Assembly: GCF_900112675.1 (NCBI RefSeq)
Contig: NZ_FOMQ01000004.1
Location: forward strand, 124,001 to 188,000
From: Paracidovorax konjaci
GTDB taxonomy: Bacteria > Pseudomonadota > Gammaproteobacteria > Burkholderiales > Burkholderiaceae_C
DNA: 64,000 nucleotides
Direction of reading: 5' to 3'
The notes beneath the pieces were generated by a model. It was not told the DNA's origin, did not search any database, and worked only from the letters and a program-made list of their open reading frames with translations. The position numbers and the translations under genes are program-made. Shown here piece after piece: positions 1 through 64,000 of this stretch; positions within the stretch are counted from its first letter, which is position 1; each line of letters starts with the position of its first letter.

Positions 1-323
1 GCACTGGGACTAACGGTCCCCGCTTGGCGATGTGTGGCTGCTTGCAGGGTATCAGTCTTTGCCTATGCCTCGCATAGCCAAAGTTGGCGTATACCGTGTT
101 ACAACATGTGCATTGACGTTGCATCCGAAGTACAGCGGGAGGAGATTGTGTTCAAAAGAATGAGGCGCATGAGCGTCATTGAGGCGGCCAGCACTCCACA
201 TCAGAGTGATGCGAGTCTGGCTTGCGCATCCCTACTGAGGTCAGTGCTGTTTCAGTTCGGAGTAGTAGGCATACAGCATCGTTGCCCTGGCCGCCTCTTC
301 AACCGATCAGAGTAGCCAAGCCC
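1..323. other. Region upstream of the ABC-3C operon, no gene recognised
   Basis: Short open frames occur on both strands but none has a convincing ribosome binding site or recognisable product. The promoter of the downstream operon should be here, but I see no clear -35/-10 pair. Confidence 0.4.
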
Positions 324-1115
324 ATGACTACGACAGCGACGAAGCCAAAGCGAATCGACTACACGGACAACCAGCACAGCATTTTGTACGCGGAGACGGG
401 GGGGTGCTGTCCTCTGTGTAGGGCTCCAATTCTCTTCCGAAAGCCCGGGGCCAAGAAGATCACGAAAAGCTATGAGGTTGCTCATATTTTTCCACTTCAT
501 CCCACGCCCGCCCAGACTCAGGCGCTCGCAGGACGGACGCCCCCTATTGACATCAACGGTCTAGAAAACGTCATCGCGTTGTGCCCCACCTGTCACACAC
601 GCTTCGACAAGAATTTTGAGATTGATGAGATGGATCACATCCGAAAATTAAAGGATAGGTTCCTCGCTGATGCAAAAGCCAAAGAGACGGCGGCCCAATA
701 TGGGATTCAACAAGAGGTGTTTGGAATACTCGACAAAATCGCAGCTATGGGAAGCGACGTTGCAGCGATACCACCTGCCCAGTTTGAAATATCTACCGTC
801 GAGAAGAAGCTGCGAAATGGGATGAGCCAGTTGCAGCAGAGTGAAATAAAGCTATATGCAACTAGCTACTACATCCGGATTCGAGACCATATCCGGCTTC
901 TAGAGCAGAACGACCAACTTTCAATCCGAATTCTGCAGTCGCAGATACAAACCTATTATCTTGAGATGCAGCGACAGCATCCTGCTAATAAAGATGCAGT
1001 TTTTACCTATGTGGCTGAGTGGATAAGTAGTAGGACAGGAAGGTCAATGATTGCGGCCAGAGTTCTTACTTCATTTTTTGTCCAAAATTGCGAGGTATTT
1101 GATGCTGGTGCCTAG
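324..1115 (+). CDS. HNH endonuclease effector of an ABC three-component (ABC-3C) system
   Basis: The 263-residue protein has an N-terminal HNH nuclease module: a zinc pair C29-x2-C32, the AHI histidine H54, N82, then CPTCH (C87, C90, H91). Residues after about 110 are helical and end in a conserved-looking segment (SFFVQNCEVFD) that I associate with the C-terminal domain of ABC-3C effectors, thought to dock on the ATPase. The start is placed at ATG 324; the open frame extends upstream to 222 without conserved sequence. The stop overlaps the next gene. By analogy with predicted ABC-3C systems, the ATPase would sense foreign DNA and license this nuclease. Nuclease fold confidence is high; the defence role is inferred. 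Confidence 0.8.
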   Translation: MTTTATKPKRIDYTDNQHSILYAETGGCCPLCRAPILFRKPGAKKITKSYEVAHIFPLHPTPAQTQALAGRTPPIDINGLENVIALCPTCHTRFDKNFEIDEMDHIRKLKDRFLADAKAKETAAQYGIQQEVFGILDKIAAMGSDVAAIPPAQFEISTVEKKLRNGMSQLQQSEIKLYATSYYIRIRDHIRLLEQNDQLSIRILQSQIQTYYLEMQRQHPANKDAVFTYVAEWISSRTGRSMIAARVLTSFFVQNCEVFDAGA

Positions 1116-1320
1116 TAAGTTCACAAGACTTGAAGAGTCGACCATCTTCAAGATGGCGAAGATTCTTCGGGGTAGGCCTGATTCTGAAAGTGTGTTGGAT
1201 CTTTATCGCCGAACGCGAAGCGTTTTTCAAGACGCAAGTGAATTTCTTCACGCAGTTGATGCACTATATGTGCTCGGAATGCTAGAGGTAGACGAATTGG
1301 GGCAGGTTAATTATGCTTAA
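1102..1320 (+). CDS. ABC-3C middle component (MC6-like small protein)
   Basis: A 72-residue protein beginning MLVPSKF, followed by two short helices and a C-terminal hydrophobic strand ending near LGMLEVDELG. This layout matches the small middle-component families that bridge effector and ATPase in ABC-3C systems. The frame is open from 1051, but ATG 1102 gives the family-like N-terminus and has a purine-rich stretch (gagg) just upstream. It overlaps the effector stop by 14 bases and the ATPase start by 8 bases, so translation of the three genes is almost certainly coupled. Too short for a secure family call without a profile search. Confidence 0.7.
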   Translation: MLVPSKFTRLEESTIFKMAKILRGRPDSESVLDLYRRTRSVFQDASEFLHAVDALYVLGMLEVDELGQVNYA

Positions 1321-2932
1321 AACAATAACTGGTGAATACTTTAGCCAGGGTGAAATTTGTTTTCATGAAGGGTTAAATATAATCTTGGGGGATGACGATG
1401 CGCGTAACTCCATCGGAAAATCCACGGTTTTAATGGTGATCGATTTCGTTATGGGAGGCTCAACCTTCCTGGCGGACGAGGCGGGTGTTATTAGGGAGTT
1501 GGGACATCATCATTACAACTTCTCCCTGGAATTCAATAGCGAGATTTTTTACTTTTCGCGCGATACAGCCTCACCGGAGGTCATTCAAATTTGCGATGAA
1601 AAGTACATCCGGATTGGCGAGATTTCGCTTGATGAATTCAAGAAATTCTTGAAATCAGGGTACGGACTGGAAGATTTGGAGACGTCTTTTCGGTCAGTAG
1701 TCAATCCTTTCTCGCGGATATGGAGAAAGGGCGGTCTGGATCCGAACCAGCCATTTGTCGGTGCAGCAAAAGAGGCGAATGCCATTGCAATCGCTAGAAT
1801 TATTGACCTGTTTGAGCGAAGCGCCGACATCGCTGCTGAGCGGGCTGTCCTTGAAGTGCAAAAGGAAAAGAAATCACTCATAAATAAATCCATGGGTGCA
1901 AATATAATTCCAAGCATCAATAGGAAAAAGCGTGAGGAGAATATCCGACTGATTGAGGAGAATGGCGGAAAGATTCAGCAACTCAAGGAGGGTTTTGGTG
2001 GGGCATTGAGTACCTATGAATCATTGTTTGATGAGGAGCTCAAAAGGCAGCAGTATCGAAAGAATGACCTGTCCGCACTTCGCACTGAGTTGCAAAACAA
2101 AATTCGACGTTTGCAGAGAGAAATGTCGGGAATAACACCGCGGCTTGCTGCAAATATCGCACTTTTGGCAGATTTCTTCCCTGTCATAAATGTTGAGCGT
2201 TTAGAACAAGTCGAAACGTTTCATCAGAAAATTGGAGCCGCTGTTAAGAAAGAGTTAAGAGAAGAGCTTGAGAATGCGCAGCGTGAAGACCATGAAATGG
2301 GAGTTGAAATCGCGGCCATTGAAAGTCATATCCAAGCGAAGCTTAGCTCTAAGGGAATGCCTGATGATCTTTTTAAACAGGTATTTGACCTCAAGGAAAC
2401 CACTGACAGAGCTGCGGAGGAAAATAAGCACTTTGATCAAAAGGTCGACTTGGAAGAAGCAATCAGGGCTACCAATGAGAGGCTCGATAGAATATATGCA
2501 AAGATATTTCTTGATCTAGAGAATCGAATTAACCTGAAACTGAAGGCCTTCAATGCGGTAGTTTATGGCGCATCTAGGGCCAGTTCAGAGCTGCGCTTCA
2601 AAAGCGCCAGCTCTTATCAGTTCACGTCCCCAGCAGATTCTGGAACAGGCGCGTCCTATGCGGGCTTGATCGGATTTGACCTTGCAATGCTCTCGCTAAC
2701 AAAAACTCCTTACATCATCCACGACTCGGTTATCTATAAAAACATTCAAGTAACAGCCGTCAAAAGAATTTTGCGCATATTGGCAGCAGCTAAGTCAAAG
2801 CAGATATTCATTTCATTCGATGAGGGGAAGAAGTACGGCCAAGAGTTTGTCGCGTTCCTTCAGCGCTTCACCGTCTTGAAACTGGCCCACGACAAGTTGC
2901 TTTATAAGAAGGATTGGCGTGACCGCAAGTGA
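1313..2932 (+). CDS. DUF2326-type SMC/ABC ATPase of an ABC-3C system
   Basis: This 539-residue protein has an N-terminal ATPase half with an atypical P-loop: NSIGKST at residues 32-38 follows an acidic GDDD turn and lacks the first glycine of a classical Walker A, as is usual in this family. A long coiled coil covers roughly residues 180-400. The C-terminal half has the signature-like SGTGASYAG near 441 and a Walker-B-like strand, IIHDSV, near 467. This head-coil-head plan is Rad50/SMC-like. The start overlaps the preceding stop in the arrangement ATGCTTAA. Codon use is AT-rich compared with the chromosome. It is expected to power or gate the HNH effector. Confidence 0.8.
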   Translation: MLKTITGEYFSQGEICFHEGLNIILGDDDARNSIGKSTVLMVIDFVMGGSTFLADEAGVIRELGHHHYNFSLEFNSEIFYFSRDTASPEVIQICDEKYIRIGEISLDEFKKFLKSGYGLEDLETSFRSVVNPFSRIWRKGGLDPNQPFVGAAKEANAIAIARIIDLFERSADIAAERAVLEVQKEKKSLINKSMGANIIPSINRKKREENIRLIEENGGKIQQLKEGFGGALSTYESLFDEELKRQQYRKNDLSALRTELQNKIRRLQREMSGITPRLAANIALLADFFPVINVERLEQVETFHQKIGAAVKKELREELENAQREDHEMGVEIAAIESHIQAKLSSKGMPDDLFKQVFDLKETTDRAAEENKHFDQKVDLEEAIRATNERLDRIYAKIFLDLENRINLKLKAFNAVVYGASRASSELRFKSASSYQFTSPADSGTGASYAGLIGFDLAMLSLTKTPYIIHDSVIYKNIQVTAVKRILRILAAAKSKQIFISFDEGKKYGQEFVAFLQRFTVLKLAHDKLLYKKDWRDRK

Positions 2933-3374
2933 GGCCATCGTCACTAAGCTCTTTACGCGGAATCAACTTTAAGGACCGTCATTTTTAGGGCCAGCTTCGA
3001 CAGGCTGATTGTTCGGTCTTGGACAATCGAGGCCACCCTAGGATGTGTACCAAACGGCGGCCGGGCCATGCGGCCCCCCACTGGTACGTCCAACGCGCTC
3101 GCAGGGGCCGTTGGGTGGCTTCTGTGACCACTGGCGCAGCGCTGTCGTAGTTGGCCATCCGCAATTGCGGCGGTTGACCGCAATTGCGGATCTCAGCCGC
3201 AATTCACCGCAATCGTTAGGGCTCTTTGAGGTATCTGTCCTTGACGTTCGTCTGGGAGACCTGGGTGCTTGCATTCCGCTCACAGCACGATAAACTTGCA
3301 CAATCGTGCGCATTTACGGCGAGAGGAATTGACTCACTCACATCGAAGGAGTGCCTGTCAAAGTCCTGAGATAA
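2933..3374. other. Non-coding end of the tmRNA island
   Basis: No open frame here has a recognisable product. The stretch holds a cluster of CCGCAAT palindromes (3159-3213) and then runs into the tmRNA 3' fragment. It is the kind of spacer where integrase or excisionase sites would lie. Confidence 0.45.
3159..3213. repeat. Cluster of CCGCAATTGCGG palindromes
   Basis: Two perfect 12-bp palindromes CCGCAATTGCGG (3159-3170 and 3178-3189) are followed by two half-sites beginning CCGCAAT (3197 and 3207). The spacing from unit to unit is 19, 19 and 10 bases. The position about 190 bp from the island end suggests binding sites for a recombination or regulatory protein; this is inference. Confidence 0.6.
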
Positions 3375-3400
3375 GGGTTCAATTCCCGCCAGCTCCACCA
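3375..3400 (+). ncRNA. ssrA: 3'-terminal fragment of tmRNA (probable attR of the left island)
   Basis: The bases GGGTTCAATTCCCGCCAGCT followed by CCACCA are the T-arm, acceptor 3' strand and CCA end of a bacterial tmRNA, close to the E. coli form. No tmRNA body lies upstream. The base before GGG is A, which cannot pair with the G after CCC, so homology starts inside the T-stem as expected for a recombination core. The intact gene should be left of the window. Confidence 0.7.
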
Positions 3401-3407
3401 CTTCTAT

Positions 3408-3445
3408 AAACCCTGCCAAGATTATCTTGGCAGGGTTTTGTTTTT
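3408..3445 (+). terminator. Intrinsic terminator of tmRNA
   Basis: A 13-bp stem (AAACCCTGCCAAG / CTTGGCAGGGTTT) with loop ATTAT is followed by TTTTGTTTTT. It sits 7 bases after the CCA end and was presumably the native ssrA terminator. Confidence 0.9.
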
Positions 3446-3525
3446 GTGGATTGGGATGTCGAGCCAAATGCGTAGCCTCGTTCGCGGACTCGGTACGCAG
3501 GCATGTCGAGCATTGCAAAAACCAT

Positions 3526-3554
3526 AAAAAAAGCGCCCAGAGGGCGCTTTTTTT
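3526..3554. terminator. Bidirectional intrinsic terminator
   Basis: The stem AAGCGCCC / GGGCGCTT with loop AGA has an A-run before it and a T-run after it, so it can stop transcripts from both strands. Before insertion of the element it would have lain directly after tRNA-Ser(GGA), which reads towards it. Confidence 0.85.
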
Positions 3555-3559
3555 GATCA

Positions 3560-3579
3560 ATTTGGCGGAGAGGGCGGGA
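3560..3579. repeat. Distal attachment repeat of the element
   Basis: The 20 bases starting ATTTGGCGGAGAGG are identical to 14388-14407, which include the 3' end of tRNA-Ser(GGA). Identity stops on both sides. This is the copy displaced by integration. Confidence 0.9.
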
Positions 3580-3638
3580 CACTCCCCCTCCAGATCATAA
3601 ACCATTGATTTCAAAGGAAAATTCACTGGTCAGCGTTC

Positions 3639-3653
3639 AAAGTGTCCCACTTT
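3639..3653 (+). promoter_or_regulatory. Candidate integrase arm-type site, left end
   Basis: The 12-mer GTGTCCCACTTT (3642-3653) lies 60 bp inside the left repeat. The same motif occurs twice on the opposite strand just inside the right end (14313-14337). The left copy is also a small inverted repeat, AAAGTG-TCC-CACTTT. Placement near both ends suits arm-type sites for the tyrosine recombinase. Confidence 0.5.
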
Positions 3654-3760
3654 TTCTGGCACCCCGGAATGTGACACTAGTCATTCTGTATGCGTGTGAG
3701 CACGGGGTCAACCAAGCTAGCTTTAGACCTTGGACAGCACCGGATGGACAATGGCGGACC

Positions 3761-3794
3761 AAAAAAAACTCAGGTCAGCGTACGCTGACCTGAG
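3761..3794 (-). terminator. Palindromic terminator closing the leftmost minus-strand unit
   Basis: A perfect 26-bp palindrome (3769-3794, centre CAGCGTACGCTG) is followed on the minus strand by eight T. It can insulate the integrated element from the tmRNA side. Confidence 0.75.
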
Positions 3795-3860
3795 GGGGAA
3801 GGATGGGCCTCAAAGGCAGACCCTCTGCAAGTCGTCAAGCCGTAAGGCTCGACGATAGAT

Positions 3861-3880
3861 GGTGCATGCATTCATGCACC
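3861..3880. repeat. Short perfect hairpin downstream of the 41-residue gene
   Basis: Arms GGTGCATG and CATGCACC with a 4-base loop, 22 bases after the stop of the small minus-strand gene. No T-run follows, so it is not a typical terminator; it may stabilise the transcript 3' end. Confidence 0.5.
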
Positions 3881-3901
3881 GTCAGCTCAATGCTGACCAC
3901 T

Positions 3902-4027
3902 TTACTTGCGCTTCGAGTCATCGACCCAGAAGCGAAAGCACTTGCCGTTTTTGGGGTAGATCTTGCGGCCATTCTTGACGATGTAGCTGCACACAACCCA
4001 ACGGCCACCAGTACGTTCTGCTGGCAT
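3902..4027 (-). CDS. Small basic protein, 41 residues, unknown function
   Basis: A short open frame encoding MPAERTGGRWVVCSYIVKNG and 21 more residues ending in DDSKRK. It is rich in Lys, Arg and aromatic residues, with two cysteines. The start is supported by an aggaat ribosome binding site a few bases before the ATG, and coding character is good (no rare codons, sensible amino-acid content). It is the leftmost minus-strand gene of the element and is followed by hairpins and the palindromic terminator. I do not recognise the family; a small nucleic-acid-binding role would fit its charge, but that is a guess. Confidence 0.55.
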   Translation of the reverse strand: MPAERTGGRWVVCSYIVKNGRKIYPKNGKCFRFWVDDSKRK

Positions 4028-4160
4028 AGGATTCCTTTCTCATGGCAGGGCCATGAGGGGTTACCGGGATCATCGGTTGCAGTGCATAGCTTGAAAGCGT
4101 AAACTTCCAGGCCTTTCCGCAAAGAAAGCACCGCTGATGCCTCACCCGTACTCGGCACCC

Positions 4161-4191
4161 TGGTAGCGAGAACTTGTACCTCTCGCTACCA
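4161..4191. repeat. 11-bp-arm inverted repeat
   Basis: Arms TGGTAGCGAGA and TCTCGCTACCA with a 9-base loop, all perfect. No T-run on either side. It may be an operator or an RNA hairpin upstream of the small minus-strand gene. Confidence 0.6.
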
Positions 4192-4360
4192 ACCTATTTC
4201 AGTCAAATGCGAAGCTCATCTGACCTGGATGCGAACGCCAGTGTTGGGTCACCCACTCCCACCGTCCGAAGCGACGGCGGGTGTAGCGGCGAACAAACAC
4301 TGTCTTCAGACGCGTGTAGGGCATAGCCACCTCCATAGAAGATTGAGCGGTTTTGGCTTG

Positions 4361-4422
4361 CCTGAACACGCCGAACTGGTAGAGTTCGGTTCTGTCTTCC
4401 CCAAGACGTTTGTGTGTTCAGG
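4361..4422 (+). ncRNA. Candidate structured RNA with a three-way junction
   Basis: An outer 9-bp stem CCTGAACAC (4361-4369) / GTGTTCAGG (4414-4422) encloses two perfect hairpins: CCGAACT-GGTAG-AGTTCGG (4371-4389) and GTCTT-CCCC-AAGAC (4394-4407). An intrinsic terminator follows 30 bases later. Nested perfect pairing of this kind is unlikely by chance in a non-coding stretch. I could not name an RNA family. A single-strand origin or other cis-acting DNA fold is the alternative. Strand is chosen from the terminator. Confidence 0.45.
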
Positions 4423-4452
4423 TGGTTTGGTAGACCGCTGTTCACCATCCCA

Positions 4453-4491
4453 AGCTCACGGAATGCTTTCCTCATTTCGTGAGCTTTTTTT
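4453..4491 (+). terminator. Intrinsic terminator
   Basis: Stem AGCTCACG / CGTGAGCT with a 17-base loop, followed by seven T. It lies at the 3' end of the ImmA-like gene on the other strand (the stop codon overlaps the T-run), but its T-run points to a plus-strand transcript, supporting a non-coding RNA upstream. Confidence 0.7.
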
Positions 4492-5101
4492 ACTCTTGAC
4501 CGTACTCCCATAGGGGGTATGTCGGGGTCAATGTTTTGAGCTTGTTGACCAGTGTGTTGATCCGATAGGTTGCGGCTTCTACGCTAACGCCGCACATTGA
4601 TGCAAGCTCTTTGGGGGATTTCGCAACCTTGCATGCCTCTAGCGGCATCATGAGTGCAGCTGTACCAGCCTTGGCTTGCCACTCAGAATCCTCACAAAAT
4701 TTGTGAGCCCCGAGCTTGGCTCCGCGATGGAGGGTCACAGGATGCCCCAGTGCAATGTGAGCCAGTTCATGGACCACCGTACTGCGGCCAAAAGGGTTCC
4801 TCGCATGCAGCTTGTCGTAAATATCGATGCGCATCACAACGACATTTCCCTCTGGTGATGTGATTGTGAAAGCGGCGCATTCGTCAACTTCATCGATTTC
4901 AGCCGTGCGGTATGGGTAACCAATTTTCGGCATGGTGCGCTCAAAAATAGTGAGTGCATCCAAACGAAAACGCTCGCCCCTCTCAGTCGGCAAAGCAGAG
5001 CGAATAGAGTCTGCGAAATTCTCAATAGACGCATAACTCTGCGCTTTGACCTTGAGCCCACTAGGCGTGCGAATTACGCCGTCTTTCACAATCGTCGTCA
5101 T
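4490..5101 (-). CDS. ImmA/IrrE-family metallopeptidase
   Basis: The 203-residue protein carries the zinc-protease motif HELAHIALGH (H111, E112, H115) in the ImmA/IrrE context. In ICEBs1-like elements such a protease cleaves the partner repressor to induce excision and transfer. It starts 14 bases after the stop of the XRE regulator with the ribosome binding site AAGGAAGAG, so the two form an operon. The C-terminal part (about 150-190) resembles a helix-turn-helix-like tail (ASMCGVSVEAATYRIN) found in many of these proteins. Role in element induction is inferred from the pair; a toxin-antitoxin-like role is the alternative. Confidence 0.85.
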   Translation of the reverse strand: MTTIVKDGVIRTPSGLKVKAQSYASIENFADSIRSALPTERGERFRLDALTIFERTMPKIGYPYRTAEIDEVDECAAFTITSPEGNVVVMRIDIYDKLHARNPFGRSTVVHELAHIALGHPVTLHRGAKLGAHKFCEDSEWQAKAGTAALMMPLEACKVAKSPKELASMCGVSVEAATYRINTLVNKLKTLTPTYPLWEYGQE

Positions 5102-5115
5102 ACTCTTCCTTGTAG

Positions 5116-5481
5116 TTAGCTCTTTTTCTTAGAACCTTCGATCCAGCTAAGGATGGCTGGGGTGGGTGTGTTACCTTCATGTAGACGTCTGGCAAAAGCT
5201 GCCAAATGGCCGCGCGCCTCTGGAGACATGCCTGCCGTATCAATGATCTGTTTAGACTGCTCGGCAGCGTCACGAACCTGACGGATTTGCTCAGGGTCGC
5301 AATGCTGGCGGAGGAAGGTGATCGCGCTATCTATGTGCTTTTGCGATAGGCGCTTTTCGCCAAATTCCATTGAGCTAAGGTGCGCAGAGCTAATTCCCAT
5401 GGCCTCAGCCATAGTCTTCAACGACAGCCCGTGCTTGAGCCGCATCACACGGACAGCTTCTCCAAATGGCGTCAGTTTCAT
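5116..5481 (-). CDS. XRE-family repressor, partner of the ImmA-like protease
   Basis: A 121-residue protein with an N-terminal helix-turn-helix around residues 17-42 (LSLKTMAEAMGISSAHLSSM), then a helical region likely to dimerise. A ribosome binding site (aggag) precedes the ATG, and an extended -10 promoter lies about 85 bases upstream. The operon with the metallopeptidase is the ImmR/ImmA arrangement: the repressor keeps transfer genes silent until the protease cleaves it. Which promoter it represses is not shown; the paired operators at 6260-6305 are a candidate. Confidence 0.8.
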   Translation of the reverse strand: MKLTPFGEAVRVMRLKHGLSLKTMAEAMGISSAHLSSMEFGEKRLSQKHIDSAITFLRQHCDPEQIRQVRDAAEQSKQIIDTAGMSPEARGHLAAFARRLHEGNTPTPAILSWIEGSKKKS

Positions 5482-5562
5482 GATTTCTCCTATGGCCGGG
5501 CAGGTAAGTTGATGGTGTAGGTGTAGGCGTATGTATAGATTGGATGAAGCCCAGCCACTTGC

Positions 5563-5571
5563 ATTATAGCA
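5563..5571 (-). promoter_or_regulatory. Extended -10 promoter of the XRE/ImmA operon
   Basis: On the minus strand TGCTATAAT is a perfect extended -10 element, preceded by an AT-rich stretch with runs of T and without a good -35. It would give a leader of about 75 bases before the ATG at 5481. Confidence 0.55.
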
Positions 5572-5959
5572 AAAAAGTTATCCAAAAAGAAAACAATTCA
5601 GCAAGGCAGCAGCGCAACCTTCATGCTGTTGCCCGTCGGCAACACCTCTTTTGGTTAGCTATCTATCTTCCGCAAGATGGAGATCGCCTCACGGAGGCTG
5701 CAAGCGCAGTAGTCGAAGAACGAGAGGCCGCTTCAAGCCGTCCCAACGTAACCCGACACCTCTGCGTGCAGCAGCGTCCAAGCGGAAGTGGCTAACGGAA
5801 CCCTGCGAAACGGTTGGGGAGACGTCGCATCCAAGGCGGACAGAGAAATGCACGAAGATGCGCCGGACACCAGAGGGTTCTGTTAGCCGCGTTTAACAAG
5901 CCATGCACTCGGCACGCGAGCGACGTGACGTGCACACTGCTCAACCAAATGTCTAAGCA
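5572..5959. other. Intergenic region, no gene recognised
   Basis: Open frames on the plus strand have no ribosome binding site and no recognisable product. I see no strong repeat here. It may be decayed sequence. Confidence 0.4.
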
Positions 5960-6208
5960 CTACCGAGTGCGATTCGACTGCGATACCACGCTCCCCGCTA
6001 ATGTTCGAGTCACGGTTGACGAGCGCGGATTGTCCAGGGCTCCTGAAGCTTTGCTTTCCGTTCGCGTCCCCGTCTGTGCTGAAGTTCCTGCCTGCCGCAA
6101 TGCAGAACCAGCCAAGGAGCGTTGGATCGCACTCGCTGTGTCACTTTGAAGAGTCTTGCCAGCCAACGAAGCTACACGAGACGACGTCTGTTTGTTGTTT
6201 GAACTCAT
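5960..6208 (-). CDS. Small Ser/Ala-rich hypothetical protein
   Basis: An 82-residue protein. The first half (KQTSSRVASLAGKTL and then SLAGSALRQAGTS) has the repeated ASxL/SLAGSAL pattern of a widespread family of small uncharacterised bacterial proteins; the second half is low complexity. The start is fixed by GGAGG seven bases before the ATG and by a consensus promoter with two palindromic operators 50-100 bases upstream, so the gene is surely expressed and regulated. The function is unknown; members are often seen in mobile or conflict-related neighbourhoods. Confidence 0.65.
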   Translation of the reverse strand: MSSNNKQTSSRVASLAGKTLQSDTASAIQRSLAGSALRQAGTSAQTGTRTESKASGALDNPRSSTVTRTLAGSVVSQSNRTR

Positions 6209-6431
6209 AAAACCTCCAGAAAATGAATTGCGGGCTGCTGCTCAAAAAGTCAGCACAACCACTATAGGTAGTGCTCCACCCATAGTCAAGACACTACCTG
6301 TAGTGTTTTAAAAAATCCATCTGGATACCCGAAGCACTAGCTCTGTGCGCTGAATTTCAAGCAGCATGCAGATTTTTCGGAAGGCCGGACGAGCCGCCCT
6401 CTAGCGCCTGGCGGCGGATGCAGGTTCGCAG
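6209..6431. other. Regulatory gap between the small gene and the relaxase
   Basis: It holds the minus-strand promoter and operators (6260-6305) of the small gene at 5960-6208. The rest up to the relaxase stop at 6432 shows nothing else. Confidence 0.6.
6260..6305 (-). promoter_or_regulatory. Consensus sigma-70 promoter with two palindromic operators
   Basis: On the minus strand TTGACT (6284-6289) and TATAGT (6261-6266) are separated by exactly 17 bases. The 14-bp palindromes CACTATAGGTAGTG (6260-6273) and CACTACCTGTAGTG (6292-6305) share the arms CACTA/TAGTG. One covers the -10 box and the other lies just upstream of the -35. Their centres are 32 bp apart, three helical turns, suggesting cooperative repression. 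Confidence 0.75.
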
Positions 6432-6821
6432 TCACCACACCTTCGGCTTAGCCGCACTACCGCCATTGAAGGTGGCTTCATTGGCCTGCAAGGTCAATGC
6501 CGCTAATGCCAACTGCACCGCCATGATGCGGTCGTAAAGCTCCCCGCGCTTCTTCGCGTACTGCGGGTCAGACAGTGCAATGCTGTTGTAGGCCACATTG
6601 AGCTCACCCCACTGCACGTTCAGCATGGCGATCTGGATCATGAGCGCCCCCACCAGCGGCGCCTGCATGGGCATTCCTCCAATCCCCAGGGCCAGCAATC
6701 GGTGCGCATGCACCTTGCTGCTCTGGGTGGATGTTCTGGCTGGGCGCTGGCACGCCTTCGGCCTCTTGAAGACGAAGGGCTCCTGGCGGTCCTTTCTACG
6801 TTGCTGTGTTCTTGCGGTCAT
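6432..6821 (-). CDS. Possible nested 129-residue product of the relaxase gene
   Basis: Inside the relaxase gene and in the same frame, AGGAGG lies eight bases before an ATG at 6821, a better start signal than that of the relaxase itself. The product would be a basic N-terminal tail followed by a hydrophobic helix (MQAPLVGALMIQIAMLNV) and an amphipathic C-terminus. ColE1-type systems encode small accessory proteins (MbeB, MbeD) inside the relaxase gene, though in other frames. Real expression is not shown. Confidence 0.4.
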   Translation of the reverse strand: MTARTQQRRKDRQEPFVFKRPKACQRPARTSTQSSKVHAHRLLALGIGGMPMQAPLVGALMIQIAMLNVQWGELNVAYNSIALSDPQYAKKRGELYDRIMAVQLALAALTLQANEATFNGGSAAKPKVW

Positions 6822-7883
6822 GGTCGCTTCCTCCTGGTTGTTCTTGTTCTTGTTCGTGGTGGGTGGCAAGTTCGCTCGTTCGCTCCTGCCTCCGTGGTTT
6901 CTGGTGTGGTGGGTGCTGGTGGCCTTGATCCCCCTGCGCTTCGGCCCATATCGGCGTGGCTTGGCCTGCCCCAGCGGCTGCGCATAGAGCTTTTGGAAGT
7001 GCGCTGCGCGAGCCTGCTTCAAACGGCCCAGCTTCGCTTCGTTCCTGCTGAACTGCTGCTCCGTCAATTCCCTGGCCTGCAGCCTGTTCTGGTGGTCTGC
7101 ACGTAGCTGTGCATAGTCGGCATGGGCTGCGAACATGGGCCCCTTGAGACGAATGGCCTTCTGTTCTCCGGTGGGCATGAACGACACATAGTCCTGCCCG
7201 GCGCGGGTGACGGTGCCCAGTTCCCCCAGGTGCTCGATGAGCTCCTGGCGGCTGTTTAATTGCCCTTGGGCAATGGCAGTGCCGAACAGGCTCTGCAGTT
7301 CGTCCCTGATGGCCCTGTGGCTGCTGGCCTGTTGGCAGATCTGGGCGGTCGCTTCTTTCAGCGGCAGCACCTGGGTTTCAAAGCGCGAACGCATGACCTT
7401 GAACGGGTCGGCCACGACCTGTTCATAGCCCAGCACATGGTTCATGTTCTGCACCCAGGCGTCATTGAATTCGTGCTGCACGTCGCCCGGCGGAAACGGG
7501 TTCATTTGCTTGCCGCTGGTCAGCTCCGTCGTTGCCAGCAGGTAGTTCAGTTCCAGATTGCCTTTGTCCTTATGCGCCACCCAGGCGATTGCATAGTGCT
7601 GGCCCTTCTGGAGTCCCGGCAGGAACGTGCGTTCAAAGTCACGCATGATTTCTCGCTGCTGGGCGACGGTGGGGCGTTCGCTGTCTCGGAACGACAGACA
7701 CCCGCAGACGTATTTGTGGGCACGGTGGGTTTGATTGGCGAGGGCTGCCACCAGCAGCGGATCGCCGTCCAGAACGACCGGAGGAACGCTGCGGGTCTTG
7801 CCGGCATGATCCTGGTTGCTCATGAGATAGCGGGCAGCCTGCAAGGCGTTGCCCTGGCCGTGAGGCATGCGCACGTGAATCAT
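6432..7883 (-). CDS. mobA: ColE1/MbeA-type (HEN) relaxase
   Basis: The 483-residue protein nicks oriT and pilots the strand in mobilization. Tyr19 in AARYL sits where the catalytic tyrosine of MbeA lies, and HKDKGNLELN gives H104, E111 and N113, the spacing of the HEN signature that replaces the histidine triad in ColE1-type relaxases. Residues from about 310 form a basic linker rich in Asn/Lys and a C-terminal helical region. The start overlaps the mobC stop (ATGA). A strong ribosome binding site and ATG lie in frame at 6821, so a shorter C-terminal product is possible. There is no transfer apparatus nearby, so a helper plasmid or ICE is required. Confidence 0.85.
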   Translation of the reverse strand: MIHVRMPHGQGNALQAARYLMSNQDHAGKTRSVPPVVLDGDPLLVAALANQTHRAHKYVCGCLSFRDSERPTVAQQREIMRDFERTFLPGLQKGQHYAIAWVAHKDKGNLELNYLLATTELTSGKQMNPFPPGDVQHEFNDAWVQNMNHVLGYEQVVADPFKVMRSRFETQVLPLKEATAQICQQASSHRAIRDELQSLFGTAIAQGQLNSRQELIEHLGELGTVTRAGQDYVSFMPTGEQKAIRLKGPMFAAHADYAQLRADHQNRLQARELTEQQFSRNEAKLGRLKQARAAHFQKLYAQPLGQAKPRRYGPKRRGIKATSTHHTRNHGGRSERANLPPTTNKNKNNQEEATMTARTQQRRKDRQEPFVFKRPKACQRPARTSTQSSKVHAHRLLALGIGGMPMQAPLVGALMIQIAMLNVQWGELNVAYNSIALSDPQYAKKRGELYDRIMAVQLALAALTLQANEATFNGGSAAKPKVW

Positions 7884-8290
7884 GGCTGCCCCTTCGGTGT
7901 TTCCTGCTGCTGGCTTGCAATCTGGGCCAATGCGGTTCGGACGACCTGCAACTGCTCGCCCAGCACCTGGGCGCTTTTGGGGTCATAGCGATTCAACTGG
8001 TGGGCGATCTGGTTCACGTTGGAGCCGATACGGCAAAGTGCGGCCAGCACCTGCATGCGTCCCTGCTGTTCGTCGCGGCGCTGCTGCTGGAACACGGCGA
8101 CGGGATCGACCGCACCGAAGACACGGGCACGGACGTGGCGGGCCAGCGAATTGCAGTCCGAAGCGGCCCAGGCCTGGGTCAGTGCTTCGTATTCCACCGG
8201 GGACAGGCGCATTTCAAAACGCAGGGTGCGACGGTAGCGGTGATCGTCGTTCGTGCGGCCTGGGGCCTTCTTCAGGGTGTGCTGTGGCAT
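7880..8290 (-). CDS. mobC: MobC-like relaxosome accessory protein
   Basis: A 136-residue basic protein whose region from about residue 20 to 55 resembles a ribbon-helix-helix DNA-binding domain (RYRRTLRFEMRLSPVEYEAL), then a helix with IGSNVNQIAHQLN, the pattern typical of MobC/MbeC proteins that bind oriT beside the relaxase. ATG 8290 is chosen because AAGGAG lies just before it; the frame is open to 8335, but that start falls inside an inverted repeat of the oriT region. It overlaps mobA by four bases. Confidence 0.8.
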   Translation of the reverse strand: MPQHTLKKAPGRTNDDHRYRRTLRFEMRLSPVEYEALTQAWAASDCNSLARHVRARVFGAVDPVAVFQQQRRDEQQGRMQVLAALCRIGSNVNQIAHQLNRYDPKSAQVLGEQLQVVRTALAQIASQQQETPKGQP

Positions 8291-8326
8291 GTCTTCGTCT
8301 CCTTGTTCTTCTTGTCGTTCAGGGTC

Positions 8327-8390
8327 ATAGGGCAACGCCCTATCAAGGGGATTGCGCAGCGGCCAAATTCATTTGGCCGTCATGCGCAAT
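8327..8390. other. Candidate origin of transfer (oriT)
   Basis: Upstream of mobC lie two inverted repeats: ATAGGGC-AAC-GCCCTAT (8327-8343) and a longer one at 8351-8390 with arms ATTGCGCA...TGCGCAAT and inner arms GGCCAAAT/ATTTGGCC. ColE1-type oriT sites lie directly upstream of the mob genes and contain such repeats. I could not assign the nick site. Confidence 0.5.
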
Positions 8391-8572
8391 TGGCCTTGCT
8401 TCCCCTTCTTCCAATCTACGAAACCAAAGAGGGAAGTCAACGCTGCGGGCACAAGTCGATAGCCTTGTCGCTGGCGAAGACCGGCGAAGACATGGGCTCA
8501 ATCCGATATCAGCCGGGCCTTGTGTTCGCGGTGCGATTTCCTATGCTGAAAGAAACAGGAGGAGAAACCACC

Positions 8573-8818
8573 ATGACCACAACAGCCACAAGAACCCTCG
8601 TCAAGACCAGCCACTACATGACCCCCGCGTCCCGCGAACAAGTCCAGCACCTGGCCCAGACCCATGCCCGATCTGCCGGCTGGATCGTGAGGCGCTGCCT
8701 GGAGTACGGGCTCGCCCATGCCGAAGACGTCGACTTCCATGCGGGCAGCGGCACCGCGAAGACACGCGAAGACTTCCAGAAGGCGATTGCCGATTTTTTC
8801 GGGGAGCAGCCGACCTGA
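8573..8818 (+). CDS. Small protein with possible ribbon-helix-helix fold
   Basis: An 81-residue protein divergent from the mob genes across the oriT region. The start is fixed by AGGAGG eight bases upstream of ATG 8573. The N-terminal half has a strand (TRTLVKTSHYM) followed by two helices (PASREQVQHLAQTHARSAGW), compatible with a MetJ/Arc-type DNA-binding fold; the C-terminus is an amphipathic helix. An intrinsic terminator follows. It may regulate mobilization or plasmid-like maintenance. The family was not recognised with certainty. Confidence 0.6.
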   Translation: MTTTATRTLVKTSHYMTPASREQVQHLAQTHARSAGWIVRRCLEYGLAHAEDVDFHAGSGTAKTREDFQKAIADFFGEQPT

Positions 8819-8870
8819 TCGGTGCAGGCATTCCAATAAGATTGGACGGGGTTGGATGGAATAGAAACTG

Positions 8871-8892
8871 AGCACCTGCGGGTGCTTTTTTT
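8871..8892 (+). terminator. Intrinsic terminator
   Basis: AGCACC-TGCG-GGTGCT plus seven T, downstream of the small plus-strand gene. It shares its stem with the terminators at 11198 and 12131. Confidence 0.9.
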
Positions 8893-8951
8893 GCCGCCGC
8901 CTTTTGTATTGACTATCGTCAATAGTTTTCCCTACGGGATTTTTATGCGGG

Positions 8952-8985
8952 TGTACTCTTTATTCGGAGGATGTACTCTTCATTC
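8952..8985 (+). repeat. Two direct repeats, period 20 bp
   Basis: TGTACTCTTTATTC (8952) and TGTACTCTTCATTC (8972) differ at one base. A two-turn period suggests same-face protein binding, as in iterons or operators. Confidence 0.6.
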
Positions 8986-9011
8986 ATCCTGCATGGATGA
9001 TGATCATTCCT

Positions 9012-9072
9012 CCTTTGTCCTTCGTCTGCGCTGCACTCGCTGCGCTCGTTTCACTACTACGAAGGACAAAGG
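9012..9072. repeat. 14-bp-arm inverted repeat
   Basis: CCTTTGTCCTTCGT (9012-9025) and its exact reverse complement (9059-9072) flank a 33-base spacer with two copies of CTGCGCT. The right arm runs directly into TTTTCCCTAC. Confidence 0.7.
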
Positions 9073-9502
9073 TTTTCCCTACCCGCGTTATCAAAAAAGC
9101 GCGGCGGTTGGCCTGATCCTTCGGGTGGTTTCCCCACTTCTCGGACACAGAGGTTGATCGAAGCACCTCTGGTTTGGGAATTCACCGTCTTCATACGGCC
9201 CAAGCGTGGTTTCCCTGATTGGCTCTCACTGTGGCTTTGCTTGATGTCCTTTCTGACCACTTCACCGGTTGCCCGGTGTCGCTCCAATCGCAGGGGTTTC
9301 GCCTTTTCCAGTTATCAGGGGGAGCCTGTGGCTGTCCTGACTATTTTTACCTGTGCTATTTGTTGCCTGCGATCTCGGCATGAGCATGGGGGGAACCGGG
9401 GAACTGAATCGACGCATACCCCCATGCCTGCTGTTTCTTCTTTTATGAATAACAAGTCATTTTTGAATGTCAAGAGATGAATGAAGATTTCTTCGCATGA
9501 AT

Positions 9503-9531
9503 GGAAAAGGCCAGTCGGGTGACTGGCCTTT
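9503..9531 (-). terminator. Intrinsic terminator of the metzincin/zinc-ribbon pair
   Basis: On the minus strand AAGGCCAGTC-ACCC-GACTGGCCTT runs into TTCC, 25 bases after the stop of the zinc-ribbon gene. Confidence 0.8.
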
Positions 9532-9555
9532 CAGGATGGAAGTGCTGCCTGCGGT

Positions 9556-9999
9556 TCAGCGGTTCAAAAAGGTATGGCCGCACCGATGGCAGAAGAAGCC
9601 ATGGTCGTGCAGTGCCTTCCATTGCGGGTACTGCTCTTTGTAGATCGCCGACTTCTTGCGGTAGTTCCAGACGGCATGGGCGAAGACTGCCCAGAAGGCC
9701 AGGTTCATGTACCGCCATGCGGCGTCGGGGCCACTGGCTGCGAGCCAGGGCGATGTCGCCAGTGGCAGCAGACCCAGAGCGATCACAGCCCACAGGGCCG
9801 GTTTGACGGGTTCCTTGAATCGTGCAGCCAGGGTGGTCTGGCTGGTGCCTCCCGCAGTGCCGACAAAGGCACCGCCGCCGTTGCCGACGGCCACGCCGGT
9901 GACGGTACTGCTGTTGAAGGAGGTGCCACTCGCCAGAATGACCCGGACGGCCTGAACTTGTTCGCTCGCGCATTGAGGGCAATGAAGAGCCATGGTCAT
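9556..9999 (-). CDS. Zinc-ribbon membrane protein, unknown function
   Basis: The 147-residue protein has an N-terminal CPQC (7-10) and a C-terminal CHRCGHTF (C137, C140), which together can form one split zinc ribbon. Between them lie a Gly/Thr-rich stretch and two hydrophobic segments (about 68-88 and 97-113). This suggests a small inner-membrane protein with cytoplasmic zinc-ribbon ends. ATG 9999 is preceded by ggaga directly after the lipoprotein stop, so the two genes form an operon, closed by a terminator. A longer open frame reaching into the lipoprotein gene is a shadow. Function unknown. Confidence 0.7.
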   Translation of the reverse strand: MTMALHCPQCASEQVQAVRVILASGTSFNSSTVTGVAVGNGGGAFVGTAGGTSQTTLAARFKEPVKPALWAVIALGLLPLATSPWLAASGPDAAWRYMNLAFWAVFAHAVWNYRKKSAIYKEQYPQWKALHDHGFFCHRCGHTFLNR

Positions 10000-10007
10000 G
10001 TCTCCGA

Positions 10008-10760
10008 TCAGTTGGCAGCCCGGCGCACGGCCAGATTGCTGGACACGGTGGATTGCGGATTGCCGTAGAGCGTGGCGAGCACGTCCCAGAAGGTGCTGGC
10101 GATCGCCGGGCCGTCGCCGCCGAAACCGTCGAAGTGATAGGCAAGACCCAAGGCATGGCCGAACTCGTGGGTCACGATGTCCTGCGTGACGTCGCAGTGA
10201 CCATTGCCCAGATTGACATAGACCGGCTTGGAGGCAATGCTGTTCTGGTTGTCGGGCTGGATCGGGTTGCCCAGGTTCGGGCCGGTGGAGACGTTGGCGC
10301 AGAAGCCGGCGTAGTTGGTGGAACCGGGCGGGAGATACGACGTGCCGTAGCTGACCCGGATGAAGTTGCTGCCGTCCGTGGGTGCGGTATCCACCGCCTT
10401 GAGCACCAGCAGGCCGGCCAGTTTGGCATTGATCGTTGCGACGGAGGTGCGAACCTTGGCAGCGTAGTCCTGCTCGGTGGCGTTGCCGGCCGCAGGGCTG
10501 GGGATGTAGACCTGCACCTGCTGTGCAGGAGTGCCTGACCAGCGCCAGGTGCCAGCGGAGCGATTGCCCGGCAGGAAGGCGATGTTGCTGGACTGGACGT
10601 TGGCGACGATCTGAGCTTCGGCGGTCACTCCCGTGGCCGGGGACGGGTTGGGGTTGCTGGTGTTGCCAGAGACGGCGGGGCTGTCGTTGCCACCGCCACC
10701 ACAGGCGGCAAGCAGGGCCAGGGTAGTTGCGGCGACGAGTGCCGCGAAGGTCTTGTGCAT
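10008..10760 (-). CDS. Metzincin-like zinc-metalloprotease lipoprotein
   Basis: A 250-residue protein with a lipoprotein signal (ALLAAC, lipidated Cys20) followed by a flexible Gly/Ser/Pro linker. HEFGHALGLAYH at 198-209 is the long zinc motif HExxHxxGxxH of metzincins (H198, E199, H202, H208). The last 42 residues contain no methionine, so the usual Met-turn is missing or replaced. The fold is probably an extracytoplasmic protease anchored to a membrane. It is co-transcribed with the zinc-ribbon gene as cargo of the mobile element. The substrate is unknown; a role in surface modification, competition or partner processing would be speculation. Confidence 0.75.
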   Translation of the reverse strand: MHKTFAALVAATTLALLAACGGGGNDSPAVSGNTSNPNPSPATGVTAEAQIVANVQSSNIAFLPGNRSAGTWRWSGTPAQQVQVYIPSPAAGNATEQDYAAKVRTSVATINAKLAGLLVLKAVDTAPTDGSNFIRVSYGTSYLPPGSTNYAGFCANVSTGPNLGNPIQPDNQNSIASKPVYVNLGNGHCDVTQDIVTHEFGHALGLAYHFDGFGGDGPAIASTFWDVLATLYGNPQSTVSSNLAVRRAAN

Positions 10761-10834
10761 GGGGTTCCCTCGGAGGTTGAGGCGGCACCGTGCCGCCTGC
10801 GCGAAAGATGGTAGCCCAAAAGGTAACTATATCC

Positions 10835-10851
10835 CGGGAAATTTAATCCCG
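10835..10851 (+). promoter_or_regulatory. Candidate operator upstream of the XRE gene
   Basis: An inverted repeat CGGGA-AATTTAA-TCCCG lies just before the small XRE gene, in the position of an autoregulatory operator. Promoter boxes are not clear. Confidence 0.35.
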
Positions 10852-10886
10852 TGGAGCTTTATGCCTGTCCTCTTGACCATGACAAC

Positions 10887-11162
10887 ATGGTCAAAGCAAA
10901 AGATTCGTCTAAGGAAAAGTCGCCAGAACTGGTCGCGTTCGGTGAGGCTGTGCGCTCGCAGCGCAAGGCACGGGGCTACTCACAAGAGGCCTTTGGGGAT
11001 GTGTGTGGGATTGATCGCAGCTACATGGGTGGCATAGAGCGAGGTGAGCACAACCTGGCTCTTGTGAACATCTTGAAGATCATTGCGGCCCTGGAACTTC
11101 GGCCGTCCGAGTTCTTCAAGGCACTGGATAACACTCCGAAGAACACCAGTTCAAAGTCATAG
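10887..11162 (+). CDS. Small XRE-family transcriptional regulator
   Basis: A 91-residue single-domain protein: a classical helix-turn-helix (YSQEAFGDVCGIDRSYMGGI) and the following helices (LALVNILKIIAAL), with a short polar tail. It resembles the C.-type and SinR-like small repressors. The frame is open upstream to a GTG at 10851; ATG 10887 gives the family-like length but has only a weak ribosome binding site. An intrinsic terminator follows 36 bases after the stop. It stands alone, divergent from the lipoprotein gene, and may control that gene or itself. Confidence 0.8.
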   Translation: MVKAKDSSKEKSPELVAFGEAVRSQRKARGYSQEAFGDVCGIDRSYMGGIERGEHNLALVNILKIIAALELRPSEFFKALDNTPKNTSSKS

Positions 11163-11197
11163 GTTCTTGCTCTTCTTTTTCAAAAGCACCCTCAACA

Positions 11198-11220
11198 AAG
11201 CACCTTCGGGTGCTTTTTTT
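11198..11220 (+). terminator. Intrinsic terminator
   Basis: AAGCACC-TTCG-GGTGCTT plus a T-run, closing the small XRE gene. The same 26 bases recur at 12127-12152. Confidence 0.9.
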
Positions 11221-11380
11221 ATGCCTTTCCTACGCCAGACGTCGGGTGCCTACTTACAGCTTCGTTCACATTTATTTTGCATTCAACAATAATACGAACC
11301 ATACAGCGATCACCTGATTAATTACAGCGACCTTCCAGCAACTGCCTTAATGTGGACAAGCCACTTTCAGGAGGAAAACC

Positions 11381-11389
11381 ATGAGATAG
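11381..11389 (+). other. Two-codon leader reading frame (ATG AGA TAG)
   Basis: AGGAGG lies seven bases before an ATG that reads Met-Arg-stop, 24 bases upstream of the real start at 11413. It is either chance or a mini-leader that recruits or stalls ribosomes ahead of the gene. The strong ribosome binding site is not in a position to serve ATG 11413. Confidence 0.35.
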
Positions 11390-11412
11390 AAATTAACTTA
11401 AAAGAGAAAATT

Positions 11413-11769
11413 ATGTCTAAAAAAATTATTGCGATCCGCGCCATTCCCCATGGCAATCATTCCTTGAACGACTTTCTGCAAATTGATGCCGTTCAGCAGT
11501 CCATTCAGCACCTTCGTGCTACCGATGTGGATGTGAAGGACAAAATCAAGCGCTTCTTGGCTTACTGCCAGTTCCTTGAAATCTTGATGGGCATTGAGAA
11601 AGAGAACTGCGAAACCTATTTGGATGAAGAGGATATGTGCAGCATTGCTTCGGCCGCTCAGCATATTCTGGATACGGCTTTTCCCGTCATCCTTTCTCAG
11701 TTCAGCGAAAAAGACAGCAATACGCTCTTCGCTCTTTTCGGCCCCTTGGCTGGCGAAGGCAAGCACTGA
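11413..11769 (+). CDS. Hypothetical protein, 118 residues
   Basis: Not recognised. The protein is helical, with a conserved-looking centre (IKRFLAYCQFLEILMGIE), acidic residues around 75-85 and a C-terminal segment (LSQFSEKDSNTLFALFG). No membrane segment or signal peptide. ATG 11413 is chosen over the open frame from 11350 because the upstream residues look untranslated and the leader carries a separate ribosome binding site. It is followed one base later by a second gene of the same length, and the pair ends in a terminator, so they form an operon and probably work together. Confidence 0.6.
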   Translation: MSKKIIAIRAIPHGNHSLNDFLQIDAVQQSIQHLRATDVDVKDKIKRFLAYCQFLEILMGIEKENCETYLDEEDMCSIASAAQHILDTAFPVILSQFSEKDSNTLFALFGPLAGEGKH

Positions 11770-11770
11770 A

Positions 11771-12127
11771 ATGGCGAAGTTGACCCAACCCATGGACTGC
11801 CTCGTGTATTGCCAGTTCGGAATGACGGAACAACTGTTGGACTTTGCGAAGTCCACCTCCGGGCAGAACTACTTGCGGATGTCCAAGAGGCTTCTTCCCG
11901 ACGCCGAGAGCCGTTTGAAGGCTTTCTTGGTGGACTACCAGTCGACCTTCTTGGTCAAGGCGATTGCCTTGACCATGGGGGTGGAAGCGGACTTCGACCT
12001 CGTGACGTCGCCACCTTTCATGGAAATGCACCATGAACTGTGCGACACGGTGGACGAGCATATCGGTGAGCTGATGGCCTTGCTGACCGATGACCAGCGC
12101 AGCAGGCTTCAGGCGTTGCTGGCATGA
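11771..12127 (+). CDS. Hypothetical protein, 118 residues, paired with the preceding gene
   Basis: Not recognised. Helical, soluble, with CLVYCQFGMTEQLLDFAK near the N-terminus and EADFDLVTSPPFMEMHHEL in the middle. It begins one base after the stop of the preceding gene, so translation is likely coupled. Both proteins are 118 residues and share the short motif YCQF followed by hydrophobic helices, so they may be distant relatives or two halves of a complex. An intrinsic terminator begins three bases after the stop. Confidence 0.6.
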   Translation: MAKLTQPMDCLVYCQFGMTEQLLDFAKSTSGQNYLRMSKRLLPDAESRLKAFLVDYQSTFLVKAIALTMGVEADFDLVTSPPFMEMHHELCDTVDEHIGELMALLTDDQRSRLQALLA

Positions 12128-12130
12128 ACA

Positions 12131-12156
12131 AAGCACCTTCGGGTGCTTTTTTGTTT
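12131..12156 (+). terminator. Intrinsic terminator
   Basis: AAGCACC-TTCG-GGTGCTT followed by TTTTTGTTTT, directly after the paired hypothetical genes. Confidence 0.9.
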
Positions 12157-12194
12157 TAGATTTCCAGCCGTCTCAACAAGGGGGGTTGCTGCAC

Positions 12195-12562
12195 ATGAGT
12201 CGCCAGATAGATATCAGGAAGATCACCGGTCGGTGCATTGCCAAGAAGCGCGAGCAAGCCGGTTTGACACAGGACGACATGGCCGACGCCTGGGCATGAG
12301 TGAAGAGGGGTATGGCCGCTATGAACGCGGTGTGACGGCTCTGGATCTGCCCAAGTTGGCAAGGATTGCGCTGATCTTCCAGTGCGGCGTCGATGAGTTG
12401 GTGGTCGAAGCGAGCACGGGCCTGAGTGCGCAGGCCAAGCGCATTGCCAATCTGCTCGACGGCCTGTCTACGAGCGACCGGGACGAGGTGGTTTCCATCG
12501 TGGAAAAAGTGTGCGGCATGGCCCGCAAGAAATACAAGAGCGGGTCGGCCTACAAGCCCTGA
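12195..12562 (+). pseudogene. XRE-family regulator split by a frameshift
   Basis: Two overlapping frames together give one XRE protein of about 122 residues. The first (ATG 12195, ribosome binding site AAGGGGG) supplies KKREQAGLTQDDMADA; the second supplies GMSEEGYGRYERG and the rest. The junction GACGCCTGGGCATGA lacks one base that would restore ADALGMSEEGY. The first frame stops at 12299 in an ATGA overlap, so the second half could restart at ATG 12296, but no ribosome binding site is present and the helix-turn-helix would be divided. Most likely a broken gene or a sequencing error; not a canonical slippery site. Confidence 0.75.
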
Positions 12563-12584
12563 TCCGCTCCTCACCAAGCACGCG

Positions 12585-12611
12585 AGCCAGTCCGAGACTG
12601 GCTTTTGTTTT
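12585..12611 (+). terminator. Intrinsic terminator between the XRE remnant and the integrase
   Basis: GCCAGTC-CGA-GACTGGC followed by TTTTGTTTT. It separates convergent transcription of the XRE remnant and the integrase. Confidence 0.85.
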
Positions 12612-14353
12612 CAGGACTTGGCCTGCAGCCTTGCCAAGCGTTCCGCCCGTACCTTCTTGTATTTTTCCTGCCGTGTCTTGCGCTCGCAGAGCTTGGCGAG
12701 CATGGCGCTGAACTGGCCGGGCTGGTAGGTCAGCGGCTGGAAGTCCAGTTGCGGATAGACCAGTTTGGTCGCCACGTTGTCCACCAGGTATTGCAGTGGG
12801 TGTTCGGAGGCATACACCTTGGAATTGACGGTGTCGTGTTCGTGGCCGATGAACTGGCAGCGGGTTTCCTCGGCGACGCCGCTGTGTTTGAGCAGGTCGT
12901 TGGACGTGCTGCGGAACGAGTGGAAGACCTTTTGCGGGTCGGTGATGTGCAGGGTGTCCAGGTACTTGCCCCAGCGTTCTCCGGGCGTGCCGCCGTAGGA
13001 GCCGAATTTGTCCGGGGTGAGGTGGGGAAAGAGTTTGCCGCCGTAGCCCTGGGCGTCATGGACGTAGTGCAGGAAACCGCAGGTGATCAGGGTGGGATGT
13101 ACGGGAATGACGCGACGGGAGGCTGCGGTCTTCACCGATTTGTCGCCTTCGTCGTTGATGGAAATCGCCCAGATGCCGTCCACCTGTTGAATGTCGTTTA
13201 AGTCCAGTTGCGCCAGTTCGGAGATGCGCCCACCCGTGAAGAGGCCCAGCAGGGGCAGCCAGAAGTCCGTAGGTCGTTGGGCCTTCGCCAGCAGTTCGGG
13301 CTTGAAGATCGCCTTGAGTTCGTTCGTCGTGAACGGCTTGTAGCTGGTGCTGGCTTCGGATTTCTTGATGTCGGTCTTGGTGAAGAGCTTGTGGCCGTGG
13401 GTCACCAGGTTCTGGCCGTCAGGCAGCACCCCGATTCTTTGCGCGAGTCCGAAGAGACCGCTGAGGGCTGCCAGATATTTCTGGCTAATGGTCTTGGGAG
13501 CCAGGCCACGGTGCAGAAGGTCGTCGATGAAATCGGCCACGTCGGCACGGGTGATGCTGTGCATCGGAATGTGCTTTTGCTTTTTGCGTGCCTCCAACCA
13601 TGCCACGAACTTGTTGTGATAGTTGCGGTACTCGTAAAGGGTTTTGGGGGTGAGCTTGTTGCGTTCGCGGGTGGCGAAGCGGGGCACCATTTCCTGGATC
13701 GTCGTGCCACCGGCTTCTGTCGTGGGCACCGCTGGAGGTGCGGCCGGGGGAGCTGCTGGCGGGGGTGGTGCGATCTGCGCAGACGCCACGGCTGCCGGGC
13801 TGGCAATGAGCTGGGCCAGGGCTTCGGGCGAGAGGTTCAGGGCCTGCAGCATGCGGTGCGCACGGTGCATGTCCTCGTCGGTGTGAATGTCGCGCAGGGC
13901 GAAGCCGCTGGGAAATTCAATGTCGAGCTTGCGGGCGTCGGGAGCGGGTGACGGGGCTTCGAACAGGGCATTGACCTTCGCCAGCGGCATGCCTGCCAGG
14001 TCGGCGAGTTGTTCGCGGTCGGCGCGGTGCAGCAGCCTCAGCAGAAAGTCGTCGCCCAGGCCGGGGGACGCAAGGCCCTGGGCCGTGTTGAGGTTGTCCA
14101 TGGACATGGCCCTCCACTCCTCGTGTTTTCTTGCGGCCATTATCCCGCCGAGGCATGCGGCCTTGAGCCGTGCTTCCTGGGGGTCTTTGGTGTGCAGCGA
14201 GATCCGCTTTTCGCGGCGGGCGGTGCCGACGCGGTAGGTGAGGCGGAAGTAAAAGATCCCGTGGCGGGACTTGGCAAGGTGCGACGCGAGCTTCAAGGCA
14301 GGTGATCCACTGAAAGTGGGACACCAGAGTGGGACACCTGTCGCGTGACACAA
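12611..14353 (-). CDS. int: Tyrosine site-specific integrase of the element
   Basis: The protein (up to 580 residues) has an N-terminal arm-binding part (ASHLAKSRHGIFYFRLTYRV, DUF6538-like), a Pro/Ala-rich linker near 200-215, a SAM-like core-binding domain and a C-terminal catalytic domain. Catalytic residues are visible in LFTGGRISELAQL (Arg), HSFRSTSNDLL (His-x-x-Arg) and IGHEHDTVNSKVY (His...Tyr). It lies beside tRNA-Ser with its 5' end at the attachment site, as usual for tRNA-targeted integrases. The N-terminal end is uncertain: the first 15-20 codons overlap the putative arm sites, so a later GTG or TTG start is possible. Confidence 0.9.
   Translation of the reverse strand: MCHATGVPLWCPTFSGSPALKLASHLAKSRHGIFYFRLTYRVGTARREKRISLHTKDPQEARLKAACLGGIMAARKHEEWRAMSMDNLNTAQGLASPGLGDDFLLRLLHRADREQLADLAGMPLAKVNALFEAPSPAPDARKLDIEFPSGFALRDIHTDEDMHRAHRMLQALNLSPEALAQLIASPAAVASAQIAPPPPAAPPAAPPAVPTTEAGGTTIQEMVPRFATRERNKLTPKTLYEYRNYHNKFVAWLEARKKQKHIPMHSITRADVADFIDDLLHRGLAPKTISQKYLAALSGLFGLAQRIGVLPDGQNLVTHGHKLFTKTDIKKSEASTSYKPFTTNELKAIFKPELLAKAQRPTDFWLPLLGLFTGGRISELAQLDLNDIQQVDGIWAISINDEGDKSVKTAASRRVIPVHPTLITCGFLHYVHDAQGYGGKLFPHLTPDKFGSYGGTPGERWGKYLDTLHITDPQKVFHSFRSTSNDLLKHSGVAEETRCQFIGHEHDTVNSKVYASEHPLQYLVDNVATKLVYPQLDFQPLTYQPGQFSAMLAKLCERKTRQEKYKKVRAERLARLQAKS
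14313..14337 (-). promoter_or_regulatory. Candidate integrase arm-type sites, right end
   Basis: Two tandem 12-mers, AAAGTGGGACAC (14313) and AGAGTGGGACAC (14326), spaced 13 bp. They are reverse complements of the left-end motif at 3642-3653. They overlap the 5' end of the integrase frame. Confidence 0.5.
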
Positions 14354-14355
14354 AG

Positions 14356-14381
14356 AAAAAAGCCGTTGAAGATCAACGGCT
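14356..14381 (-). terminator. Terminator after tRNA-Ser supplied by the element
   Basis: On the minus strand AGCCGTTGA-TCT-TCAACGGCT is followed by six T. It ends the tRNA transcript before the integrase gene and replaces the native terminator now at 3526-3554. Confidence 0.85.
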
Positions 14382-14387
14382 TAGTTC

Positions 14388-14480
<93 letters not shown>

Positions 14481-14543
14481 GGAAGCCTCTGATTGTAGCA
14501 GTGCCAGAGTCCCTTCAGCCGAAAAGGCACAACGAATTTGCGC

Positions 14544-15458
14544 TCAAAGTTTGGATGTGCCCTGAACCATCCTCATCGCAGACGTGATGAGCGTAGAAAC
14601 CTCGGTCATGTTGCTGGGCACGATCAGGGTGGTGGTGGCGTCGGCGGCGACCTTTCCGTAGGCATCAACGGCTTTTTCTGCGACTTTCAGTTGGACGGCC
14701 TGTTCGCCGCCCGGTTGCCGGATGGCCTCGGCTACGCGTTCGATCGCCTGCGCCGTAGCTTCTGCCACGGCCGTGATCGATGCGGCCTCGCCCTGGGCAT
14801 TGTTGATGGCGGCCTGTTTTTCACCCTCCGACCGAGCGATGAAGGCCTCGCGCTCTCCGGTGGCGATGTTGATCTGCTCCTGGCGCCGGCCTTCCGATGC
14901 TGCGATAAGTGCCCGCTTTTCGCGTTCCGCGGTGATCTGCGCCTGCATGGCGCGGAGGATCTCCGTGGGGGGCGTCAGATCCTTGATTTCATAGCGAAGA
15001 ACCTTCACGCCCCAGTTCAGGGCAGCTTCGTCGATGGCGGCAACGATCTGGGCGTTGATCATGTCGCGTTCTTCGAACGTCTTGTCGAGTTCCAGTTTGC
15101 CGATCACGCTGCGCAAGGAGGTCTGGGCCAGCTGGGTCACGGCCACGATGTAATTGCTCGAGCCATAGCTCGCGCGCATGGGATCGGTGACCTGAAAGTA
15201 CAGTATGCCGTCCACCTGGAGCTGCGTGTTGTCGCGTGTGATGCAGACCTGGCTGGGCACATCCAGCGGTATTTCCTTCAGGCTGTGCTTGTACGCAACG
15301 CGATCGATGAAGGGCACCAGGAAATTGAGTCCGGGCGTCAGCGTTCCGGCGTATTTGCCTAGGCGCTCCTTGACCCACGCGTTTTGCTGGGGCACGACCT
15401 TGACGGATCGGATGACGAAGATTCCGGCAATGATGAAGATGACGAGGGCTATTTCCAT
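14544..15458 (-). CDS. SPFH/stomatin-like membrane protein (QmcA/paraslipin type)
   Basis: The 304-residue protein has one N-terminal membrane segment (residues 1-17), an SPFH/prohibitin domain (about 20-190, with RLGKYAGTLTPGLNFLVPF and the RSVIGKLELDKTFEERDMIN signature) and a long helical C-terminus rich in Ala, Glu and Arg that oligomerises. Members form large membrane-bound cages or microdomains linked to membrane protein quality control. Its usual partner, an NfeD-family protein, is encoded just upstream on the same strand about 200 bases away, supporting the functional pair. The exact subfamily name is not certain. Confidence 0.9.
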   Translation of the reverse strand: MEIALVIFIIAGIFVIRSVKVVPQQNAWVKERLGKYAGTLTPGLNFLVPFIDRVAYKHSLKEIPLDVPSQVCITRDNTQLQVDGILYFQVTDPMRASYGSSNYIVAVTQLAQTSLRSVIGKLELDKTFEERDMINAQIVAAIDEAALNWGVKVLRYEIKDLTPPTEILRAMQAQITAEREKRALIAASEGRRQEQINIATGEREAFIARSEGEKQAAINNAQGEAASITAVAEATAQAIERVAEAIRQPGGEQAVQLKVAEKAVDAYGKVAADATTTLIVPSNMTEVSTLITSAMRMVQGTSKL

Positions 15459-15660
15459 GGTGTCCTTGGTAGGGCAGGATTGGTCAAAGAAAGACTGCGA
15501 CGGCAGTCGATGAAGTGAGGAAATCCCGAGCGACGTGGCCTGCCGTGCCGTGCTTGCCGCATGGCGTCAAGTCACCCGGTGCACGGTCGATGGTGAACCA
15601 CCGCTGAAGCCATGTCCGCCACGAAAGATGCGCGCGGCGAACGACCTGCAATGCCGCTTT

Positions 15661-16095
15661 TCACGCGTTGTCGACGACGAGACGGTTGCCGACGACTTCC
15701 GTCACCCTGTAGAGGCCGGGGACAGCCGTTGCCGGCATGTTCCTTCTGTGCAGCATCACGGTCCACTGTGCCCCGCGATAGCGCACCTGTGCCGTGCCGT
15801 CGGGGTTCCAGGCGTCCACCTGCACGGATTCGCCGATGTCCAGGTTCACGTCCGGGTTGCTGGACGCGGGGGCTTGCGCATGCCGGCGCCTGCGCAGCCA
15901 GTGGCAACCAATGACTCCGGCAGTGCCTACGGCGGCTGCCACGGAGAGCTGTGCTGCCAACGGCAATCCGATGTGTGCGGCGATGGCCCCCGCCACGAGG
16001 CCCAGCGAAAGCATGAGCAGATAGAAAGTCCCCGTCACGAGTTCGGCGGCGACCGCCGCGCCGACCATCAGCCACCAGATGGTGGATTCCTGCAT
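15661..16095 (-). CDS. NfeD-family membrane protein
   Basis: A 144-residue protein with two or three membrane segments in the first 75 residues (WWLMVGAAVAAELVTGTFYL and following) and a C-terminal OB-fold-like domain (DIGESVQVDAW...TAQVRYRGAQWTV). Short NfeD proteins pair with SPFH proteins in membrane microdomains. ATG 16095 has GGAGG seven bases upstream; the frame continues to 16149 but without support. It precedes the SPFH gene in the same direction. Confidence 0.85.
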   Translation of the reverse strand: MQESTIWWLMVGAAVAAELVTGTFYLLMLSLGLVAGAIAAHIGLPLAAQLSVAAAVGTAGVIGCHWLRRRRHAQAPASSNPDVNLDIGESVQVDAWNPDGTAQVRYRGAQWTVMLHRRNMPATAVPGLYRVTEVVGNRLVVDNA

Positions 16096-16237
16096 ACGGT
16101 GTCCTCCTCTCTTGTCCGACGGTGTCGGTGCTCTCGCATTCTGGGTCAAATGCCAGCGTCTTCAAAGGGATGACATCGTTATTCCTTACACTTCGCGCCT
16201 GTTTCGTTTTTTGGGCCCGCTTGCTCGGAGGCTGTGC

Positions 16238-18619
16238 ATGAAATTCCGCTTTCCCATCGTCATCATCGACGAGGACTACCGTTCCGAGAACACGTCGGGC
16301 CTGGGCATCCGGGCCCTGGCGCAGGCCATCGAGGCCGAAGGCTTCGAGGTGCTCGGCGTGACGAGTTACGGCGATCTGTCGCAGTTCGCGCAACAGCAGA
16401 GCCGGGCCAGCGCCTTCATCCTGTCGATCGACGACGAGGAGTTCACGCTGGGCTCCGGCCTGGATCCGATCGTGCTGAGCCTGCGCAACTTCATCGCCGA
16501 GGTGCGGCGCAAGAATGCCGATGTGCCGATCTATGTGCATGGCGAGACCAAGACGGCGCGCCACCTGCCCAACGACATCCTGCGCGAGTTGCACGGCTTC
16601 ATCCACATGTTCGAGGACACGCCGGAGTTCGTGGCCAAGCACATCATCCGCGAAGCCAAGAGCTACTTGGAGAGCGTGCAGCCGCCTTTCTTCAAGGCGC
16701 TGCTGGACTATGCCGAGGACGGTTCCTATTCCTGGCATTGCCCGGGCCACTCGGGCGGCGTCGCTTTCCTGAAGAGCCCCGTGGGCCAGATGTTCCACCA
16801 GTTCTTCGGTGAAAACATGCTGCGCGCGGACGTGTGCAATGCCGTGGAGGAGCTGGGCCAGCTGCTGGACCACAACGGCGCGATCGGCGAGAGCGAGCGC
16901 AACGCGGCGCGCATCTTCAATGCCGACCATTGCTTCTTCGTGACCAATGGCACCAGTACGTCGAACAAGATGGTGTGGCACCACACGGTGGCGCCGGGCG
17001 ACGTGGTGGTGGTGGACCGCAACTGCCACAAGTCGATCCTGCACTCGATCATCATGACGGGGGCCATTCCTGTCTTCCTGAAGCCCACGCGCAACCACTT
17101 CGGCATCATCGGACCGATTCCGAAGAGCGAGTTCGAGCGCGATGCCATCGAGACGAAGATCCGCGCCAACCCGCTGCTGAAGGGCGTGGATGCCGCCACC
17201 GTGAAGCCGCGTGTGCTCACGATCACGCAGTCCACCTACGACGGCGTGCTCTACAACACCGAGACCATCAAGTCGATGATGGACGGCTATGTGGACAACC
17301 TGCATTTCGACGAAGCCTGGCTGCCCCATGCCGCGTTCCATCCGTTCTATGGCAGCTACCACGCCATGGGCAAGAAGCGCGCGCGGCCCAAGCACTCGGT
17401 GGTGTATGCCACGCAGTCCATCCACAAGCTGCTGGCCGGCATCAGCCAGGCCAGCCACGTGCTGGTGCAGGACTCGCAGACTGTGAAGCTCGATCGCCCG
17501 CTGTTCAACGAGGCGTACCTGATGCACACCTCGACGTCGCCGCAGTACAGCATCATCGCCAGCTGCGATGTGGCCGCTGCGATGATGGAGCCGCCCGGCG
17601 GCACGGCGCTGGTGGAGGAAAGCCTGCTCGAAGCCCTGGACTTCCGCCGCGCGATGCGCAAGGTGGAGGAAGAGTTCGGCAAGGACGACTGGTGGTTCAA
17701 GGTGTGGGGGCCGGACAAGCTCGTGGACGAGGGCCTGGGCCGCGCCGAGGACTGGATCATCCGCAGTGACGGCAAGGGCAAGAAGAGCCCCAGCAAGTGG
17801 CACGGTTTCGGCCCGCTGGCTGATGGCTTCAACATGCTGGATCCGATCAAGTCGACCATCGTCACGCCGGGCCTGAACCTGGACGGCAAGTTCGACAAGA
17901 CCGGCATCCCGGCTTCCATCGTGACCAAATACCTCGCCGAGCACGGCGTGGTGGTGGAGAAGACCGGCCTCTACAGCTTCTTCATCATGTTCACCATCGG
18001 CATCACCAAGGGCCGCTGGAACACGCTGCTGGCGGCGCTGCAGCAGTTCAAGGACGATTACGAGAAGAACCAGCCCATGTGGCGCATCCTTCCGGAGTTC
18101 TGCCAGCAGCACAAGCGCTACGAGCGCATGGGACTGAAGGACCTGTGCCAGCACGTCCACCAGCTCTATGCCAAGTACGACATTGCGCGGCTCACCACCG
18201 AGATGTACCTGTCGGACCTGACGCCGGCGATGAAGCCCAGCGACGCATTCGCGCACATTGCGCACCGCAAGACCGAGCGCGTGGAGATCGACCACCTCGA
18301 AGGCCGCATCACCACCAGCCTTATCACGCCTTACCCGCCCGGCATTCCGCTGTTGATTCCGGGCGAGGTGTTCAACAAGAAGATCGTCGATTACCTCAAG
18401 TTCTCACGTGAGTTCTCCAAGCTCTGCCCGGGTTTCGAGACCGACATCCATGGTCTGGTGGAGATCGAGGACGACAACGGGCATGTGCGCTACTACGCGG
18501 ACTGCGTGACCCCTGCCGAGCAACCCAAGCCCGGCCGGCGCGGTGGCCGCAAGGATGCGCCGGTGGCCGAGGACATCGTGCAGGTGGGCAGCGACGGGCC
18601 GTTCGGGCGCAAGATCTGA
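16238..18619 (+). CDS. Biodegradative Orn/Lys/Arg decarboxylase, PLP-dependent
   Basis: The 793-residue protein has the three-part layout of acid-inducible basic amino-acid decarboxylases: an N-terminal receiver-like wing domain (IVIIDEDY), a PLP fold-type I core and a C-terminal domain. The PLP lysine is K397 in ATQSIHK, with HFDEAW upstream contacting the cofactor. It removes CO2 from a basic amino acid, consuming a proton, and yields a polyamine precursor such as agmatine or cadaverine. The substrate cannot be read from sequence alone; arginine or lysine are the likely options. CGGAGG precedes ATG 16238. No antiporter gene is adjacent. Confidence 0.88.
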   Translation: MKFRFPIVIIDEDYRSENTSGLGIRALAQAIEAEGFEVLGVTSYGDLSQFAQQQSRASAFILSIDDEEFTLGSGLDPIVLSLRNFIAEVRRKNADVPIYVHGETKTARHLPNDILRELHGFIHMFEDTPEFVAKHIIREAKSYLESVQPPFFKALLDYAEDGSYSWHCPGHSGGVAFLKSPVGQMFHQFFGENMLRADVCNAVEELGQLLDHNGAIGESERNAARIFNADHCFFVTNGTSTSNKMVWHHTVAPGDVVVVDRNCHKSILHSIIMTGAIPVFLKPTRNHFGIIGPIPKSEFERDAIETKIRANPLLKGVDAATVKPRVLTITQSTYDGVLYNTETIKSMMDGYVDNLHFDEAWLPHAAFHPFYGSYHAMGKKRARPKHSVVYATQSIHKLLAGISQASHVLVQDSQTVKLDRPLFNEAYLMHTSTSPQYSIIASCDVAAAMMEPPGGTALVEESLLEALDFRRAMRKVEEEFGKDDWWFKVWGPDKLVDEGLGRAEDWIIRSDGKGKKSPSKWHGFGPLADGFNMLDPIKSTIVTPGLNLDGKFDKTGIPASIVTKYLAEHGVVVEKTGLYSFFIMFTIGITKGRWNTLLAALQQFKDDYEKNQPMWRILPEFCQQHKRYERMGLKDLCQHVHQLYAKYDIARLTTEMYLSDLTPAMKPSDAFAHIAHRKTERVEIDHLEGRITTSLITPYPPGIPLLIPGEVFNKKIVDYLKFSREFSKLCPGFETDIHGLVEIEDDNGHVRYYADCVTPAEQPKPGRRGGRKDAPVAEDIVQVGSDGPFGRKI

Positions 18620-18803
18620 GTCCGGAGACGAGAGGCTCGCGCAGCGCCCCCACCAGGGCACTCGCACCGCTGCATATAGAAGTCGGGCTCCCTCCATACC
18701 GCACGGCCGGGGGCCTGCGGCGGGTGGCTATGCACCGGGGTTTGAATGTCCTTTGGCAGGGGCCCGGGTGCGCGCGCCAGTTTCCTGGCATTGACCGGTG
18801 CGG
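18620..18803. other. Gap between the decarboxylase and the DNA ligase gene
   Basis: The two genes converge here. No clear terminator or gene seen. Confidence 0.4.
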
Positions 18804-19676
18804 TCAGGAGGCGGGCATGTCCTCGCGCACTCGCAGAAAGCTTGCGAAGCGGGGCAGCCCGCCCTCGTGTGTGCCCCGGAAGCGGTAGGTCACCCAACTG
18901 CCAATCGGCGGCGGCTGCGCGCGGTCGGCACCGGAGAAACCGGTGCCGAGCCTGAAGCGGCGCCCCTGTGGCGTCTCGACCAGCAGCGCGCCCAGGCGGC
19001 CGGCCTGCCGGCCCTGGCCTGGGACGTGCGCGACGACGCGCGCCTCGGCATCGTCTTGGGTCTTCAGTTTGACCAGGTCATCGCTGCGGCCTGCGCGGTA
19101 GAGCGATGCGCCCCGGTGCAGCATCAGGCCTTCTCCGCCGCCGCGCACGGTGCGCTGGAGCAGGGCATTCAGTTGGGCCGGGTCGGCGACCCTCCGCTGG
19201 GGCACGGCCACCACCCAGGTCTGCCCGATCCCGGACACGAGCGCCTGCAAGGCCGGCAGCCTTTCATCGAAGGTGCCCGTGTGCGCCGGCAGATCGAACA
19301 CCATGAACCGCATCCCTTGCCATGCCGGGTCCGAGGGCGCCTGCTGGCGGACCGTGGACTGCGCCCGGGAGAAATGCCCGCGGCCGGCCCAGAGTTCGCC
19401 GTCCATGGGCGTTCGAGGCCAGTTCTGCGTGAACCAGGCCGGCGCGGCCACGGTCTCGCCGCCGCGTGTGCGCAGCCGCTCCCCGTCCCAGTAGCCCCGC
19501 ACGCCGTCGTACTTCTCGCTGACCCAGTAGTCGGCCAGCACCAGCCCGGGGCGGTACACATTGGCCAGCAGGAGGGCCGGCGCCCGGTCGCTGGGCGTTG
19601 CGGCCCTGGCGTCCGCGATGGCAATGGCTGAGGCCGTGGCCAGCAGCCCTGCCATGAAGCGCCTGCGCGAATCCAT
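18804..19676 (-). CDS. ligE: Exported ATP-dependent DNA ligase (LigE-like)
   Basis: The 290-residue protein contains the adenylation motif EKYDGVRG, with nucleophile K55, then DGEL, EGLMLH and VKLKT motifs, and an OB-fold at the C-terminus (GALLVETPQGRRFRLGTGF). There are no accessory domains, as in the minimal Lig E group of proteobacteria. The N-terminus SRRRFMAGL followed by a hydrophobic stretch and ARA is a Tat-type signal, so the enzyme is probably exported and seals nicks in periplasmic or extracellular DNA, for example during DNA uptake. It stands alone. Confidence 0.85.
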   Translation of the reverse strand: MDSRRRFMAGLLATASAIAIADARAATPSDRAPALLLANVYRPGLVLADYWVSEKYDGVRGYWDGERLRTRGGETVAAPAWFTQNWPRTPMDGELWAGRGHFSRAQSTVRQQAPSDPAWQGMRFMVFDLPAHTGTFDERLPALQALVSGIGQTWVVAVPQRRVADPAQLNALLQRTVRGGGEGLMLHRGASLYRAGRSDDLVKLKTQDDAEARVVAHVPGQGRQAGRLGALLVETPQGRRFRLGTGFSGADRAQPPPIGSWVTYRFRGTHEGGLPRFASFLRVREDMPAS

Positions 19677-19739
19677 GCGATCGCTATTAAATTTATAGCA
19701 AACTATTGAATGAATCCGGCGGCATGGAGGCGAAAACGT

Positions 19740-20537
19740 TCAGGAAAGATCTGCGCTGTCCCGGCTGATGCCGCCGGTCTGGCTGAAGCCGCCGTCCACG
19801 TACATGATCTCGGCGGTGACGCCGCTGGCGAGATCGGACATCAGGAAGGCGGCGGCATTGCCCACGTCCTCGATGGTCACGTTGCGGCGCAGCGGCGAGG
19901 CACCGGCCACCACGCCCAGCAGCTTGCCGAAATCCTTGATGCCGCTGGCGGCCAGGGTCTTGATGGGCCCGGCGCTGATGCCGTTGGCGCGCATGCCCTT
20001 GGGGCCCAGCGATTCGGCCAGGTAGCGCACGCTGGCTTCGAGGCTCGCCTTGGCCAGGCCCATGGTGTTGTAGTTGGGCACCGTGCGCAGCGCGCCGAGG
20101 TAGCTCAGGGTGAGCACGGCTGCCCGATCGTTCAGATAGGGCAGGGCGGCCTTCGCCATGGCGGGGAAGCTGTAGGCGCTGATGTCGTGCGCAATGCGGA
20201 ACGACTCGCGCGACAGGCCTTCGAGGAAGTCGCCCGCGATGGCCTCGCGCGGCGCGAAGCCGATGCTGTGCACGAAGCCGTCGAAGCGCGGCCAGGTTTT
20301 CGAGAGGTCGGCGAACATGCGCTCGATCTGCTCATCGCTGGCGACGTCGCAATCGAAGACCAGCGTGGAATCGAATTCGGCGGCGAAGTCGGTGATGCGG
20401 TCCTTGAAGCGTTCGCCGACATAGCTGAACGCCAGCTCGGCGCCCTGTGCGCGGCAGGCCTTGGCGATGCCGTAGGCGATGGAACGGTTGGACAGCACGC
20501 CGGTGATGAGCAGCTTCTTGCCGGTCAGAAAACCCAT
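19740..20537 (-). CDS. fabI: Enoyl-[acyl-carrier-protein] reductase (NADH), FabI
   Basis: The 265-residue short-chain dehydrogenase-fold enzyme catalyses the last reduction of each fatty-acid elongation cycle. Catalytic residues fall at the E. coli positions: Y146, Y156 and K163 in SYLGAL and [11 protein letters not shown]. The nucleotide-binding stretch is [15 protein letters not shown]. Start ATG 20537 with AGGAGA upstream. It is divergent from the yejA-like gene. A chromosomal essential-type gene and the target class of triclosan. Confidence 0.95.
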
Positions 20538-20662
20538 TGTTCTTCTCCTGGGGAAAGGCGGTCGATGAGAGTGCGGGGAGGCGGTGCGCGGAAGGCGCCG
20601 CAGATACGGGCGGTTTCCATGCCGAGCGGCTGGGCACGGCGACCGTAGTGCAGAATTGTCGC

Positions 20663-22495
20663 ATGCGTCTATGGCCGATCTTGCTGCTTTGGGGAAGCAC
20701 GCTGCCCGCGTGGGGAGCGCATGCCTATGCGATGTGGGGCGAGCCCCGCATGCCGGTCGGCTTCGACCATTTCGCGTATGTGAATCCACAGGCTCCGAAG
20801 GGGGGCGAGTTGCGGCTGGTGAGCAACCTGCGCGTATCGACCTTCGACAAATACAACCCGTTCACGATCAAGGGCAACGCGCCGGCCTACCTGTCGGCCC
20901 TGATGTTCGATTCGCTGCTGGCCGGCTCGCTCGACGAGACGGGCGTGGGGTACGGCCTGCTGGCGCAGGATGTGGACGTGGCTCCCGATGGCCTCTCGGT
21001 CACGTTCCGCCTGCGCAGCGAGGCGCGGTTCCACAACGGCAAGCCGGTGCTGGCCCAGGACGTGAAGCACAGCTTCGATACCTTGATGGGCCCGCATGCC
21101 ACGCCTGCGTACAAGACGCTGCTCTTCGACGTGGCGGGTATCGATGTGCTGGACGACCGCACGGTGCGCTACCGGTTCAAGCACCCCAACCGCGAGCTGC
21201 CGCTGACCGTGGGCGGGCTGCCGGTCTTCAGCCGCGATTGGGGCGTGGAGAACGGGCGCGCCAAGCCGTTCGACCAGGTGGTGATGGACACGCCCATCGG
21301 CAGCGGCCCCTACCGCATCGGCCCCGTGCGCTTCGGTAAGGACATCACCTACGTCCGCGACCCGCAGTACTGGGCGCGCGATTTGAACGTGCGCAAGGGC
21401 ACGTCGAACTTCGACCGCATCCAGGTGAAGATCTACAAGGACAACACGGCCCGGCTGGAAGCCCTGAAAGCCGGCGAGTTCGATCTCATGCGCTTCTTCA
21501 GTGCGGGCGACTGGGCCCGCCGGGTCAACGGGCGCAAGTTCGATTCCGGCGAGCTGGTGAAGGGCGACTTCGCGCACAAGCAGCCGTCGGGCTTCCAGAG
21601 TTTTGTGCTCAACACCCGGCGGCCGGTGCTGCAGGACGCCCGTGTGCGCGAAGCGCTCGGGCTGGCCTTCGACTTCGAGTGGATGAGCCGGCAACTTTTC
21701 TATGGCGGTTACCAGCGCGTGAACGGGCTCTTCGGCAACACGCGGTGCGAGACTCGGGGTTCGCCTTCCGCCGAGGAGATCGCCCTCATGGAGCCGTGGC
21801 GCAAGAGTATTCCCTCCGCGGCGTTCGGGCCGATGGCGGTGCCTCCCCGGACCGATGGGCCGACCACCCTGCGCGACAACCTGCGCCGTGCGCAGGCACT
21901 GCTGCGGGATGCAGGCTGGGAGGTGCGCGACGGCGCCCTGCGCAATGCCAAGGGCCAGCCCCTGGTGCTGGAGTACCTGGACAGCAGTGAGGGCGGCGTG
22001 CGCACGTTGTCGTCCTGGATGCGCAATCTCGAGAAGCTGGGCATCCGCCTGCAGTTCCGCATGGTGGACTTCGCGCTCTACCAGCAGCGATTGCAGAAAT
22101 TCGATTTCGACATCACCACGATCGCCTACCAGGGGTCGGACAATCCGGGCCAGGAGTTTGCCGACATGTTCGGGTCGCAGGCGGCGGACACCGAGGACTC
22201 CGGAAATTACCCGGGGGTGAAGAATCCCGCGGTGGATGCGATGATCCGCGCGATGGTCTCGGCCAAGAGTCTGGACGCGCTCCTGCCGGCCTGCCACGCG
22301 CTCGAGCGCATCGTCGCGCACGAGCATTACCTGATCCCACAGTGGACGGCGGGCTCGCACCGCATGGTCTACAACGCCTGGCGGCTGCAGCGGCCCGAGG
22401 TGCTGCCCCCTTACTCCACAGGGGAGGCCTGGGCTATCGATACCTGGTGGGCGCGCATGCCGCCGCAAACCCGACCCGGCCCCGTCACGCCCTGA
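20663..22495 (+). CDS. yejA: Peptide ABC transporter, periplasmic binding protein (YejA-like)
   Basis: A 610-residue family-5 solute-binding protein with a signal peptide ([19 protein letters not shown]). The opening [19 protein letters not shown] is typical of YejA. It feeds oligopeptides to the two permeases and the ATPase encoded directly downstream (gaps of 7 bases, 7 bases and a 4-base overlap). The start ATG 20663 gives a proper signal peptide; the frame is open further upstream across the fabI promoter but without support. E. coli YejABEF imports the peptide antibiotic microcin C as well as peptides. Confidence 0.9.
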
Positions 22496-22502
22496 AAGCC
22501 GC

Positions 22503-23540
22503 ATGTTTTCATACCTCCTCAAGCGCGTGCTGCTGATGCTGCCCACCCTGCTGGGCGTGCTCCTGCTCACCTTCGTCGTGATCCAGTTCGTCCCCGGCGG
22601 GCCGGTGGAGCAATACCTGGCCGAGGCCAAGGCCGGACTGGGCGGGCGCGGCGGCGGGGCGGAAAGCGGTGGGTTGGCATACCGCGGTGCCCAGGGCGTG
22701 GACCCGAAGCGGCTGGAGCAGATCAAATCGCTCTACGGTTTCGACAAGCCTGCGCACGAGCGCTTTCTGCACATGCTGGGGCAGTTCGCTCGGTTCGATC
22801 TGGGTCGCAGCTTCTTCCAGAACAAGGAGGTCTGGCAACTGGTGAAAGAGAAGCTGCCCGTCTCCATCAGCCTGGGGCTCTGGACCTTCTTCATCAGCTA
22901 CCTGGTGGCCGTGCCGCTCGGGGTGGCCAAGGCGGTACGGGCGGGCTCGCGCTTCGATTTCGTGACGACGCTGATCGTGCTCGTGGGCTATGCCATTCCG
23001 GGTTTCGTGCTGGGGGTGGCCTTGCTGGTCGTCTTCGGCGGGCAACTGCAGTGGTTCCCGCTGCGCGGGCTGACCTCTGCGAACTGGGACGAAATGTCCT
23101 GGGGCGCGCGCATCGTGGACTACCTCTGGCACATCACGCTGCCGGTGACCGCGATGGTGGTCGGCAGCTTCGCGGTGACCGCGATGCTCACCAAGAACGC
23201 CTTCCTGGAGGAAATCCGCAAGCAATATGTCCTGACGGCGCGCGCCAAGGGCCTTTCTGAACGGCAGGTGCTCTGGAAGCACGTGTTTCGCAATGCGCTG
23301 ATTCCCATCATCACCGGGTTTCCGGCGGCATTCATCGGCGCGTTCTTCACCGGGTCGCTGCTGATCGAGACACTGTTCTCGCTCGATGGCCTGGGGCTGC
23401 TGAGCTACGAGAGCGTGATCCGGCGCGACTATCCGGTCGTGCTCGGGACCCTCTATCTCTTCACGCTGATCGGGCTCGTGACCAAGCTCGTGAGCGATCT
23501 CTGCTATGTCTGGGTGGACCCGCGTGTCAAGTTCGACTGA
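22503..23540 (+). CDS. yejB: Peptide ABC transporter permease (YejB-like)
   Basis: A 345-residue inner-membrane permease with an N-terminal membrane segment (LLKRVLLMLPTLLGVLLLTFVVIQF), a periplasmic insertion (about 38-110) and five further segments. The EAA-type loop for ATPase contact is in LTARAKGLSERQVLWKHVFRNALIP. It lies seven bases after yejA. Confidence 0.92.
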   Translation: MFSYLLKRVLLMLPTLLGVLLLTFVVIQFVPGGPVEQYLAEAKAGLGGRGGGAESGGLAYRGAQGVDPKRLEQIKSLYGFDKPAHERFLHMLGQFARFDLGRSFFQNKEVWQLVKEKLPVSISLGLWTFFISYLVAVPLGVAKAVRAGSRFDFVTTLIVLVGYAIPGFVLGVALLVVFGGQLQWFPLRGLTSANWDEMSWGARIVDYLWHITLPVTAMVVGSFAVTAMLTKNAFLEEIRKQYVLTARAKGLSERQVLWKHVFRNALIPIITGFPAAFIGAFFTGSLLIETLFSLDGLGLLSYESVIRRDYPVVLGTLYLFTLIGLVTKLVSDLCYVWVDPRVKFD

Positions 23541-23547
23541 CCTTCCC

Positions 23548-24650
23548 ATGGCGGCCGATGGCCGTTCCCTGTCGGGGCCGATCGGCGCCGCTTCGCCGGA
23601 CACTGGTGCAGCCAAGTCGGCAACGGCGCGGTCGCTGCCGCCCGGGCGGCGCGCGTGGCAGCGGTTCAAGCGCAACCGCCTGGGCTACTGGAGCCTCATC
23701 GCGTTCTGCGTACTGGTGGTACTGAGCCTGGGGGCGGAACTGGTCAGCAACGATCGCCCGCTCCTGGTGCGGTACGAAGGGCGGTTCTACCTGCCGATGT
23801 TGCACGACTATTCCGAGAAGACCTTCGGCGGCGACTTTGAGACCCCTGCCGACTACCTCGACCCATTCGTGCGCGAGCGGCTTGGCGCCGGTGGCAACTG
23901 GGCCCTCTACACGTTGAACCCTTACGGCCCCCACACGCTGAATTATTTCGCAAAGGCGCCGAATCCATCGGGGCCGACCGCCGACAACTGGCTGGGCACG
24001 GACGACCGCGGCAGAGACCTGCTGGCGCAGCTCATCTACGGATTCCGCGTGAGCGTGCTTTTCGGCTTCGCGCTCACGGCCGTCGGGGTGCTGCTTGGGG
24101 TCGCAACGGGTGCGATCCAGGGTTTCTTCGGCGGCCGTACCGACCTGGCCTTCCAGCGGTTCATCGAGATCTGGGGCTCGATGCCGGAGCTGTATCTGCT
24201 CATCATCTTCTCGGCCGTGTTCGCACCCAGCGTGGGGCTGCTGCTGGTTCTTCTTTCGCTGTTCGGCTGGATGGGGCTGTCGGACTATGTACGCGCCGAG
24301 TTCCTGCGCAACCGCCAGCTCGACTACGTGAAGGCGGCGAGAGCCCTCGGCGTGCCCAATGGGCAGATCATCTGGCGCCATATCCTGCCCAACAGCATGA
24401 CGCCGGTGGTCACCTTCCTGCCGTTTCGCATGAGCGCCGCGATCCTCGCGCTGGCTTCGCTCGATTTCCTGGGCCTGGGTGTGCCGCCGGGAACGCCCTC
24501 GCTGGGCGAGCTGCTGAACCAGGGCAAGAACAATATCGATGCGTGGTGGATTTCGATCTTCACCTTCGGCGTGCTGGTGACCACGCTGCTGCTGCTCACT
24601 TTCATGGGCGATGCGCTGAGGGATGCGCTCGATCCAAGAAAGGCCGACCG

Positions 24651-24654
<4 letters not shown>
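23548..24654 (+). CDS. yejE: Peptide ABC transporter permease (YejE-like)
   Basis: A 368-residue permease. The cytoplasmic N-terminus (RAWQRFKRNRLGYWSLIAF) leads into the first membrane segment, followed by a periplasmic region and five segments. The EAA loop is YVKAARALGVPNGQIIWRHILPN. The start could also be GTG 23524, overlapping yejB; neither has a strong ribosome binding site, so translation is probably coupled to yejB. The stop overlaps the next start by four bases. Confidence 0.9.
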
Positions 24655-26360
<1,706 letters not shown>

Positions 26361-26416
26361 ACCGCCGGTGCGCGGGGCCGCGCTGCGCCGGGGCTGCGGG
26401 TGGCTGGGAGTGCCCG

Positions 26417-28663
26417 TCACTCCACGGCGATGGGCTCCTGGTCCGTTCCCGCATAGAGCCGGAACTGTTTTCTGCCCGCACGCTTGGCCGTGTACAGGGC
26501 GACGTCCGCGCTTCTTGCCAGCTCTTCGAAGCTCTCTCCGTGCTGTGGGAAGAGGGCAATGCCGCCGCTCAGGAAGATCTGCTTCGACTCGCCCAGCAGG
26601 TCGAAGGGCGCCTCGCAGGCGGCCATGATCTTTTTCGACACGAGGCAGGCCTGTTCGGCATGCTCCACGATCGGCAAGAGAACGATGAATTCATCACCGC
26701 CCTGACGGCACACCGTGTCCGAGCGGCGAACGCAGCTGCTGAAGCGCCTGGCCACCTGCACCAGGAGCAGATCTCCCGCATCGTGCCCGAGGGTGTCGTT
26801 GATCTGCTTGAAGCCGTCGAGATCGATGTACATCAGGGCCAGGCCATGGCCGTCGCGGCGCGCATGGGCGATGGCCTGCTGCGCGCGATCCTGGAGCAGC
26901 ACGCGGTTGGGCAGGTCCGTCAGCATGTCGTGTTGCGCGAGGTGGGCCATGCGCCGCGCCAGGGCCATGGCTTCGGTCACGTCGCGCAGGACCATCACGG
27001 TGCCTGTGATCTGGCCGTGCCGATCGGTGATGGAGCTCACGCTGTTCTCGACGTCGATGCGCCGGCCATCCCGGCACTGCAGCACCAGTCCGCGTTCGGT
27101 CGGCTTGGTGGCGGCACCCGCCAGTGCGCTGTGGGCGGGGTGCGATGCCGGTGTTCCCGCGGACGTGGCGAGGGGCGCCACTTCGTCGATGTCGCGGCCT
27201 GCAGCGTGGAAGGCCTGCCAGCCCGTCATTTTTTCCGCCACGGGGTTGATGTAGGTGACGTGTCCGGTGGCGTCGGTGCATAGCACGGCGTCGCCGATCG
27301 ATTGCAGCGTGAGGCGGACAAGTTCCTTTTCTTCGAAGAGCAGGTCCTCCATGCGCTTGCGTTCCGTGAGGTCGTCGATCTGGACGAAGATGCCTTGCGT
27401 TCCGGTGCCGTCATGGTCGGGAATGTACGAGACCAGCGTATGCCTGAATTCCCCCGAGGAGAGCTGGACTGTGCGCTCGAAGACCTGTTTGCGCCCTTGG
27501 AGGGCCCGTTCCAGGTGGGGCCGCGCGAAAGCGTAGGTATCGGCGTCCAGGGCCTCCTGGATGGGCTTGTCGCGGATCTGCTCCTGGGACAGCCCGAGCC
27601 AGTCGAGGTACGCCTGGTTGGCGAAGCGATTGCGCAGATGCCGGTCCCAATAGCCCACGAGCGATGGTAGGTTGTCGAGGATGGTGCGCATGTCGTGCTG
27701 GGCCTGGTGCAACTGGCCCGCTATCGCTTGCCGGCGCGCGAGTTCCCGTGCAAACAGCACGGCCAGCCCCACGCAGGCGACCATGAGCAGCGCAGCAAAC
27801 GACCCGAGCACCAGTGCGCTCTGCCGCCACTTCGACAGGATGCTGTCGACGGACTGCGCTACCGCCACCACCAGCGGATAGTCGCCCACGCGCCGGAAGG
27901 CATGCAGGCGGGCCACGCCGTCGCGCGAGTCTGCCGCCGTTTCGGTGAAGTGCCCCTCCCGGAGGTTGCCAAAGCGAGCCAGATGGCTCGGCTCCACCGA
28001 CTGCCCGCTGTCTTCGGTGCGAAAGGGGAACCGCGCGATGGCCATGCCATCCGTGCGGACGATCTCCGCCAGGCTTTGGGGCCCCAGGCCGAGGGATTCG
28101 AACAGCTCCTTGAAATAGCTGAGCCGCACGGTGCCCACCACCACTCCCGCAAAACTGCCGTCGTCGCGGTAGTAGGCCCGGCTCATCGCCAGGCTGTATT
28201 CGCCCGAAACCCGGCCACGGATCGGGGTGCCGATATAGACCCCGTAGGCTTTCTCCCGGGTGTGGACCCGAAAATAATCCCGGTCTGCCAGATTGGGTGC
28301 GTTGGGGATCTTGCCTGTGGAGCTGATCAGCAGGTTGCCTCCCGGGTCGAGGATGGCGACAGCGCCGAGCCCGCGTGTCCGCAGCGAGTGGTCGAAGAGC
28401 ATCGCCCGCTGCATGTCTTCAGGCAGGGTGTGCAGGTCCGGCCGGGCCAGGATATCCACCACTCCGGCCAAGGAGTGATCGAAGCCATCGAGCGTCCGTC
28501 CGATGTTCTGCTCGAGCGTGCGGGCAAAGGCGGCGTTGGCATCCTGGGCGTAGTGCCACTCATCGTCGCGGATGCTGAGGATGGTGCGGGCGAAGAGGGC
28601 GCCGATGCCCACCGACAGTGCAATGGCCAGCAGGATCAGGCGGCGGTGGGGATGCAGACGCAT
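26417..28663 (-). CDS. Membrane diguanylate cyclase with sensor, two PAS and GGDEF domains
   Basis: A 748-residue enzyme making the second messenger c-di-GMP. The N-terminal membrane segment is followed by a periplasmic CACHE-like sensor (to about 285), a second membrane segment, two PAS domains (about 325-570) and a GGDEF domain. The active-site motif is intact (RQGGDEFIVL), and RRSD five residues upstream is an RxxD inhibitory site, so the enzyme should be product-inhibited. There is no EAL domain. It faces yejF convergently. The ligand is unknown; CACHE sensors often bind amino acids or organic acids. Confidence 0.9.
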   Translation of the reverse strand: MRLHPHRRLILLAIALSVGIGALFARTILSIRDDEWHYAQDANAAFARTLEQNIGRTLDGFDHSLAGVVDILARPDLHTLPEDMQRAMLFDHSLRTRGLGAVAILDPGGNLLISSTGKIPNAPNLADRDYFRVHTREKAYGVYIGTPIRGRVSGEYSLAMSRAYYRDDGSFAGVVVGTVRLSYFKELFESLGLGPQSLAEIVRTDGMAIARFPFRTEDSGQSVEPSHLARFGNLREGHFTETAADSRDGVARLHAFRRVGDYPLVVAVAQSVDSILSKWRQSALVLGSFAALLMVACVGLAVLFARELARRQAIAGQLHQAQHDMRTILDNLPSLVGYWDRHLRNRFANQAYLDWLGLSQEQIRDKPIQEALDADTYAFARPHLERALQGRKQVFERTVQLSSGEFRHTLVSYIPDHDGTGTQGIFVQIDDLTERKRMEDLLFEEKELVRLTLQSIGDAVLCTDATGHVTYINPVAEKMTGWQAFHAAGRDIDEVAPLATSAGTPASHPAHSALAGAATKPTERGLVLQCRDGRRIDVENSVSSITDRHGQITGTVMVLRDVTEAMALARRMAHLAQHDMLTDLPNRVLLQDRAQQAIAHARRDGHGLALMYIDLDGFKQINDTLGHDAGDLLLVQVARRFSSCVRRSDTVCRQGGDEFIVLLPIVEHAEQACLVSKKIMAACEAPFDLLGESKQIFLSGGIALFPQHGESFEELARSADVALYTAKRAGRKQFRLYAGTDQEPIAVE

Positions 28664-28748
28664 GGACGGATGCAGCGGCGTGTGGGTAAGCTCGCCCCGA
28701 GAGGGCTGAATGTCTTGTGGGGGTCTTCCGTTGCTCGTCCAGGCACCT

Positions 28749-29801
28749 TCATCGGGTGTGGTTGGGCGGGGAGAAAAGGTCCCAGGTGGCGATGAACAGC
28801 GCTGCGATGACCGGCCCGATCACGAAGCCCGTCAGCCCGAAAAGGGCCATCCCGCCCAGGGTGGAAATCAGCACGATGTAGTCGGGCATCTTCGTGTCCT
28901 TGCCCACCAGCACGGGGCGCAGCACGTTGTCCACCAGGCCGATCACACCGATACCGAAAATCGTCAGCGTGACTCCTTGCCAGATGGCGCCCGTCGCCAG
29001 GAAATACACCGCCACAGGCGCCCAGATGAGCCCTGCGCCGACGGCGGGCAGCAGCGACAGAAAGGCCATGAGCACACCCCAGAGAACGGGGCCCTGGATG
29101 CCGAGGAACCAGAACGCCAGTCCACCCAGGGCGCCCTGCACCGCAGCCACCGCGATATTGCCTTTGACCGTGGCGCGGATGACCGTCGTGAATTTGATGG
29201 CGAGCTGGCGCTTGTGCCCCTCGTCGAGCGGCGTGGCCTCCCGGATCCGCACCGCCAGTGCAGCGCCGTCGCGCAGCAGGAAGAACAGCAGGTACAGCAT
29301 GATCCCGAAGCTCACCAGGAACTGCAGCGTGTTCTGGCCGAAATCGATGGCCTTGCTGGCGACGAACTGCGTGGCCTGAACCGTCACGGACGACAGCCGC
29401 TCCTGGAGTTCCGCCGCCGTGGTCAGGTTCAGGCGTTCCAGTACCTGCAGGGCCCAGGAGGGCAAGGCCTGCATGATCTGCTGGACATAGGCCGCAAAGT
29501 TCAGTTGCCCGGACCGCATGCGCTCGTACACGAGGCTGCCTTCCTGCACCAGCGAGATGGTGATGAGGGTCAGGGGGAGTATCACGACCACCAGGCACAG
29601 CCCCAGGGTGCACAGCGCCGCCAGGTTGTGGCGGCGTGGCATGCGGTTGAGCAACCTCCGGTGGAGCGGCGCGAAGAGGATCGCGAGCACGATCCCCCAG
29701 AACACCGCCCCGTGAAAGGGCCAGAGGATCGCGAGAAAAGCCAGGCTGACGGCGATCAGCAGGGCGATGAAAGTGCGGTTTTGCAATAGGGCTGACTTCA
29801 T
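28749..29801 (-). CDS. PerM/AI-2E-exporter-family permease
   Basis: A 350-residue integral membrane protein with the hydrophobic pattern of the PerM (UPF0118) family: two segments at the N-terminus, a long polar helical stretch (about 90-190) and then four to five segments with the conserved GVLMAFLSLLPAVGAGLIWAP and GVIGLVDNVLRP. Members have been linked to autoinducer-2 export or Na+/H+ exchange; the substrate here cannot be told. ATG 29801 removes 38 upstream residues with no family character. Confidence 0.85.
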   Translation of the reverse strand: MKSALLQNRTFIALLIAVSLAFLAILWPFHGAVFWGIVLAILFAPLHRRLLNRMPRRHNLAALCTLGLCLVVVILPLTLITISLVQEGSLVYERMRSGQLNFAAYVQQIMQALPSWALQVLERLNLTTAAELQERLSSVTVQATQFVASKAIDFGQNTLQFLVSFGIMLYLLFFLLRDGAALAVRIREATPLDEGHKRQLAIKFTTVIRATVKGNIAVAAVQGALGGLAFWFLGIQGPVLWGVLMAFLSLLPAVGAGLIWAPVAVYFLATGAIWQGVTLTIFGIGVIGLVDNVLRPVLVGKDTKMPDYIVLISTLGGMALFGLTGFVIGPVIAALFIATWDLFSPPNHTR

Positions 29802-30024
29802 GACTCGGCAGTGGGGCTGTGTTGCCGAAATGTACGCGACGCGCAAGGCATATCTCCGGGGCTTTGTGATCGTGTGGGCGTCGGCAGGTGTTCGATGGCA
29901 CAATCGTGGCCGCAAGATTAAGGCCCTTCCCCAGCCACAGTCGCATCCGCCAACCGGTTCAGCCGTGTCGCGGAAGGTTTACCAACCAGCTAATGCTTCC
30001 CTCAGGGAAGCGGAGGTCAGCGGA

Positions 30025-32904
30025 ATGAGCGATACGACGTCCGTCTATCAAGCCTACCAAGGCAACACCTATCTCTTCGGTGGCAATGCCCCCTATGTCG
30101 AAGAGATGTACGAGAGCTACCTCGTCAATCCGGGCAGCGTGCCCGACACGTGGCGCGAATATTTCGACGCGCTGCAGCACGTGCCGGCCGTGGACGGCTC
30201 CAATTCCCGGGACGTTCCCCACCAACCCGTCATCAACGCTTTCGCCGAGCGCGCGAAGCAGGGCGGCACCCAGGTGGTGGTGGCGACGGGCGCGGATTCC
30301 GAACTCGGCCGCAAGCGCACGGCAGTCCAGCAGCTCATCTCTGCCTATCGCAATGTCGGCCAGCGCTGGGCCGACCTCGATCCCCTGAAGCGGACCGAGC
30401 GCCCCTCCATCCCCGAGCTGGAACTCTCCTTCTACGGCTTCACCGATGCCGACCAGGAGACCGTGTTCAACACCAGCAATACGTTCTTCGGCAAGGAGTC
30501 GATGCCGTTGCGCGAACTCGTCAACGCGCTGCACGAAACCTATTGCGGCACCATCGGTGCCGAGTACATGTATGCCTCCGACCAGAACCAGAAGCGCTGG
30601 TGGCAGGAGAAGCTCGAGAAGATTCGTAGCAAGCCGAACTTCGGCAACGACAAGAAAAAACAGATCCTCGATCGCCTGACTGCCGCCGAAGGACTCGAAC
30701 GCTTTCTGCACACGAAATACGTCGGGCAGAAGCGCTTCTCGCTCGAAGGCGGGGAAAGCTTCATCGCCGCCATGGACGAACTGATCCAGTCGGCCGGTGC
30801 CCGCGGTGTGCAGGAAATCGTCATCGGCATGGCCCACCGCGGTCGCCTGAACGTCCTTGTGAACACCTTGGGCAAGATGCCCAAGGACCTGTTCGCGGAG
30901 TTCGACCATACGGCGCCCGAAGATCTTCCTTCCGGCGACGTGAAGTACCACCAGGGCTTCAGCTCGGATGTGTCCACCACGGGTGGGCCGGTGCATCTGT
31001 CCCTGGCTTTCAATCCCTCCCACCTGGAAATCGTGAACCCTGTCGTCGAGGGTTCGGTCCGTGCCCGCATGGACCGCCGCGACGATCCGCATGGCAAGCA
31101 GGTGCTGCCGGTGCTGGTGCACGGCGATGCCGCGTTCGCTGGTCAGGGTGTCATTCAGGAAACCCTGGCCCTGGCGCAGACCCGTGGTTATTCCACGGGC
31201 GGCACGGTGCACATCGTCATCAACAACCAGATCGGTTTCACCACCTCCGATCCGCGTGACAGCCGTTCCACGCTGTATTGCACCGATGTGGTGAAGATGA
31301 TCGAATCGCCTGTCCTCCACGTGAACGGCGACGATCCGGAAGCCGTGGTGCTGGCAACCCAGCTGGCCCTCGAATTCCGCATGGAATTCCAGAAGGACGT
31401 GGTGGTCGACATCATCTGCTACCGCAAGCTGGGCCACAACGAGCAGGACACGCCGGCGCTGACGCAGCCGCTCATGTACAAGAAGATCGGGCAGCACCCC
31501 GGCACGCGCCGGCTCTATGCCGACAAGCTCGCTGCGCAGGGTCTGGGCGAATCGCTGGGCGACGACATGGTCAAGGCCTATCGCGCCGCCATGGATGCGG
31601 GCAAGCACACGGTCGATCCGGTGCTGACCAATTTCAAGAGCAAGTACGCGGTGGACTGGAGCCCGTTCCTCGGCAAGAAGTGGACCGACGCCGGCGACAC
31701 GGCCATCCCGCTCACCGAGTGGAAGCGTCTGGCTGAGCGCATCACCACCATTCCGGAAGGCGTCTCGCCGCACCCGCTCGTGAAGAAGGTCTATGACGAC
31801 CGCGCGGCCATGGGCCGGGGCGAAGTCAACGTGGACTGGGGCATGGGCGAACACATGGCTTTCGCGTCGCTCGTCGCCAGCGGCTTCCCCGTGCGCCTCT
31901 CGGGCGAGGATTGCGGTCGCGGCACGTTCACGCACCGCCATGCCGTGATCCACGACCAGAACCGCGAGAAGTGGAACGAGGGCTTCTATGTTCCGCTGCA
32001 GAACGCCAGCGAGAACCAGGCGCCGTTCGTCGTCATCGATTCGATCCTCTCCGAAGAGGCCGTGTTGGGCTTCGAATACGGATATGCCTCGAACGATCCC
32101 AACACGCTCGTGATTTGGGAGGCGCAGTTCGGCGACTTCGCCAACGGCGCGCAGGTCGTGATCGACCAGTTCATTGCGTCCGGTGAGGTGAAGTGGGGCC
32201 GTGTGAACGGCATCACCCTGATGCTGCCGCACGGCTACGAAGGCCAGGGTCCGGAGCACAGCTCGGCGCGCCTGGAGCGATTCATGCAGCTGTCGGCGGA
32301 TGCCAACATGCAGGTGGTGCAGCCCACGACGGCCAGCCAGATCTTCCACGTGCTGCGCCGTCAAATGGTCCGGCATCTGCGCAAGCCGCTGATCATCATG
32401 ACGCCCAAGTCCCTCTTGCGGAACAAGGACGCCACGTCGCCGCTGTCCGAATTCACCAAGGGCAGCTTCCAGACGGTGATCCCGGAGCAGAACGAAGCCA
32501 TCGACAAGAAGGCCGAGAAGGTCAAGCGGATCATCGCCTGCTCCGGCAAGGTGTACTACGACCTCGTGAAGAAGCGCGAGGAGAAGGGCATCGACGACGT
32601 GGCGATCATCCGTGTCGAACAGCTCTACCCGTTCCCGCACAAGGCGTTTGCTGCCGAAGTGAAGAAGTACGCGAACGCGACCGACATCGTGTGGTGCCAG
32701 GACGAACCCCAGAACCAGGGCGCTTGGTTCTTCGTGCAGCACTACATCCACGAGAACATGCTCGAAGGGCAGAAGCTGGGTTATTCCGGCCGTGCCGCCT
32801 CGGCATCGCCCGCGGTGGGCTATTCGCACCTGCACCAAGAGCAGCAGAAGGCTCTGGTGGAAGGCGCGTTCGGGAAGCTCAAGGGCTTCGTCCTTGCCAA
32901 GTGA
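30025..32904 (+). CDS. odhA: 2-Oxoglutarate dehydrogenase E1 component
   Basis: The 959-residue thiamine-diphosphate enzyme decarboxylates 2-oxoglutarate in the TCA cycle and passes the succinyl group to the lipoyl arm of OdhB. The N-terminal E2-docking stretch (GGNAPYVEEMYESYL), GMAHRGRLNVL, HIVINNQIGFTTSD and HGDAAFAGQGV are family hallmarks. A cggagg ribosome binding site lies before ATG 30025. It heads an operon with odhB and lpd in the usual betaproteobacterial order. A 998-residue frame on the opposite strand is a GC-bias shadow. Confidence 0.96.
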   Translation: MSDTTSVYQAYQGNTYLFGGNAPYVEEMYESYLVNPGSVPDTWREYFDALQHVPAVDGSNSRDVPHQPVINAFAERAKQGGTQVVVATGADSELGRKRTAVQQLISAYRNVGQRWADLDPLKRTERPSIPELELSFYGFTDADQETVFNTSNTFFGKESMPLRELVNALHETYCGTIGAEYMYASDQNQKRWWQEKLEKIRSKPNFGNDKKKQILDRLTAAEGLERFLHTKYVGQKRFSLEGGESFIAAMDELIQSAGARGVQEIVIGMAHRGRLNVLVNTLGKMPKDLFAEFDHTAPEDLPSGDVKYHQGFSSDVSTTGGPVHLSLAFNPSHLEIVNPVVEGSVRARMDRRDDPHGKQVLPVLVHGDAAFAGQGVIQETLALAQTRGYSTGGTVHIVINNQIGFTTSDPRDSRSTLYCTDVVKMIESPVLHVNGDDPEAVVLATQLALEFRMEFQKDVVVDIICYRKLGHNEQDTPALTQPLMYKKIGQHPGTRRLYADKLAAQGLGESLGDDMVKAYRAAMDAGKHTVDPVLTNFKSKYAVDWSPFLGKKWTDAGDTAIPLTEWKRLAERITTIPEGVSPHPLVKKVYDDRAAMGRGEVNVDWGMGEHMAFASLVASGFPVRLSGEDCGRGTFTHRHAVIHDQNREKWNEGFYVPLQNASENQAPFVVIDSILSEEAVLGFEYGYASNDPNTLVIWEAQFGDFANGAQVVIDQFIASGEVKWGRVNGITLMLPHGYEGQGPEHSSARLERFMQLSADANMQVVQPTTASQIFHVLRRQMVRHLRKPLIIMTPKSLLRNKDATSPLSEFTKGSFQTVIPEQNEAIDKKAEKVKRIIACSGKVYYDLVKKREEKGIDDVAIIRVEQLYPFPHKAFAAEVKKYANATDIVWCQDEPQNQGAWFFVQHYIHENMLEGQKLGYSGRAASASPAVGYSHLHQEQQKALVEGAFGKLKGFVLAK

Positions 32905-32972
32905 TGGCTTAGAAGCATCGCCCCGCGACCCTCGCAACCCACAGCGAAAAAACAAGTTCTGAAAGAATCGTC

Positions 32973-34244
32973 ATGGCTATCGTAGAAGTCAAAGTCCCCC
33001 AACTGTCCGAATCCGTGGCTGAAGCCACGATGCTCTCCTGGAAGAAGAAGGCCGGTGAATCCATCTCCATCGATGAGATCCTGATCGAGATCGAAACCGA
33101 CAAGGTGGTCCTCGAGGTTCCCGCACCGGCTGCAGGTGTGCTCGCCGAGATCGTCCAGGGCGACGGTGCCACCGTGGTGGCCGATCAGGTCATTGCCCGC
33201 ATCGATACGGAGGCCAAGGCAGGCACGGCTGCTGCCCCTGCGGCGGCGCCCGCCGCGGCATCCGCTCCTGCTCCTGCTCCCGCCGCTGTTGCCCCGGCCG
33301 CTGCCGCGGGTGGCTCCAAGGGCGATGTGGCCATGCCGGCTGCCGCCAAGCTGTTGGCGGACAACAACCTTTCCGTGTCGGCGGTGGCTGGCACGGGCAA
33401 GGATGGCCGTGTGACGAAGGGCGACGTGCTGGCCGCCGTGGCTGGCGGCGCCAAGCCGTCTGCTGCGCCGAGTTCCATTCCCACCGGTGTGCCCACGAAG
33501 TCGCTGCCCCAGGTGGCATCGCCAGCGGCGCCCAAGCTGGGTGACCGTCCCGAGCAGCGTGTGCCTATGAGCCGCCTGCGCGCCCGCATCGCCGAGCGCC
33601 TGCTGCAATCGCAGTCCACCAACGCCATCCTGACCACCTTCAACGAGGTGAACATGGCCCCGGTGATGGATCTGCGCAAGAAGTTCCAGGACAGCTTCAC
33701 CAAGGAACACGGCACGAAGCTGGGCTTCATGAGTTTCTTCGTCAAGGCTGCGGTGCATGCACTGAAGAAATTCCCCGTGCTGAATGCTTCCGTGGACGGC
33801 AATGACATCGTCTACCACGGCTACTTCGACATCGGCATCGCCGTCGGTTCGCCGCGGGGCCTCGTGGTGCCTATCCTGCGCAATGCCGATCAGATGAGCT
33901 TTGCCGACATCGAAAAGAAGATCGCCGAGTTCGGCAAGAAAGCCCAGGAAGGCAAGCTTGGCATCGAGGACATGACGGGCGGTACCTTCTCGATCTCCAA
34001 CGGCGGCACCTTCGGCTCGATGCTGTCCACCCCCATCATCAACCCTCCCCAGTCGGCCATTCTGGGCGTGCACGCCACCAAGGACCGTGCCGTGGTGGAG
34101 AACGGGCAAGTCGTCGTTCGTCCGATGAACTATCTGGCCATGTCTTACGACCACCGCATCATTGACGGCCGGGAAGCCGTGCTGGGTCTGGTGGCGATGA
34201 AGGAAGCACTGGAAGATCCGGCCCGCCTGCTGTTCGACATCTGA
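32973..34244 (+). CDS. odhB: Dihydrolipoyllysine succinyltransferase E2 (OdhB/SucB)
   Basis: A 423-residue protein with an N-terminal lipoyl domain (lipoyl-lysine K44 in ETDKVVLE), an Ala/Pro-rich flexible linker (about 80-108), a peripheral-subunit-binding domain ([11 protein letters not shown]...GRVTKGDVL), a second linker and a catalytic domain ending in the active-site motif [13 protein letters not shown]. It transfers the succinyl group to CoA and forms the core of the complex. It follows odhA by 68 bases. Confidence 0.96.
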
Positions 34245-34336
34245 CCCCCATGAACGGACCCGCCCGCGTGGCCCGGCTGCTGGCCGAGCCCGCCGGTGGG
34301 TTTTTTCTTCAACCGATTCAGCGAGATTGAACTGAC

Positions 34337-35764
34337 ATGAGCAAACAATTCGACGTGATCGTCATTGGTGGCGGCCCCGGTGGCTACATCGCCGCCATCC
34401 GTGCAGCACAGCTGGGCTTCAACGTGGCCTGCATTGACGAGTGGAAAAACGAGAAGGGTGGGCCTGCACCCGGAGGCACCTGCACGAATGTGGGATGCAT
34501 TCCCTCCAAGGCATTGCTGCAGTCGTCGGAGCATTTCGAGCACGCCAACAAGCATTTTGCCGAGCATGGCATCACCGCCAGCGACATCCAGATCGATGTG
34601 GCCAAGATGGTCGCCCGCAAGGACGCGGTGGTGAAGCAGAACAACGACGGCATCCTGTACCTTTTCAAGAAGAACAAGGTGACGTTCTTCCACGGTCGAG
34701 GCTCGTTCTCGAAGGCGGCCGATGGAGGCTATGAAATCCAGGTGGCAGGTGCAACACAGGACACCCTGCTGGGCAAGCACGTCATCCTGGCAACGGGGTC
34801 CAATGCGCGTGCGCTGCCGGGCGTGCCTTTCGACGAAGACAAGATCCTCTCCAACGATGGCGCTCTGCGCATCGGCGCCACGCCGAAGACGCTCGGCTTG
34901 ATCGGCGCTGGCGTGATCGGTCTGGAGATGGGGTCCGTATGGCGCCGGCTCGGGGCCAATGTCACGGTGCTTGAGGGCCTGCCGACGTTCCTCGGTGCCG
35001 TGGACGAGCAGATCGCCAAGGAAGCCAAGAAGGCATTCGACAAGCAGGGGCTGAAGGTCGAGTTGGGCGTGAAGATCGGTGAGGTCAAGACGGCCGGTGA
35101 AGGCGTGACGGTGTCCTACACCGACGCCAAGGGCGAGGCTCGGGAACTGTCGGTGGAGAAGCTCATCGTGTCCATCGGGCGTGTGCCCAACACGATCGGC
35201 CTGAATCCCGAAGCCGTGGGCCTGCAACTCGACGAGCGTGGCGCCATCGTGGTGGACGCTGACTGCAAAACCAACCTGCCCGGCGTCTGGGCCGTGGGTG
35301 ACGTGGTGCGCGGCCCTATGCTGGCGCACAAAGCCGAAGAAGAAGGCGTTGCGGTGGCCGAGCGCATTGCCGGCCAGCATGGCCACGTGAACTTCAACAC
35401 CATTCCTTGGGTGATCTATACGAGCCCGGAGATTGCCTGGGTCGGCCGCACCGAGCAGCAACTGAAAGCAGACGGAGTTCAGTACAAGGCCGGCACGTTC
35501 CCTTTCCTGGCGAACGGCCGCGCGCGCGCTCTGGGCGATACCACCGGCATGGTCAAGTTTCTGGCCGATGCTGCGACGGATGAGATCCTCGGCGTGCACA
35601 TCGTGGGTCCGATGGCCAGTGAGCTGATTTCCGAGGCGGTGGTGGCCATGGAGTTCAAGGCCAGTGCGGAAGACATCGCGCGCATTTGCCACGCGCACCC
35701 CTCGCTGTCCGAAGCCACGAAGGAAGCTGCTTTGGCGGTGGACAAGCGCACGCTCAATTTCTGA
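34337..35764 (+). CDS. lpd: Dihydrolipoyl dehydrogenase E3
   Basis: The 475-residue flavoprotein reoxidises dihydrolipoamide with NAD+. FAD-binding [10 protein letters not shown] begins at residue 11; the redox disulfide is C49/C54 in [15 protein letters not shown]; the NAD domain has [13 protein letters not shown]; and the C-terminal [11 protein letters not shown] supplies the active-site base. It closes the odhA-odhB-lpd operon and is followed by a strong terminator. Confidence 0.96.
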
Positions 35765-35780
35765 TCGAGCGAGCCCAGGC

Positions 35781-35825
35781 AGCTGCCAGCGCATGAAATG
35801 ATGGCGCTGGCAGCTCTTCTTTTTT
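35781..35825 (+). terminator. Terminator of the odh operon
   Basis: A 12-bp stem (AGCTGCCAGCGC / GCGCTGGCAGCT) with an 11-base loop, followed by CTTCTTTTTT. The zapE start lies just downstream. Confidence 0.9.
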
Positions 35826-35844
35826 GCAGCAATGGAGAATCGTC

Positions 35845-36942
35845 GTGAACGTGAGGCAGGCGTATGAGGCCGAGCTGGCCGCCAAGGGTTTTCGCAGCGA
35901 CCCGGCACAGCTGGCCGCAGTCGAAGCGCTGCAGCGCTGCGCTGACGACTGGGCGGCCTACAAGGAAAAACGGTCCAATGCCCTCAAGAAGCTCATCAAC
36001 CGCCCTGATGTGCCGCGCGGCGTATACATGTATGGTGGGGTGGGGCGGGGCAAGAGCTTTCTGATGGATTGCTTCTTCAATGCCGTGCCCATCCGCCGTA
36101 AGGTGCGCCTGCATTTCCACGAGTTCATGCGCGAAGTCCATCGCGAATTGGCAGCACTTCAAGGAACGGTGAATCCCCTGGACGTGCTGGGTGAGCGCAT
36201 TGCCAAGCGTTACAAGCTCATCTGCTTCGATGAATTCCATGTGTCCGACATCACGGACGCCATGATCCTTCATCGCTTGCTGGTGGCGTTGTTCGACAAT
36301 GGGGTCGGTTTTGTCACGACCTCCAACTTCAAGCCAGACGACCTTTACCCGGGCGGCCTGCATCGGGATCGCATTCTTCCCGCGATCGAACTGCTGAATC
36401 AGCAGCTGGAGGTGGTCAACGTGGACAACGGGACTGACTATCGCCGCCGTACGCTGGAGCAGGTCAAGCTCTATCACTGTCCTCTGGGACCGCAGGCAGA
36501 TGCCGAAATGACTGCGGCATTCGAACAGCTGGCTGAGACCCGGGACGAAGACCCCGTCCTGCATATCGAAGCGCGGGAGATTCGTGCCCGCCGGAAAGCC
36601 GGTGGAGTGGTGTGGTTCAATTTCGATACGCTCTGCGGCGGTCCTCGATCGCAGAACGACTATCTCGAAATCGCCACGCAATTCCACACGGTGCTGCTTT
36701 CCAATGTGCCCTATATGCCGGTGGCCCTGGCTTCGCCAGCGCGGCGCTTCACCTGGCTGGTGGATGTGTTGTATGACCGGCGGGTCAAGCTCATCCTGTC
36801 GGCGGCAGTGCCTCCCGAAGAGCTGTATACCGAGGGACCGCTTGCCCATGAGTTCCCCCGCACCGTGTCGCGGCTCAATGAAATGCAGTCGAAGGAATTT
36901 CTCGCATTGGAGCGCCGGGTCGTGGATACCGGATTGACCTGA
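35845..36942 (+). CDS. zapE: ZapE/AFG1-family ATPase
   Basis: A 365-residue single-domain P-loop ATPase: Walker A GGVGRGKS and Walker B ICFDEFHV, with the FSDITDAM-like HVSDITDAM stretch. In E. coli ZapE associates with the division ring under low oxygen; the mitochondrial relative AFG1/LACE1 handles respiratory-chain proteins. GTG 35845 is chosen because GGAGA lies seven bases upstream. It directly follows the odh terminator, a common placement in this group. Confidence 0.92.
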   Translation: MNVRQAYEAELAAKGFRSDPAQLAAVEALQRCADDWAAYKEKRSNALKKLINRPDVPRGVYMYGGVGRGKSFLMDCFFNAVPIRRKVRLHFHEFMREVHRELAALQGTVNPLDVLGERIAKRYKLICFDEFHVSDITDAMILHRLLVALFDNGVGFVTTSNFKPDDLYPGGLHRDRILPAIELLNQQLEVVNVDNGTDYRRRTLEQVKLYHCPLGPQADAEMTAAFEQLAETRDEDPVLHIEAREIRARRKAGGVVWFNFDTLCGGPRSQNDYLEIATQFHTVLLSNVPYMPVALASPARRFTWLVDVLYDRRVKLILSAAVPPEELYTEGPLAHEFPRTVSRLNEMQSKEFLALERRVVDTGLT

Positions 36943-36977
36943 TGCCGCGTGACACGAGCCCAAGGAAAGAATCCCCC

Positions 36978-37700
36978 ATGCAGATATCCCCCATTCGTTT
37001 TGCAGTGGTCCTGGCGTTGGCCGGGGCATGCTTTCTCGGGAGTGCGCAGGCTGCAGGGTCCGAGCCTGCGGTGGATGGAGCCGCCCAGGCCAAGAGCCCC
37101 TTCGAATCAGCGCAGGCCGGCAGACGCCTGGAGCGCGAACGCATCCAGAAGGAGCGCCACGCGCTCGGAGAGCGCAAGGTGAAGGAGGAGGCTGTTTGCT
37201 ACCAGCGATTCGCCGTGGAAGACTGCCTGCGCCAGGTTCGGGCACAAGCCCGGGATGCCGAGGAGGTGCTTCGAAAGCGCGAAGTGACTCTGAATGATGC
37301 CGAGCGCAAGGAGAAAGCGGACCTGCGGATTCGTGCGATCGAACAGAAGCAAAGCGAGCAGCGTCAGAAGATCGAAAGCGGTGAGCGTCCTGCCCCCATG
37401 CGAGGTGCTTCCCGGGGGGCTGATCCAGCGCAGGCGCAGTCCCAGCGCGAGGAAGAGGCCCGGATCCGGGCGGCCCAGCAGCGTTCTCATGAAGAGGTTC
37501 ACCGCGCTTCGCGGGCAGAGCGTGCAGCCGCCCAGCCTGCACGCTCTTCGGCGGCACGCGAGCGTTATGAAGCAAAGCAGCACGCCGCGCGAGAGCGCAA
37601 GGAGAACCGCGAGCGTGCCAATGCGGAGGCCGCAGCGTCCGGACGCAAGCCCGCAGCTCCCCTGCCGCCACCGCCGGCTACTGCTGCTTCTGCGCCCTAG
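36978..37700 (+). CDS. Secreted charged, probably coiled-coil protein
   Basis: A 240-residue protein with a Sec signal peptide (IRFAVVLALAGACFLGSAQA) followed by a highly charged helical body rich in Arg, Glu and Ala (residues 45-180), and a low-complexity Pro/Ala tail. Two cysteines (CYQRFAVEDCLRQ) may form a disulfide. ATG 36978 with aggaaag upstream gives the signal peptide; the open frame from 36942 does not. Not a recognised family with a known role; likely periplasmic. Confidence 0.75.
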   Translation: MQISPIRFAVVLALAGACFLGSAQAAGSEPAVDGAAQAKSPFESAQAGRRLERERIQKERHALGERKVKEEAVCYQRFAVEDCLRQVRAQARDAEEVLRKREVTLNDAERKEKADLRIRAIEQKQSEQRQKIESGERPAPMRGASRGADPAQAQSQREEEARIRAAQQRSHEEVHRASRAERAAAQPARSSAARERYEAKQHAARERKENRERANAEAAASGRKPAAPLPPPPATAASAP

Positions 37701-37722
37701 CAGGCAGGACGTCGGGGTGAGA

Positions 37723-38511
37723 TCAATTGGACGGCCGCAGAGGTTTCTTTTCGTCGGCCAACGCTTCGACCTTCAAGATAGCCAGCGACAGGTTGTCGCC
37801 GCCCCCTCGTGCCCGTACGCGGGCTTTCTCGATGAGGAACTCGGTGGCTTCCCGAGGGGTGAGGGAGTCCACGACAGAGCCGAGTTCCGTTGGGGAGAAG
37901 TAGTGCCAGACCCCATCGCTGCACACGAGCAGAACGTCTCCGGGCGACAACTGGCCGATGGTATGAACCGCCACGGGGGGATCGGTTTCGGTTCCGAGGC
38001 AGCCGACCAGAATGTTCGAATGCGGGTGCGTGTTGGCCTCGATCTCCGTGATTTCCCCGCGGTCTACCAGTGCCTGAACGTACGAATGATCGCTGGTTCG
38101 GTAGACGAGGCGTGCACCCTGGAAGTGGTAGATGCGCGAATCACCGGCATGGGCCCAGTGGCAGTCGCCGCGAGGATTGATGAGAAATGCGGCGACAGTG
38201 CTGTGCGGCTCCTGCTCCGACGAAATGGCAGTCAACCGGATAACGATGTGCGCTTCTTCCACCATGTGCTTGAGCATGGCAGCCGGATCGTCACTTTCAG
38301 GGGAGTACCGTTCGAACAGCTGGCGTGCCGTCATCATCACCTGGTCGGACGCTTTGCGTCCCCCGCTACGCCCTCCCATGCCATCGGCAACCACGCCCAG
38401 CACGCAACCGTTGTGCCGGGGATGCGCGATCAGTGCGACCTGGTCCTGCTGGTATTCGCGGTCGCCCTTGTGAATGCCGGTCGACGCGGTCAGGCGAAAC
38501 GGTTTGGTCAT
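37723..38511 (-). CDS. PP2C-family serine/threonine phosphatase
   Basis: A 262-residue metal-dependent phosphatase. Motifs: GDREYQQDQ, VADGMGGRSGG (metal-binding Asp-Gly), WAHAGDSRIYHF, VYRTSDHSYVQALV and CSDGVWHY, ending in ARGGGDNLSLAIL. It would reverse Ser/Thr phosphorylation; no kinase gene is adjacent. ATG 38511 gives the standard N-terminus; the longer open frame is not supported. Confidence 0.9.
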   Translation of the reverse strand: MTKPFRLTASTGIHKGDREYQQDQVALIAHPRHNGCVLGVVADGMGGRSGGRKASDQVMMTARQLFERYSPESDDPAAMLKHMVEEAHIVIRLTAISSEQEPHSTVAAFLINPRGDCHWAHAGDSRIYHFQGARLVYRTSDHSYVQALVDRGEITEIEANTHPHSNILVGCLGTETDPPVAVHTIGQLSPGDVLLVCSDGVWHYFSPTELGSVVDSLTPREATEFLIEKARVRARGGGDNLSLAILKVEALADEKKPLRPSN

Positions 38512-38735
38512 GGCGGCAATAGAAAAGCAAGTGGAGGCCAAGCAGGGCCGGTTGGGTGCAGAGTCCATATTATCGAGTCGCGCGCTGCTTTCACCCCCAC
38601 CTTTTGCGTATTCCGCTCGCGCCGTCGACCGCGCTGCGCAGGGGCCTTGCAGTGGCAAGCGCTTGACCGAGTCGTGCGTGGCCTGCCATGCGCGTTATTG
38701 GTTGCGGTGGGTACCGTGGCCTGAAGGGAGGGCGT

Positions 38736-40895
38736 ATGGGTGCTGGTGCTGAACATCCCTCGACTCTGGTGCAGGCTGTCGCTGCAGCGTTTTCGGAGGA
38801 CGGCCCGCTGGCCTTGGCGCAGTCTGGCTTCCAGCCTCGCCCAAGCCAGACCGAGATGGCCACTGCCGTAGCGGAAACCATCGAGCATGGCGGAGCGCTC
38901 GTGGTTGAGGCCGGCACCGGGGTGGGCAAGACGTTTGCCTACCTTGTCCCCGCTCTGCTGAGTGGTGAGCGTGTGCTGATTTCCACTGCGACCAAGGCTT
39001 TACAGGACCAACTGTTCAGTCGTGATCTTCCGAGATTGGTTCGTGCTCTGGCGCTGCCGGTTCGCATGGCTTTGCTGAAGGGCCGTGCGAGTTACCTCTG
39101 CCTGCATCGGATGGACATCGCGCGCCAGCATCCTCTGGCTGGGGATGCCAATGTTGCCCGCGTCCTGGCCCGGGTTGAGGAATGGTCTCAGGCCACTGCC
39201 ACGGGAGACCTTGCTGAACTTCCGGGGTGGGATGAGCGTTCAGCGGCGACACCGCTGTTCACCTCCACACGCGACAACTGCCTGGGCTCCTCCTGTCCAC
39301 GTTTTCGCGCCTGCCATGTGCACCTTGCCCGCCGCGACGCTTTGGCGGCTGACGTGGTGGTGATCAACCACCACCTTTTCTTTGCTGACCATGCCATTCG
39401 GGATTCGGGCATGGCCGAATTGCTGCCCAGCGTCAGAGTGGTGGTGTTCGATGAGGCGCACCAACTGAACGACGTCGGCGTGCAATTCATGGGCATTCAG
39501 CTTTCTTCCTCGCAATCGATGGATCTGGCCCGCGATGTGCTGGCAGCCGGCCAGATGCTGGCGCGGGGTCTGGCAGACTGGGCCGGAATCGCCGATGCCC
39601 TGGGCCAGGCGGCGAAGGATTGGCGGCTGGCTGTAGGCTCGTGGGCGCCAAACACGAGGCTGCGGTGGATCGGAGGAGGCCCGGAAGGCGTGCGCTCCGA
39701 TGTCTGGACCGGGGCGATGCTGCAGCTTTCGGCGGCATGCCGCCGAACGTTGGCCGCGCTCGACATGGTCAGCGAAATCGCACCTGATTTCGTGCGGTTG
39801 CATGAGCGTTGCATTCGCCTCATGGAGCGCATCGATGCGTTCATTGACCCCTTCGGTCCGGACGCGGTCCGCTGGGTGGAAGTGGGTCTGCACCAGTTGC
39901 GGGCTGTCCAGGCTCCTCTGGATATCGCTGCCCCGATGCGAGCGCTATGGTCTCAGGAAGCTGCCGGTTCCCGTGCAGATGGCGGTCGTCTGAATGACGC
40001 TCACGTCGCAGACCCCGGTCTGCCTTGGGCAGACGAAGATTTCGCATCCGCCGCCGCTCCCCCTCCAGGCCCTGGCATTGCTGCGGGCCGCCCACGTTCC
40101 TGGGTCTTCACATCGGCGACGTTGGGCGACGATGCATCATTGGGATGGTTCACTGCGAGCTGTGGATTGGACGGTGCCCGAGTCATGCAAGTGGAAAGTC
40201 CATTCGACTACGCCATCCAGGCTGCGCTGTACGTTCCCCGACAGTTGCCTGCACCATCGGACCCCGCCCATGGCTTGGCCGTTGCGCATTGGGTGGGGGA
40301 TGCAATCAAGGTGTTGGGTGGAAGAACCCTGATTTTGACCACCACGCTGAAAGCGCTGCGTACCATTGGAGATGCACTGCTCGCACGTTTTCCGGAAGGT
40401 GCAGGCATCGAAGTGCTGGTGCAAGGTGACTGGCCCAAGCGCCGCCTCATGGAACGCTTTCGCGAGGGCGACGGAGATGGGAGCCGCGCTGGTTGCGTAC
40501 TGGTAGCGTCCGCCACTTTCTGGGAGGGCTTCGATGTCCCGGGAGAGGCGCTGCAATTGGTCGTGATCGACAAGCTGCCATTTCCTCCCCCGGGTGACCC
40601 CGTCGTCGAGGCGAGATCTCAGCGTGCGGAACACCTCGGGAAAAGCGCGTTCAGACATTTCGCGCTGCCTGAGGCAGCGATTGCCTTGAAGCAGGGGGCT
40701 GGCCGCCTGATCCGCAGTGAGCACGATCGCGGGCTGCTGGCCATCGCCGATGCCCGCCTGGTGACGATGGGCTACGGCAAAAGGCTGTTGGCTGCGCTGC
40801 CGCGCATGCGCAGGATCGAGAGCGAGGAAGAATGGTGCGAGGCGCTGAAAAGCCTCGTCACCACACCTTCCACCAAGGCTCATCCTTCGCCTTGA
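38736..40895 (+). CDS. DinG/YoaA-type XPD-like ATP-dependent helicase
   Basis: A 719-residue superfamily-2 helicase with Walker A EAGTGVGKT, DEAH (VVFDEAHQL) and C-terminal motifs WEGFDVPGEALQ and QGAGRLIRSEHD. A cysteine cluster between motifs I and II (SYLC ... NCLGSSCPRFRAC) fits the 4Fe-4S domain of XPD-like helicases. It unwinds DNA with a 5' overhang and acts in repair of stalled forks. GGGAGG lies before ATG 38736. YoaA and DinG cannot be separated by eye. Confidence 0.9.
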   Translation: MGAGAEHPSTLVQAVAAAFSEDGPLALAQSGFQPRPSQTEMATAVAETIEHGGALVVEAGTGVGKTFAYLVPALLSGERVLISTATKALQDQLFSRDLPRLVRALALPVRMALLKGRASYLCLHRMDIARQHPLAGDANVARVLARVEEWSQATATGDLAELPGWDERSAATPLFTSTRDNCLGSSCPRFRACHVHLARRDALAADVVVINHHLFFADHAIRDSGMAELLPSVRVVVFDEAHQLNDVGVQFMGIQLSSSQSMDLARDVLAAGQMLARGLADWAGIADALGQAAKDWRLAVGSWAPNTRLRWIGGGPEGVRSDVWTGAMLQLSAACRRTLAALDMVSEIAPDFVRLHERCIRLMERIDAFIDPFGPDAVRWVEVGLHQLRAVQAPLDIAAPMRALWSQEAAGSRADGGRLNDAHVADPGLPWADEDFASAAAPPPGPGIAAGRPRSWVFTSATLGDDASLGWFTASCGLDGARVMQVESPFDYAIQAALYVPRQLPAPSDPAHGLAVAHWVGDAIKVLGGRTLILTTTLKALRTIGDALLARFPEGAGIEVLVQGDWPKRRLMERFREGDGDGSRAGCVLVASATFWEGFDVPGEALQLVVIDKLPFPPPGDPVVEARSQRAEHLGKSAFRHFALPEAAIALKQGAGRLIRSEHDRGLLAIADARLVTMGYGKRLLAALPRMRRIESEEEWCEALKSLVTTPSTKAHPSP

Positions 40896-41655
40896 AGCCG
40901 CTGCGGATGAGATCGCTCTGGGGGTATGAGGCGGCCATCACCCGCTGCGCGTCATCGCGCAACTGCGTCATGCCCAAAGCGTCATAGGATTTCACCAGAA
41001 TGTAGAGGGCCTCTTCCAGCGCCGGCACATCCTTGTAATCGGCCAACGCGACTTGCGCACGGCTGATGGCCGCGACATAGGCGCCCCGCTGGAAGTAGTA
41101 ACGGGCCACGTGCACTTCGTACTGCGCCAGCGAATTGACGATGTATGTCATGCGCTGTTGCGCGTCCTTGGCATACCGCGAATCGGGAAAGCGGGTCACT
41201 AGCTCACGGAAAGATTCAAAGGAATCCTTGGCCGCCTTCTGGTCACGCTCCGACAGATCCTGCCGGGACAGCCATGAAAAAAGCCCCAGGTTGTCATTGA
41301 AGTTGACAAGGCCCTTCAGATAGAGCGCGTAATCATAGGCGGGGCTTGCCGGGTGCAATTTCATGAACCGGTCAAGCGTGGCAACGGCCTGGGCCTTTTC
41401 ACCGCCCTTGTACTGGGCATACGCTTTTTCCAGCTGCGCCTGTTGGGCCAGCGGCGTGCCGGCCGCGCGGCCCTCCAGTTTCTCCAGCAGTGGAACAGCC
41501 TTGTCGTAAGCGCTGCTGTTCATTTCGTCCCGTGCTTCGGAGTAGATGCGGTTGGGACTCCAACCCGCAGTCTTGTCTTCGGGAGTGTTGGAGCAGCCTG
41601 CGAGCACACTGGCTGCGAGCAGTGCGGTCATCAGTGGCAGGGAAAAACGCGGCAT
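40858..41655 (-). CDS. bamD: Outer-membrane assembly lipoprotein BamD
   Basis: A 265-residue TPR lipoprotein of the BAM complex that inserts outer-membrane beta-barrels. Signal peptide with lipobox LAGC, followed by NTPEDKTAGWSPNRIYSEARDEMNS, typical of BamD/ComL, then about five TPR-like helical pairs. Start at ATG 41655. Its 3' end overlaps the 3' end of the convergent helicase gene by 38 bases. Confidence 0.95.
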   Translation of the reverse strand: MPRFSLPLMTALLAASVLAGCSNTPEDKTAGWSPNRIYSEARDEMNSSAYDKAVPLLEKLEGRAAGTPLAQQAQLEKAYAQYKGGEKAQAVATLDRFMKLHPASPAYDYALYLKGLVNFNDNLGLFSWLSRQDLSERDQKAAKDSFESFRELVTRFPDSRYAKDAQQRMTYIVNSLAQYEVHVARYYFQRGAYVAAISRAQVALADYKDVPALEEALYILVKSYDALGMTQLRDDAQRVMAASYPQSDLIRSGFKAKDEPWWKVW

Positions 41656-41820
41656 GGCGGCGGCTTTCTGACGTTGGGAGGGTTCGGATGCAGCCCCCGG
41701 GTTCGCGGCGACGGCCATGGGGCCATCGCCTGGGCGATGGGCGGGCAAGCGGGGGATTGTACCGGCCGGCAGTTGTCGCACGTGCCATCCGGAAAGGAGG
41801 GCGTTCCTACAATACCGCCC

Positions 41821-44800
41821 ATGTTTGTCCATTTGCGCCTGCACACCGAGTTTTCCGTCGTTGACGGCACCACCCGAATCGACGACGTTGCCAAGGCGGC
41901 GGCCAGGGATGGCCAGCCCGCGCTTGCAATCACCGATCTCCACAATCTCTTTGGCGCCATCAAGTTCTATAAGGAAACCCGCGGCAAGGGTGTGAAGCCC
42001 GTCCTGGGGGCTGAGATCAGCGTTGAGCCGGAGTCGGCAGGAGGGCCCGTATCGCGGATCCTCCTGCTCGTTCAGGGCGGGCAGGGATATTTGAATCTGT
42101 GCGAACTTCTGGCAAGGTCCTGGACGCGCAATGTCGTGAAGAATGTGCCCCTGTGTACCTGGGATTGGCTGGAGGAGCTGGGCGGGGACCTCATTGCTCT
42201 TTCAGGCGCCCATGCCGGGCCTGTCGGGCAGGCCTTCACGCGCGGAGATCAGGCCAGCGCTGCTGCTGTAGCCCTGCGGTTGGCGAAACTCTTCCCCCAC
42301 CGGTTTTATCTGGAGCTGCAACGGGCGGGGCGCCCCGAGGATGAATCCCAGGTGGTTGCTGCCGTACAGCTGGCAGCGAGGTTGAATCTGCCTGTGGTGG
42401 CCACGCAGCCAGCCCAGTTCCTCACAGCAGACGATTACGAGGCGCATGAAGCCCGGGTCTGCATTGCCGAGGGAGAGATCCTCGCAAATCCACGCCGCAT
42501 CCGGCGCTTTACCCGAGAGCAATATTTCAAGTCGAGCGCGCAGATGGAGGCGCTCTTCGCGGATGTCCCCACAGCGATTGCCAACACGCTCGAGATTGCC
42601 AAGCGCTGCAACATTACGCTGGTGCTGGGCAAACCACGCCTTCCCGACTTTCCGACACCCAACGGAATGCCCGCGGACGAGTATTTCAGATATGCCTCTT
42701 TCCAGGGGCTGGAAGAGCGCTTGGTCCATCTCTATCCCAAAGAGACCGATCGCGAGCGGGAGCGCCCCCGCTACGTGGAGCGTCTGGAGTTTGAACTCGC
42801 CACCATCCTGAAGATGGGCTTTCCCGGCTACTTTCTGATCGTGGGAGACTTCATCAACTGGGCCAAGAACAATGGTTGCCCTGTGGGGCCGGGGCGCGGA
42901 TCGGGTGCCGGATCTCTGGTCGCTTATGCGCTGAAGATCACGGACCTGGATCCGCTGCAATACAACCTGCTGTTCGAGCGTTTTCTGAATCCTGAGCGGG
43001 TGTCCATGCCCGACTTCGACATCGATTTTTGCCAGTCCAACCGGGACCGCGTTATCGACTATGTGAAAGAGAAATACGGCAAGGACGCTGTCAGCCAGAT
43101 TGCGACCTTCGGCACGATGGCTGCGAAGGCCGCCATCCGCGACGTGGGGCGCGTGATGGACATGAGCTACACGTTCTGCGACGGGATTTCCAAGCTCGTG
43201 CCGGGCAAGCCGGGCATGACCTACACGTTGCAATACCCGCCGACGCCCAAAAAGGAAGGCGACAAAAATAACTACGCGCTCGAGCTGGAGCCCATGCTTG
43301 CGGAGCGGGTGGAAAAGGAAGAGGACGTTCGCACCATCATCGAGATGGCCCAGAAGCTCGAAGGCATGACCCGCAACATTGGCATGCATGCCGGCGGCGT
43401 GCTCATTGCGCCAGGCAAGCTCACCGACTTTTGCCCTCTCTACCAGCAACCTGGCAGCGAATCTGCCGTGAGCCAATACGACAAGGACGACGTAGAGGCG
43501 ATCGGATTGGTGAAGTTCGACTTTCTGGGGCTGGCCACTCTTACCATCCTGGAGATCGCCCGCGAATTCATCATCCAGCGCCACAAGGGGAAGGAGAACT
43601 TCAATTACGAGACCATTCCCCTCGATGATTCCGCGACCTACCGGCTGTTTTCCGAGGGGCGTACGGAAGCCGTGTTCCAGTTTGAAAGCCGCGGCATGCA
43701 AGGCATGCTTCGGGAGGCACGCCCCAGCCGCCTGGAAGACCTCATCGCCCTCAACGCGTTGTACCGCCCCGGCCCCATGGACCTGATCCCCAGCTTCGTG
43801 AATCGCAAGCATGGGAAGGAAGAGGTGGAGTACCCCCACCCGCTCGTAGAAAAGGTGCTTGCCGAAACCTACGGGATCATGGTGTACCAGGAGCAGGTGA
43901 TGCAGACCGCACAGGTGCTGGGCGGCTACAGCCTGGGCGGCGCCGATTTGCTGCGCCGTGCCATGGGGAAGAAGAAGGCCGAAGAAATGGCCGAGCACCG
44001 CAAGATCTTCCGTGAAGGCGCCGCCAAGAACGGTATCGATGAGCGCAAGGCGGACGAAGTGTTCGACTTGATGGAGAAGTTCGCTGGCTATGGCTTCAAC
44101 AAGTCGCACGCTGCAGCGTATTCATTGCTGGCCTATCACACGGGTTGGCTCAAGGTCCATTACACGGCCGAGTTCTTCTGCGCGAACATGACCGTGGAAA
44201 TGGACGACACCGACAAGCTCAAGGTGCTATACGAAGATGGCCTGAAGGAGGGGTTGACGTTCGAGCCACCTGATGTGAACCGCGGCATGTACCGCTTCGA
44301 GCCGGTGACGGACAAGGTGATTCGCTATGGGCTGGGTGCCATCAAGGGCACAGGCCAGCAGGCGATCGAAGCAATCGTCGCGGCCAGGGAGGGGCGCGGC
44401 GTGGGCCCGCGCGGTGATACCAAGGGTAATTTCTCCAGTCTGTTCGACTTCTGCGTCCGGGTGGACCGGACCCGCCTGAACAAGCGGACGCTGGAAGCCC
44501 TCATCAAGGCAGGAGCGTTCGACTACCTCGACATGAACCGCGCTTCGCTCGTGGCGTCGATCGATCGGGCGTTCGATTTTGCGAATGCCACCCTGGCCAA
44601 TGCCAACCAGGGGGGGTTGTTTGACATGATGGGCGACGACGCCCACGGGTCGAGTACGCAGGAGCCCGATCTCGTCGATATGGTGCCCTGGGGTGTGAAA
44701 GAGCGTCTGACGCAAGAGAAGACGGCCATCGGCTTCTATCTGTCGGGGCATCTGTTCGACGAAGTCGAGCGCGAGGTCCGCCGGTTCGTTCGGACACCGA

Positions 44801-45366
44801 TTGAAGAGCTGGCGGACAGCCGGGAGCCACAGATCATGGCGGGCATCGTGAGCGATTTCCGGGTGATCAACGGGCAGCGTGGGCGGCTGGCGCTCTTCAA
44901 GCTCGACGACAAGTCCGCCACCATCGAAGCATCGGCCGACGAAGGAGTCCTCAACAGCCATCGGGATCTGCTGAAAGACGACGAATTCGTCGTCCTTCTG
45001 GGCCGCCTGCAACTGGACCATTTCAGTGGGGGGCTGCGCCTGAAGGTCCAGCAGGGCTGGGATCTTGCGGGGGCCCGTGCCAAGTTCGGCCGTTATCTGC
45101 AGGTGGCGGTCGGGGATTGCGCGCCCGACGTGCAACGCCTGGTGCGGGAGTTTCCGCCCAAGCGTCAGGAGACCCCGGAAGGCGAAGTTCTCGTGCACGG
45201 CCTCAGGGTGCGCATGGGTGTTCGCTGCCGCTCGGAGGGGCTGGAGGCCGTGGCGGAACTGCAACTGGGCGAGGGAAGCCGTTTCTTTCCTTCGGACGCC
45301 GCTCTCGCAGCCTGGAGCACCGAGGCTGGCAGTGGCGGGGCCAATGTGGTCTACGACGCAGGATGA
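41821..45366 (+). CDS. dnaE: DNA polymerase III alpha subunit
   Basis: The 1181-residue replicative polymerase. The N-terminal PHP domain starts HLRLHTEFSVVDG; the polymerase core has GRGSGAGSLVAYAL and the catalytic acidic motif PDFDIDFC; further on are helix-hairpin-helix and OB domains. The start ATG 41821 matches the family N-terminus; the frame runs upstream through the opposite bamD strand without meaning. Length is normal for proteobacterial DnaE1. Confidence 0.96.
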   Translation: MFVHLRLHTEFSVVDGTTRIDDVAKAAARDGQPALAITDLHNLFGAIKFYKETRGKGVKPVLGAEISVEPESAGGPVSRILLLVQGGQGYLNLCELLARSWTRNVVKNVPLCTWDWLEELGGDLIALSGAHAGPVGQAFTRGDQASAAAVALRLAKLFPHRFYLELQRAGRPEDESQVVAAVQLAARLNLPVVATQPAQFLTADDYEAHEARVCIAEGEILANPRRIRRFTREQYFKSSAQMEALFADVPTAIANTLEIAKRCNITLVLGKPRLPDFPTPNGMPADEYFRYASFQGLEERLVHLYPKETDRERERPRYVERLEFELATILKMGFPGYFLIVGDFINWAKNNGCPVGPGRGSGAGSLVAYALKITDLDPLQYNLLFERFLNPERVSMPDFDIDFCQSNRDRVIDYVKEKYGKDAVSQIATFGTMAAKAAIRDVGRVMDMSYTFCDGISKLVPGKPGMTYTLQYPPTPKKEGDKNNYALELEPMLAERVEKEEDVRTIIEMAQKLEGMTRNIGMHAGGVLIAPGKLTDFCPLYQQPGSESAVSQYDKDDVEAIGLVKFDFLGLATLTILEIAREFIIQRHKGKENFNYETIPLDDSATYRLFSEGRTEAVFQFESRGMQGMLREARPSRLEDLIALNALYRPGPMDLIPSFVNRKHGKEEVEYPHPLVEKVLAETYGIMVYQEQVMQTAQVLGGYSLGGADLLRRAMGKKKAEEMAEHRKIFREGAAKNGIDERKADEVFDLMEKFAGYGFNKSHAAAYSLLAYHTGWLKVHYTAEFFCANMTVEMDDTDKLKVLYEDGLKEGLTFEPPDVNRGMYRFEPVTDKVIRYGLGAIKGTGQQAIEAIVAAREGRGVGPRGDTKGNFSSLFDFCVRVDRTRLNKRTLEALIKAGAFDYLDMNRASLVASIDRAFDFANATLANANQGGLFDMMGDDAHGSSTQEPDLVDMVPWGVKERLTQEKTAIGFYLSGHLFDEVEREVRRFVRTPIEELADSREPQIMAGIVSDFRVINGQRGRLALFKLDDKSATIEASADEGVLNSHRDLLKDDEFVVLLGRLQLDHFSGGLRLKVQQGWDLAGARAKFGRYLQVAVGDCAPDVQRLVREFPPKRQETPEGEVLVHGLRVRMGVRCRSEGLEAVAELQLGEGSRFFPSDAALAAWSTEAGSGGANVVYDAG

Positions 45367-45542
45367 GTGCGGAGACCTTGAATTTCCGTTTTCAGGATGC
45401 AGTTGCAGACTGAGTCTTGTCCCGACCGGCGCGGTCGTCCGCTCCGCATCTGCGAAGCGGTGTGGAATAGCCGGAAGTTGCGCCGGAATTCCCGCTTTTT
45501 CGCACTCGGGCAAACGCCTCGACACGCTCTAGAATGGTCTTC

Positions 45543-45902
45543 ATGGCAACAAAACCACCCTCTTTCACCCCAGCCCCGCCCACCGGGGCGCCGGCACGGG
45601 ACGATGGCGGTTCGGTCGTGCTCGAAAGGCGCACGCAAAAGACCCAGCCGCCGCAGATGTACCAGGTGGTGATGCTCAATGACGATTACACGCCCATGGA
45701 GTTTGTGATCGTCGTCCTGCAGGAGTTTTTCGGCAAGGACCGCGAAGCGGCCACGCAGATCATGCTCAAGATCCACCTGGACGGCAAAGGCGTTTGCGGA
45801 GTGTATTCACGCGATGTCGCCGCTACCAAGGTCGAACAGGTGCGCGACGCTGCGCACAAGGCGGGCCACCCGCTGCAATGCCTCAGCGAGCCCGTTGAAT
45901 AA
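45543..45902 (+). CDS. clpS: ClpAP adaptor ClpS
   Basis: A 119-residue adaptor for N-degron substrates. The core starts [18 protein letters not shown], with the Asp/Asn pocket residues that bind destabilising N-terminal residues, and ends [11 protein letters not shown]. The first 35 residues are a flexible tail. ATG 45543 is preferred; ATG 45534 is also in frame and neither has a strong ribosome binding site. clpA follows after 57 bases. Confidence 0.93.
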
Positions 45903-45959
45903 CAGGCTCCGGGACCCGATCTACCGTTATCCCCTTCCCGCAAGCACAAAGGAGTTCAC

Positions 45960-48308
45960 ATGATTGCCCAGGAACTGGAAGTCAGCTTGCACATGGCCTT
46001 CGTCGAGGCCCGCCAGCAGCGCCACGAGTTCATCACCGTGGAGCATCTGTTGCTTGCACTGCTTGATAACCCCAGCGCAGCCGAAGTGCTGCGCGCATGC
46101 TCGGCCAATATCGAGGACCTTCGCTCGTCGCTGGCCAATTTCATCAAGGACAACACCCCTCAGGTGGCCGGCACCGACGAGGTGGATACGCAGCCCACGC
46201 TGGGATTCCAGCGCGTGATCCAGCGCGCGATCATGCACGTACAGTCCACCGGCAACGGCAAGAAAGAGGTCACCGGCGCCAACGTGCTGGTCGCGATCTT
46301 CGGTGAGAAGGATTCCCACGCCGTCTATTACCTGCACCAGCAGGGTGTGACCCGCCTGGATGTGGTCAATTTCATCGCCCACGGCATCAAGAAGGGCGAG
46401 CCGCCGGAGCCTGCCAAGGCCGAGAATCCTGCCGAGGCCGAAGAAGGTAGCGGCGGAGAGCGCAGCGAGAAGGCCTCTCCACTGGAACAGTACACCCAGA
46501 ACCTCAACCAGGCGGCCAAGGAGGGCAAGATCGATCCGCTGATCGGGCGCCACTACGAGGTCGAGCGGACCATCCAGATACTGTGCCGCCGCCGCAAGAA
46601 CAATCCGCTGCTCGTGGGCGAAGCCGGTGTCGGCAAGACGGCGATCGCCGAGGGCCTGGCATGGCGGATCACGCAGAACGACGTGCCGGAGATCCTGGCC
46701 GAGGCCACCGTGTATTCGCTCGACATGGGCGCGCTGTTGGCTGGCACCAAGTACCGCGGCGATTTCGAGCAGCGGCTGAAAGGTGTGCTCAAGTCCCTCA
46801 AGGACAAGCCCAATGCGATCCTTTTCATCGATGAGATACACACCCTGATCGGAGCGGGTGCGGCATCGGGCGGCACGCTGGATGCATCCAATCTCTTGAA
46901 GCCTGCGCTGTCGAGCGGCCAGCTCAAGTGCATCGGAGCCACGACCTTCACCGAGTATCGCGGCATCTTCGAAAAGGATGCGGCCCTCTCCCGGCGTTTC
47001 CAGAAGGTGGATGTGGTCGAGCCGACCGTCGCGGAGACGGTGGATATTCTCAAGGGCCTCAAGAGCCGCTTCGAAGAGCACCACAGTGTGAAATATGCAG
47101 CGGCGGCCCTCCAGGCGGCAGCTGAGCTGTCTGCCAAGTACATCAACGACCGCCATCTGCCCGACAAGGCGATTGACGTCATCGACGAGGCAGGCGCGGC
47201 GCAGCGCATTCTGGTGGCCAGCAAGCGCAAGAAGACCATCGGCAAAGCCGAGATCGAGGAAATCGTCGCGAAGATTGCACGCATTCCGCCGGCCAATGTT
47301 TCCAACGACGACCGCAGCAAGCTGCAGACCATCGAGCGCGACCTCAAGAGCGTGGTGTTCGGGCAGGACAAGGCCCTGGAAGTGCTGGCTTCGGCCGTCA
47401 AGATGGCGCGCTCCGGCCTCGGCAAGGGCGACAAGCCGATCGGCTCGTTCCTGTTCAGCGGCCCCACGGGTGTCGGCAAGACCGAAGCCGCCAAGCAGCT
47501 TGCCTACATCTTGGGCATCGAGCTGATCCGCTTCGACATGTCGGAGTACATGGAGCGGCACGCTGTCAGCCGCCTGATCGGCGCGCCTCCTGGCTACGTC
47601 GGTTTTGACCAGGGCGGCTTGCTGACCGAAGCCGTCACGAAGAAGCCGCATGCCGTCCTGCTGCTCGATGAGATCGAGAAAGCGCATCCGGACATCTTCA
47701 ACGTGCTGCTCCAGGTCATGGACCACGGTACGCTGACCGACAACAACGGTCGCAAAGCCGACTTCCGCAACATCATCATCATCATGACGACGAATGCGGG
47801 TGCCGAGACGATGAACAAGGCCACCATCGGGTTCACCAATCCGCGGCAGGCTGGCGATGAGATGGGAGACATCAAGCGCCTGTTCACGCCTGAGTTCCGC
47901 AACCGCCTGGATGCGATCGTGAGCTTCAAGCCGCTCGATGAGCAGATCATCCTGCGCGTGGTGGACAAGTTCCTGCTGCAGCTCGAAACCCAGCTGGCCG
48001 AGAAGAAGGTCGAGGTGACCTTCACCGACGTGCTGCGCAAGCATCTGGCCAAGAAGGGTTTTGATCCGCTGATGGGAGCGCGTCCGATGCAACGTCTCAT
48101 CCAGGACACCATTCGGCGCGCGTTGGCCGATGAATTGCTGTTCGGCCGTTTGACCGACGGTGGGCGCCTGACGGTGGATATCGAGCTCAAGACCGACGAC
48201 AAGGGCGTAGAGACGCCCGAGGTCCTGCTCGACATCCAGCCACTGCCCAAGAGGGACCGCTCGACCAAGTCCGAGCCTGCCGAACCCGAGGAGGCTACGG
48301 CCGATTGA
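45960..48308 (+). CDS. clpA: ClpA ATPase subunit of ClpAP protease
   Basis: A 782-residue HSP100 unfoldase. N-domain repeats ([17 protein letters not shown]...), AAA-1 with [12 protein letters not shown] and [10 protein letters not shown]-like [12 protein letters not shown]-2 with [12 protein letters not shown] and [13 protein letters not shown]. There is no middle domain, which separates it from ClpB. AAGGAG precedes ATG 45960. A 721-residue frame on the other strand is a shadow. Confidence 0.96.
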
Positions 48309-48338
48309 CCTTGCGCTTTCGGGCGCGATTCAAAGCGG

Positions 48339-48374
48339 AAAGCCCGCAGCCTTTGAGGGCCGCAGGCTTTTTTC
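48339..48374 (+). terminator. Terminator of clpS-clpA
   Basis: An interrupted GC-rich stem (AAGCCCGCAGCC / GGGCCGCAGGCTT) with a short loop and six T, 30 bases after clpA. Confidence 0.8.
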
Positions 48375-48433
48375 ATGGCAAGGTTCAGCGCCCCATGCCA
48401 CGCACTGGCAGGAGCACGCAACTCACCCTCGGG

Positions 48434-49807
48434 TCAGGGGGCGAGCACCCGCTGCAACAGGTCGAGTGTGGGGTAGCCGTCAGCGACCTGTCCCACGCTC
48501 TGCTGGTAGCGGCGCAAGCCCATGCGCGTGGCGGGGCCCATGACGCCGTCTGCAGCGCCAACGACGAATCCCTTGGTATTCAGTGCGTCTTGTAGATCCT
48601 TCATCTGTGCGCGCGTCAGCGGTTGCAGATCGCGTGGCCAAGGGGCAGAGACACCTGGCCCGCCGCCGATCTGGCGCGCCAGCAGGCCCACGCCCAGAGC
48701 GTAGTTGGTGGAATTGTTGTACCTGAGAATGGCACGGAAATTGGGTCCTACGAGAAAGGCAGGACCCCGGGCGCCAGCCGGAACGAGAATCGACGCTGCA
48801 TCCAGTTCCGGCAACGGTTGGCCGTCGATGGACTGAACACCATCGGCCGCCCATTGGGTGGACGGGTGGCGTACGGCAAGTTCCGCCCGCTCATAGTCGA
48901 AACCCGATGGGAGGCGAACTTCGACTCCCCATGGCCGGTCGGCCCGCCAGCCCATCCGGGAGAGGAAGTTGGCTGTGGATGCGATGACATCGGGAATGCT
49001 GCCCCAAATGTCGCGGTGGCCGTCGCCATCGGCGTCCACTGCATACGACAGGAAGACCGACGGTAAGAACTGGGTATGGCCCATGGCTCCGGCCCAGGAG
49101 CCGACCATGCGGTCGGCGGCGATATCTCGCTGGTCAATGATGCGCAGTGCTGCCATCAGTTCGCTGCGAGCCCAATCGCTACGTCGGCCCTCGTATGCCA
49201 GTGTCGCGAGCGAATCCACGGTCCGGAAGCTGCCGAAATGCGCGCCGTAGTTGCTCTCCATGCCCCAGATGGCAGTGATGATTTCTGCCGGCACACCATA
49301 GCGGGACGCGGCGGAGTCCAGCGTCGACCGATGCTCGGCAAGCTTGGCGCGCCCCTGCTGAATGCGTGCAGCCGATACGGCCGTGTCAAGGTACGCCCAG
49401 GGCGGGCGCGTGAATTCTGGCTGAGACCTGTCCAATTCGATGACTTGCGGCAGCAGTTGTGCGCCGTCCAGCGCCGATGCGACTGTCGAGGGACTGATGC
49501 CGGCCTGCAGCGCCTCCTGGCGGAATGTCTCGATCCAGCGGGCGAAGCCGGCCCGCTCCTGATCGACCGGCGCAGAGGGTGTGGTGGTCGTGGGCGAGGT
49601 CGGAACAAGGGGCTCTGCAGGTCCTTGGATGGCGCCTGCCGGTTGCACCTTGGCAAGCGCCTGCGCCGGAGGTTCAGGTCGGGGGGCGGAAGCGCACCCT
49701 GCCAAGGTCGCGCAGAAGACGGCCGTGCAGCAGGCGAAGCGCCAGTGCTGGAGCAGCAGGGTGGACGGGCGAAGGGGGACCGCAGGCAGAGCGTTGTTTC
49801 GAGGCAT
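48434..49807 (-). CDS. MltB-type lytic murein transglycosylase lipoprotein
   Basis: A 457-residue lipoprotein (lipobox LAGC38) with a proline-rich linker, an SLT-2 catalytic domain whose glutamate lies in IWGMESNYGAHFG, and a C-terminal peptidoglycan-binding domain (LQDALNTKGFVVGAADGVMG). It cleaves the glycan strand with formation of 1,6-anhydro ends. The C-terminal binding domain places it with MltB-like proteins of the longer kind. Confidence 0.92.
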   Translation of the reverse strand: MPRNNALPAVPLRPSTLLLQHWRFACCTAVFCATLAGCASAPRPEPPAQALAKVQPAGAIQGPAEPLVPTSPTTTTPSAPVDQERAGFARWIETFRQEALQAGISPSTVASALDGAQLLPQVIELDRSQPEFTRPPWAYLDTAVSAARIQQGRAKLAEHRSTLDSAASRYGVPAEIITAIWGMESNYGAHFGSFRTVDSLATLAYEGRRSDWARSELMAALRIIDQRDIAADRMVGSWAGAMGHTQFLPSVFLSYAVDADGDGHRDIWGSIPDVIASTANFLSRMGWRADRPWGVEVRLPSGFDYERAELAVRHPSTQWAADGVQSIDGQPLPELDAASILVPAGARGPAFLVGPNFRAILRYNNSTNYALGVGLLARQIGGGPGVSAPWPRDLQPLTRAQMKDLQDALNTKGFVVGAADGVMGPATRMGLRRYQQSVGQVADGYPTLDLLQRVLAP

Positions 49808-49886
49808 CCGGCATTGTCACTTCTTGCGGCCGGACCGGCATACTCCCGTGCTGGAGTTTTACCGGCTGCTACCCATCTTGGATCCC

Positions 49887-51323
49887 ATGCACACGTTTTT
49901 CTGGCACGACTACGAGACTTTCGGCGCAGATACCCGGCGCGACAGGCCGGCCCAGTTCGCAGGCATACGCACCGATGCCGATCTGAACGAAATCGGCGAT
50001 CCCGTGATGATCTATTGCCGTCCCATGCCGGACTACCTGCCAGATCCCGAGTCGTGCCTGCTTACGGGCATCACGCCGCAAGTCTGTCTGGAGCGGGGCC
50101 TGCCTGAGCATGAATTCGCGGCACGCATCGAGGCGGAACTGGCCCGGCCCGGCACCATCGGTGTGGGCTACAACACAATCCGCTTCGATGATGAAATCAC
50201 CAGGTTCATGTTCTGGCGAAACCTCATAGACCCCTATGCCCGGGAATGGCAGAACGACTGTGGACGCTGGGACCTGCTGGATGTCGTCCGTCTGACCTAT
50301 GCCTTGAGGCCGGAGGGGATCACATGGCCCCGCAAGGACGATGGTTCTCCCAGCTTGAAGCTCGAACACCTGTCTCGGGCCAACGGGCTGGCGCATGAGG
50401 CCGCGCACGATGCGCTGTCGGATGTTCGGGCCACGATCGCATTGGCTCGGCTGATCCGTGAAAAGCAGCCCCGGCTGTTCGAGTTCGCGCTGGGGCTGCG
50501 CAAGAAGGACCGTGTTGCCGCAGAACTGCGGCTGCCTGCAACGCCGGATACCGCACGTCCTTTCCTGCACGTGTCGGGCATGTTTTCTGCGGAGCGCGGT
50601 TGTCTGGGCATCTTGTGGCCCCTGGCCAGCCATCCGTCCAACAAGAACGAACTGATCGCCTGGGACCTGGCCCATGACCCCGCAGAGCTGGCTCGCCTGA
50701 ATGCTGGCGAAATCCGCCAGCGCCTCTTCACACGGACCGCCGATCTGCCGGAGGGTGTCGCCCGGCTGCCGATCAAGAACGTGCATCTGAACAAATCCCC
50801 CATGGTGGTGGGGAACGTCAACACGCTGACGCCCGCTGTGGCCCAGCGCTGGGGCATCGATGTGGAGAGGGCGGCCGTCCATGCGGAGGCCGCGCGCGCG
50901 CTGCCCGACATGAGTGCCATCTGGGCCGAGGTCTTTGCGAGGGCGAATGAGGACTCCGTCGATGTCGACCAGGACCTGTACGGGGCGTTTGTCGGAAACG
51001 AGGACCGGCGGCGTCTGCAACGCCTGCGCGCCATGTCTGCGCAGGAGTTGGCTCTGGCCCGGCCGGGTTTTGACGATGAGCGGCTCGAAGAACTGGTATG
51101 GCGATACCGTGCACGAAGCTTTCCTGAAACCCTGACTGAAGCGGACCGGGAGCGATGGGAAACGCTGCGTGTCCAGCGGCTGGTCGAAGGCGAGGGCGGC
51201 GGACTCACGTTCGACACTCTCTTCGCCCGGCTGGACCAGCTCGGCGCGACGGCCGACGAGCGTGGCGAGGCCATCCTGGGGGCCCTGTACGACTATGCAG
51301 AAAGCATTGCCCCTGCTTTCTGA
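49887..51323 (+). CDS. sbcB: Exonuclease I (SbcB)
   Basis: A 478-residue 3'-5' single-strand DNA exonuclease of the DEDD family. The first motif is HDYETFG (D8, E10), then NTIRFDDEI, and HDALSDVRAT supplies the last catalytic Asp. SH3-like and C-terminal extensions follow. It trims DNA in mismatch repair and recombination. ATG 49887 begins exactly at the family N-terminus. Confidence 0.94.
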   Translation: MHTFFWHDYETFGADTRRDRPAQFAGIRTDADLNEIGDPVMIYCRPMPDYLPDPESCLLTGITPQVCLERGLPEHEFAARIEAELARPGTIGVGYNTIRFDDEITRFMFWRNLIDPYAREWQNDCGRWDLLDVVRLTYALRPEGITWPRKDDGSPSLKLEHLSRANGLAHEAAHDALSDVRATIALARLIREKQPRLFEFALGLRKKDRVAAELRLPATPDTARPFLHVSGMFSAERGCLGILWPLASHPSNKNELIAWDLAHDPAELARLNAGEIRQRLFTRTADLPEGVARLPIKNVHLNKSPMVVGNVNTLTPAVAQRWGIDVERAAVHAEAARALPDMSAIWAEVFARANEDSVDVDQDLYGAFVGNEDRRRLQRLRAMSAQELALARPGFDDERLEELVWRYRARSFPETLTEADRERWETLRVQRLVEGEGGGLTFDTLFARLDQLGATADERGEAILGALYDYAESIAPAF

Positions 51324-51387
51324 TGCCGGGCCTTCGGCTTCGTTGGCGCATCCGGTCGGCGGCTCTGCGGATGCAGTCGCCCAGGAA

Positions 51388-52221
51388 ATGGATACGCCTG
51401 CCATGCAGGCCCTTCTGGCCGTTCTTCGACGCTGCCCGAAGCTGTTCGTATTGACGGGAGCAGGATGCAGCACGGCTTCCGGCATTCCTGACTACCGTGG
51501 AGAGGACGGAGCCTGGAAGCGTCCGCCGCCCGTGACCTACCAGGCATTCATGGGCAACGAGGACGTGCGCAGGCGTTACTGGGCCCGGAGCATGATCGGC
51601 TGGCGCGTGATGGGCCAGGCGGCGCCCGGGCCTGCGCACCACGCCCTGTCTGCGCTCGAGTCGCTGGGCCGGGTGGAGTTGCTGCTCACCCAGAATGTGG
51701 ACGGGCTGCACGGTGCGGCAGGTCAGACGCGTGTCATCGATCTGCATGGCCGCATCGATACGGTGCGCTGCATGGCGTGCGAAGAGCGCATGCCACGTGC
51801 AGACCTTCAAGACTGGCTGGTCGGCCACAATCCCGGCTGGGCCTCTCTGGAGGCAGCAACCGCTCCCGACGGAGATGCCGATCTGGAAGGGCATGCATTC
51901 TCTGCTTTCCAGGTGCCCGCGTGTCCCTGTTGCGGTGGCGGACCGCTCAAGCCGGATGTGGTTTTCTTTGGCGAAAGTGTTCCTCGCGCGCGCGTTGCCG
52001 CCGCGCATGAGGCTCTTGGAGCGTCGGACGGAATGCTTGTGGTCGGGTCATCGTTGATGGTCTATTCCGGGTTCCGCTTCGTGCAGGCCGCGGCGAATGC
52101 CGGCTTGCCGGTCGTCGCCATCAATCGCGGCGTGACCCGGGCCGATCCATTGCTGCATGCCAAGCTCCAGGACGATGTGGGGAAAGCATTGGCCGCCATC
52201 GTTCAGGCGTTGACTGCATAG
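51388..52221 (+). CDS. NAD-dependent protein deacylase (sirtuin)
   Basis: A sirtuin with the NAD motif TGAGCSTASGIPDYRG, TQNVDGLH (catalytic His in HGR that follows), a four-cysteine zinc site (CMAC and CPCC) and GSSLMVYSG. It removes acyl groups from lysines using NAD+. ATG 51388 gives 277 residues, normal for class II sirtuins; an in-frame ATG at 51295 overlaps sbcB and is less likely. Confidence 0.88.
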   Translation: MDTPAMQALLAVLRRCPKLFVLTGAGCSTASGIPDYRGEDGAWKRPPPVTYQAFMGNEDVRRRYWARSMIGWRVMGQAAPGPAHHALSALESLGRVELLLTQNVDGLHGAAGQTRVIDLHGRIDTVRCMACEERMPRADLQDWLVGHNPGWASLEAATAPDGDADLEGHAFSAFQVPACPCCGGGPLKPDVVFFGESVPRARVAAAHEALGASDGMLVVGSSLMVYSGFRFVQAAANAGLPVVAINRGVTRADPLLHAKLQDDVGKALAAIVQALTA

Positions 52222-52371
52222 ACGCTTCGAGGAGGGCGGGCGCCCGCATGACCCACTAGAGCGCGGTGGTTTTGTGCGAAGCCCCAGACCGGTGGTGCTA
52301 AGGTGCCCGGACAAGCCCGGGGCTGCGCCGAAGAGCGCGAACGACAGCCAACCGCGGGCGAGGAGACAAAG

Positions 52372-54519
52372 ATGCAGACTGCCCCTCCGACCGGAACAGA
52401 GCCGCCCTATGCGCCTTTTCCACCGGGCCCATCGGCTGGCGTGATCGCCGACGCGCATGAGCGCTCACGGTCCTTCGGCCTGCGCCAGCATGAAGCCGCC
52501 GACCTGCAGCCCCTAGCCGCCGACGCATTGGCATGGGCCGTGGCGCGCAATGAGGTGCTTTGTGCCCATGCGTTGCCCGTCATGGAAACGCTGTCGGCAC
52601 AGATCGCCGGAACGCAGAGCATGGTGCTGCTGACGGATGCGCAGGGCGTGGTGCTGCACACATTGGGCGACGAAGAGTTTCTGGGCCGCGCACAGCGCAT
52701 CGCCCTGCGGCCCGGAGGTTCCTGGTCCGAGCGCAGCAAGGGCACCAACGCGATCGGAACGGCGCTGACCCTGGGCAACGCGGTGCAGGTCAACGGCGAT
52801 GAACATTTCCTCCGGGCAAACCACTTCCTGACATGCTCATGCGCCCCCATTTGCGACCCCCTGGGTCAGGTGATTGGCGCGCTCGACGTGAGCGGAGACC
52901 AGCATCAGCAAAGTGCGCACACGCTGGCACTGGTGCGCATGTCTGCCCGCATGGTCGAGAACCACCTGTTCGGCAAGGTCTATGAGGACGCCGTCCGCTT
53001 GCGCTTCCATGCGCGCAGCGAATTTCTCGGCACGTTGATGGAGGGGCTTGCGGCGTTCACGCCGGAAGGGCGCTTCCTCGCTGCCAACCGAAGCGGGCAA
53101 TTCCAGCTCGGTCTGTCTTCCAACGCATTGCAGGCGCAGACTTTTCCGTCGCTGTTCGGTATGCCCATGAGTGCCCTGCTGGCGCAGTCGCGCAGCGCGC
53201 CGCTTCAGCCTTTGCGGCTGGGCTTGCCGGGGGGCGTGGTCGTCAATGCCGTGGCGGAATTCCGGCCCCGGCGCGCAGCGGTGGCGGGCTGGATGCCGGA
53301 TGCGCCGGAGGAGGTGGTTGGCGCCGGGAAAGCACTTCCCGGCGCCGAAATGGCTTCCGGGCCCGCTCTCCGGAAACGGTCGCAGGCGGCAGGTGCCAGG
53401 TCGAAGCTGTCCAGCCTGCGGTACCTGGATACCGGCGACGTGCAGTTGGCGCAAGTCATCGACCGCGTGTCGAAGCTATTGGGCAGCGATGTTCCTACGC
53501 TGGTACTCGGAGAAACCGGGACCGGCAAGGAGTTGCTGGCCAGGGCGATTCACCAGGACGGTCCTCGGGCCGCAGGGCCATTCGTGGCCGTCAACTGCGC
53601 CTCGATTCCCGAGACGCTGATCGAGGCGGAACTGTTTGGCTACGAGGAGGGGGCTTTCACGGGAGCCCGGCGCAAGGGCAGCGTGGGCAAGATCGCACAG
53701 GCCCATGGCGGCACGCTGTTCCTCGACGAAATCGGCGACATGCCTGTGTCCATGCAGGCCCGTCTGCTGCGGGTGTTGCAGGAGCGGACGGTTGCCCCGC
53801 TGGGCTCTGCGCGGCAGGTACCCGTGGACGTGCATGTGGTGTGTGCAACGCATCGCAACCTGCGCGACATGATGGCGCGGGGCTGTTTTCGTGATGATCT
53901 CTATTACCGCCTCAACGGCCTGGTCGTGCGGCTCCCGGCATTGCGCGAGCGCACGGACCTGGCGGTGATCGTGACGCGTCTGCTGCAGGCGCTGCACAGC
54001 AGTCCCGAGGGGCGTCGCGGAGTGCAGGAGTCGGAGGAGGAAGCCCCAAGGCAGGAGCGGGACAGGATGCCCTCACGGATATCGGCGCGCGCGATGGAGG
54101 TTTTCGTGGCGCATCGGTGGCCAGGCAATCTGCGGCAGTTGTCCAACGTGCTGCGCACTGCGGCGCTGATGGCCCGGGGTACGGAGGAGATCGGTGTCGA
54201 GCACCTTCCCGATGACCTGTTCGATGACGACAGGCCTCCTCCGCATGCGGACATTCCTGCCTCGGGATCGGCGCCTGCGCTCCATCCGCTGCCGGTGCGG
54301 TCGACTCTGCGGAGCATGAAGCCTGCTGTGTCCTCCCTGTCCGATGCCAGCGCGATCCCTGTCCGGTCTTGGGGAGAGGTGGAAGAAGCCGCATTGCGCC
54401 ATGCGATGGCAGTCCACCACGGCAACGTGTCCGCTGCAGCGCGTGCATTGGGGGTGTCGCGCAACACGGTCTATCGGCGGCTTAAGGGCCTTGAGCAGGG
54501 TTCTGCGAGGGGGCGGTGA
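52372..54519 (+). CDS. acoR: AcoR-type sigma-54-dependent activator
   Basis: A 715-residue enhancer-binding protein: N-terminal GAF-like sensor (to about 330), AAA+ domain with GETGTGKE, the sigma-54 contact loop GAFTGAR and FLDEIGDMP, and a C-terminal Fis-type helix-turn-helix (NVSAAARALGVSRNTVYRRL). AcoR proteins respond to acetoin or acetaldehyde. Its likely target is the convergent DUF779-adh-ald group, where the ald gene has a -24/-12 promoter. gaggag precedes ATG 52372. Confidence 0.88.
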   Translation: MQTAPPTGTEPPYAPFPPGPSAGVIADAHERSRSFGLRQHEAADLQPLAADALAWAVARNEVLCAHALPVMETLSAQIAGTQSMVLLTDAQGVVLHTLGDEEFLGRAQRIALRPGGSWSERSKGTNAIGTALTLGNAVQVNGDEHFLRANHFLTCSCAPICDPLGQVIGALDVSGDQHQQSAHTLALVRMSARMVENHLFGKVYEDAVRLRFHARSEFLGTLMEGLAAFTPEGRFLAANRSGQFQLGLSSNALQAQTFPSLFGMPMSALLAQSRSAPLQPLRLGLPGGVVVNAVAEFRPRRAAVAGWMPDAPEEVVGAGKALPGAEMASGPALRKRSQAAGARSKLSSLRYLDTGDVQLAQVIDRVSKLLGSDVPTLVLGETGTGKELLARAIHQDGPRAAGPFVAVNCASIPETLIEAELFGYEEGAFTGARRKGSVGKIAQAHGGTLFLDEIGDMPVSMQARLLRVLQERTVAPLGSARQVPVDVHVVCATHRNLRDMMARGCFRDDLYYRLNGLVVRLPALRERTDLAVIVTRLLQALHSSPEGRRGVQESEEEAPRQERDRMPSRISARAMEVFVAHRWPGNLRQLSNVLRTAALMARGTEEIGVEHLPDDLFDDDRPPPHADIPASGSAPALHPLPVRSTLRSMKPAVSSLSDASAIPVRSWGEVEEAALRHAMAVHHGNVSAAARALGVSRNTVYRRLKGLEQGSARGR

Positions 54520-54554
54520 ACACCGCCGGCGACTGATCCGGTGGATGGGCCTCG

Positions 54555-54974
54555 TCAACCCGCGCCCCGCGGAGGGACCCCCAGGGCTTCCACGGCAGCC
54601 CACTCCGACTCGCTGTAAAGCCGGGAGCGGGTAAGGAAGCGCAGACCGGTAGGCCGTTCGAGAGAGAACATGCCTCCGTTGCCTGGCACGGCGTCGATGA
54701 TCAGGTGCGTATGTTCCCAGTAAGCGAACTGGGATTGGCTCATGTAGAACGGTTCGCCCGCGATCTCACCCAACAGCACGTCCGATTCGCCCAGCATGAA
54801 CTCTCCCCGGGCAAAGCACATCGGCGCACTGCCGTCGCAGCAGCCCCCGGACTGGTGGAACATGAGCGGTCCGTGCCGGGCATGCAGCTGTTCGACGAGT
54901 GCGACGGCGGCGGGTGTGGCGGAAACGCGGCTGACGGCAGGCAGGCCGGTGGATGAAGTCATCGGTTTCTCCAT
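54555..54974 (-). CDS. DUF779 protein
   Basis: A 139-residue protein of the DUF779 family, recognised by HQSGGCCDGSAPMCFARGEF and the segment WEHTHLIIDAVPGNGGMFSLE. The cysteine and histidine content suggests metal binding. The family is found next to aldehyde dehydrogenases of the acetaldehyde type, as here, and may mature or regulate them; the function is not established. ATG 54974 or ATG 54962 could be the start. It ends close to the acoR stop. Confidence 0.85.
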   Translation of the reverse strand: MEKPMTSSTGLPAVSRVSATPAAVALVEQLHARHGPLMFHQSGGCCDGSAPMCFARGEFMLGESDVLLGEIAGEPFYMSQSQFAYWEHTHLIIDAVPGNGGMFSLERPTGLRFLTRSRLYSESEWAAVEALGVPPRGAG

Positions 54975-55014
54975 TCGTTCCTGCCTTTCGGGGGGGGGGG
55001 CCGCCACGCGGTGT

Positions 55015-56046
55015 TCAGGCTGACATGTCCAGCACGATGCGACCCTGGATCTGGCCTTTGTGCATGCGCGCGAAAACGTCGTTGATATTTTCCAGCCGCT
55101 CGGTGGCCACCGTCGCGCTGACGGCGCCGCGGGCTGCGAAGTCGAGCGACTCCTGCAGATCCAGGCGCGTTCCCACGATGGAGCCGCGCACGGTGACGCC
55201 CCGCAGCACCATGTCGAAGATCGGCAGGGGGAAATTGCCCGGGGGCAGCCCATTCAGGGACACGGTGCCGCCGCGGCGCACCATGCCGAGAGCCTGCTCG
55301 AAGGCCTTGGGCGACACCGCGGTCACCAGCGCGCCGTGTGCGCCGCCGATCTCCTTCTGCAGAAATGCGGCAGGGTCGGTGGTCTTCGCGTTGACGGTCA
55401 CGCTGGCACCCAGCTGCTTCGCCAGTTCGAGTTTGTCGTCCTCCACATCCACGGCAGCCACATTGAGGCCCATGGCCTTGGCGTACTGCACGGCCATGTG
55501 GCCCAGGCCGCCGATGCCGGAAATGACCACCCAGTCTCCAGGCTTCGTGTCCGTCACCTTGAGGCCTTTGTATACGGTGACGCCCGCGCACAGCACGGGC
55601 GCGATGTCCACGAAGCCGATGCTGGCCGGCAGGTGCCCCACGTAGGCCGGATCGGCCAGCGCATAGTCGGCAAAGCCGCCGTTGACCGAGTAACCGGTGT
55701 TGCTTTGCGATTCGCAGAGGGTTTCCCATCCACCCAGGCAATGCGTACAGCAACCGCAAGCGGAGTGAAGCCAGGGAACGCCCACGCGATCGCCTTCCTT
55801 GACTTGCTTCACGTTGCGCCCCACGGCGGCCACGAAGCCGACGCCTTCGTGGCCCGGAATGAATGGAGGGTTCGGCTTGACGGGCCAGTCGCCCTCGGCG
55901 GCATGCAGGTCGGTGTGGCACACGCCGGAGGCCTCGATCTTCACGAGGATCTGGTCATCGGAAGGTAACGGAACCGGCACTTCTTCGATGGTGAGCGGCT
56001 TGCCGAATTCACGGACGACGGCGGCTTTCATGGTCTTGGCGGTCAT
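55015..56046 (-). CDS. adhP: Zinc-dependent alcohol dehydrogenase
   Basis: A 343-residue medium-chain dehydrogenase. Catalytic zinc ligands in [16 protein letters not shown] and PGHEGVG; structural zinc site with four cysteines in [18 protein letters not shown](H) motif [17 protein letters not shown]. Closest in feel to AdhP/propanol-preferring enzymes, which oxidise ethanol and other primary alcohols to aldehydes. aaggag precedes ATG 56046. The aldehyde dehydrogenase is next upstream, so the two give alcohol to acid conversion. Confidence 0.92.
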
Positions 56047-56143
56047 TGCGAAAAGCTCCTTTCTGCTGGAAGTGGTGGAGTGCGGAAGGCCGGCTCCACC
56101 ATAGGCCGGCCCTCCGCCACCTCGGCTGACGCAGGTCAACCCA

Positions 56144-57664
<1,521 letters not shown>

Positions 57665-57734
57665 GGTGCTTGTCTCCTGTGAATGACGAAGGGTGCGGGC
57701 GCTGCACAGCGCAGGTCCGGCCCCTGCCAACTGC

Positions 57735-57749
57735 GCAATCGCCGTGCCA
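57735..57749 (-). promoter_or_regulatory. Sigma-54 (-24/-12) promoter of the aldehyde dehydrogenase gene
   Basis: On the minus strand TGGCACG-GCGA-TTGC matches the RpoN consensus TGGCACG-N4-TTGC exactly at every defined position. Transcription would start about 60 bases before ATG 57664. It is the expected target of the AcoR-type activator encoded nearby. Confidence 0.85.
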
Positions 57750-57828
57750 GCGCGCTTCGCCATAGGGTGCTCCCTGGAGAACTGCGGCTTGGTCGATGCG
57801 TTCGGGGGCTGTCGCAGGGTGTGCCAGT

Positions 57829-57845
57829 TGTTCCGTTCTGGAGCA
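57829..57845. promoter_or_regulatory. Candidate upstream activator site
   Basis: TGTTCC-GTTCT-GGAGCA is an inverted repeat with one mismatch, centred about 90 bp upstream of the -24 box, a normal enhancer distance. Outer bases GCCA/TGGC extend the symmetry. Confidence 0.4.
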
Positions 57846-58097
57846 GTCGTGGCAAATCGGTACATCGGCGAACAGGCCGCGGGCTGCCGCTTCGGATCCG
57901 GTGCGCGGTATGGCAGGCGTCCGCCTTCCTCGGGTCGGCACGTCTGCCCGGACCGGGCGGAAGTGGGGTTGGCCGGCTTGGTGTATAACCGCGCCTCCCC
58001 CGGCTGGCCCGGGAAACGTGACCGGTCCGGCCCGGCGGCGCAGGCGCCGGGAGGCAGGGCGCGGTATGCCTGCTGTTTCGATCCATTCCCACCGAGC

Positions 58098-58379
58098 ATG
58101 ACCGACCATTACGCCGTCCTGGGGTTGAGCGCGAATGCGCCCCTGGCCGACATCAAGAAAGCCTTCCGTCAGAAGGCGGCCTTCTACCACCCCGACCGCA
58201 ATCCCTCGCCGGATGCGGCGGAGCGTTTTCGCGCGGTGCAGAAGGCCTATGAAGTGCTCTCCGACGAGACAGCTCGCCAGGCCTACGACGACAACCGCCG
58301 CCGCAACCTGCTCGACGATCCTCTCCAGACTGCGCGCGAAATCTGGCAGTCCTATTTCAAGAACGTGCTTTCCTCGTGA
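58098..58379 (+). CDS. J-domain protein
   Basis: A 93-residue protein that is little more than a J domain: [20 protein letters not shown], the HPD triad at 31-33, and [21 protein letters not shown], with a short C-terminal helix. It should stimulate a DnaK/Hsp70 partner and recruit it to a specific task, perhaps the proteins encoded downstream. The stop overlaps the next start by four bases (GTGA). Confidence 0.9.
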
Positions 58380-58951
58380 AACTCTCCCCCTTTTTCCATG
58401 ATTTGCGCTCGGCCTATCAGTCCGAGCTGGACGACCTGGCGCTCGACTCCGAAGGCAAGGACGTCCTGCGCAAGCGCCTCGCGCAAAAACGCAGCGAGAT
58501 CGCCTTTCTCGCGCAGATGATCGATTTCAGCCCTGAGATGGTGGCTGTCGCGTTCCACCAGGGCTTCCGGTTCCACCGCCCGGCGGCATTGGATCCGTTG
58601 CTGCTGCGCAGTGCGGAAGAGCTGCCGGAATGGCCGGCGCTTGGCGGGAGTGTGGCACTCGAACCGTGGGCCCAGGCGTTGGCGGACGTGGTGCTGGCCG
58701 AACCGTCCGGCGCCAGGTTCCTGACCATCGCGGCGGTCCTTGAATATGCGCGGCAGCATGCACGCTACGGAGCGGCCGCGGCGCCAGAGTCGGAGGACGC
58801 GGAAGACGGAGAGGGCGGTGCGGAGCCGCACGACGACGACGATTCCGCGCGTTGGAGCGCCGACGATGCCGACGAGCCCCGCACCCCCGCCGATCGCGAC
58901 GAGGCAGCCGCCGACTGGCTTGCCGATCTCGGCTTCGACCGCAAGGACTGA
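58376..58951 (+). CDS. Hypothetical protein with acidic tail
   Basis: Not recognised. A 191-residue protein: helical N-terminal part (to about 125) and a C-terminal stretch very rich in Asp, Glu and Ala. GTG start overlapping the J-domain stop implies coupled translation. No signal or membrane segment. It is probably a partner of the J-domain protein. Confidence 0.75.
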   Translation: MKLSPFFHDLRSAYQSELDDLALDSEGKDVLRKRLAQKRSEIAFLAQMIDFSPEMVAVAFHQGFRFHRPAALDPLLLRSAEELPEWPALGGSVALEPWAQALADVVLAEPSGARFLTIAAVLEYARQHARYGAAAAPESEDAEDGEGGAEPHDDDDSARWSADDADEPRTPADRDEAAADWLADLGFDRKD

Positions 58952-59011
58952 CGGCCTTCGGCCGTCAGCCACTGAACCGCTTTCCTACCCCCGGGCCCTT
59001 TGTCTTCTGCC

Positions 59012-59770
59012 ATGTCACAACACCTAGCCCTCATCACCCAGACCCAGGCCCTCATCGCCGCCGGTGACATCGTCGGCGCCGAGTCCGCCCTGTCCCAGCT
59101 CGCGGACGATGAAGGCGACCGCGCGCTGGTTGCCGTGCTCGACGAGCTGGCTCCCAAGGATGTGCTGGCCGTGATGCGGGAGTACGACGAGTCCAAGGCA
59201 TCCGTGGTCAATATGCTGGTGACGCCCGCGCAGTTCGCGCGCGCCCTCGTGCTGGAGAAACAGTACAAGGACATCACGCACACCCATCTGCGCAGCATGG
59301 TGAATGCGGTGATCTTCCGTGGCGACGTGGAACCGGTCGAGTTCCTCACGGCCATCGGCGATCTCGAAGGCGGCAGCGAAGCACTGGCCAACTATTTCGC
59401 AGAGAAATGGAGCCGGCTGGAGGCCTTCGCCCGGGCAGGCACTTTCGACGCCATCGAGGACGACGGTGCGGTCCTCTCCGAGGACCAGCTCTTCAACGTG
59501 GCCTACGCGCCAGCGAAGGTCGAGCAGGAGGAAGTAGCCGATCGCGACTGGATGCAGCTCGCGTGGCTGCTCAGGTACCAGTGCGTGGACCTTTTCATCG
59601 AAACCCTGCTCGTCTTGCGTGCCAAGGCGCACGCGCACGACATGGGATTGGGCGACGAGGAAGGTGGCACCTTCGACGACGAGGCCGACGACAAGTTCGA
59701 GACCAGCGAGACCGACCGCGGCAAGGCGACGCCCGCCGCCCGCGCGTCCGACGAGGAGTCGGCCATCTGA
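59012..59770 (+). CDS. Hypothetical protein, 252 residues
   Basis: Not recognised. Soluble helical protein with the segment LDELAPKDVLAVMREYDESK near residue 45 and an acidic, disordered C-terminus (EEGGTFDDEADDKFETSE). It lies 60 bases after the previous gene in the same direction. No catalytic motif seen. Confidence 0.75.
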   Translation: MSQHLALITQTQALIAAGDIVGAESALSQLADDEGDRALVAVLDELAPKDVLAVMREYDESKASVVNMLVTPAQFARALVLEKQYKDITHTHLRSMVNAVIFRGDVEPVEFLTAIGDLEGGSEALANYFAEKWSRLEAFARAGTFDAIEDDGAVLSEDQLFNVAYAPAKVEQEEVADRDWMQLAWLLRYQCVDLFIETLLVLRAKAHAHDMGLGDEEGGTFDDEADDKFETSETDRGKATPAARASDEESAI

Positions 59771-59784
59771 GCCGGACCGTTGCG

Positions 59785-61074
59785 ATGACCTCTTCCGTTT
59801 CCCCTGCGAACCCGGCCGATGCCGCGCCTTCGTCGGCGATCTCGCTGCACGATGCCCGCCCTTTCTTCGAGAAGGCCTTGGTGCACGGTATCGAGCACGG
59901 CATCGTCCCGCCCGAGAAGGTGGACGCCATCGAGGCCGATGCACCCAAGGGAATGGTGCAGGTGGCCCGCTATTTCGGCACCGAGTTCTTGCGGCCCGAG
60001 CTGGAGAAAGCGCGCGAGCGCATGGTCAATCTGGTCAGCCTGGATCTGCTGGAAGAAAGCGCAGGCGATCTCGGTCGCGCGGCGCTGCTGCTGCGCGAGC
60101 ACAGTTTTCTCTCGCGCTCCAAGGCCGGGTCGGACCGGCTGCGCCGGCTCATCGCCTTGCCGCAGAACAGCAACTTCGGTTTTCTGTCCACCACCGGCGA
60201 GCCGGATGTGCAGCAGCTCTCGGTCTGGTCGCTGCGCAGCCATGCCGAGTACCGCGCCGAACTGCAACGGCGAACCGCCATTGCCGGCGCGATCACCGCC
60301 GCGAGGTGGTTCGCGGAGCAGTTCGGACTGGACGAGTCTGCACTCGAAGAGGGCGGGGCCGATGCGGAGGGCGTCATCCGCATGGGCCTGCTGTGGCATT
60401 GGATGCATCCTGCGGCGGAACACTGGCCGCATGCGGTGGCGTTTGAAAAGCGCGTGGCGGCTCTGCGGCGCAAGCCGGTAATACGGCCGCAGGAATTGGG
60501 CATGCCTGCCGGAATGCCGCCGGATGTGGCGTCGGTGGTGCATCCATGGGTAGCGGCAGTGCAGGCCGAGGCCGCCCGGGTGCTCGACCCCGCGGTGCCG
60601 GTGGCGCCGATGGTCCGGCCTTTGGGGAGCTTCCGGGCGCGGTATTTCCTGGTGGAAGACCCGCTGGCGGAGCTGGACGAGCACTACCGCAGTGCCGATG
60701 CCCTGCTGGACGGGTCAGGCGACGGCGAGACCCTCGCGCCCGCCAGCAAGACCTGGGAGCGCGCCACCCAGGGGCACGACGACGAGCACTCGCTGCTGAC
60801 GATGTTCCTCTGCCTGGCGGCGGGCACACCCAAGAAGACCGTCCTGACGGAAAAACTCGCTGCAAGCCTGGTGCGGCGGGTGCGCAAGCTCGGGTGGCAG
60901 CCTGAGCGGGCTTCTGAATTCATCCTCGCCCATGCGGCGGAGGGCTACCGCGCTGCATACCTCGAACTGTGGAGCGCGTTCGTGAATGAAGCGCGGGTAC
61001 TGCTGGATGACCGCGACAGCGGGCTGCATGAAGCGATGGCCCTGCTGCGGCGCGAATGCCACGTGGCCGGCTGA
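59785..61074 (+). CDS. Hypothetical protein, 429 residues
   Basis: Not recognised. Soluble, mostly helical, no signal peptide. It has the segments FFEKALVHGIEHGIVPPEKV near the N-terminus, FLSTTGEPDVQQLSVWSL near 130-150 and HDDEHSLLTMFLCLAAGTPKK near 330. It starts 14 bases after the previous gene, so the last four genes from 58098 form an operon. Confidence 0.75.
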   Translation: MTSSVSPANPADAAPSSAISLHDARPFFEKALVHGIEHGIVPPEKVDAIEADAPKGMVQVARYFGTEFLRPELEKARERMVNLVSLDLLEESAGDLGRAALLLREHSFLSRSKAGSDRLRRLIALPQNSNFGFLSTTGEPDVQQLSVWSLRSHAEYRAELQRRTAIAGAITAARWFAEQFGLDESALEEGGADAEGVIRMGLLWHWMHPAAEHWPHAVAFEKRVAALRRKPVIRPQELGMPAGMPPDVASVVHPWVAAVQAEAARVLDPAVPVAPMVRPLGSFRARYFLVEDPLAELDEHYRSADALLDGSGDGETLAPASKTWERATQGHDDEHSLLTMFLCLAAGTPKKTVLTEKLAASLVRRVRKLGWQPERASEFILAHAAEGYRAAYLELWSAFVNEARVLLDDRDSGLHEAMALLRRECHVAG

Positions 61075-61503
61075 CCGCAAAAAGGGCGTTTGCTGCCGGT
61101 AAGAGGTGGCTCGGGCCGCAGCCGGTGCTTTTGTGACGGGGTGGTGCTGCCGTGGCCACGGTGTTGGGCATGCACCTGCATTGTCTGGCGCAGCTTTTGC
61201 TTCTCTGATGGTCTGATTGGCCTGCCGTGCAGGGGCGGAAGGTGTGGGAAGTGCCATGGCCCGCAGGCCATGGCTTCCTCTGCTTCTAGTTTCCATCGCG
61301 TGCGGTGCGGCGCTCTTTGGCGTAGCGCCCGCTACGCTCCGGCTCGATACTCCCTACCCCCGTGGTTCGAGTGGGTTAATTTTGTCTCAAGGGGCAACAA
61401 TGGCATCTTTAAAATCCTGAAGCGTTCTGAAACATCGTTGGGTTAGAGTGCGCGCGGACGGGGGAGGGGCGCTGTCGTCCGCTCCATTTCAAGAAAAGAA
61501 TCA
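61075..61503. other. Intergenic region upstream of the winged-helix regulator
   Basis: The first part has two perfect inverted repeats, GCCATGGCC-CGCA-GGCCATGGC (61253-61274) and GCGTAGC/GCTACGC (61319-61336). The last 120 bases are AT-richer and probably hold the regulator's promoter. No gene supported. Confidence 0.5.
61253..61274. repeat. Perfect 9-bp-arm hairpin
   Basis: GCCATGGCC and GGCCATGGC around CGCA, extended outward by GGAAG/CTTCC with one unpaired base on each side. No T-run. Possibly a transcript 3'-end structure of the preceding operon. Confidence 0.5.
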
Positions 61504-63042
61504 ATGGCCGTTGAATTCGCGTTTGACCATTTCGTGCTGCGTGTGAGGGAGCGGCAACTGCTGGCCAATGGCCAACCCGTGGTGCTGGGCGCGCGCGCCT
61601 TCGACGTGCTCTGTGCGCTCGTCTACAAGGCCGGTGCCCTCGTGACCAAGACCGAGCTGTTCAGTCTCGTCTGGCCCGGCATGGTGGTGGAAGAGAACAA
61701 CCTGCAGGTCCATGTGTCTGCCCTGCGCAAGCTGGTGGGTTCGGAGCTGATCGTCACCATCCCGGGGCAGGGTTACCGCTTCGTAGGCCGCGTGGCCGAG
61801 CATGCGCGGGGCGAGGGCACGCCGCCTGCGGCCGCGACGGTGCTGGAGCCCGCAGCAGCGCGGTCGGTGGCCGTGCTGCCGTTCGGCGTGGATGCGCAGA
61901 CCGACCAGCGCTATTTCGCCGACGGCATGGCCGAGGACATCATCAACCGGCTTTCGCGGTCGCGGTGGCTCTACGTCATCGCCCGCAACTCGGCGGTGCA
62001 ATACCGCCATCCCCTGCCCCCCAACAGCGTCATCAGCCGTGAGCTGGGCGTGCGGTACATCGTCTCGGGGCAGATCCGTTTCGGCGCCTCACGGGTCAGG
62101 GTGACCGCCGAGCTGATCGATGCGACGCGCAACGAGACGGTCTGGGCCCACAGCTATGACCGTTCGGTGGACGACCTCTTCGAAGTGCAGGATGCGATTT
62201 CCGCTGCGATCGTGAGCAACATCGAGCCCGTGTACCTGCGCCGGGAGGAACTGGTGAACAGCCGCCAGCCGCCCCGCGACCGCCAGCACTGGGAGCTGCT
62301 CATGCGTGCCCGCTGGCACTTCTGGCGCTCCAGCCGCGACCACGTGCAGAAAGCCGAGCACTACGCCGAACAGGCACTGGATTCGAAGCCGGACGATCCC
62401 CCCTCCCTGGCGCTGCTTTCTTTCGTGCGCATGACCCGCGTCTGGGCGGGCTGGTCGGACTGCCCCCGGGTGGACATCTCCGAAGCGCATCGCCTCGCGC
62501 TGCGGGCCGTCAGTAACGACGACACCGATGCCTTCGCGCATTTCACGCTGGGCACCGCGCTGTCCTTCACGCGCAGCTTCGCCCAGGCGATTTCCGAGCA
62601 GGAGCATGCGCTGTCGATCTACCCGCAGTTCGCCGCCGCCGCCGGCGAACTCGGCCGGGTGCTGGCGTTCTGCGGCCGGACACAGGAAGCCGCCGCCTTC
62701 GCGCTACAGGCCTGCGAAGCCAGCCCGCTCGACCCCCATGTGAGTCTGTGGATCCGCACGCGTGCGTTGGCCAGCTTCATCGAGGGCGACTACCCCGGGG
62801 CCGAGGCCTTCGCATTGCAGGCGCTCGCCAAGCGCCCGGACTGGTTCTTCAACCACTACCTGCTCGCCGCCTGCCAGTCCGCGTCCGGCCATGTCGAAGA
62901 GGGGCGGCAGACCCTGGAGCAGGCGCGCAAGTTCGGCCCCTATTCGCTCAACGCATTGAAGGCAGGGCATCCCTTCATTGACGAAGCGCATCTGAATCAC
63001 TACACAGAGTGCCTCCGCCAGGCCGGGTGGAGAGGGCAGTAA
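61504..63042 (+). CDS. Winged-helix regulator with TolB-like and TPR regions
   Basis: A 512-residue protein: an OmpR/PhoB-type winged helix in the first 100 residues (VVEENNLQVHVSALRKLVG...IPGQGYRFVGRV), then a domain (VAVLPF...YFADGMAEDIINRLSRSRWL) resembling the one seen in adenylate-cyclase-associated and CadC-like regulators, then TPR-like helices to the end. I see no membrane segment, so unlike CadC it should be cytoplasmic. Probably a sensor-regulator for the gene downstream. The signal is unknown. Confidence 0.85.
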   Translation: MAVEFAFDHFVLRVRERQLLANGQPVVLGARAFDVLCALVYKAGALVTKTELFSLVWPGMVVEENNLQVHVSALRKLVGSELIVTIPGQGYRFVGRVAEHARGEGTPPAAATVLEPAAARSVAVLPFGVDAQTDQRYFADGMAEDIINRLSRSRWLYVIARNSAVQYRHPLPPNSVISRELGVRYIVSGQIRFGASRVRVTAELIDATRNETVWAHSYDRSVDDLFEVQDAISAAIVSNIEPVYLRREELVNSRQPPRDRQHWELLMRARWHFWRSSRDHVQKAEHYAEQALDSKPDDPPSLALLSFVRMTRVWAGWSDCPRVDISEAHRLALRAVSNDDTDAFAHFTLGTALSFTRSFAQAISEQEHALSIYPQFAAAAGELGRVLAFCGRTQEAAAFALQACEASPLDPHVSLWIRTRALASFIEGDYPGAEAFALQALAKRPDWFFNHYLLAACQSASGHVEEGRQTLEQARKFGPYSLNALKAGHPFIDEAHLNHYTECLRQAGWRGQ

Positions 63043-63078
63043 AACCAACCATGTTCACCAAGAGAGGGAGAAAAATCC

Positions 63079-64000
63079 ATGGCAGACCAGACCGCGCCCA
63101 AGAAGATCGCCATCCTGGGAGGAGGGCTCGCCGCGCTGACCGCAGCCTTTGAACTGACGAGCCAGCCCGGGTGGCAGGATCGCTTCGACATCACCCTCTA
63201 TCAGATGGGATGGCGGCTGGGCGGCAAGTGCGCCACGAAGCGGGGGCCCAACGACCGGATCGAGGAGCACGGGATCCACGGCTTCCTGGGCAGCTACTAC
63301 AACGCTTTGCCCCTCATGGCCGAGTGCTACCAGGCCCTGGGACGCGACAAGAACGCCAAGCTGGCCACCTTCGAGCAGGCCTTCATTCCCGAGAGCTTCG
63401 TGCTCATGTGGGAGTACGAAAAAGGCGGCCTGAGCCGTTGGCCGATGACCCTACCGACCAACCGGCTCTCGCCCGCCGACGCCTCGTCGCTGCCTTCCCT
63501 GCGCCACTGGATCGCCGCACTCATCGAGACGGCCCAGGCCCTCATCGACCCGCGCGAAACGCCGGGACTGAGCGAGGTGCACGAGATGGAGCTGCGCCTG
63601 GGCGAAGCCATCCTGGAGCGGCTGAAGACGGAGTTCCGCCGCGAGGGTGCGGAGGCCACCTTCGGCACCACCCACCCCGTGCTCGAGGAGGTGTGGGACT
63701 GGCTGGGCCATCGGCTGAAGGCCCTCATCGACCAGAACGACGACCTGCGCCGTCTCTACACCCTGCTGGAGTACATGATGGCGCTGGTGCGCGGCGTTCT
63801 GGCCGACAGCATCTTCGAGAAGGGCTTCGACAGCATCGACGGCGAGAACTTCTCCGACTGGCTGCAGCGGCACGGCGCCTCGGTGATGACGGCGTCATCG
63901 CCGCTGGCGCTCAATACGGTGAACCTGTCGTACCAGTACCCGGCAGGCGACACCGCCCGCACCGCCAGCATGGGCGCGGGCGCGTACCTGCACTGGTCTC
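63079..64000 (+). CDS. FAD/NAD(P)-binding oxidoreductase (partial, cut by the window end)
   Basis: The first 307 residues are present. The N-terminus KKIAILGGGLAALTAAFEL is a Rossmann dinucleotide-binding motif, and GWRLGGKCATKRGPNDRIEEHGIHG matches the amine-oxidase/phytoene-desaturase-like flavoproteins. The protein continues past the window. It lies 36 bases after the regulator gene, in the same direction; aaaga-like purines precede ATG 63079. The substrate is not readable. Confidence 0.75.
   Translation, partial: MADQTAPKKIAILGGGLAALTAAFELTSQPGWQDRFDITLYQMGWRLGGKCATKRGPNDRIEEHGIHGFLGSYYNALPLMAECYQALGRDKNAKLATFEQAFIPESFVLMWEYEKGGLSRWPMTLPTNRLSPADASSLPSLRHWIAALIETAQALIDPRETPGLSEVHEMELRLGEAILERLKTEFRREGAEATFGTTHPVLEEVWDWLGHRLKALIDQNDDLRRLYTLLEYMMALVRGVLADSIFEKGFDSIDGENFSDWLQRHGASVMTASSPLALNTVNLSYQYPAGDTARTASMGAGAYLHWS

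Follow-up and report, generated by a model that had tools for sequence, protein, structure and literature searches.

Type I toxin–antitoxin systems with a cis-encoded antisense RNA include SymE/SymR, Fst, hok/sok and ptaRNA1, and antisense copy control over a pseudoknotted leader is found in the IncI/IncB RepZ and R1 CopA/CopT systems. A short antisense RNA lying over a structured leader is the plan of both groups. In the 64,000-nucleotide stretch of Paracidovorax konjaci DNA analyzed here (the window), we describe a locus with a similar layout: a 41-aa gene on the minus strand (ORF1), its structured leader and a predicted antisense RNA on the plus strand. Its likeness to type I toxin–antitoxins lies in the small ORF, the predicted antisense RNA over the mRNA leader and the carriage by mobile elements. 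It differs in that ORF1 is basic, with a predicted beta fold, and not hydrophobic, the leader is pseudoknotted and there is no Rfam or NCBIfam match. RepZ and CopA/CopT, like the predicted unit here, have a short antisense RNA that targets a leader with a loop engaged in a pseudoknot ahead of an ORF; however, no replication gene comes after ORF1 or ORF2 in the window, as plasmid copy control would have it, and what follows ORF1 is ORF2 and a minus-strand terminator. ORF1's place also has parallels in print: Fst-Sm, a type I system, sits after immA in TnSmu1 (PMC10233336) and symE occurs in Pseudomonas defence hotspots (PMC10250203). "ptaRNA1-family toxin" is a product name used by NCBI, according to one article (PMC11278526); neither ORF1 nor ORF2 matched that toxin in NCBIfam, and ptaRNA1 and the other Rfam antisense families gave no covariance-model match at the window module or at the other loci scanned.

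A small conserved gene and its relatives

The fold at 4361–4491 was first thought to lie in a region free of protein genes. The alignment of relatives overturned this view by revealing a conserved minus-strand frame, ORF1 (4324–4199), behind a Shine–Dalgarno-like site (4327–4334), with the hairpins forming its 5′ leader. Two further stems had been proposed to extend the fold; the one at 4262–4277 sits within the ORF1 coding sequence and the one at 4161–4191 opens a second, similar leader instead. Across 19 loci, codon positions one, two and three of ORF1 carry 1373, 1333 and 3036 pairwise differences, and codon changes divide into 2025 synonymous and 1772 others, a pattern that, judged from the alignment, is that of a gene under coding constraint. 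In its length and coding constraint, ORF1 corresponds to the small protein gene of a type I toxin–antitoxin.

By profile match, ORF1 is a member of phrog_21154 (E 6e-9), a family of phage proteins whose PHROG entry carries no function. No Pfam family was matched above cut-off by ORF1 or its tested relatives, and none of the PADLOC models matched ORF1. The protein is arginine-rich and basic, lacks a hydrophobic stretch of the sort that many type I toxins have, and has twelve residues that are invariant across 34 aligned relatives. An AlphaFold model (30 relatives) shows four strands with mean pLDDT 80 and pTM 0.42, i.e., a small beta fold is predicted; fold searches with it gave no convincing match (E 0.34 for the best viral hit, E 2.3 for the best PDB hit and one chain at Z 2.0).

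Among 299 genomes of the same family, a DNA search matched nine: the genome itself, three real relatives (L002–L004, where L numbers are our locus handles) with about 70% identity over window positions 4217–4454, and five short matches. Protein-guided scans reached further. Species genomes yielded 21 loci, and viral contigs yielded 13 in one scan and 32 in a later one, with overlap between the two sets. In addition, 27 plasmid records matched with E no greater than 0.1, and two queries gave three phage records each, Marinitoga phages accounting for two. Relatives of ORF1 occur in viral contigs, plasmids and chromosomes; the family is carried by 14 of the 299 genomes and is present in an E. coli control genome, and no relative was found in the Rac prophage stretch of E. 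coli K-12. Searches of plasmid and phage DNA with the window's own leader gave no match. A class-wide search with R1, a covariance model of 13 sequences, matched 1 of 369 under strict filters, the source genome itself, and the breadth described here therefore rests on the protein-guided searches.

Downstream of ORF1, a second cassette has the same layout. ORF2 (3902–4027, minus strand) also encodes 41 aa, with a weak PHROG match and aligned loci, and is preceded by a second structured leader (4028–4198, minus strand; z −4.8 for 4025–4201; aligned in seven loci) whose first hairpin is the stem at 4161–4191. By eye, an antisense promoter-like site can be seen on the plus strand (TTGCAG at 4077–4082, 17 nt, TAAACT at 4100–4105), and TTGCAG and TARAMT stand approximately 17 nt apart in all seven aligned loci. 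The corresponding antisense RNA would span roughly 4113–4197, with a terminator tail that is weak in the window. An intrinsic terminator on the minus strand (3761–3794) was found after ORF2 by the terminator scan. In L029 and L041 an ORF2-like frame seems, by eye, to precede ORF1, the opposite of the order in the window.

The structured leader and its pseudoknot

The structure first described at 4361–4491 is largely real. The nine-base-pair closing stem is borne out, with CCTGAACAC (4361–4369) pairing with GTGTTCAGG (4414–4422) around two perfect hairpins, and the plus strand of 4361–4491 reaches a minimum free energy of −55.9 kcal/mol versus −31.9 on average for shuffles (z −6.3; none of 200 shuffles as low). 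When aligned relatives were inspected for changes that break the pairing, it was found to be kept. The Rfam search suggested by the initial annotation returned no match here, nor did any other locus scanned match Rfam at the module; a tRNA, a tmRNA or a known Rfam family was rejected at the fold.

Read on the minus strand, the leader of ORF1 (4325–4489) is defined by its relatives and by covariation. P1 (4424–4446) pairs 4444–4446 with 4424–4426, and its loop contains one pseudoknot strand (4434–4439), whose partner (4346–4351) is supported by covariation and by an arm-swap test. Between the two comes the three-way junction (4361–4422), in which P2 (4414–4422 with 4361–4369) surrounds P3 (4394–4407) and P4 (4372–4388). 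All four stems and the pseudoknot are kept in relatives, between the upstream stop codon and the Shine–Dalgarno site. The pseudoknot, formed by the P1 loop and a downstream stretch, had escaped the initial annotation. Of 26 loci with stems picked by eye, 25 have its second strand 19–29 nt ahead of the start codon; in L064 the distance to the start used is 47 nt. Its pairs covary: GCGGU/ACCGC in the window is replaced elsewhere by GGGGU/ACCCC, AAGGGU/ACCCUU, GAGAGCA/UGCUCUC or GAGGGCG/CGCCCUC.

In 22 aligned rows of the leader, which are related by descent, such that counts are not independent events, 89.6% of cells are paired versus 85.9% when shuffled, double-changed cells number 27 versus 9.3 and the covariation score is 0.198 versus 0.127 (0 of 500 shuffles in each case). 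Pairs with a double change number eight versus 4.3 (1 of 500). For further pair types, the counts of 20 versus 18.0 show no significant excess (65 of 500). When the structure was slid along the alignment as a control, only 24.5 to 48.0% of cells were paired. The arm-swap test of the pseudoknot, which uses fixed segments free of hand registration, gave an own-locus mean of 16.79 over 24 loci versus 14.94 for swapped arms (sd 0.44; highest of 200 permutations 16.38). In six loci (L035, L039, L048, L051, L070 and L085) the best pairing in this test was not the pseudoknot, and in L030 none of the 23 swaps scored lower than the locus's own arms. Hand-registered arms, which bias toward structure by construction, gave 35 double-changed cells in 23 pseudoknots and 36 in 14 P2 stems, as many as in none of 2000 arm shuffles; the count of pairs with any double change was reached by 52 (pseudoknot) and 570 (P2) of the 2000. 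Besides the window, R1 recovers 26 of 33 other loci with an E limit of 1 (25 with a limit of 0.01), although twelve of its training sequences come from these same loci; the seven that it misses include distant phage loci, whose shared plan is visible only by eye. What stands upstream of ORF1 is a conserved, covarying structure, as a structured leader would have.

Signals of a predicted antisense RNA

On the plus strand, a sigma70-like promoter (4358–4385) consists of TTGCCT (4358–4363), a 16-nt spacer and TAGAGT (4380–4385). A transcript starting 7 nt past the −10 element and ending in the T-tract of the intrinsic terminator at 4452–4491 would be an antisense RNA of about 99 nt (4393–4491, ends approximate), which folds with z −5.3 and whose sequence complements that of the P1/pseudoknot loop and of P3. 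The terminator, classed as strict in our scan and backed by relatives, had been noticed in the initial annotation, which placed it on the strand of the fold. This is correct for the terminator and not for the junction: since the predicted start, near 4393, falls inside the three-way junction, the transcript would be devoid of one arm of the closing stem.

The score of the window promoter is modest (11 of 60 shuffles as high), as single scores often are. The best plus-strand sigma70-like site falls at position 38–53 in 29 of 31 leaders (the exceptions are L032 and L063; L020 and L085 have it there in another register), while the best minus-strand sites in the same leaders are scattered. Twelve of 18 loci that took no part in the discovery of this pattern have their best site at 35–55. 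Among 48 dissimilar representatives (from 67 distinct members, 8-mer Jaccard below 0.15), 32 have it at the common place versus 5.5 expected from shuffles, a count that includes loci seen before and an interval fixed after the 31-leader scan; the shuffle fraction is 0.05 or less in 15 of the 32, and the best site is elsewhere in 16 of the 48. Of the named enteric and Acinetobacter members (L084, L087, L088, L089 and L105), four have their best site elsewhere and that of L084 is weak. A stricter consensus scan of window positions 3700–5700 listed no promoter on either strand, missing the antisense site too, and no sigma70-like promoter for a minus-strand mRNA was found in the same interval.

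At −15 kcal/mol or better, 25 of 46 loci have a terminator on the plus strand and two on the minus strand, with 2.2% of shuffles reaching this limit; at the loose limit of −8, the counts are 28 and six, with 29.6% of shuffles. The T-tract is on the plus strand. The terminator stem is more stable on the plus strand in many relatives (L014, −25.6 versus −15.5; L040, −22.6 versus −16.6; L085, −21.7 versus −15.3) and on the minus strand in L028 and L032, in a comparison that picked another hairpin for several loci. Predicted antisense RNAs in 20 listed loci measure 83–121 nt, some with promoter strings set by hand, and a T-tract is present in 19, L035 having none. In L049, L091, L095, L099 and L103 the antisense strand has GCTTTC near a hairpin in place of a T-tract, possibly another kind of 3′ end. 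Sequence signatures for the promoter and terminator of a putative antisense gene, such as a type I system would have, are found here and recur in many relatives.

Genomic setting and competing interpretations

Directly upstream of ORF1, on the same strand, is the gene of an ImmA/IrrE (M78) family peptidase (4490–5101), followed by that of an XRE-type HTH regulator (5116–5481, minus strand). This is a recurrent arrangement, ORF1 relatives being often found directly after ImmA/IrrE-type genes. At other loci we tested 20 neighbor genes (17 upstream on the same strand and three on the other strand): nine are M78 above the Pfam cut-off, that of L048 falls just below it and the other ten are not M78. 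PADLOC identified PD-Lambda-2 A and B (L018), RosmerTA RmrA (L036) and capP (L062) among ORF1 neighbors; candidate defence ATPases adjoin ORF1 in L078 and L084, and an annotated reverse transcriptase does so in L089. Genes of the ImmR/ImmA, CapH/CapP, RosmerTA and PD-lambda-2 kind are recurrent neighbors, but ORF1 matches none of their PADLOC models and has other settings too, beside unrelated genes.

The window contains other features. Genes for a MobC-like protein and a relaxase-like protein, the latter below the Pfam cut-off, lie at 6432–8335 on the minus strand, pointing to a mobilizable element. A stretch at 3376–3400 (plus strand) resembles what we take to be a tmRNA 3′ end, and full tmRNA matches lie on the same contig (C23:85522–85898 and C23:76830–77188). 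This suggests integration in tandem at the tmRNA gene; the module sits just past the fragment. Two neighboring genes at 222–2932 (plus strand) match the PADLOC candidate system PDC-M68 (A, 222–1115; B, 1313–2932). A small ORF of phrog_5079 is present at 5960–6208 (minus strand), and a relative of it stands directly after ORF1 in HigB/XRE-peptidase-linked loci. Far from the module, a sucA RNA motif (Rfam RF01070) at 29941–30022 (plus strand) exceeds its gathering score.

Taken as a whole, the locus is best explained as an antisense-controlled small-gene module, probably similar to type I toxin–antitoxins. The observed support consists of the covarying leader, the conserved ORF and the antisense promoter and terminator signatures, whereas transcription of both RNAs, repression and lability are inferred. 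The antisense arrangement, well backed by the sequence, is in our judgement likely, and the explanation as a whole is probable, if slightly less so; the toxicity of ORF1 is a guess that could fall either way with about equal chance. The initial annotation proposed a single plus-strand RNA of 4361–4491 folded as a three-way junction, or a fold of the DNA strand (e.g., near a transfer origin), and we consider either very improbable. The low predicted energy would agree with it, as would the presence of MobC and a relaxase-like gene in a mobile element; pseudoknot-free folding energy is also lower on the plus strand in 16 of 26 loci, counter to our minus-strand assignment, although we do not rely on it as a strand test because the pseudoknot is not modelled. 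Stem wobbles in 13 aligned loci fall mainly on the minus strand, with 25 G–U there versus 12 A–C (six of the latter at a single column pair), an asymmetry that is confounded in P4, whose columns overlap the −10 element. The consensus scan gave no promoter match in front of the junction, and the fold precedes ORF1 wherever it is found. Two overlapping RNAs explain the fold better than one: the idea of a regulatory RNA of the element survives as a plus-strand RNA ending at the terminator, supported by promoter position and by the terminator in relatives, and the junction is better assigned to the leader mRNA of a small gene on the opposite strand. It is also conceivable, if rather improbable, that there is a leader and nothing more. 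In this case the RNA would act in cis on ORF1 translation, either in the manner of a riboswitch or through binding of the basic ORF1 protein itself, and the plus-strand signals would be by-products of structure. The covarying pseudoknotted leader ahead of ORF1 and the arginine content of the protein are compatible with this, and the conserved GGCAA and UA that we read as the −35 and −10 elements do fall in the leader junction and the P4 loop. However, it leaves the plus-strand T-tracts and the near absence of strong minus-strand terminators to be explained, and the best promoter sites share one place even in leaders too divergent for R1.

A closer competitor, to which we give somewhat less than an even chance, shares the antisense part with our preferred explanation, so that the two confidences overlap: ORF1 would be no toxin, and would be an antisense-controlled accessory gene that regulates or helps the neighboring defence or toxin–antitoxin module, or the mobile element. 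The nine M78 peptidases among the 20 neighbors speak for it. PD-lambda-2 is described as comprising a HigB-like protein, an XRE-peptidase and a P4-antitoxin-related third component, which defence requires but toxin neutralization does not (PMC9519451); this leaves room for ORF1 as an accessory. RosmerTA antitoxins with an ImmA domain are described in another report (PMC10440598). Against an accessory role, ORF1 has no PADLOC match and also adjoins unrelated genes, and only one of three full-length PD-Lambda-2_B loci has the module within the fetched flank. Linkage between the module and PD-Lambda-2 is not fixed. We rejected ORF1 as a PADLOC component on the lack of a model match, and as the third component of PD-Lambda-2 on that result and the linkage together.

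Under the antisense-controlled, type I-like explanation, the minus strand would yield an ORF1 mRNA by read-through from the XRE–ImmA genes or from a promoter that our scan did not pick up, and its leader would fold into the three-way junction and the pseudoknot. The plus strand would yield the antisense RNA of about 99 nt from the promoter within the leader, ending at the 4452–4491 terminator. Because this RNA is complementary to the P1/pseudoknot loop and P3, pairing should block leader folding and translation, or open the duplex to RNase III cleavage. Once the element ceased to be transcribed, or XRE/ImmA responded to damage, a short-lived antisense RNA would disappear and ORF1 synthesis would follow, which is the logic of a type I toxin–antitoxin. 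A bolder conjecture, which we regard as doubtful, is that phrog_21154 and its antisense RNA of approximately 83–121 nt make up a widespread, unrecognized type I toxin–antitoxin family on phages, plasmids and islands, serving ImmA-type defence modules as their killing arm: shut-off of transcription by a phage, or DNA damage, would lead to antisense decay and to the release of ORF1, and of ORF2 by way of the tandem cassette.

A search of open-licence PMC papers found no description of the ORF1/antisense module. The phrog_21154 protein family is already catalogued, and the leader and antisense unit are the additions of this analysis. If our explanation is right, phrog_21154 proteins, from Proteobacteria to two Marinitoga phages, would be under antisense control like that of type I toxin–antitoxins, and a structured RNA would be added that the searched copy of Rfam lacks. 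Together with their recurrent place beside phage-defence genes, this would provide a direct hypothesis for phrog_21154, and antisense-controlled peptides wired to ImmA-type DNA-damage sensors, a link to which the position of Fst-Sm in TnSmu1 points, would become a testable idea.
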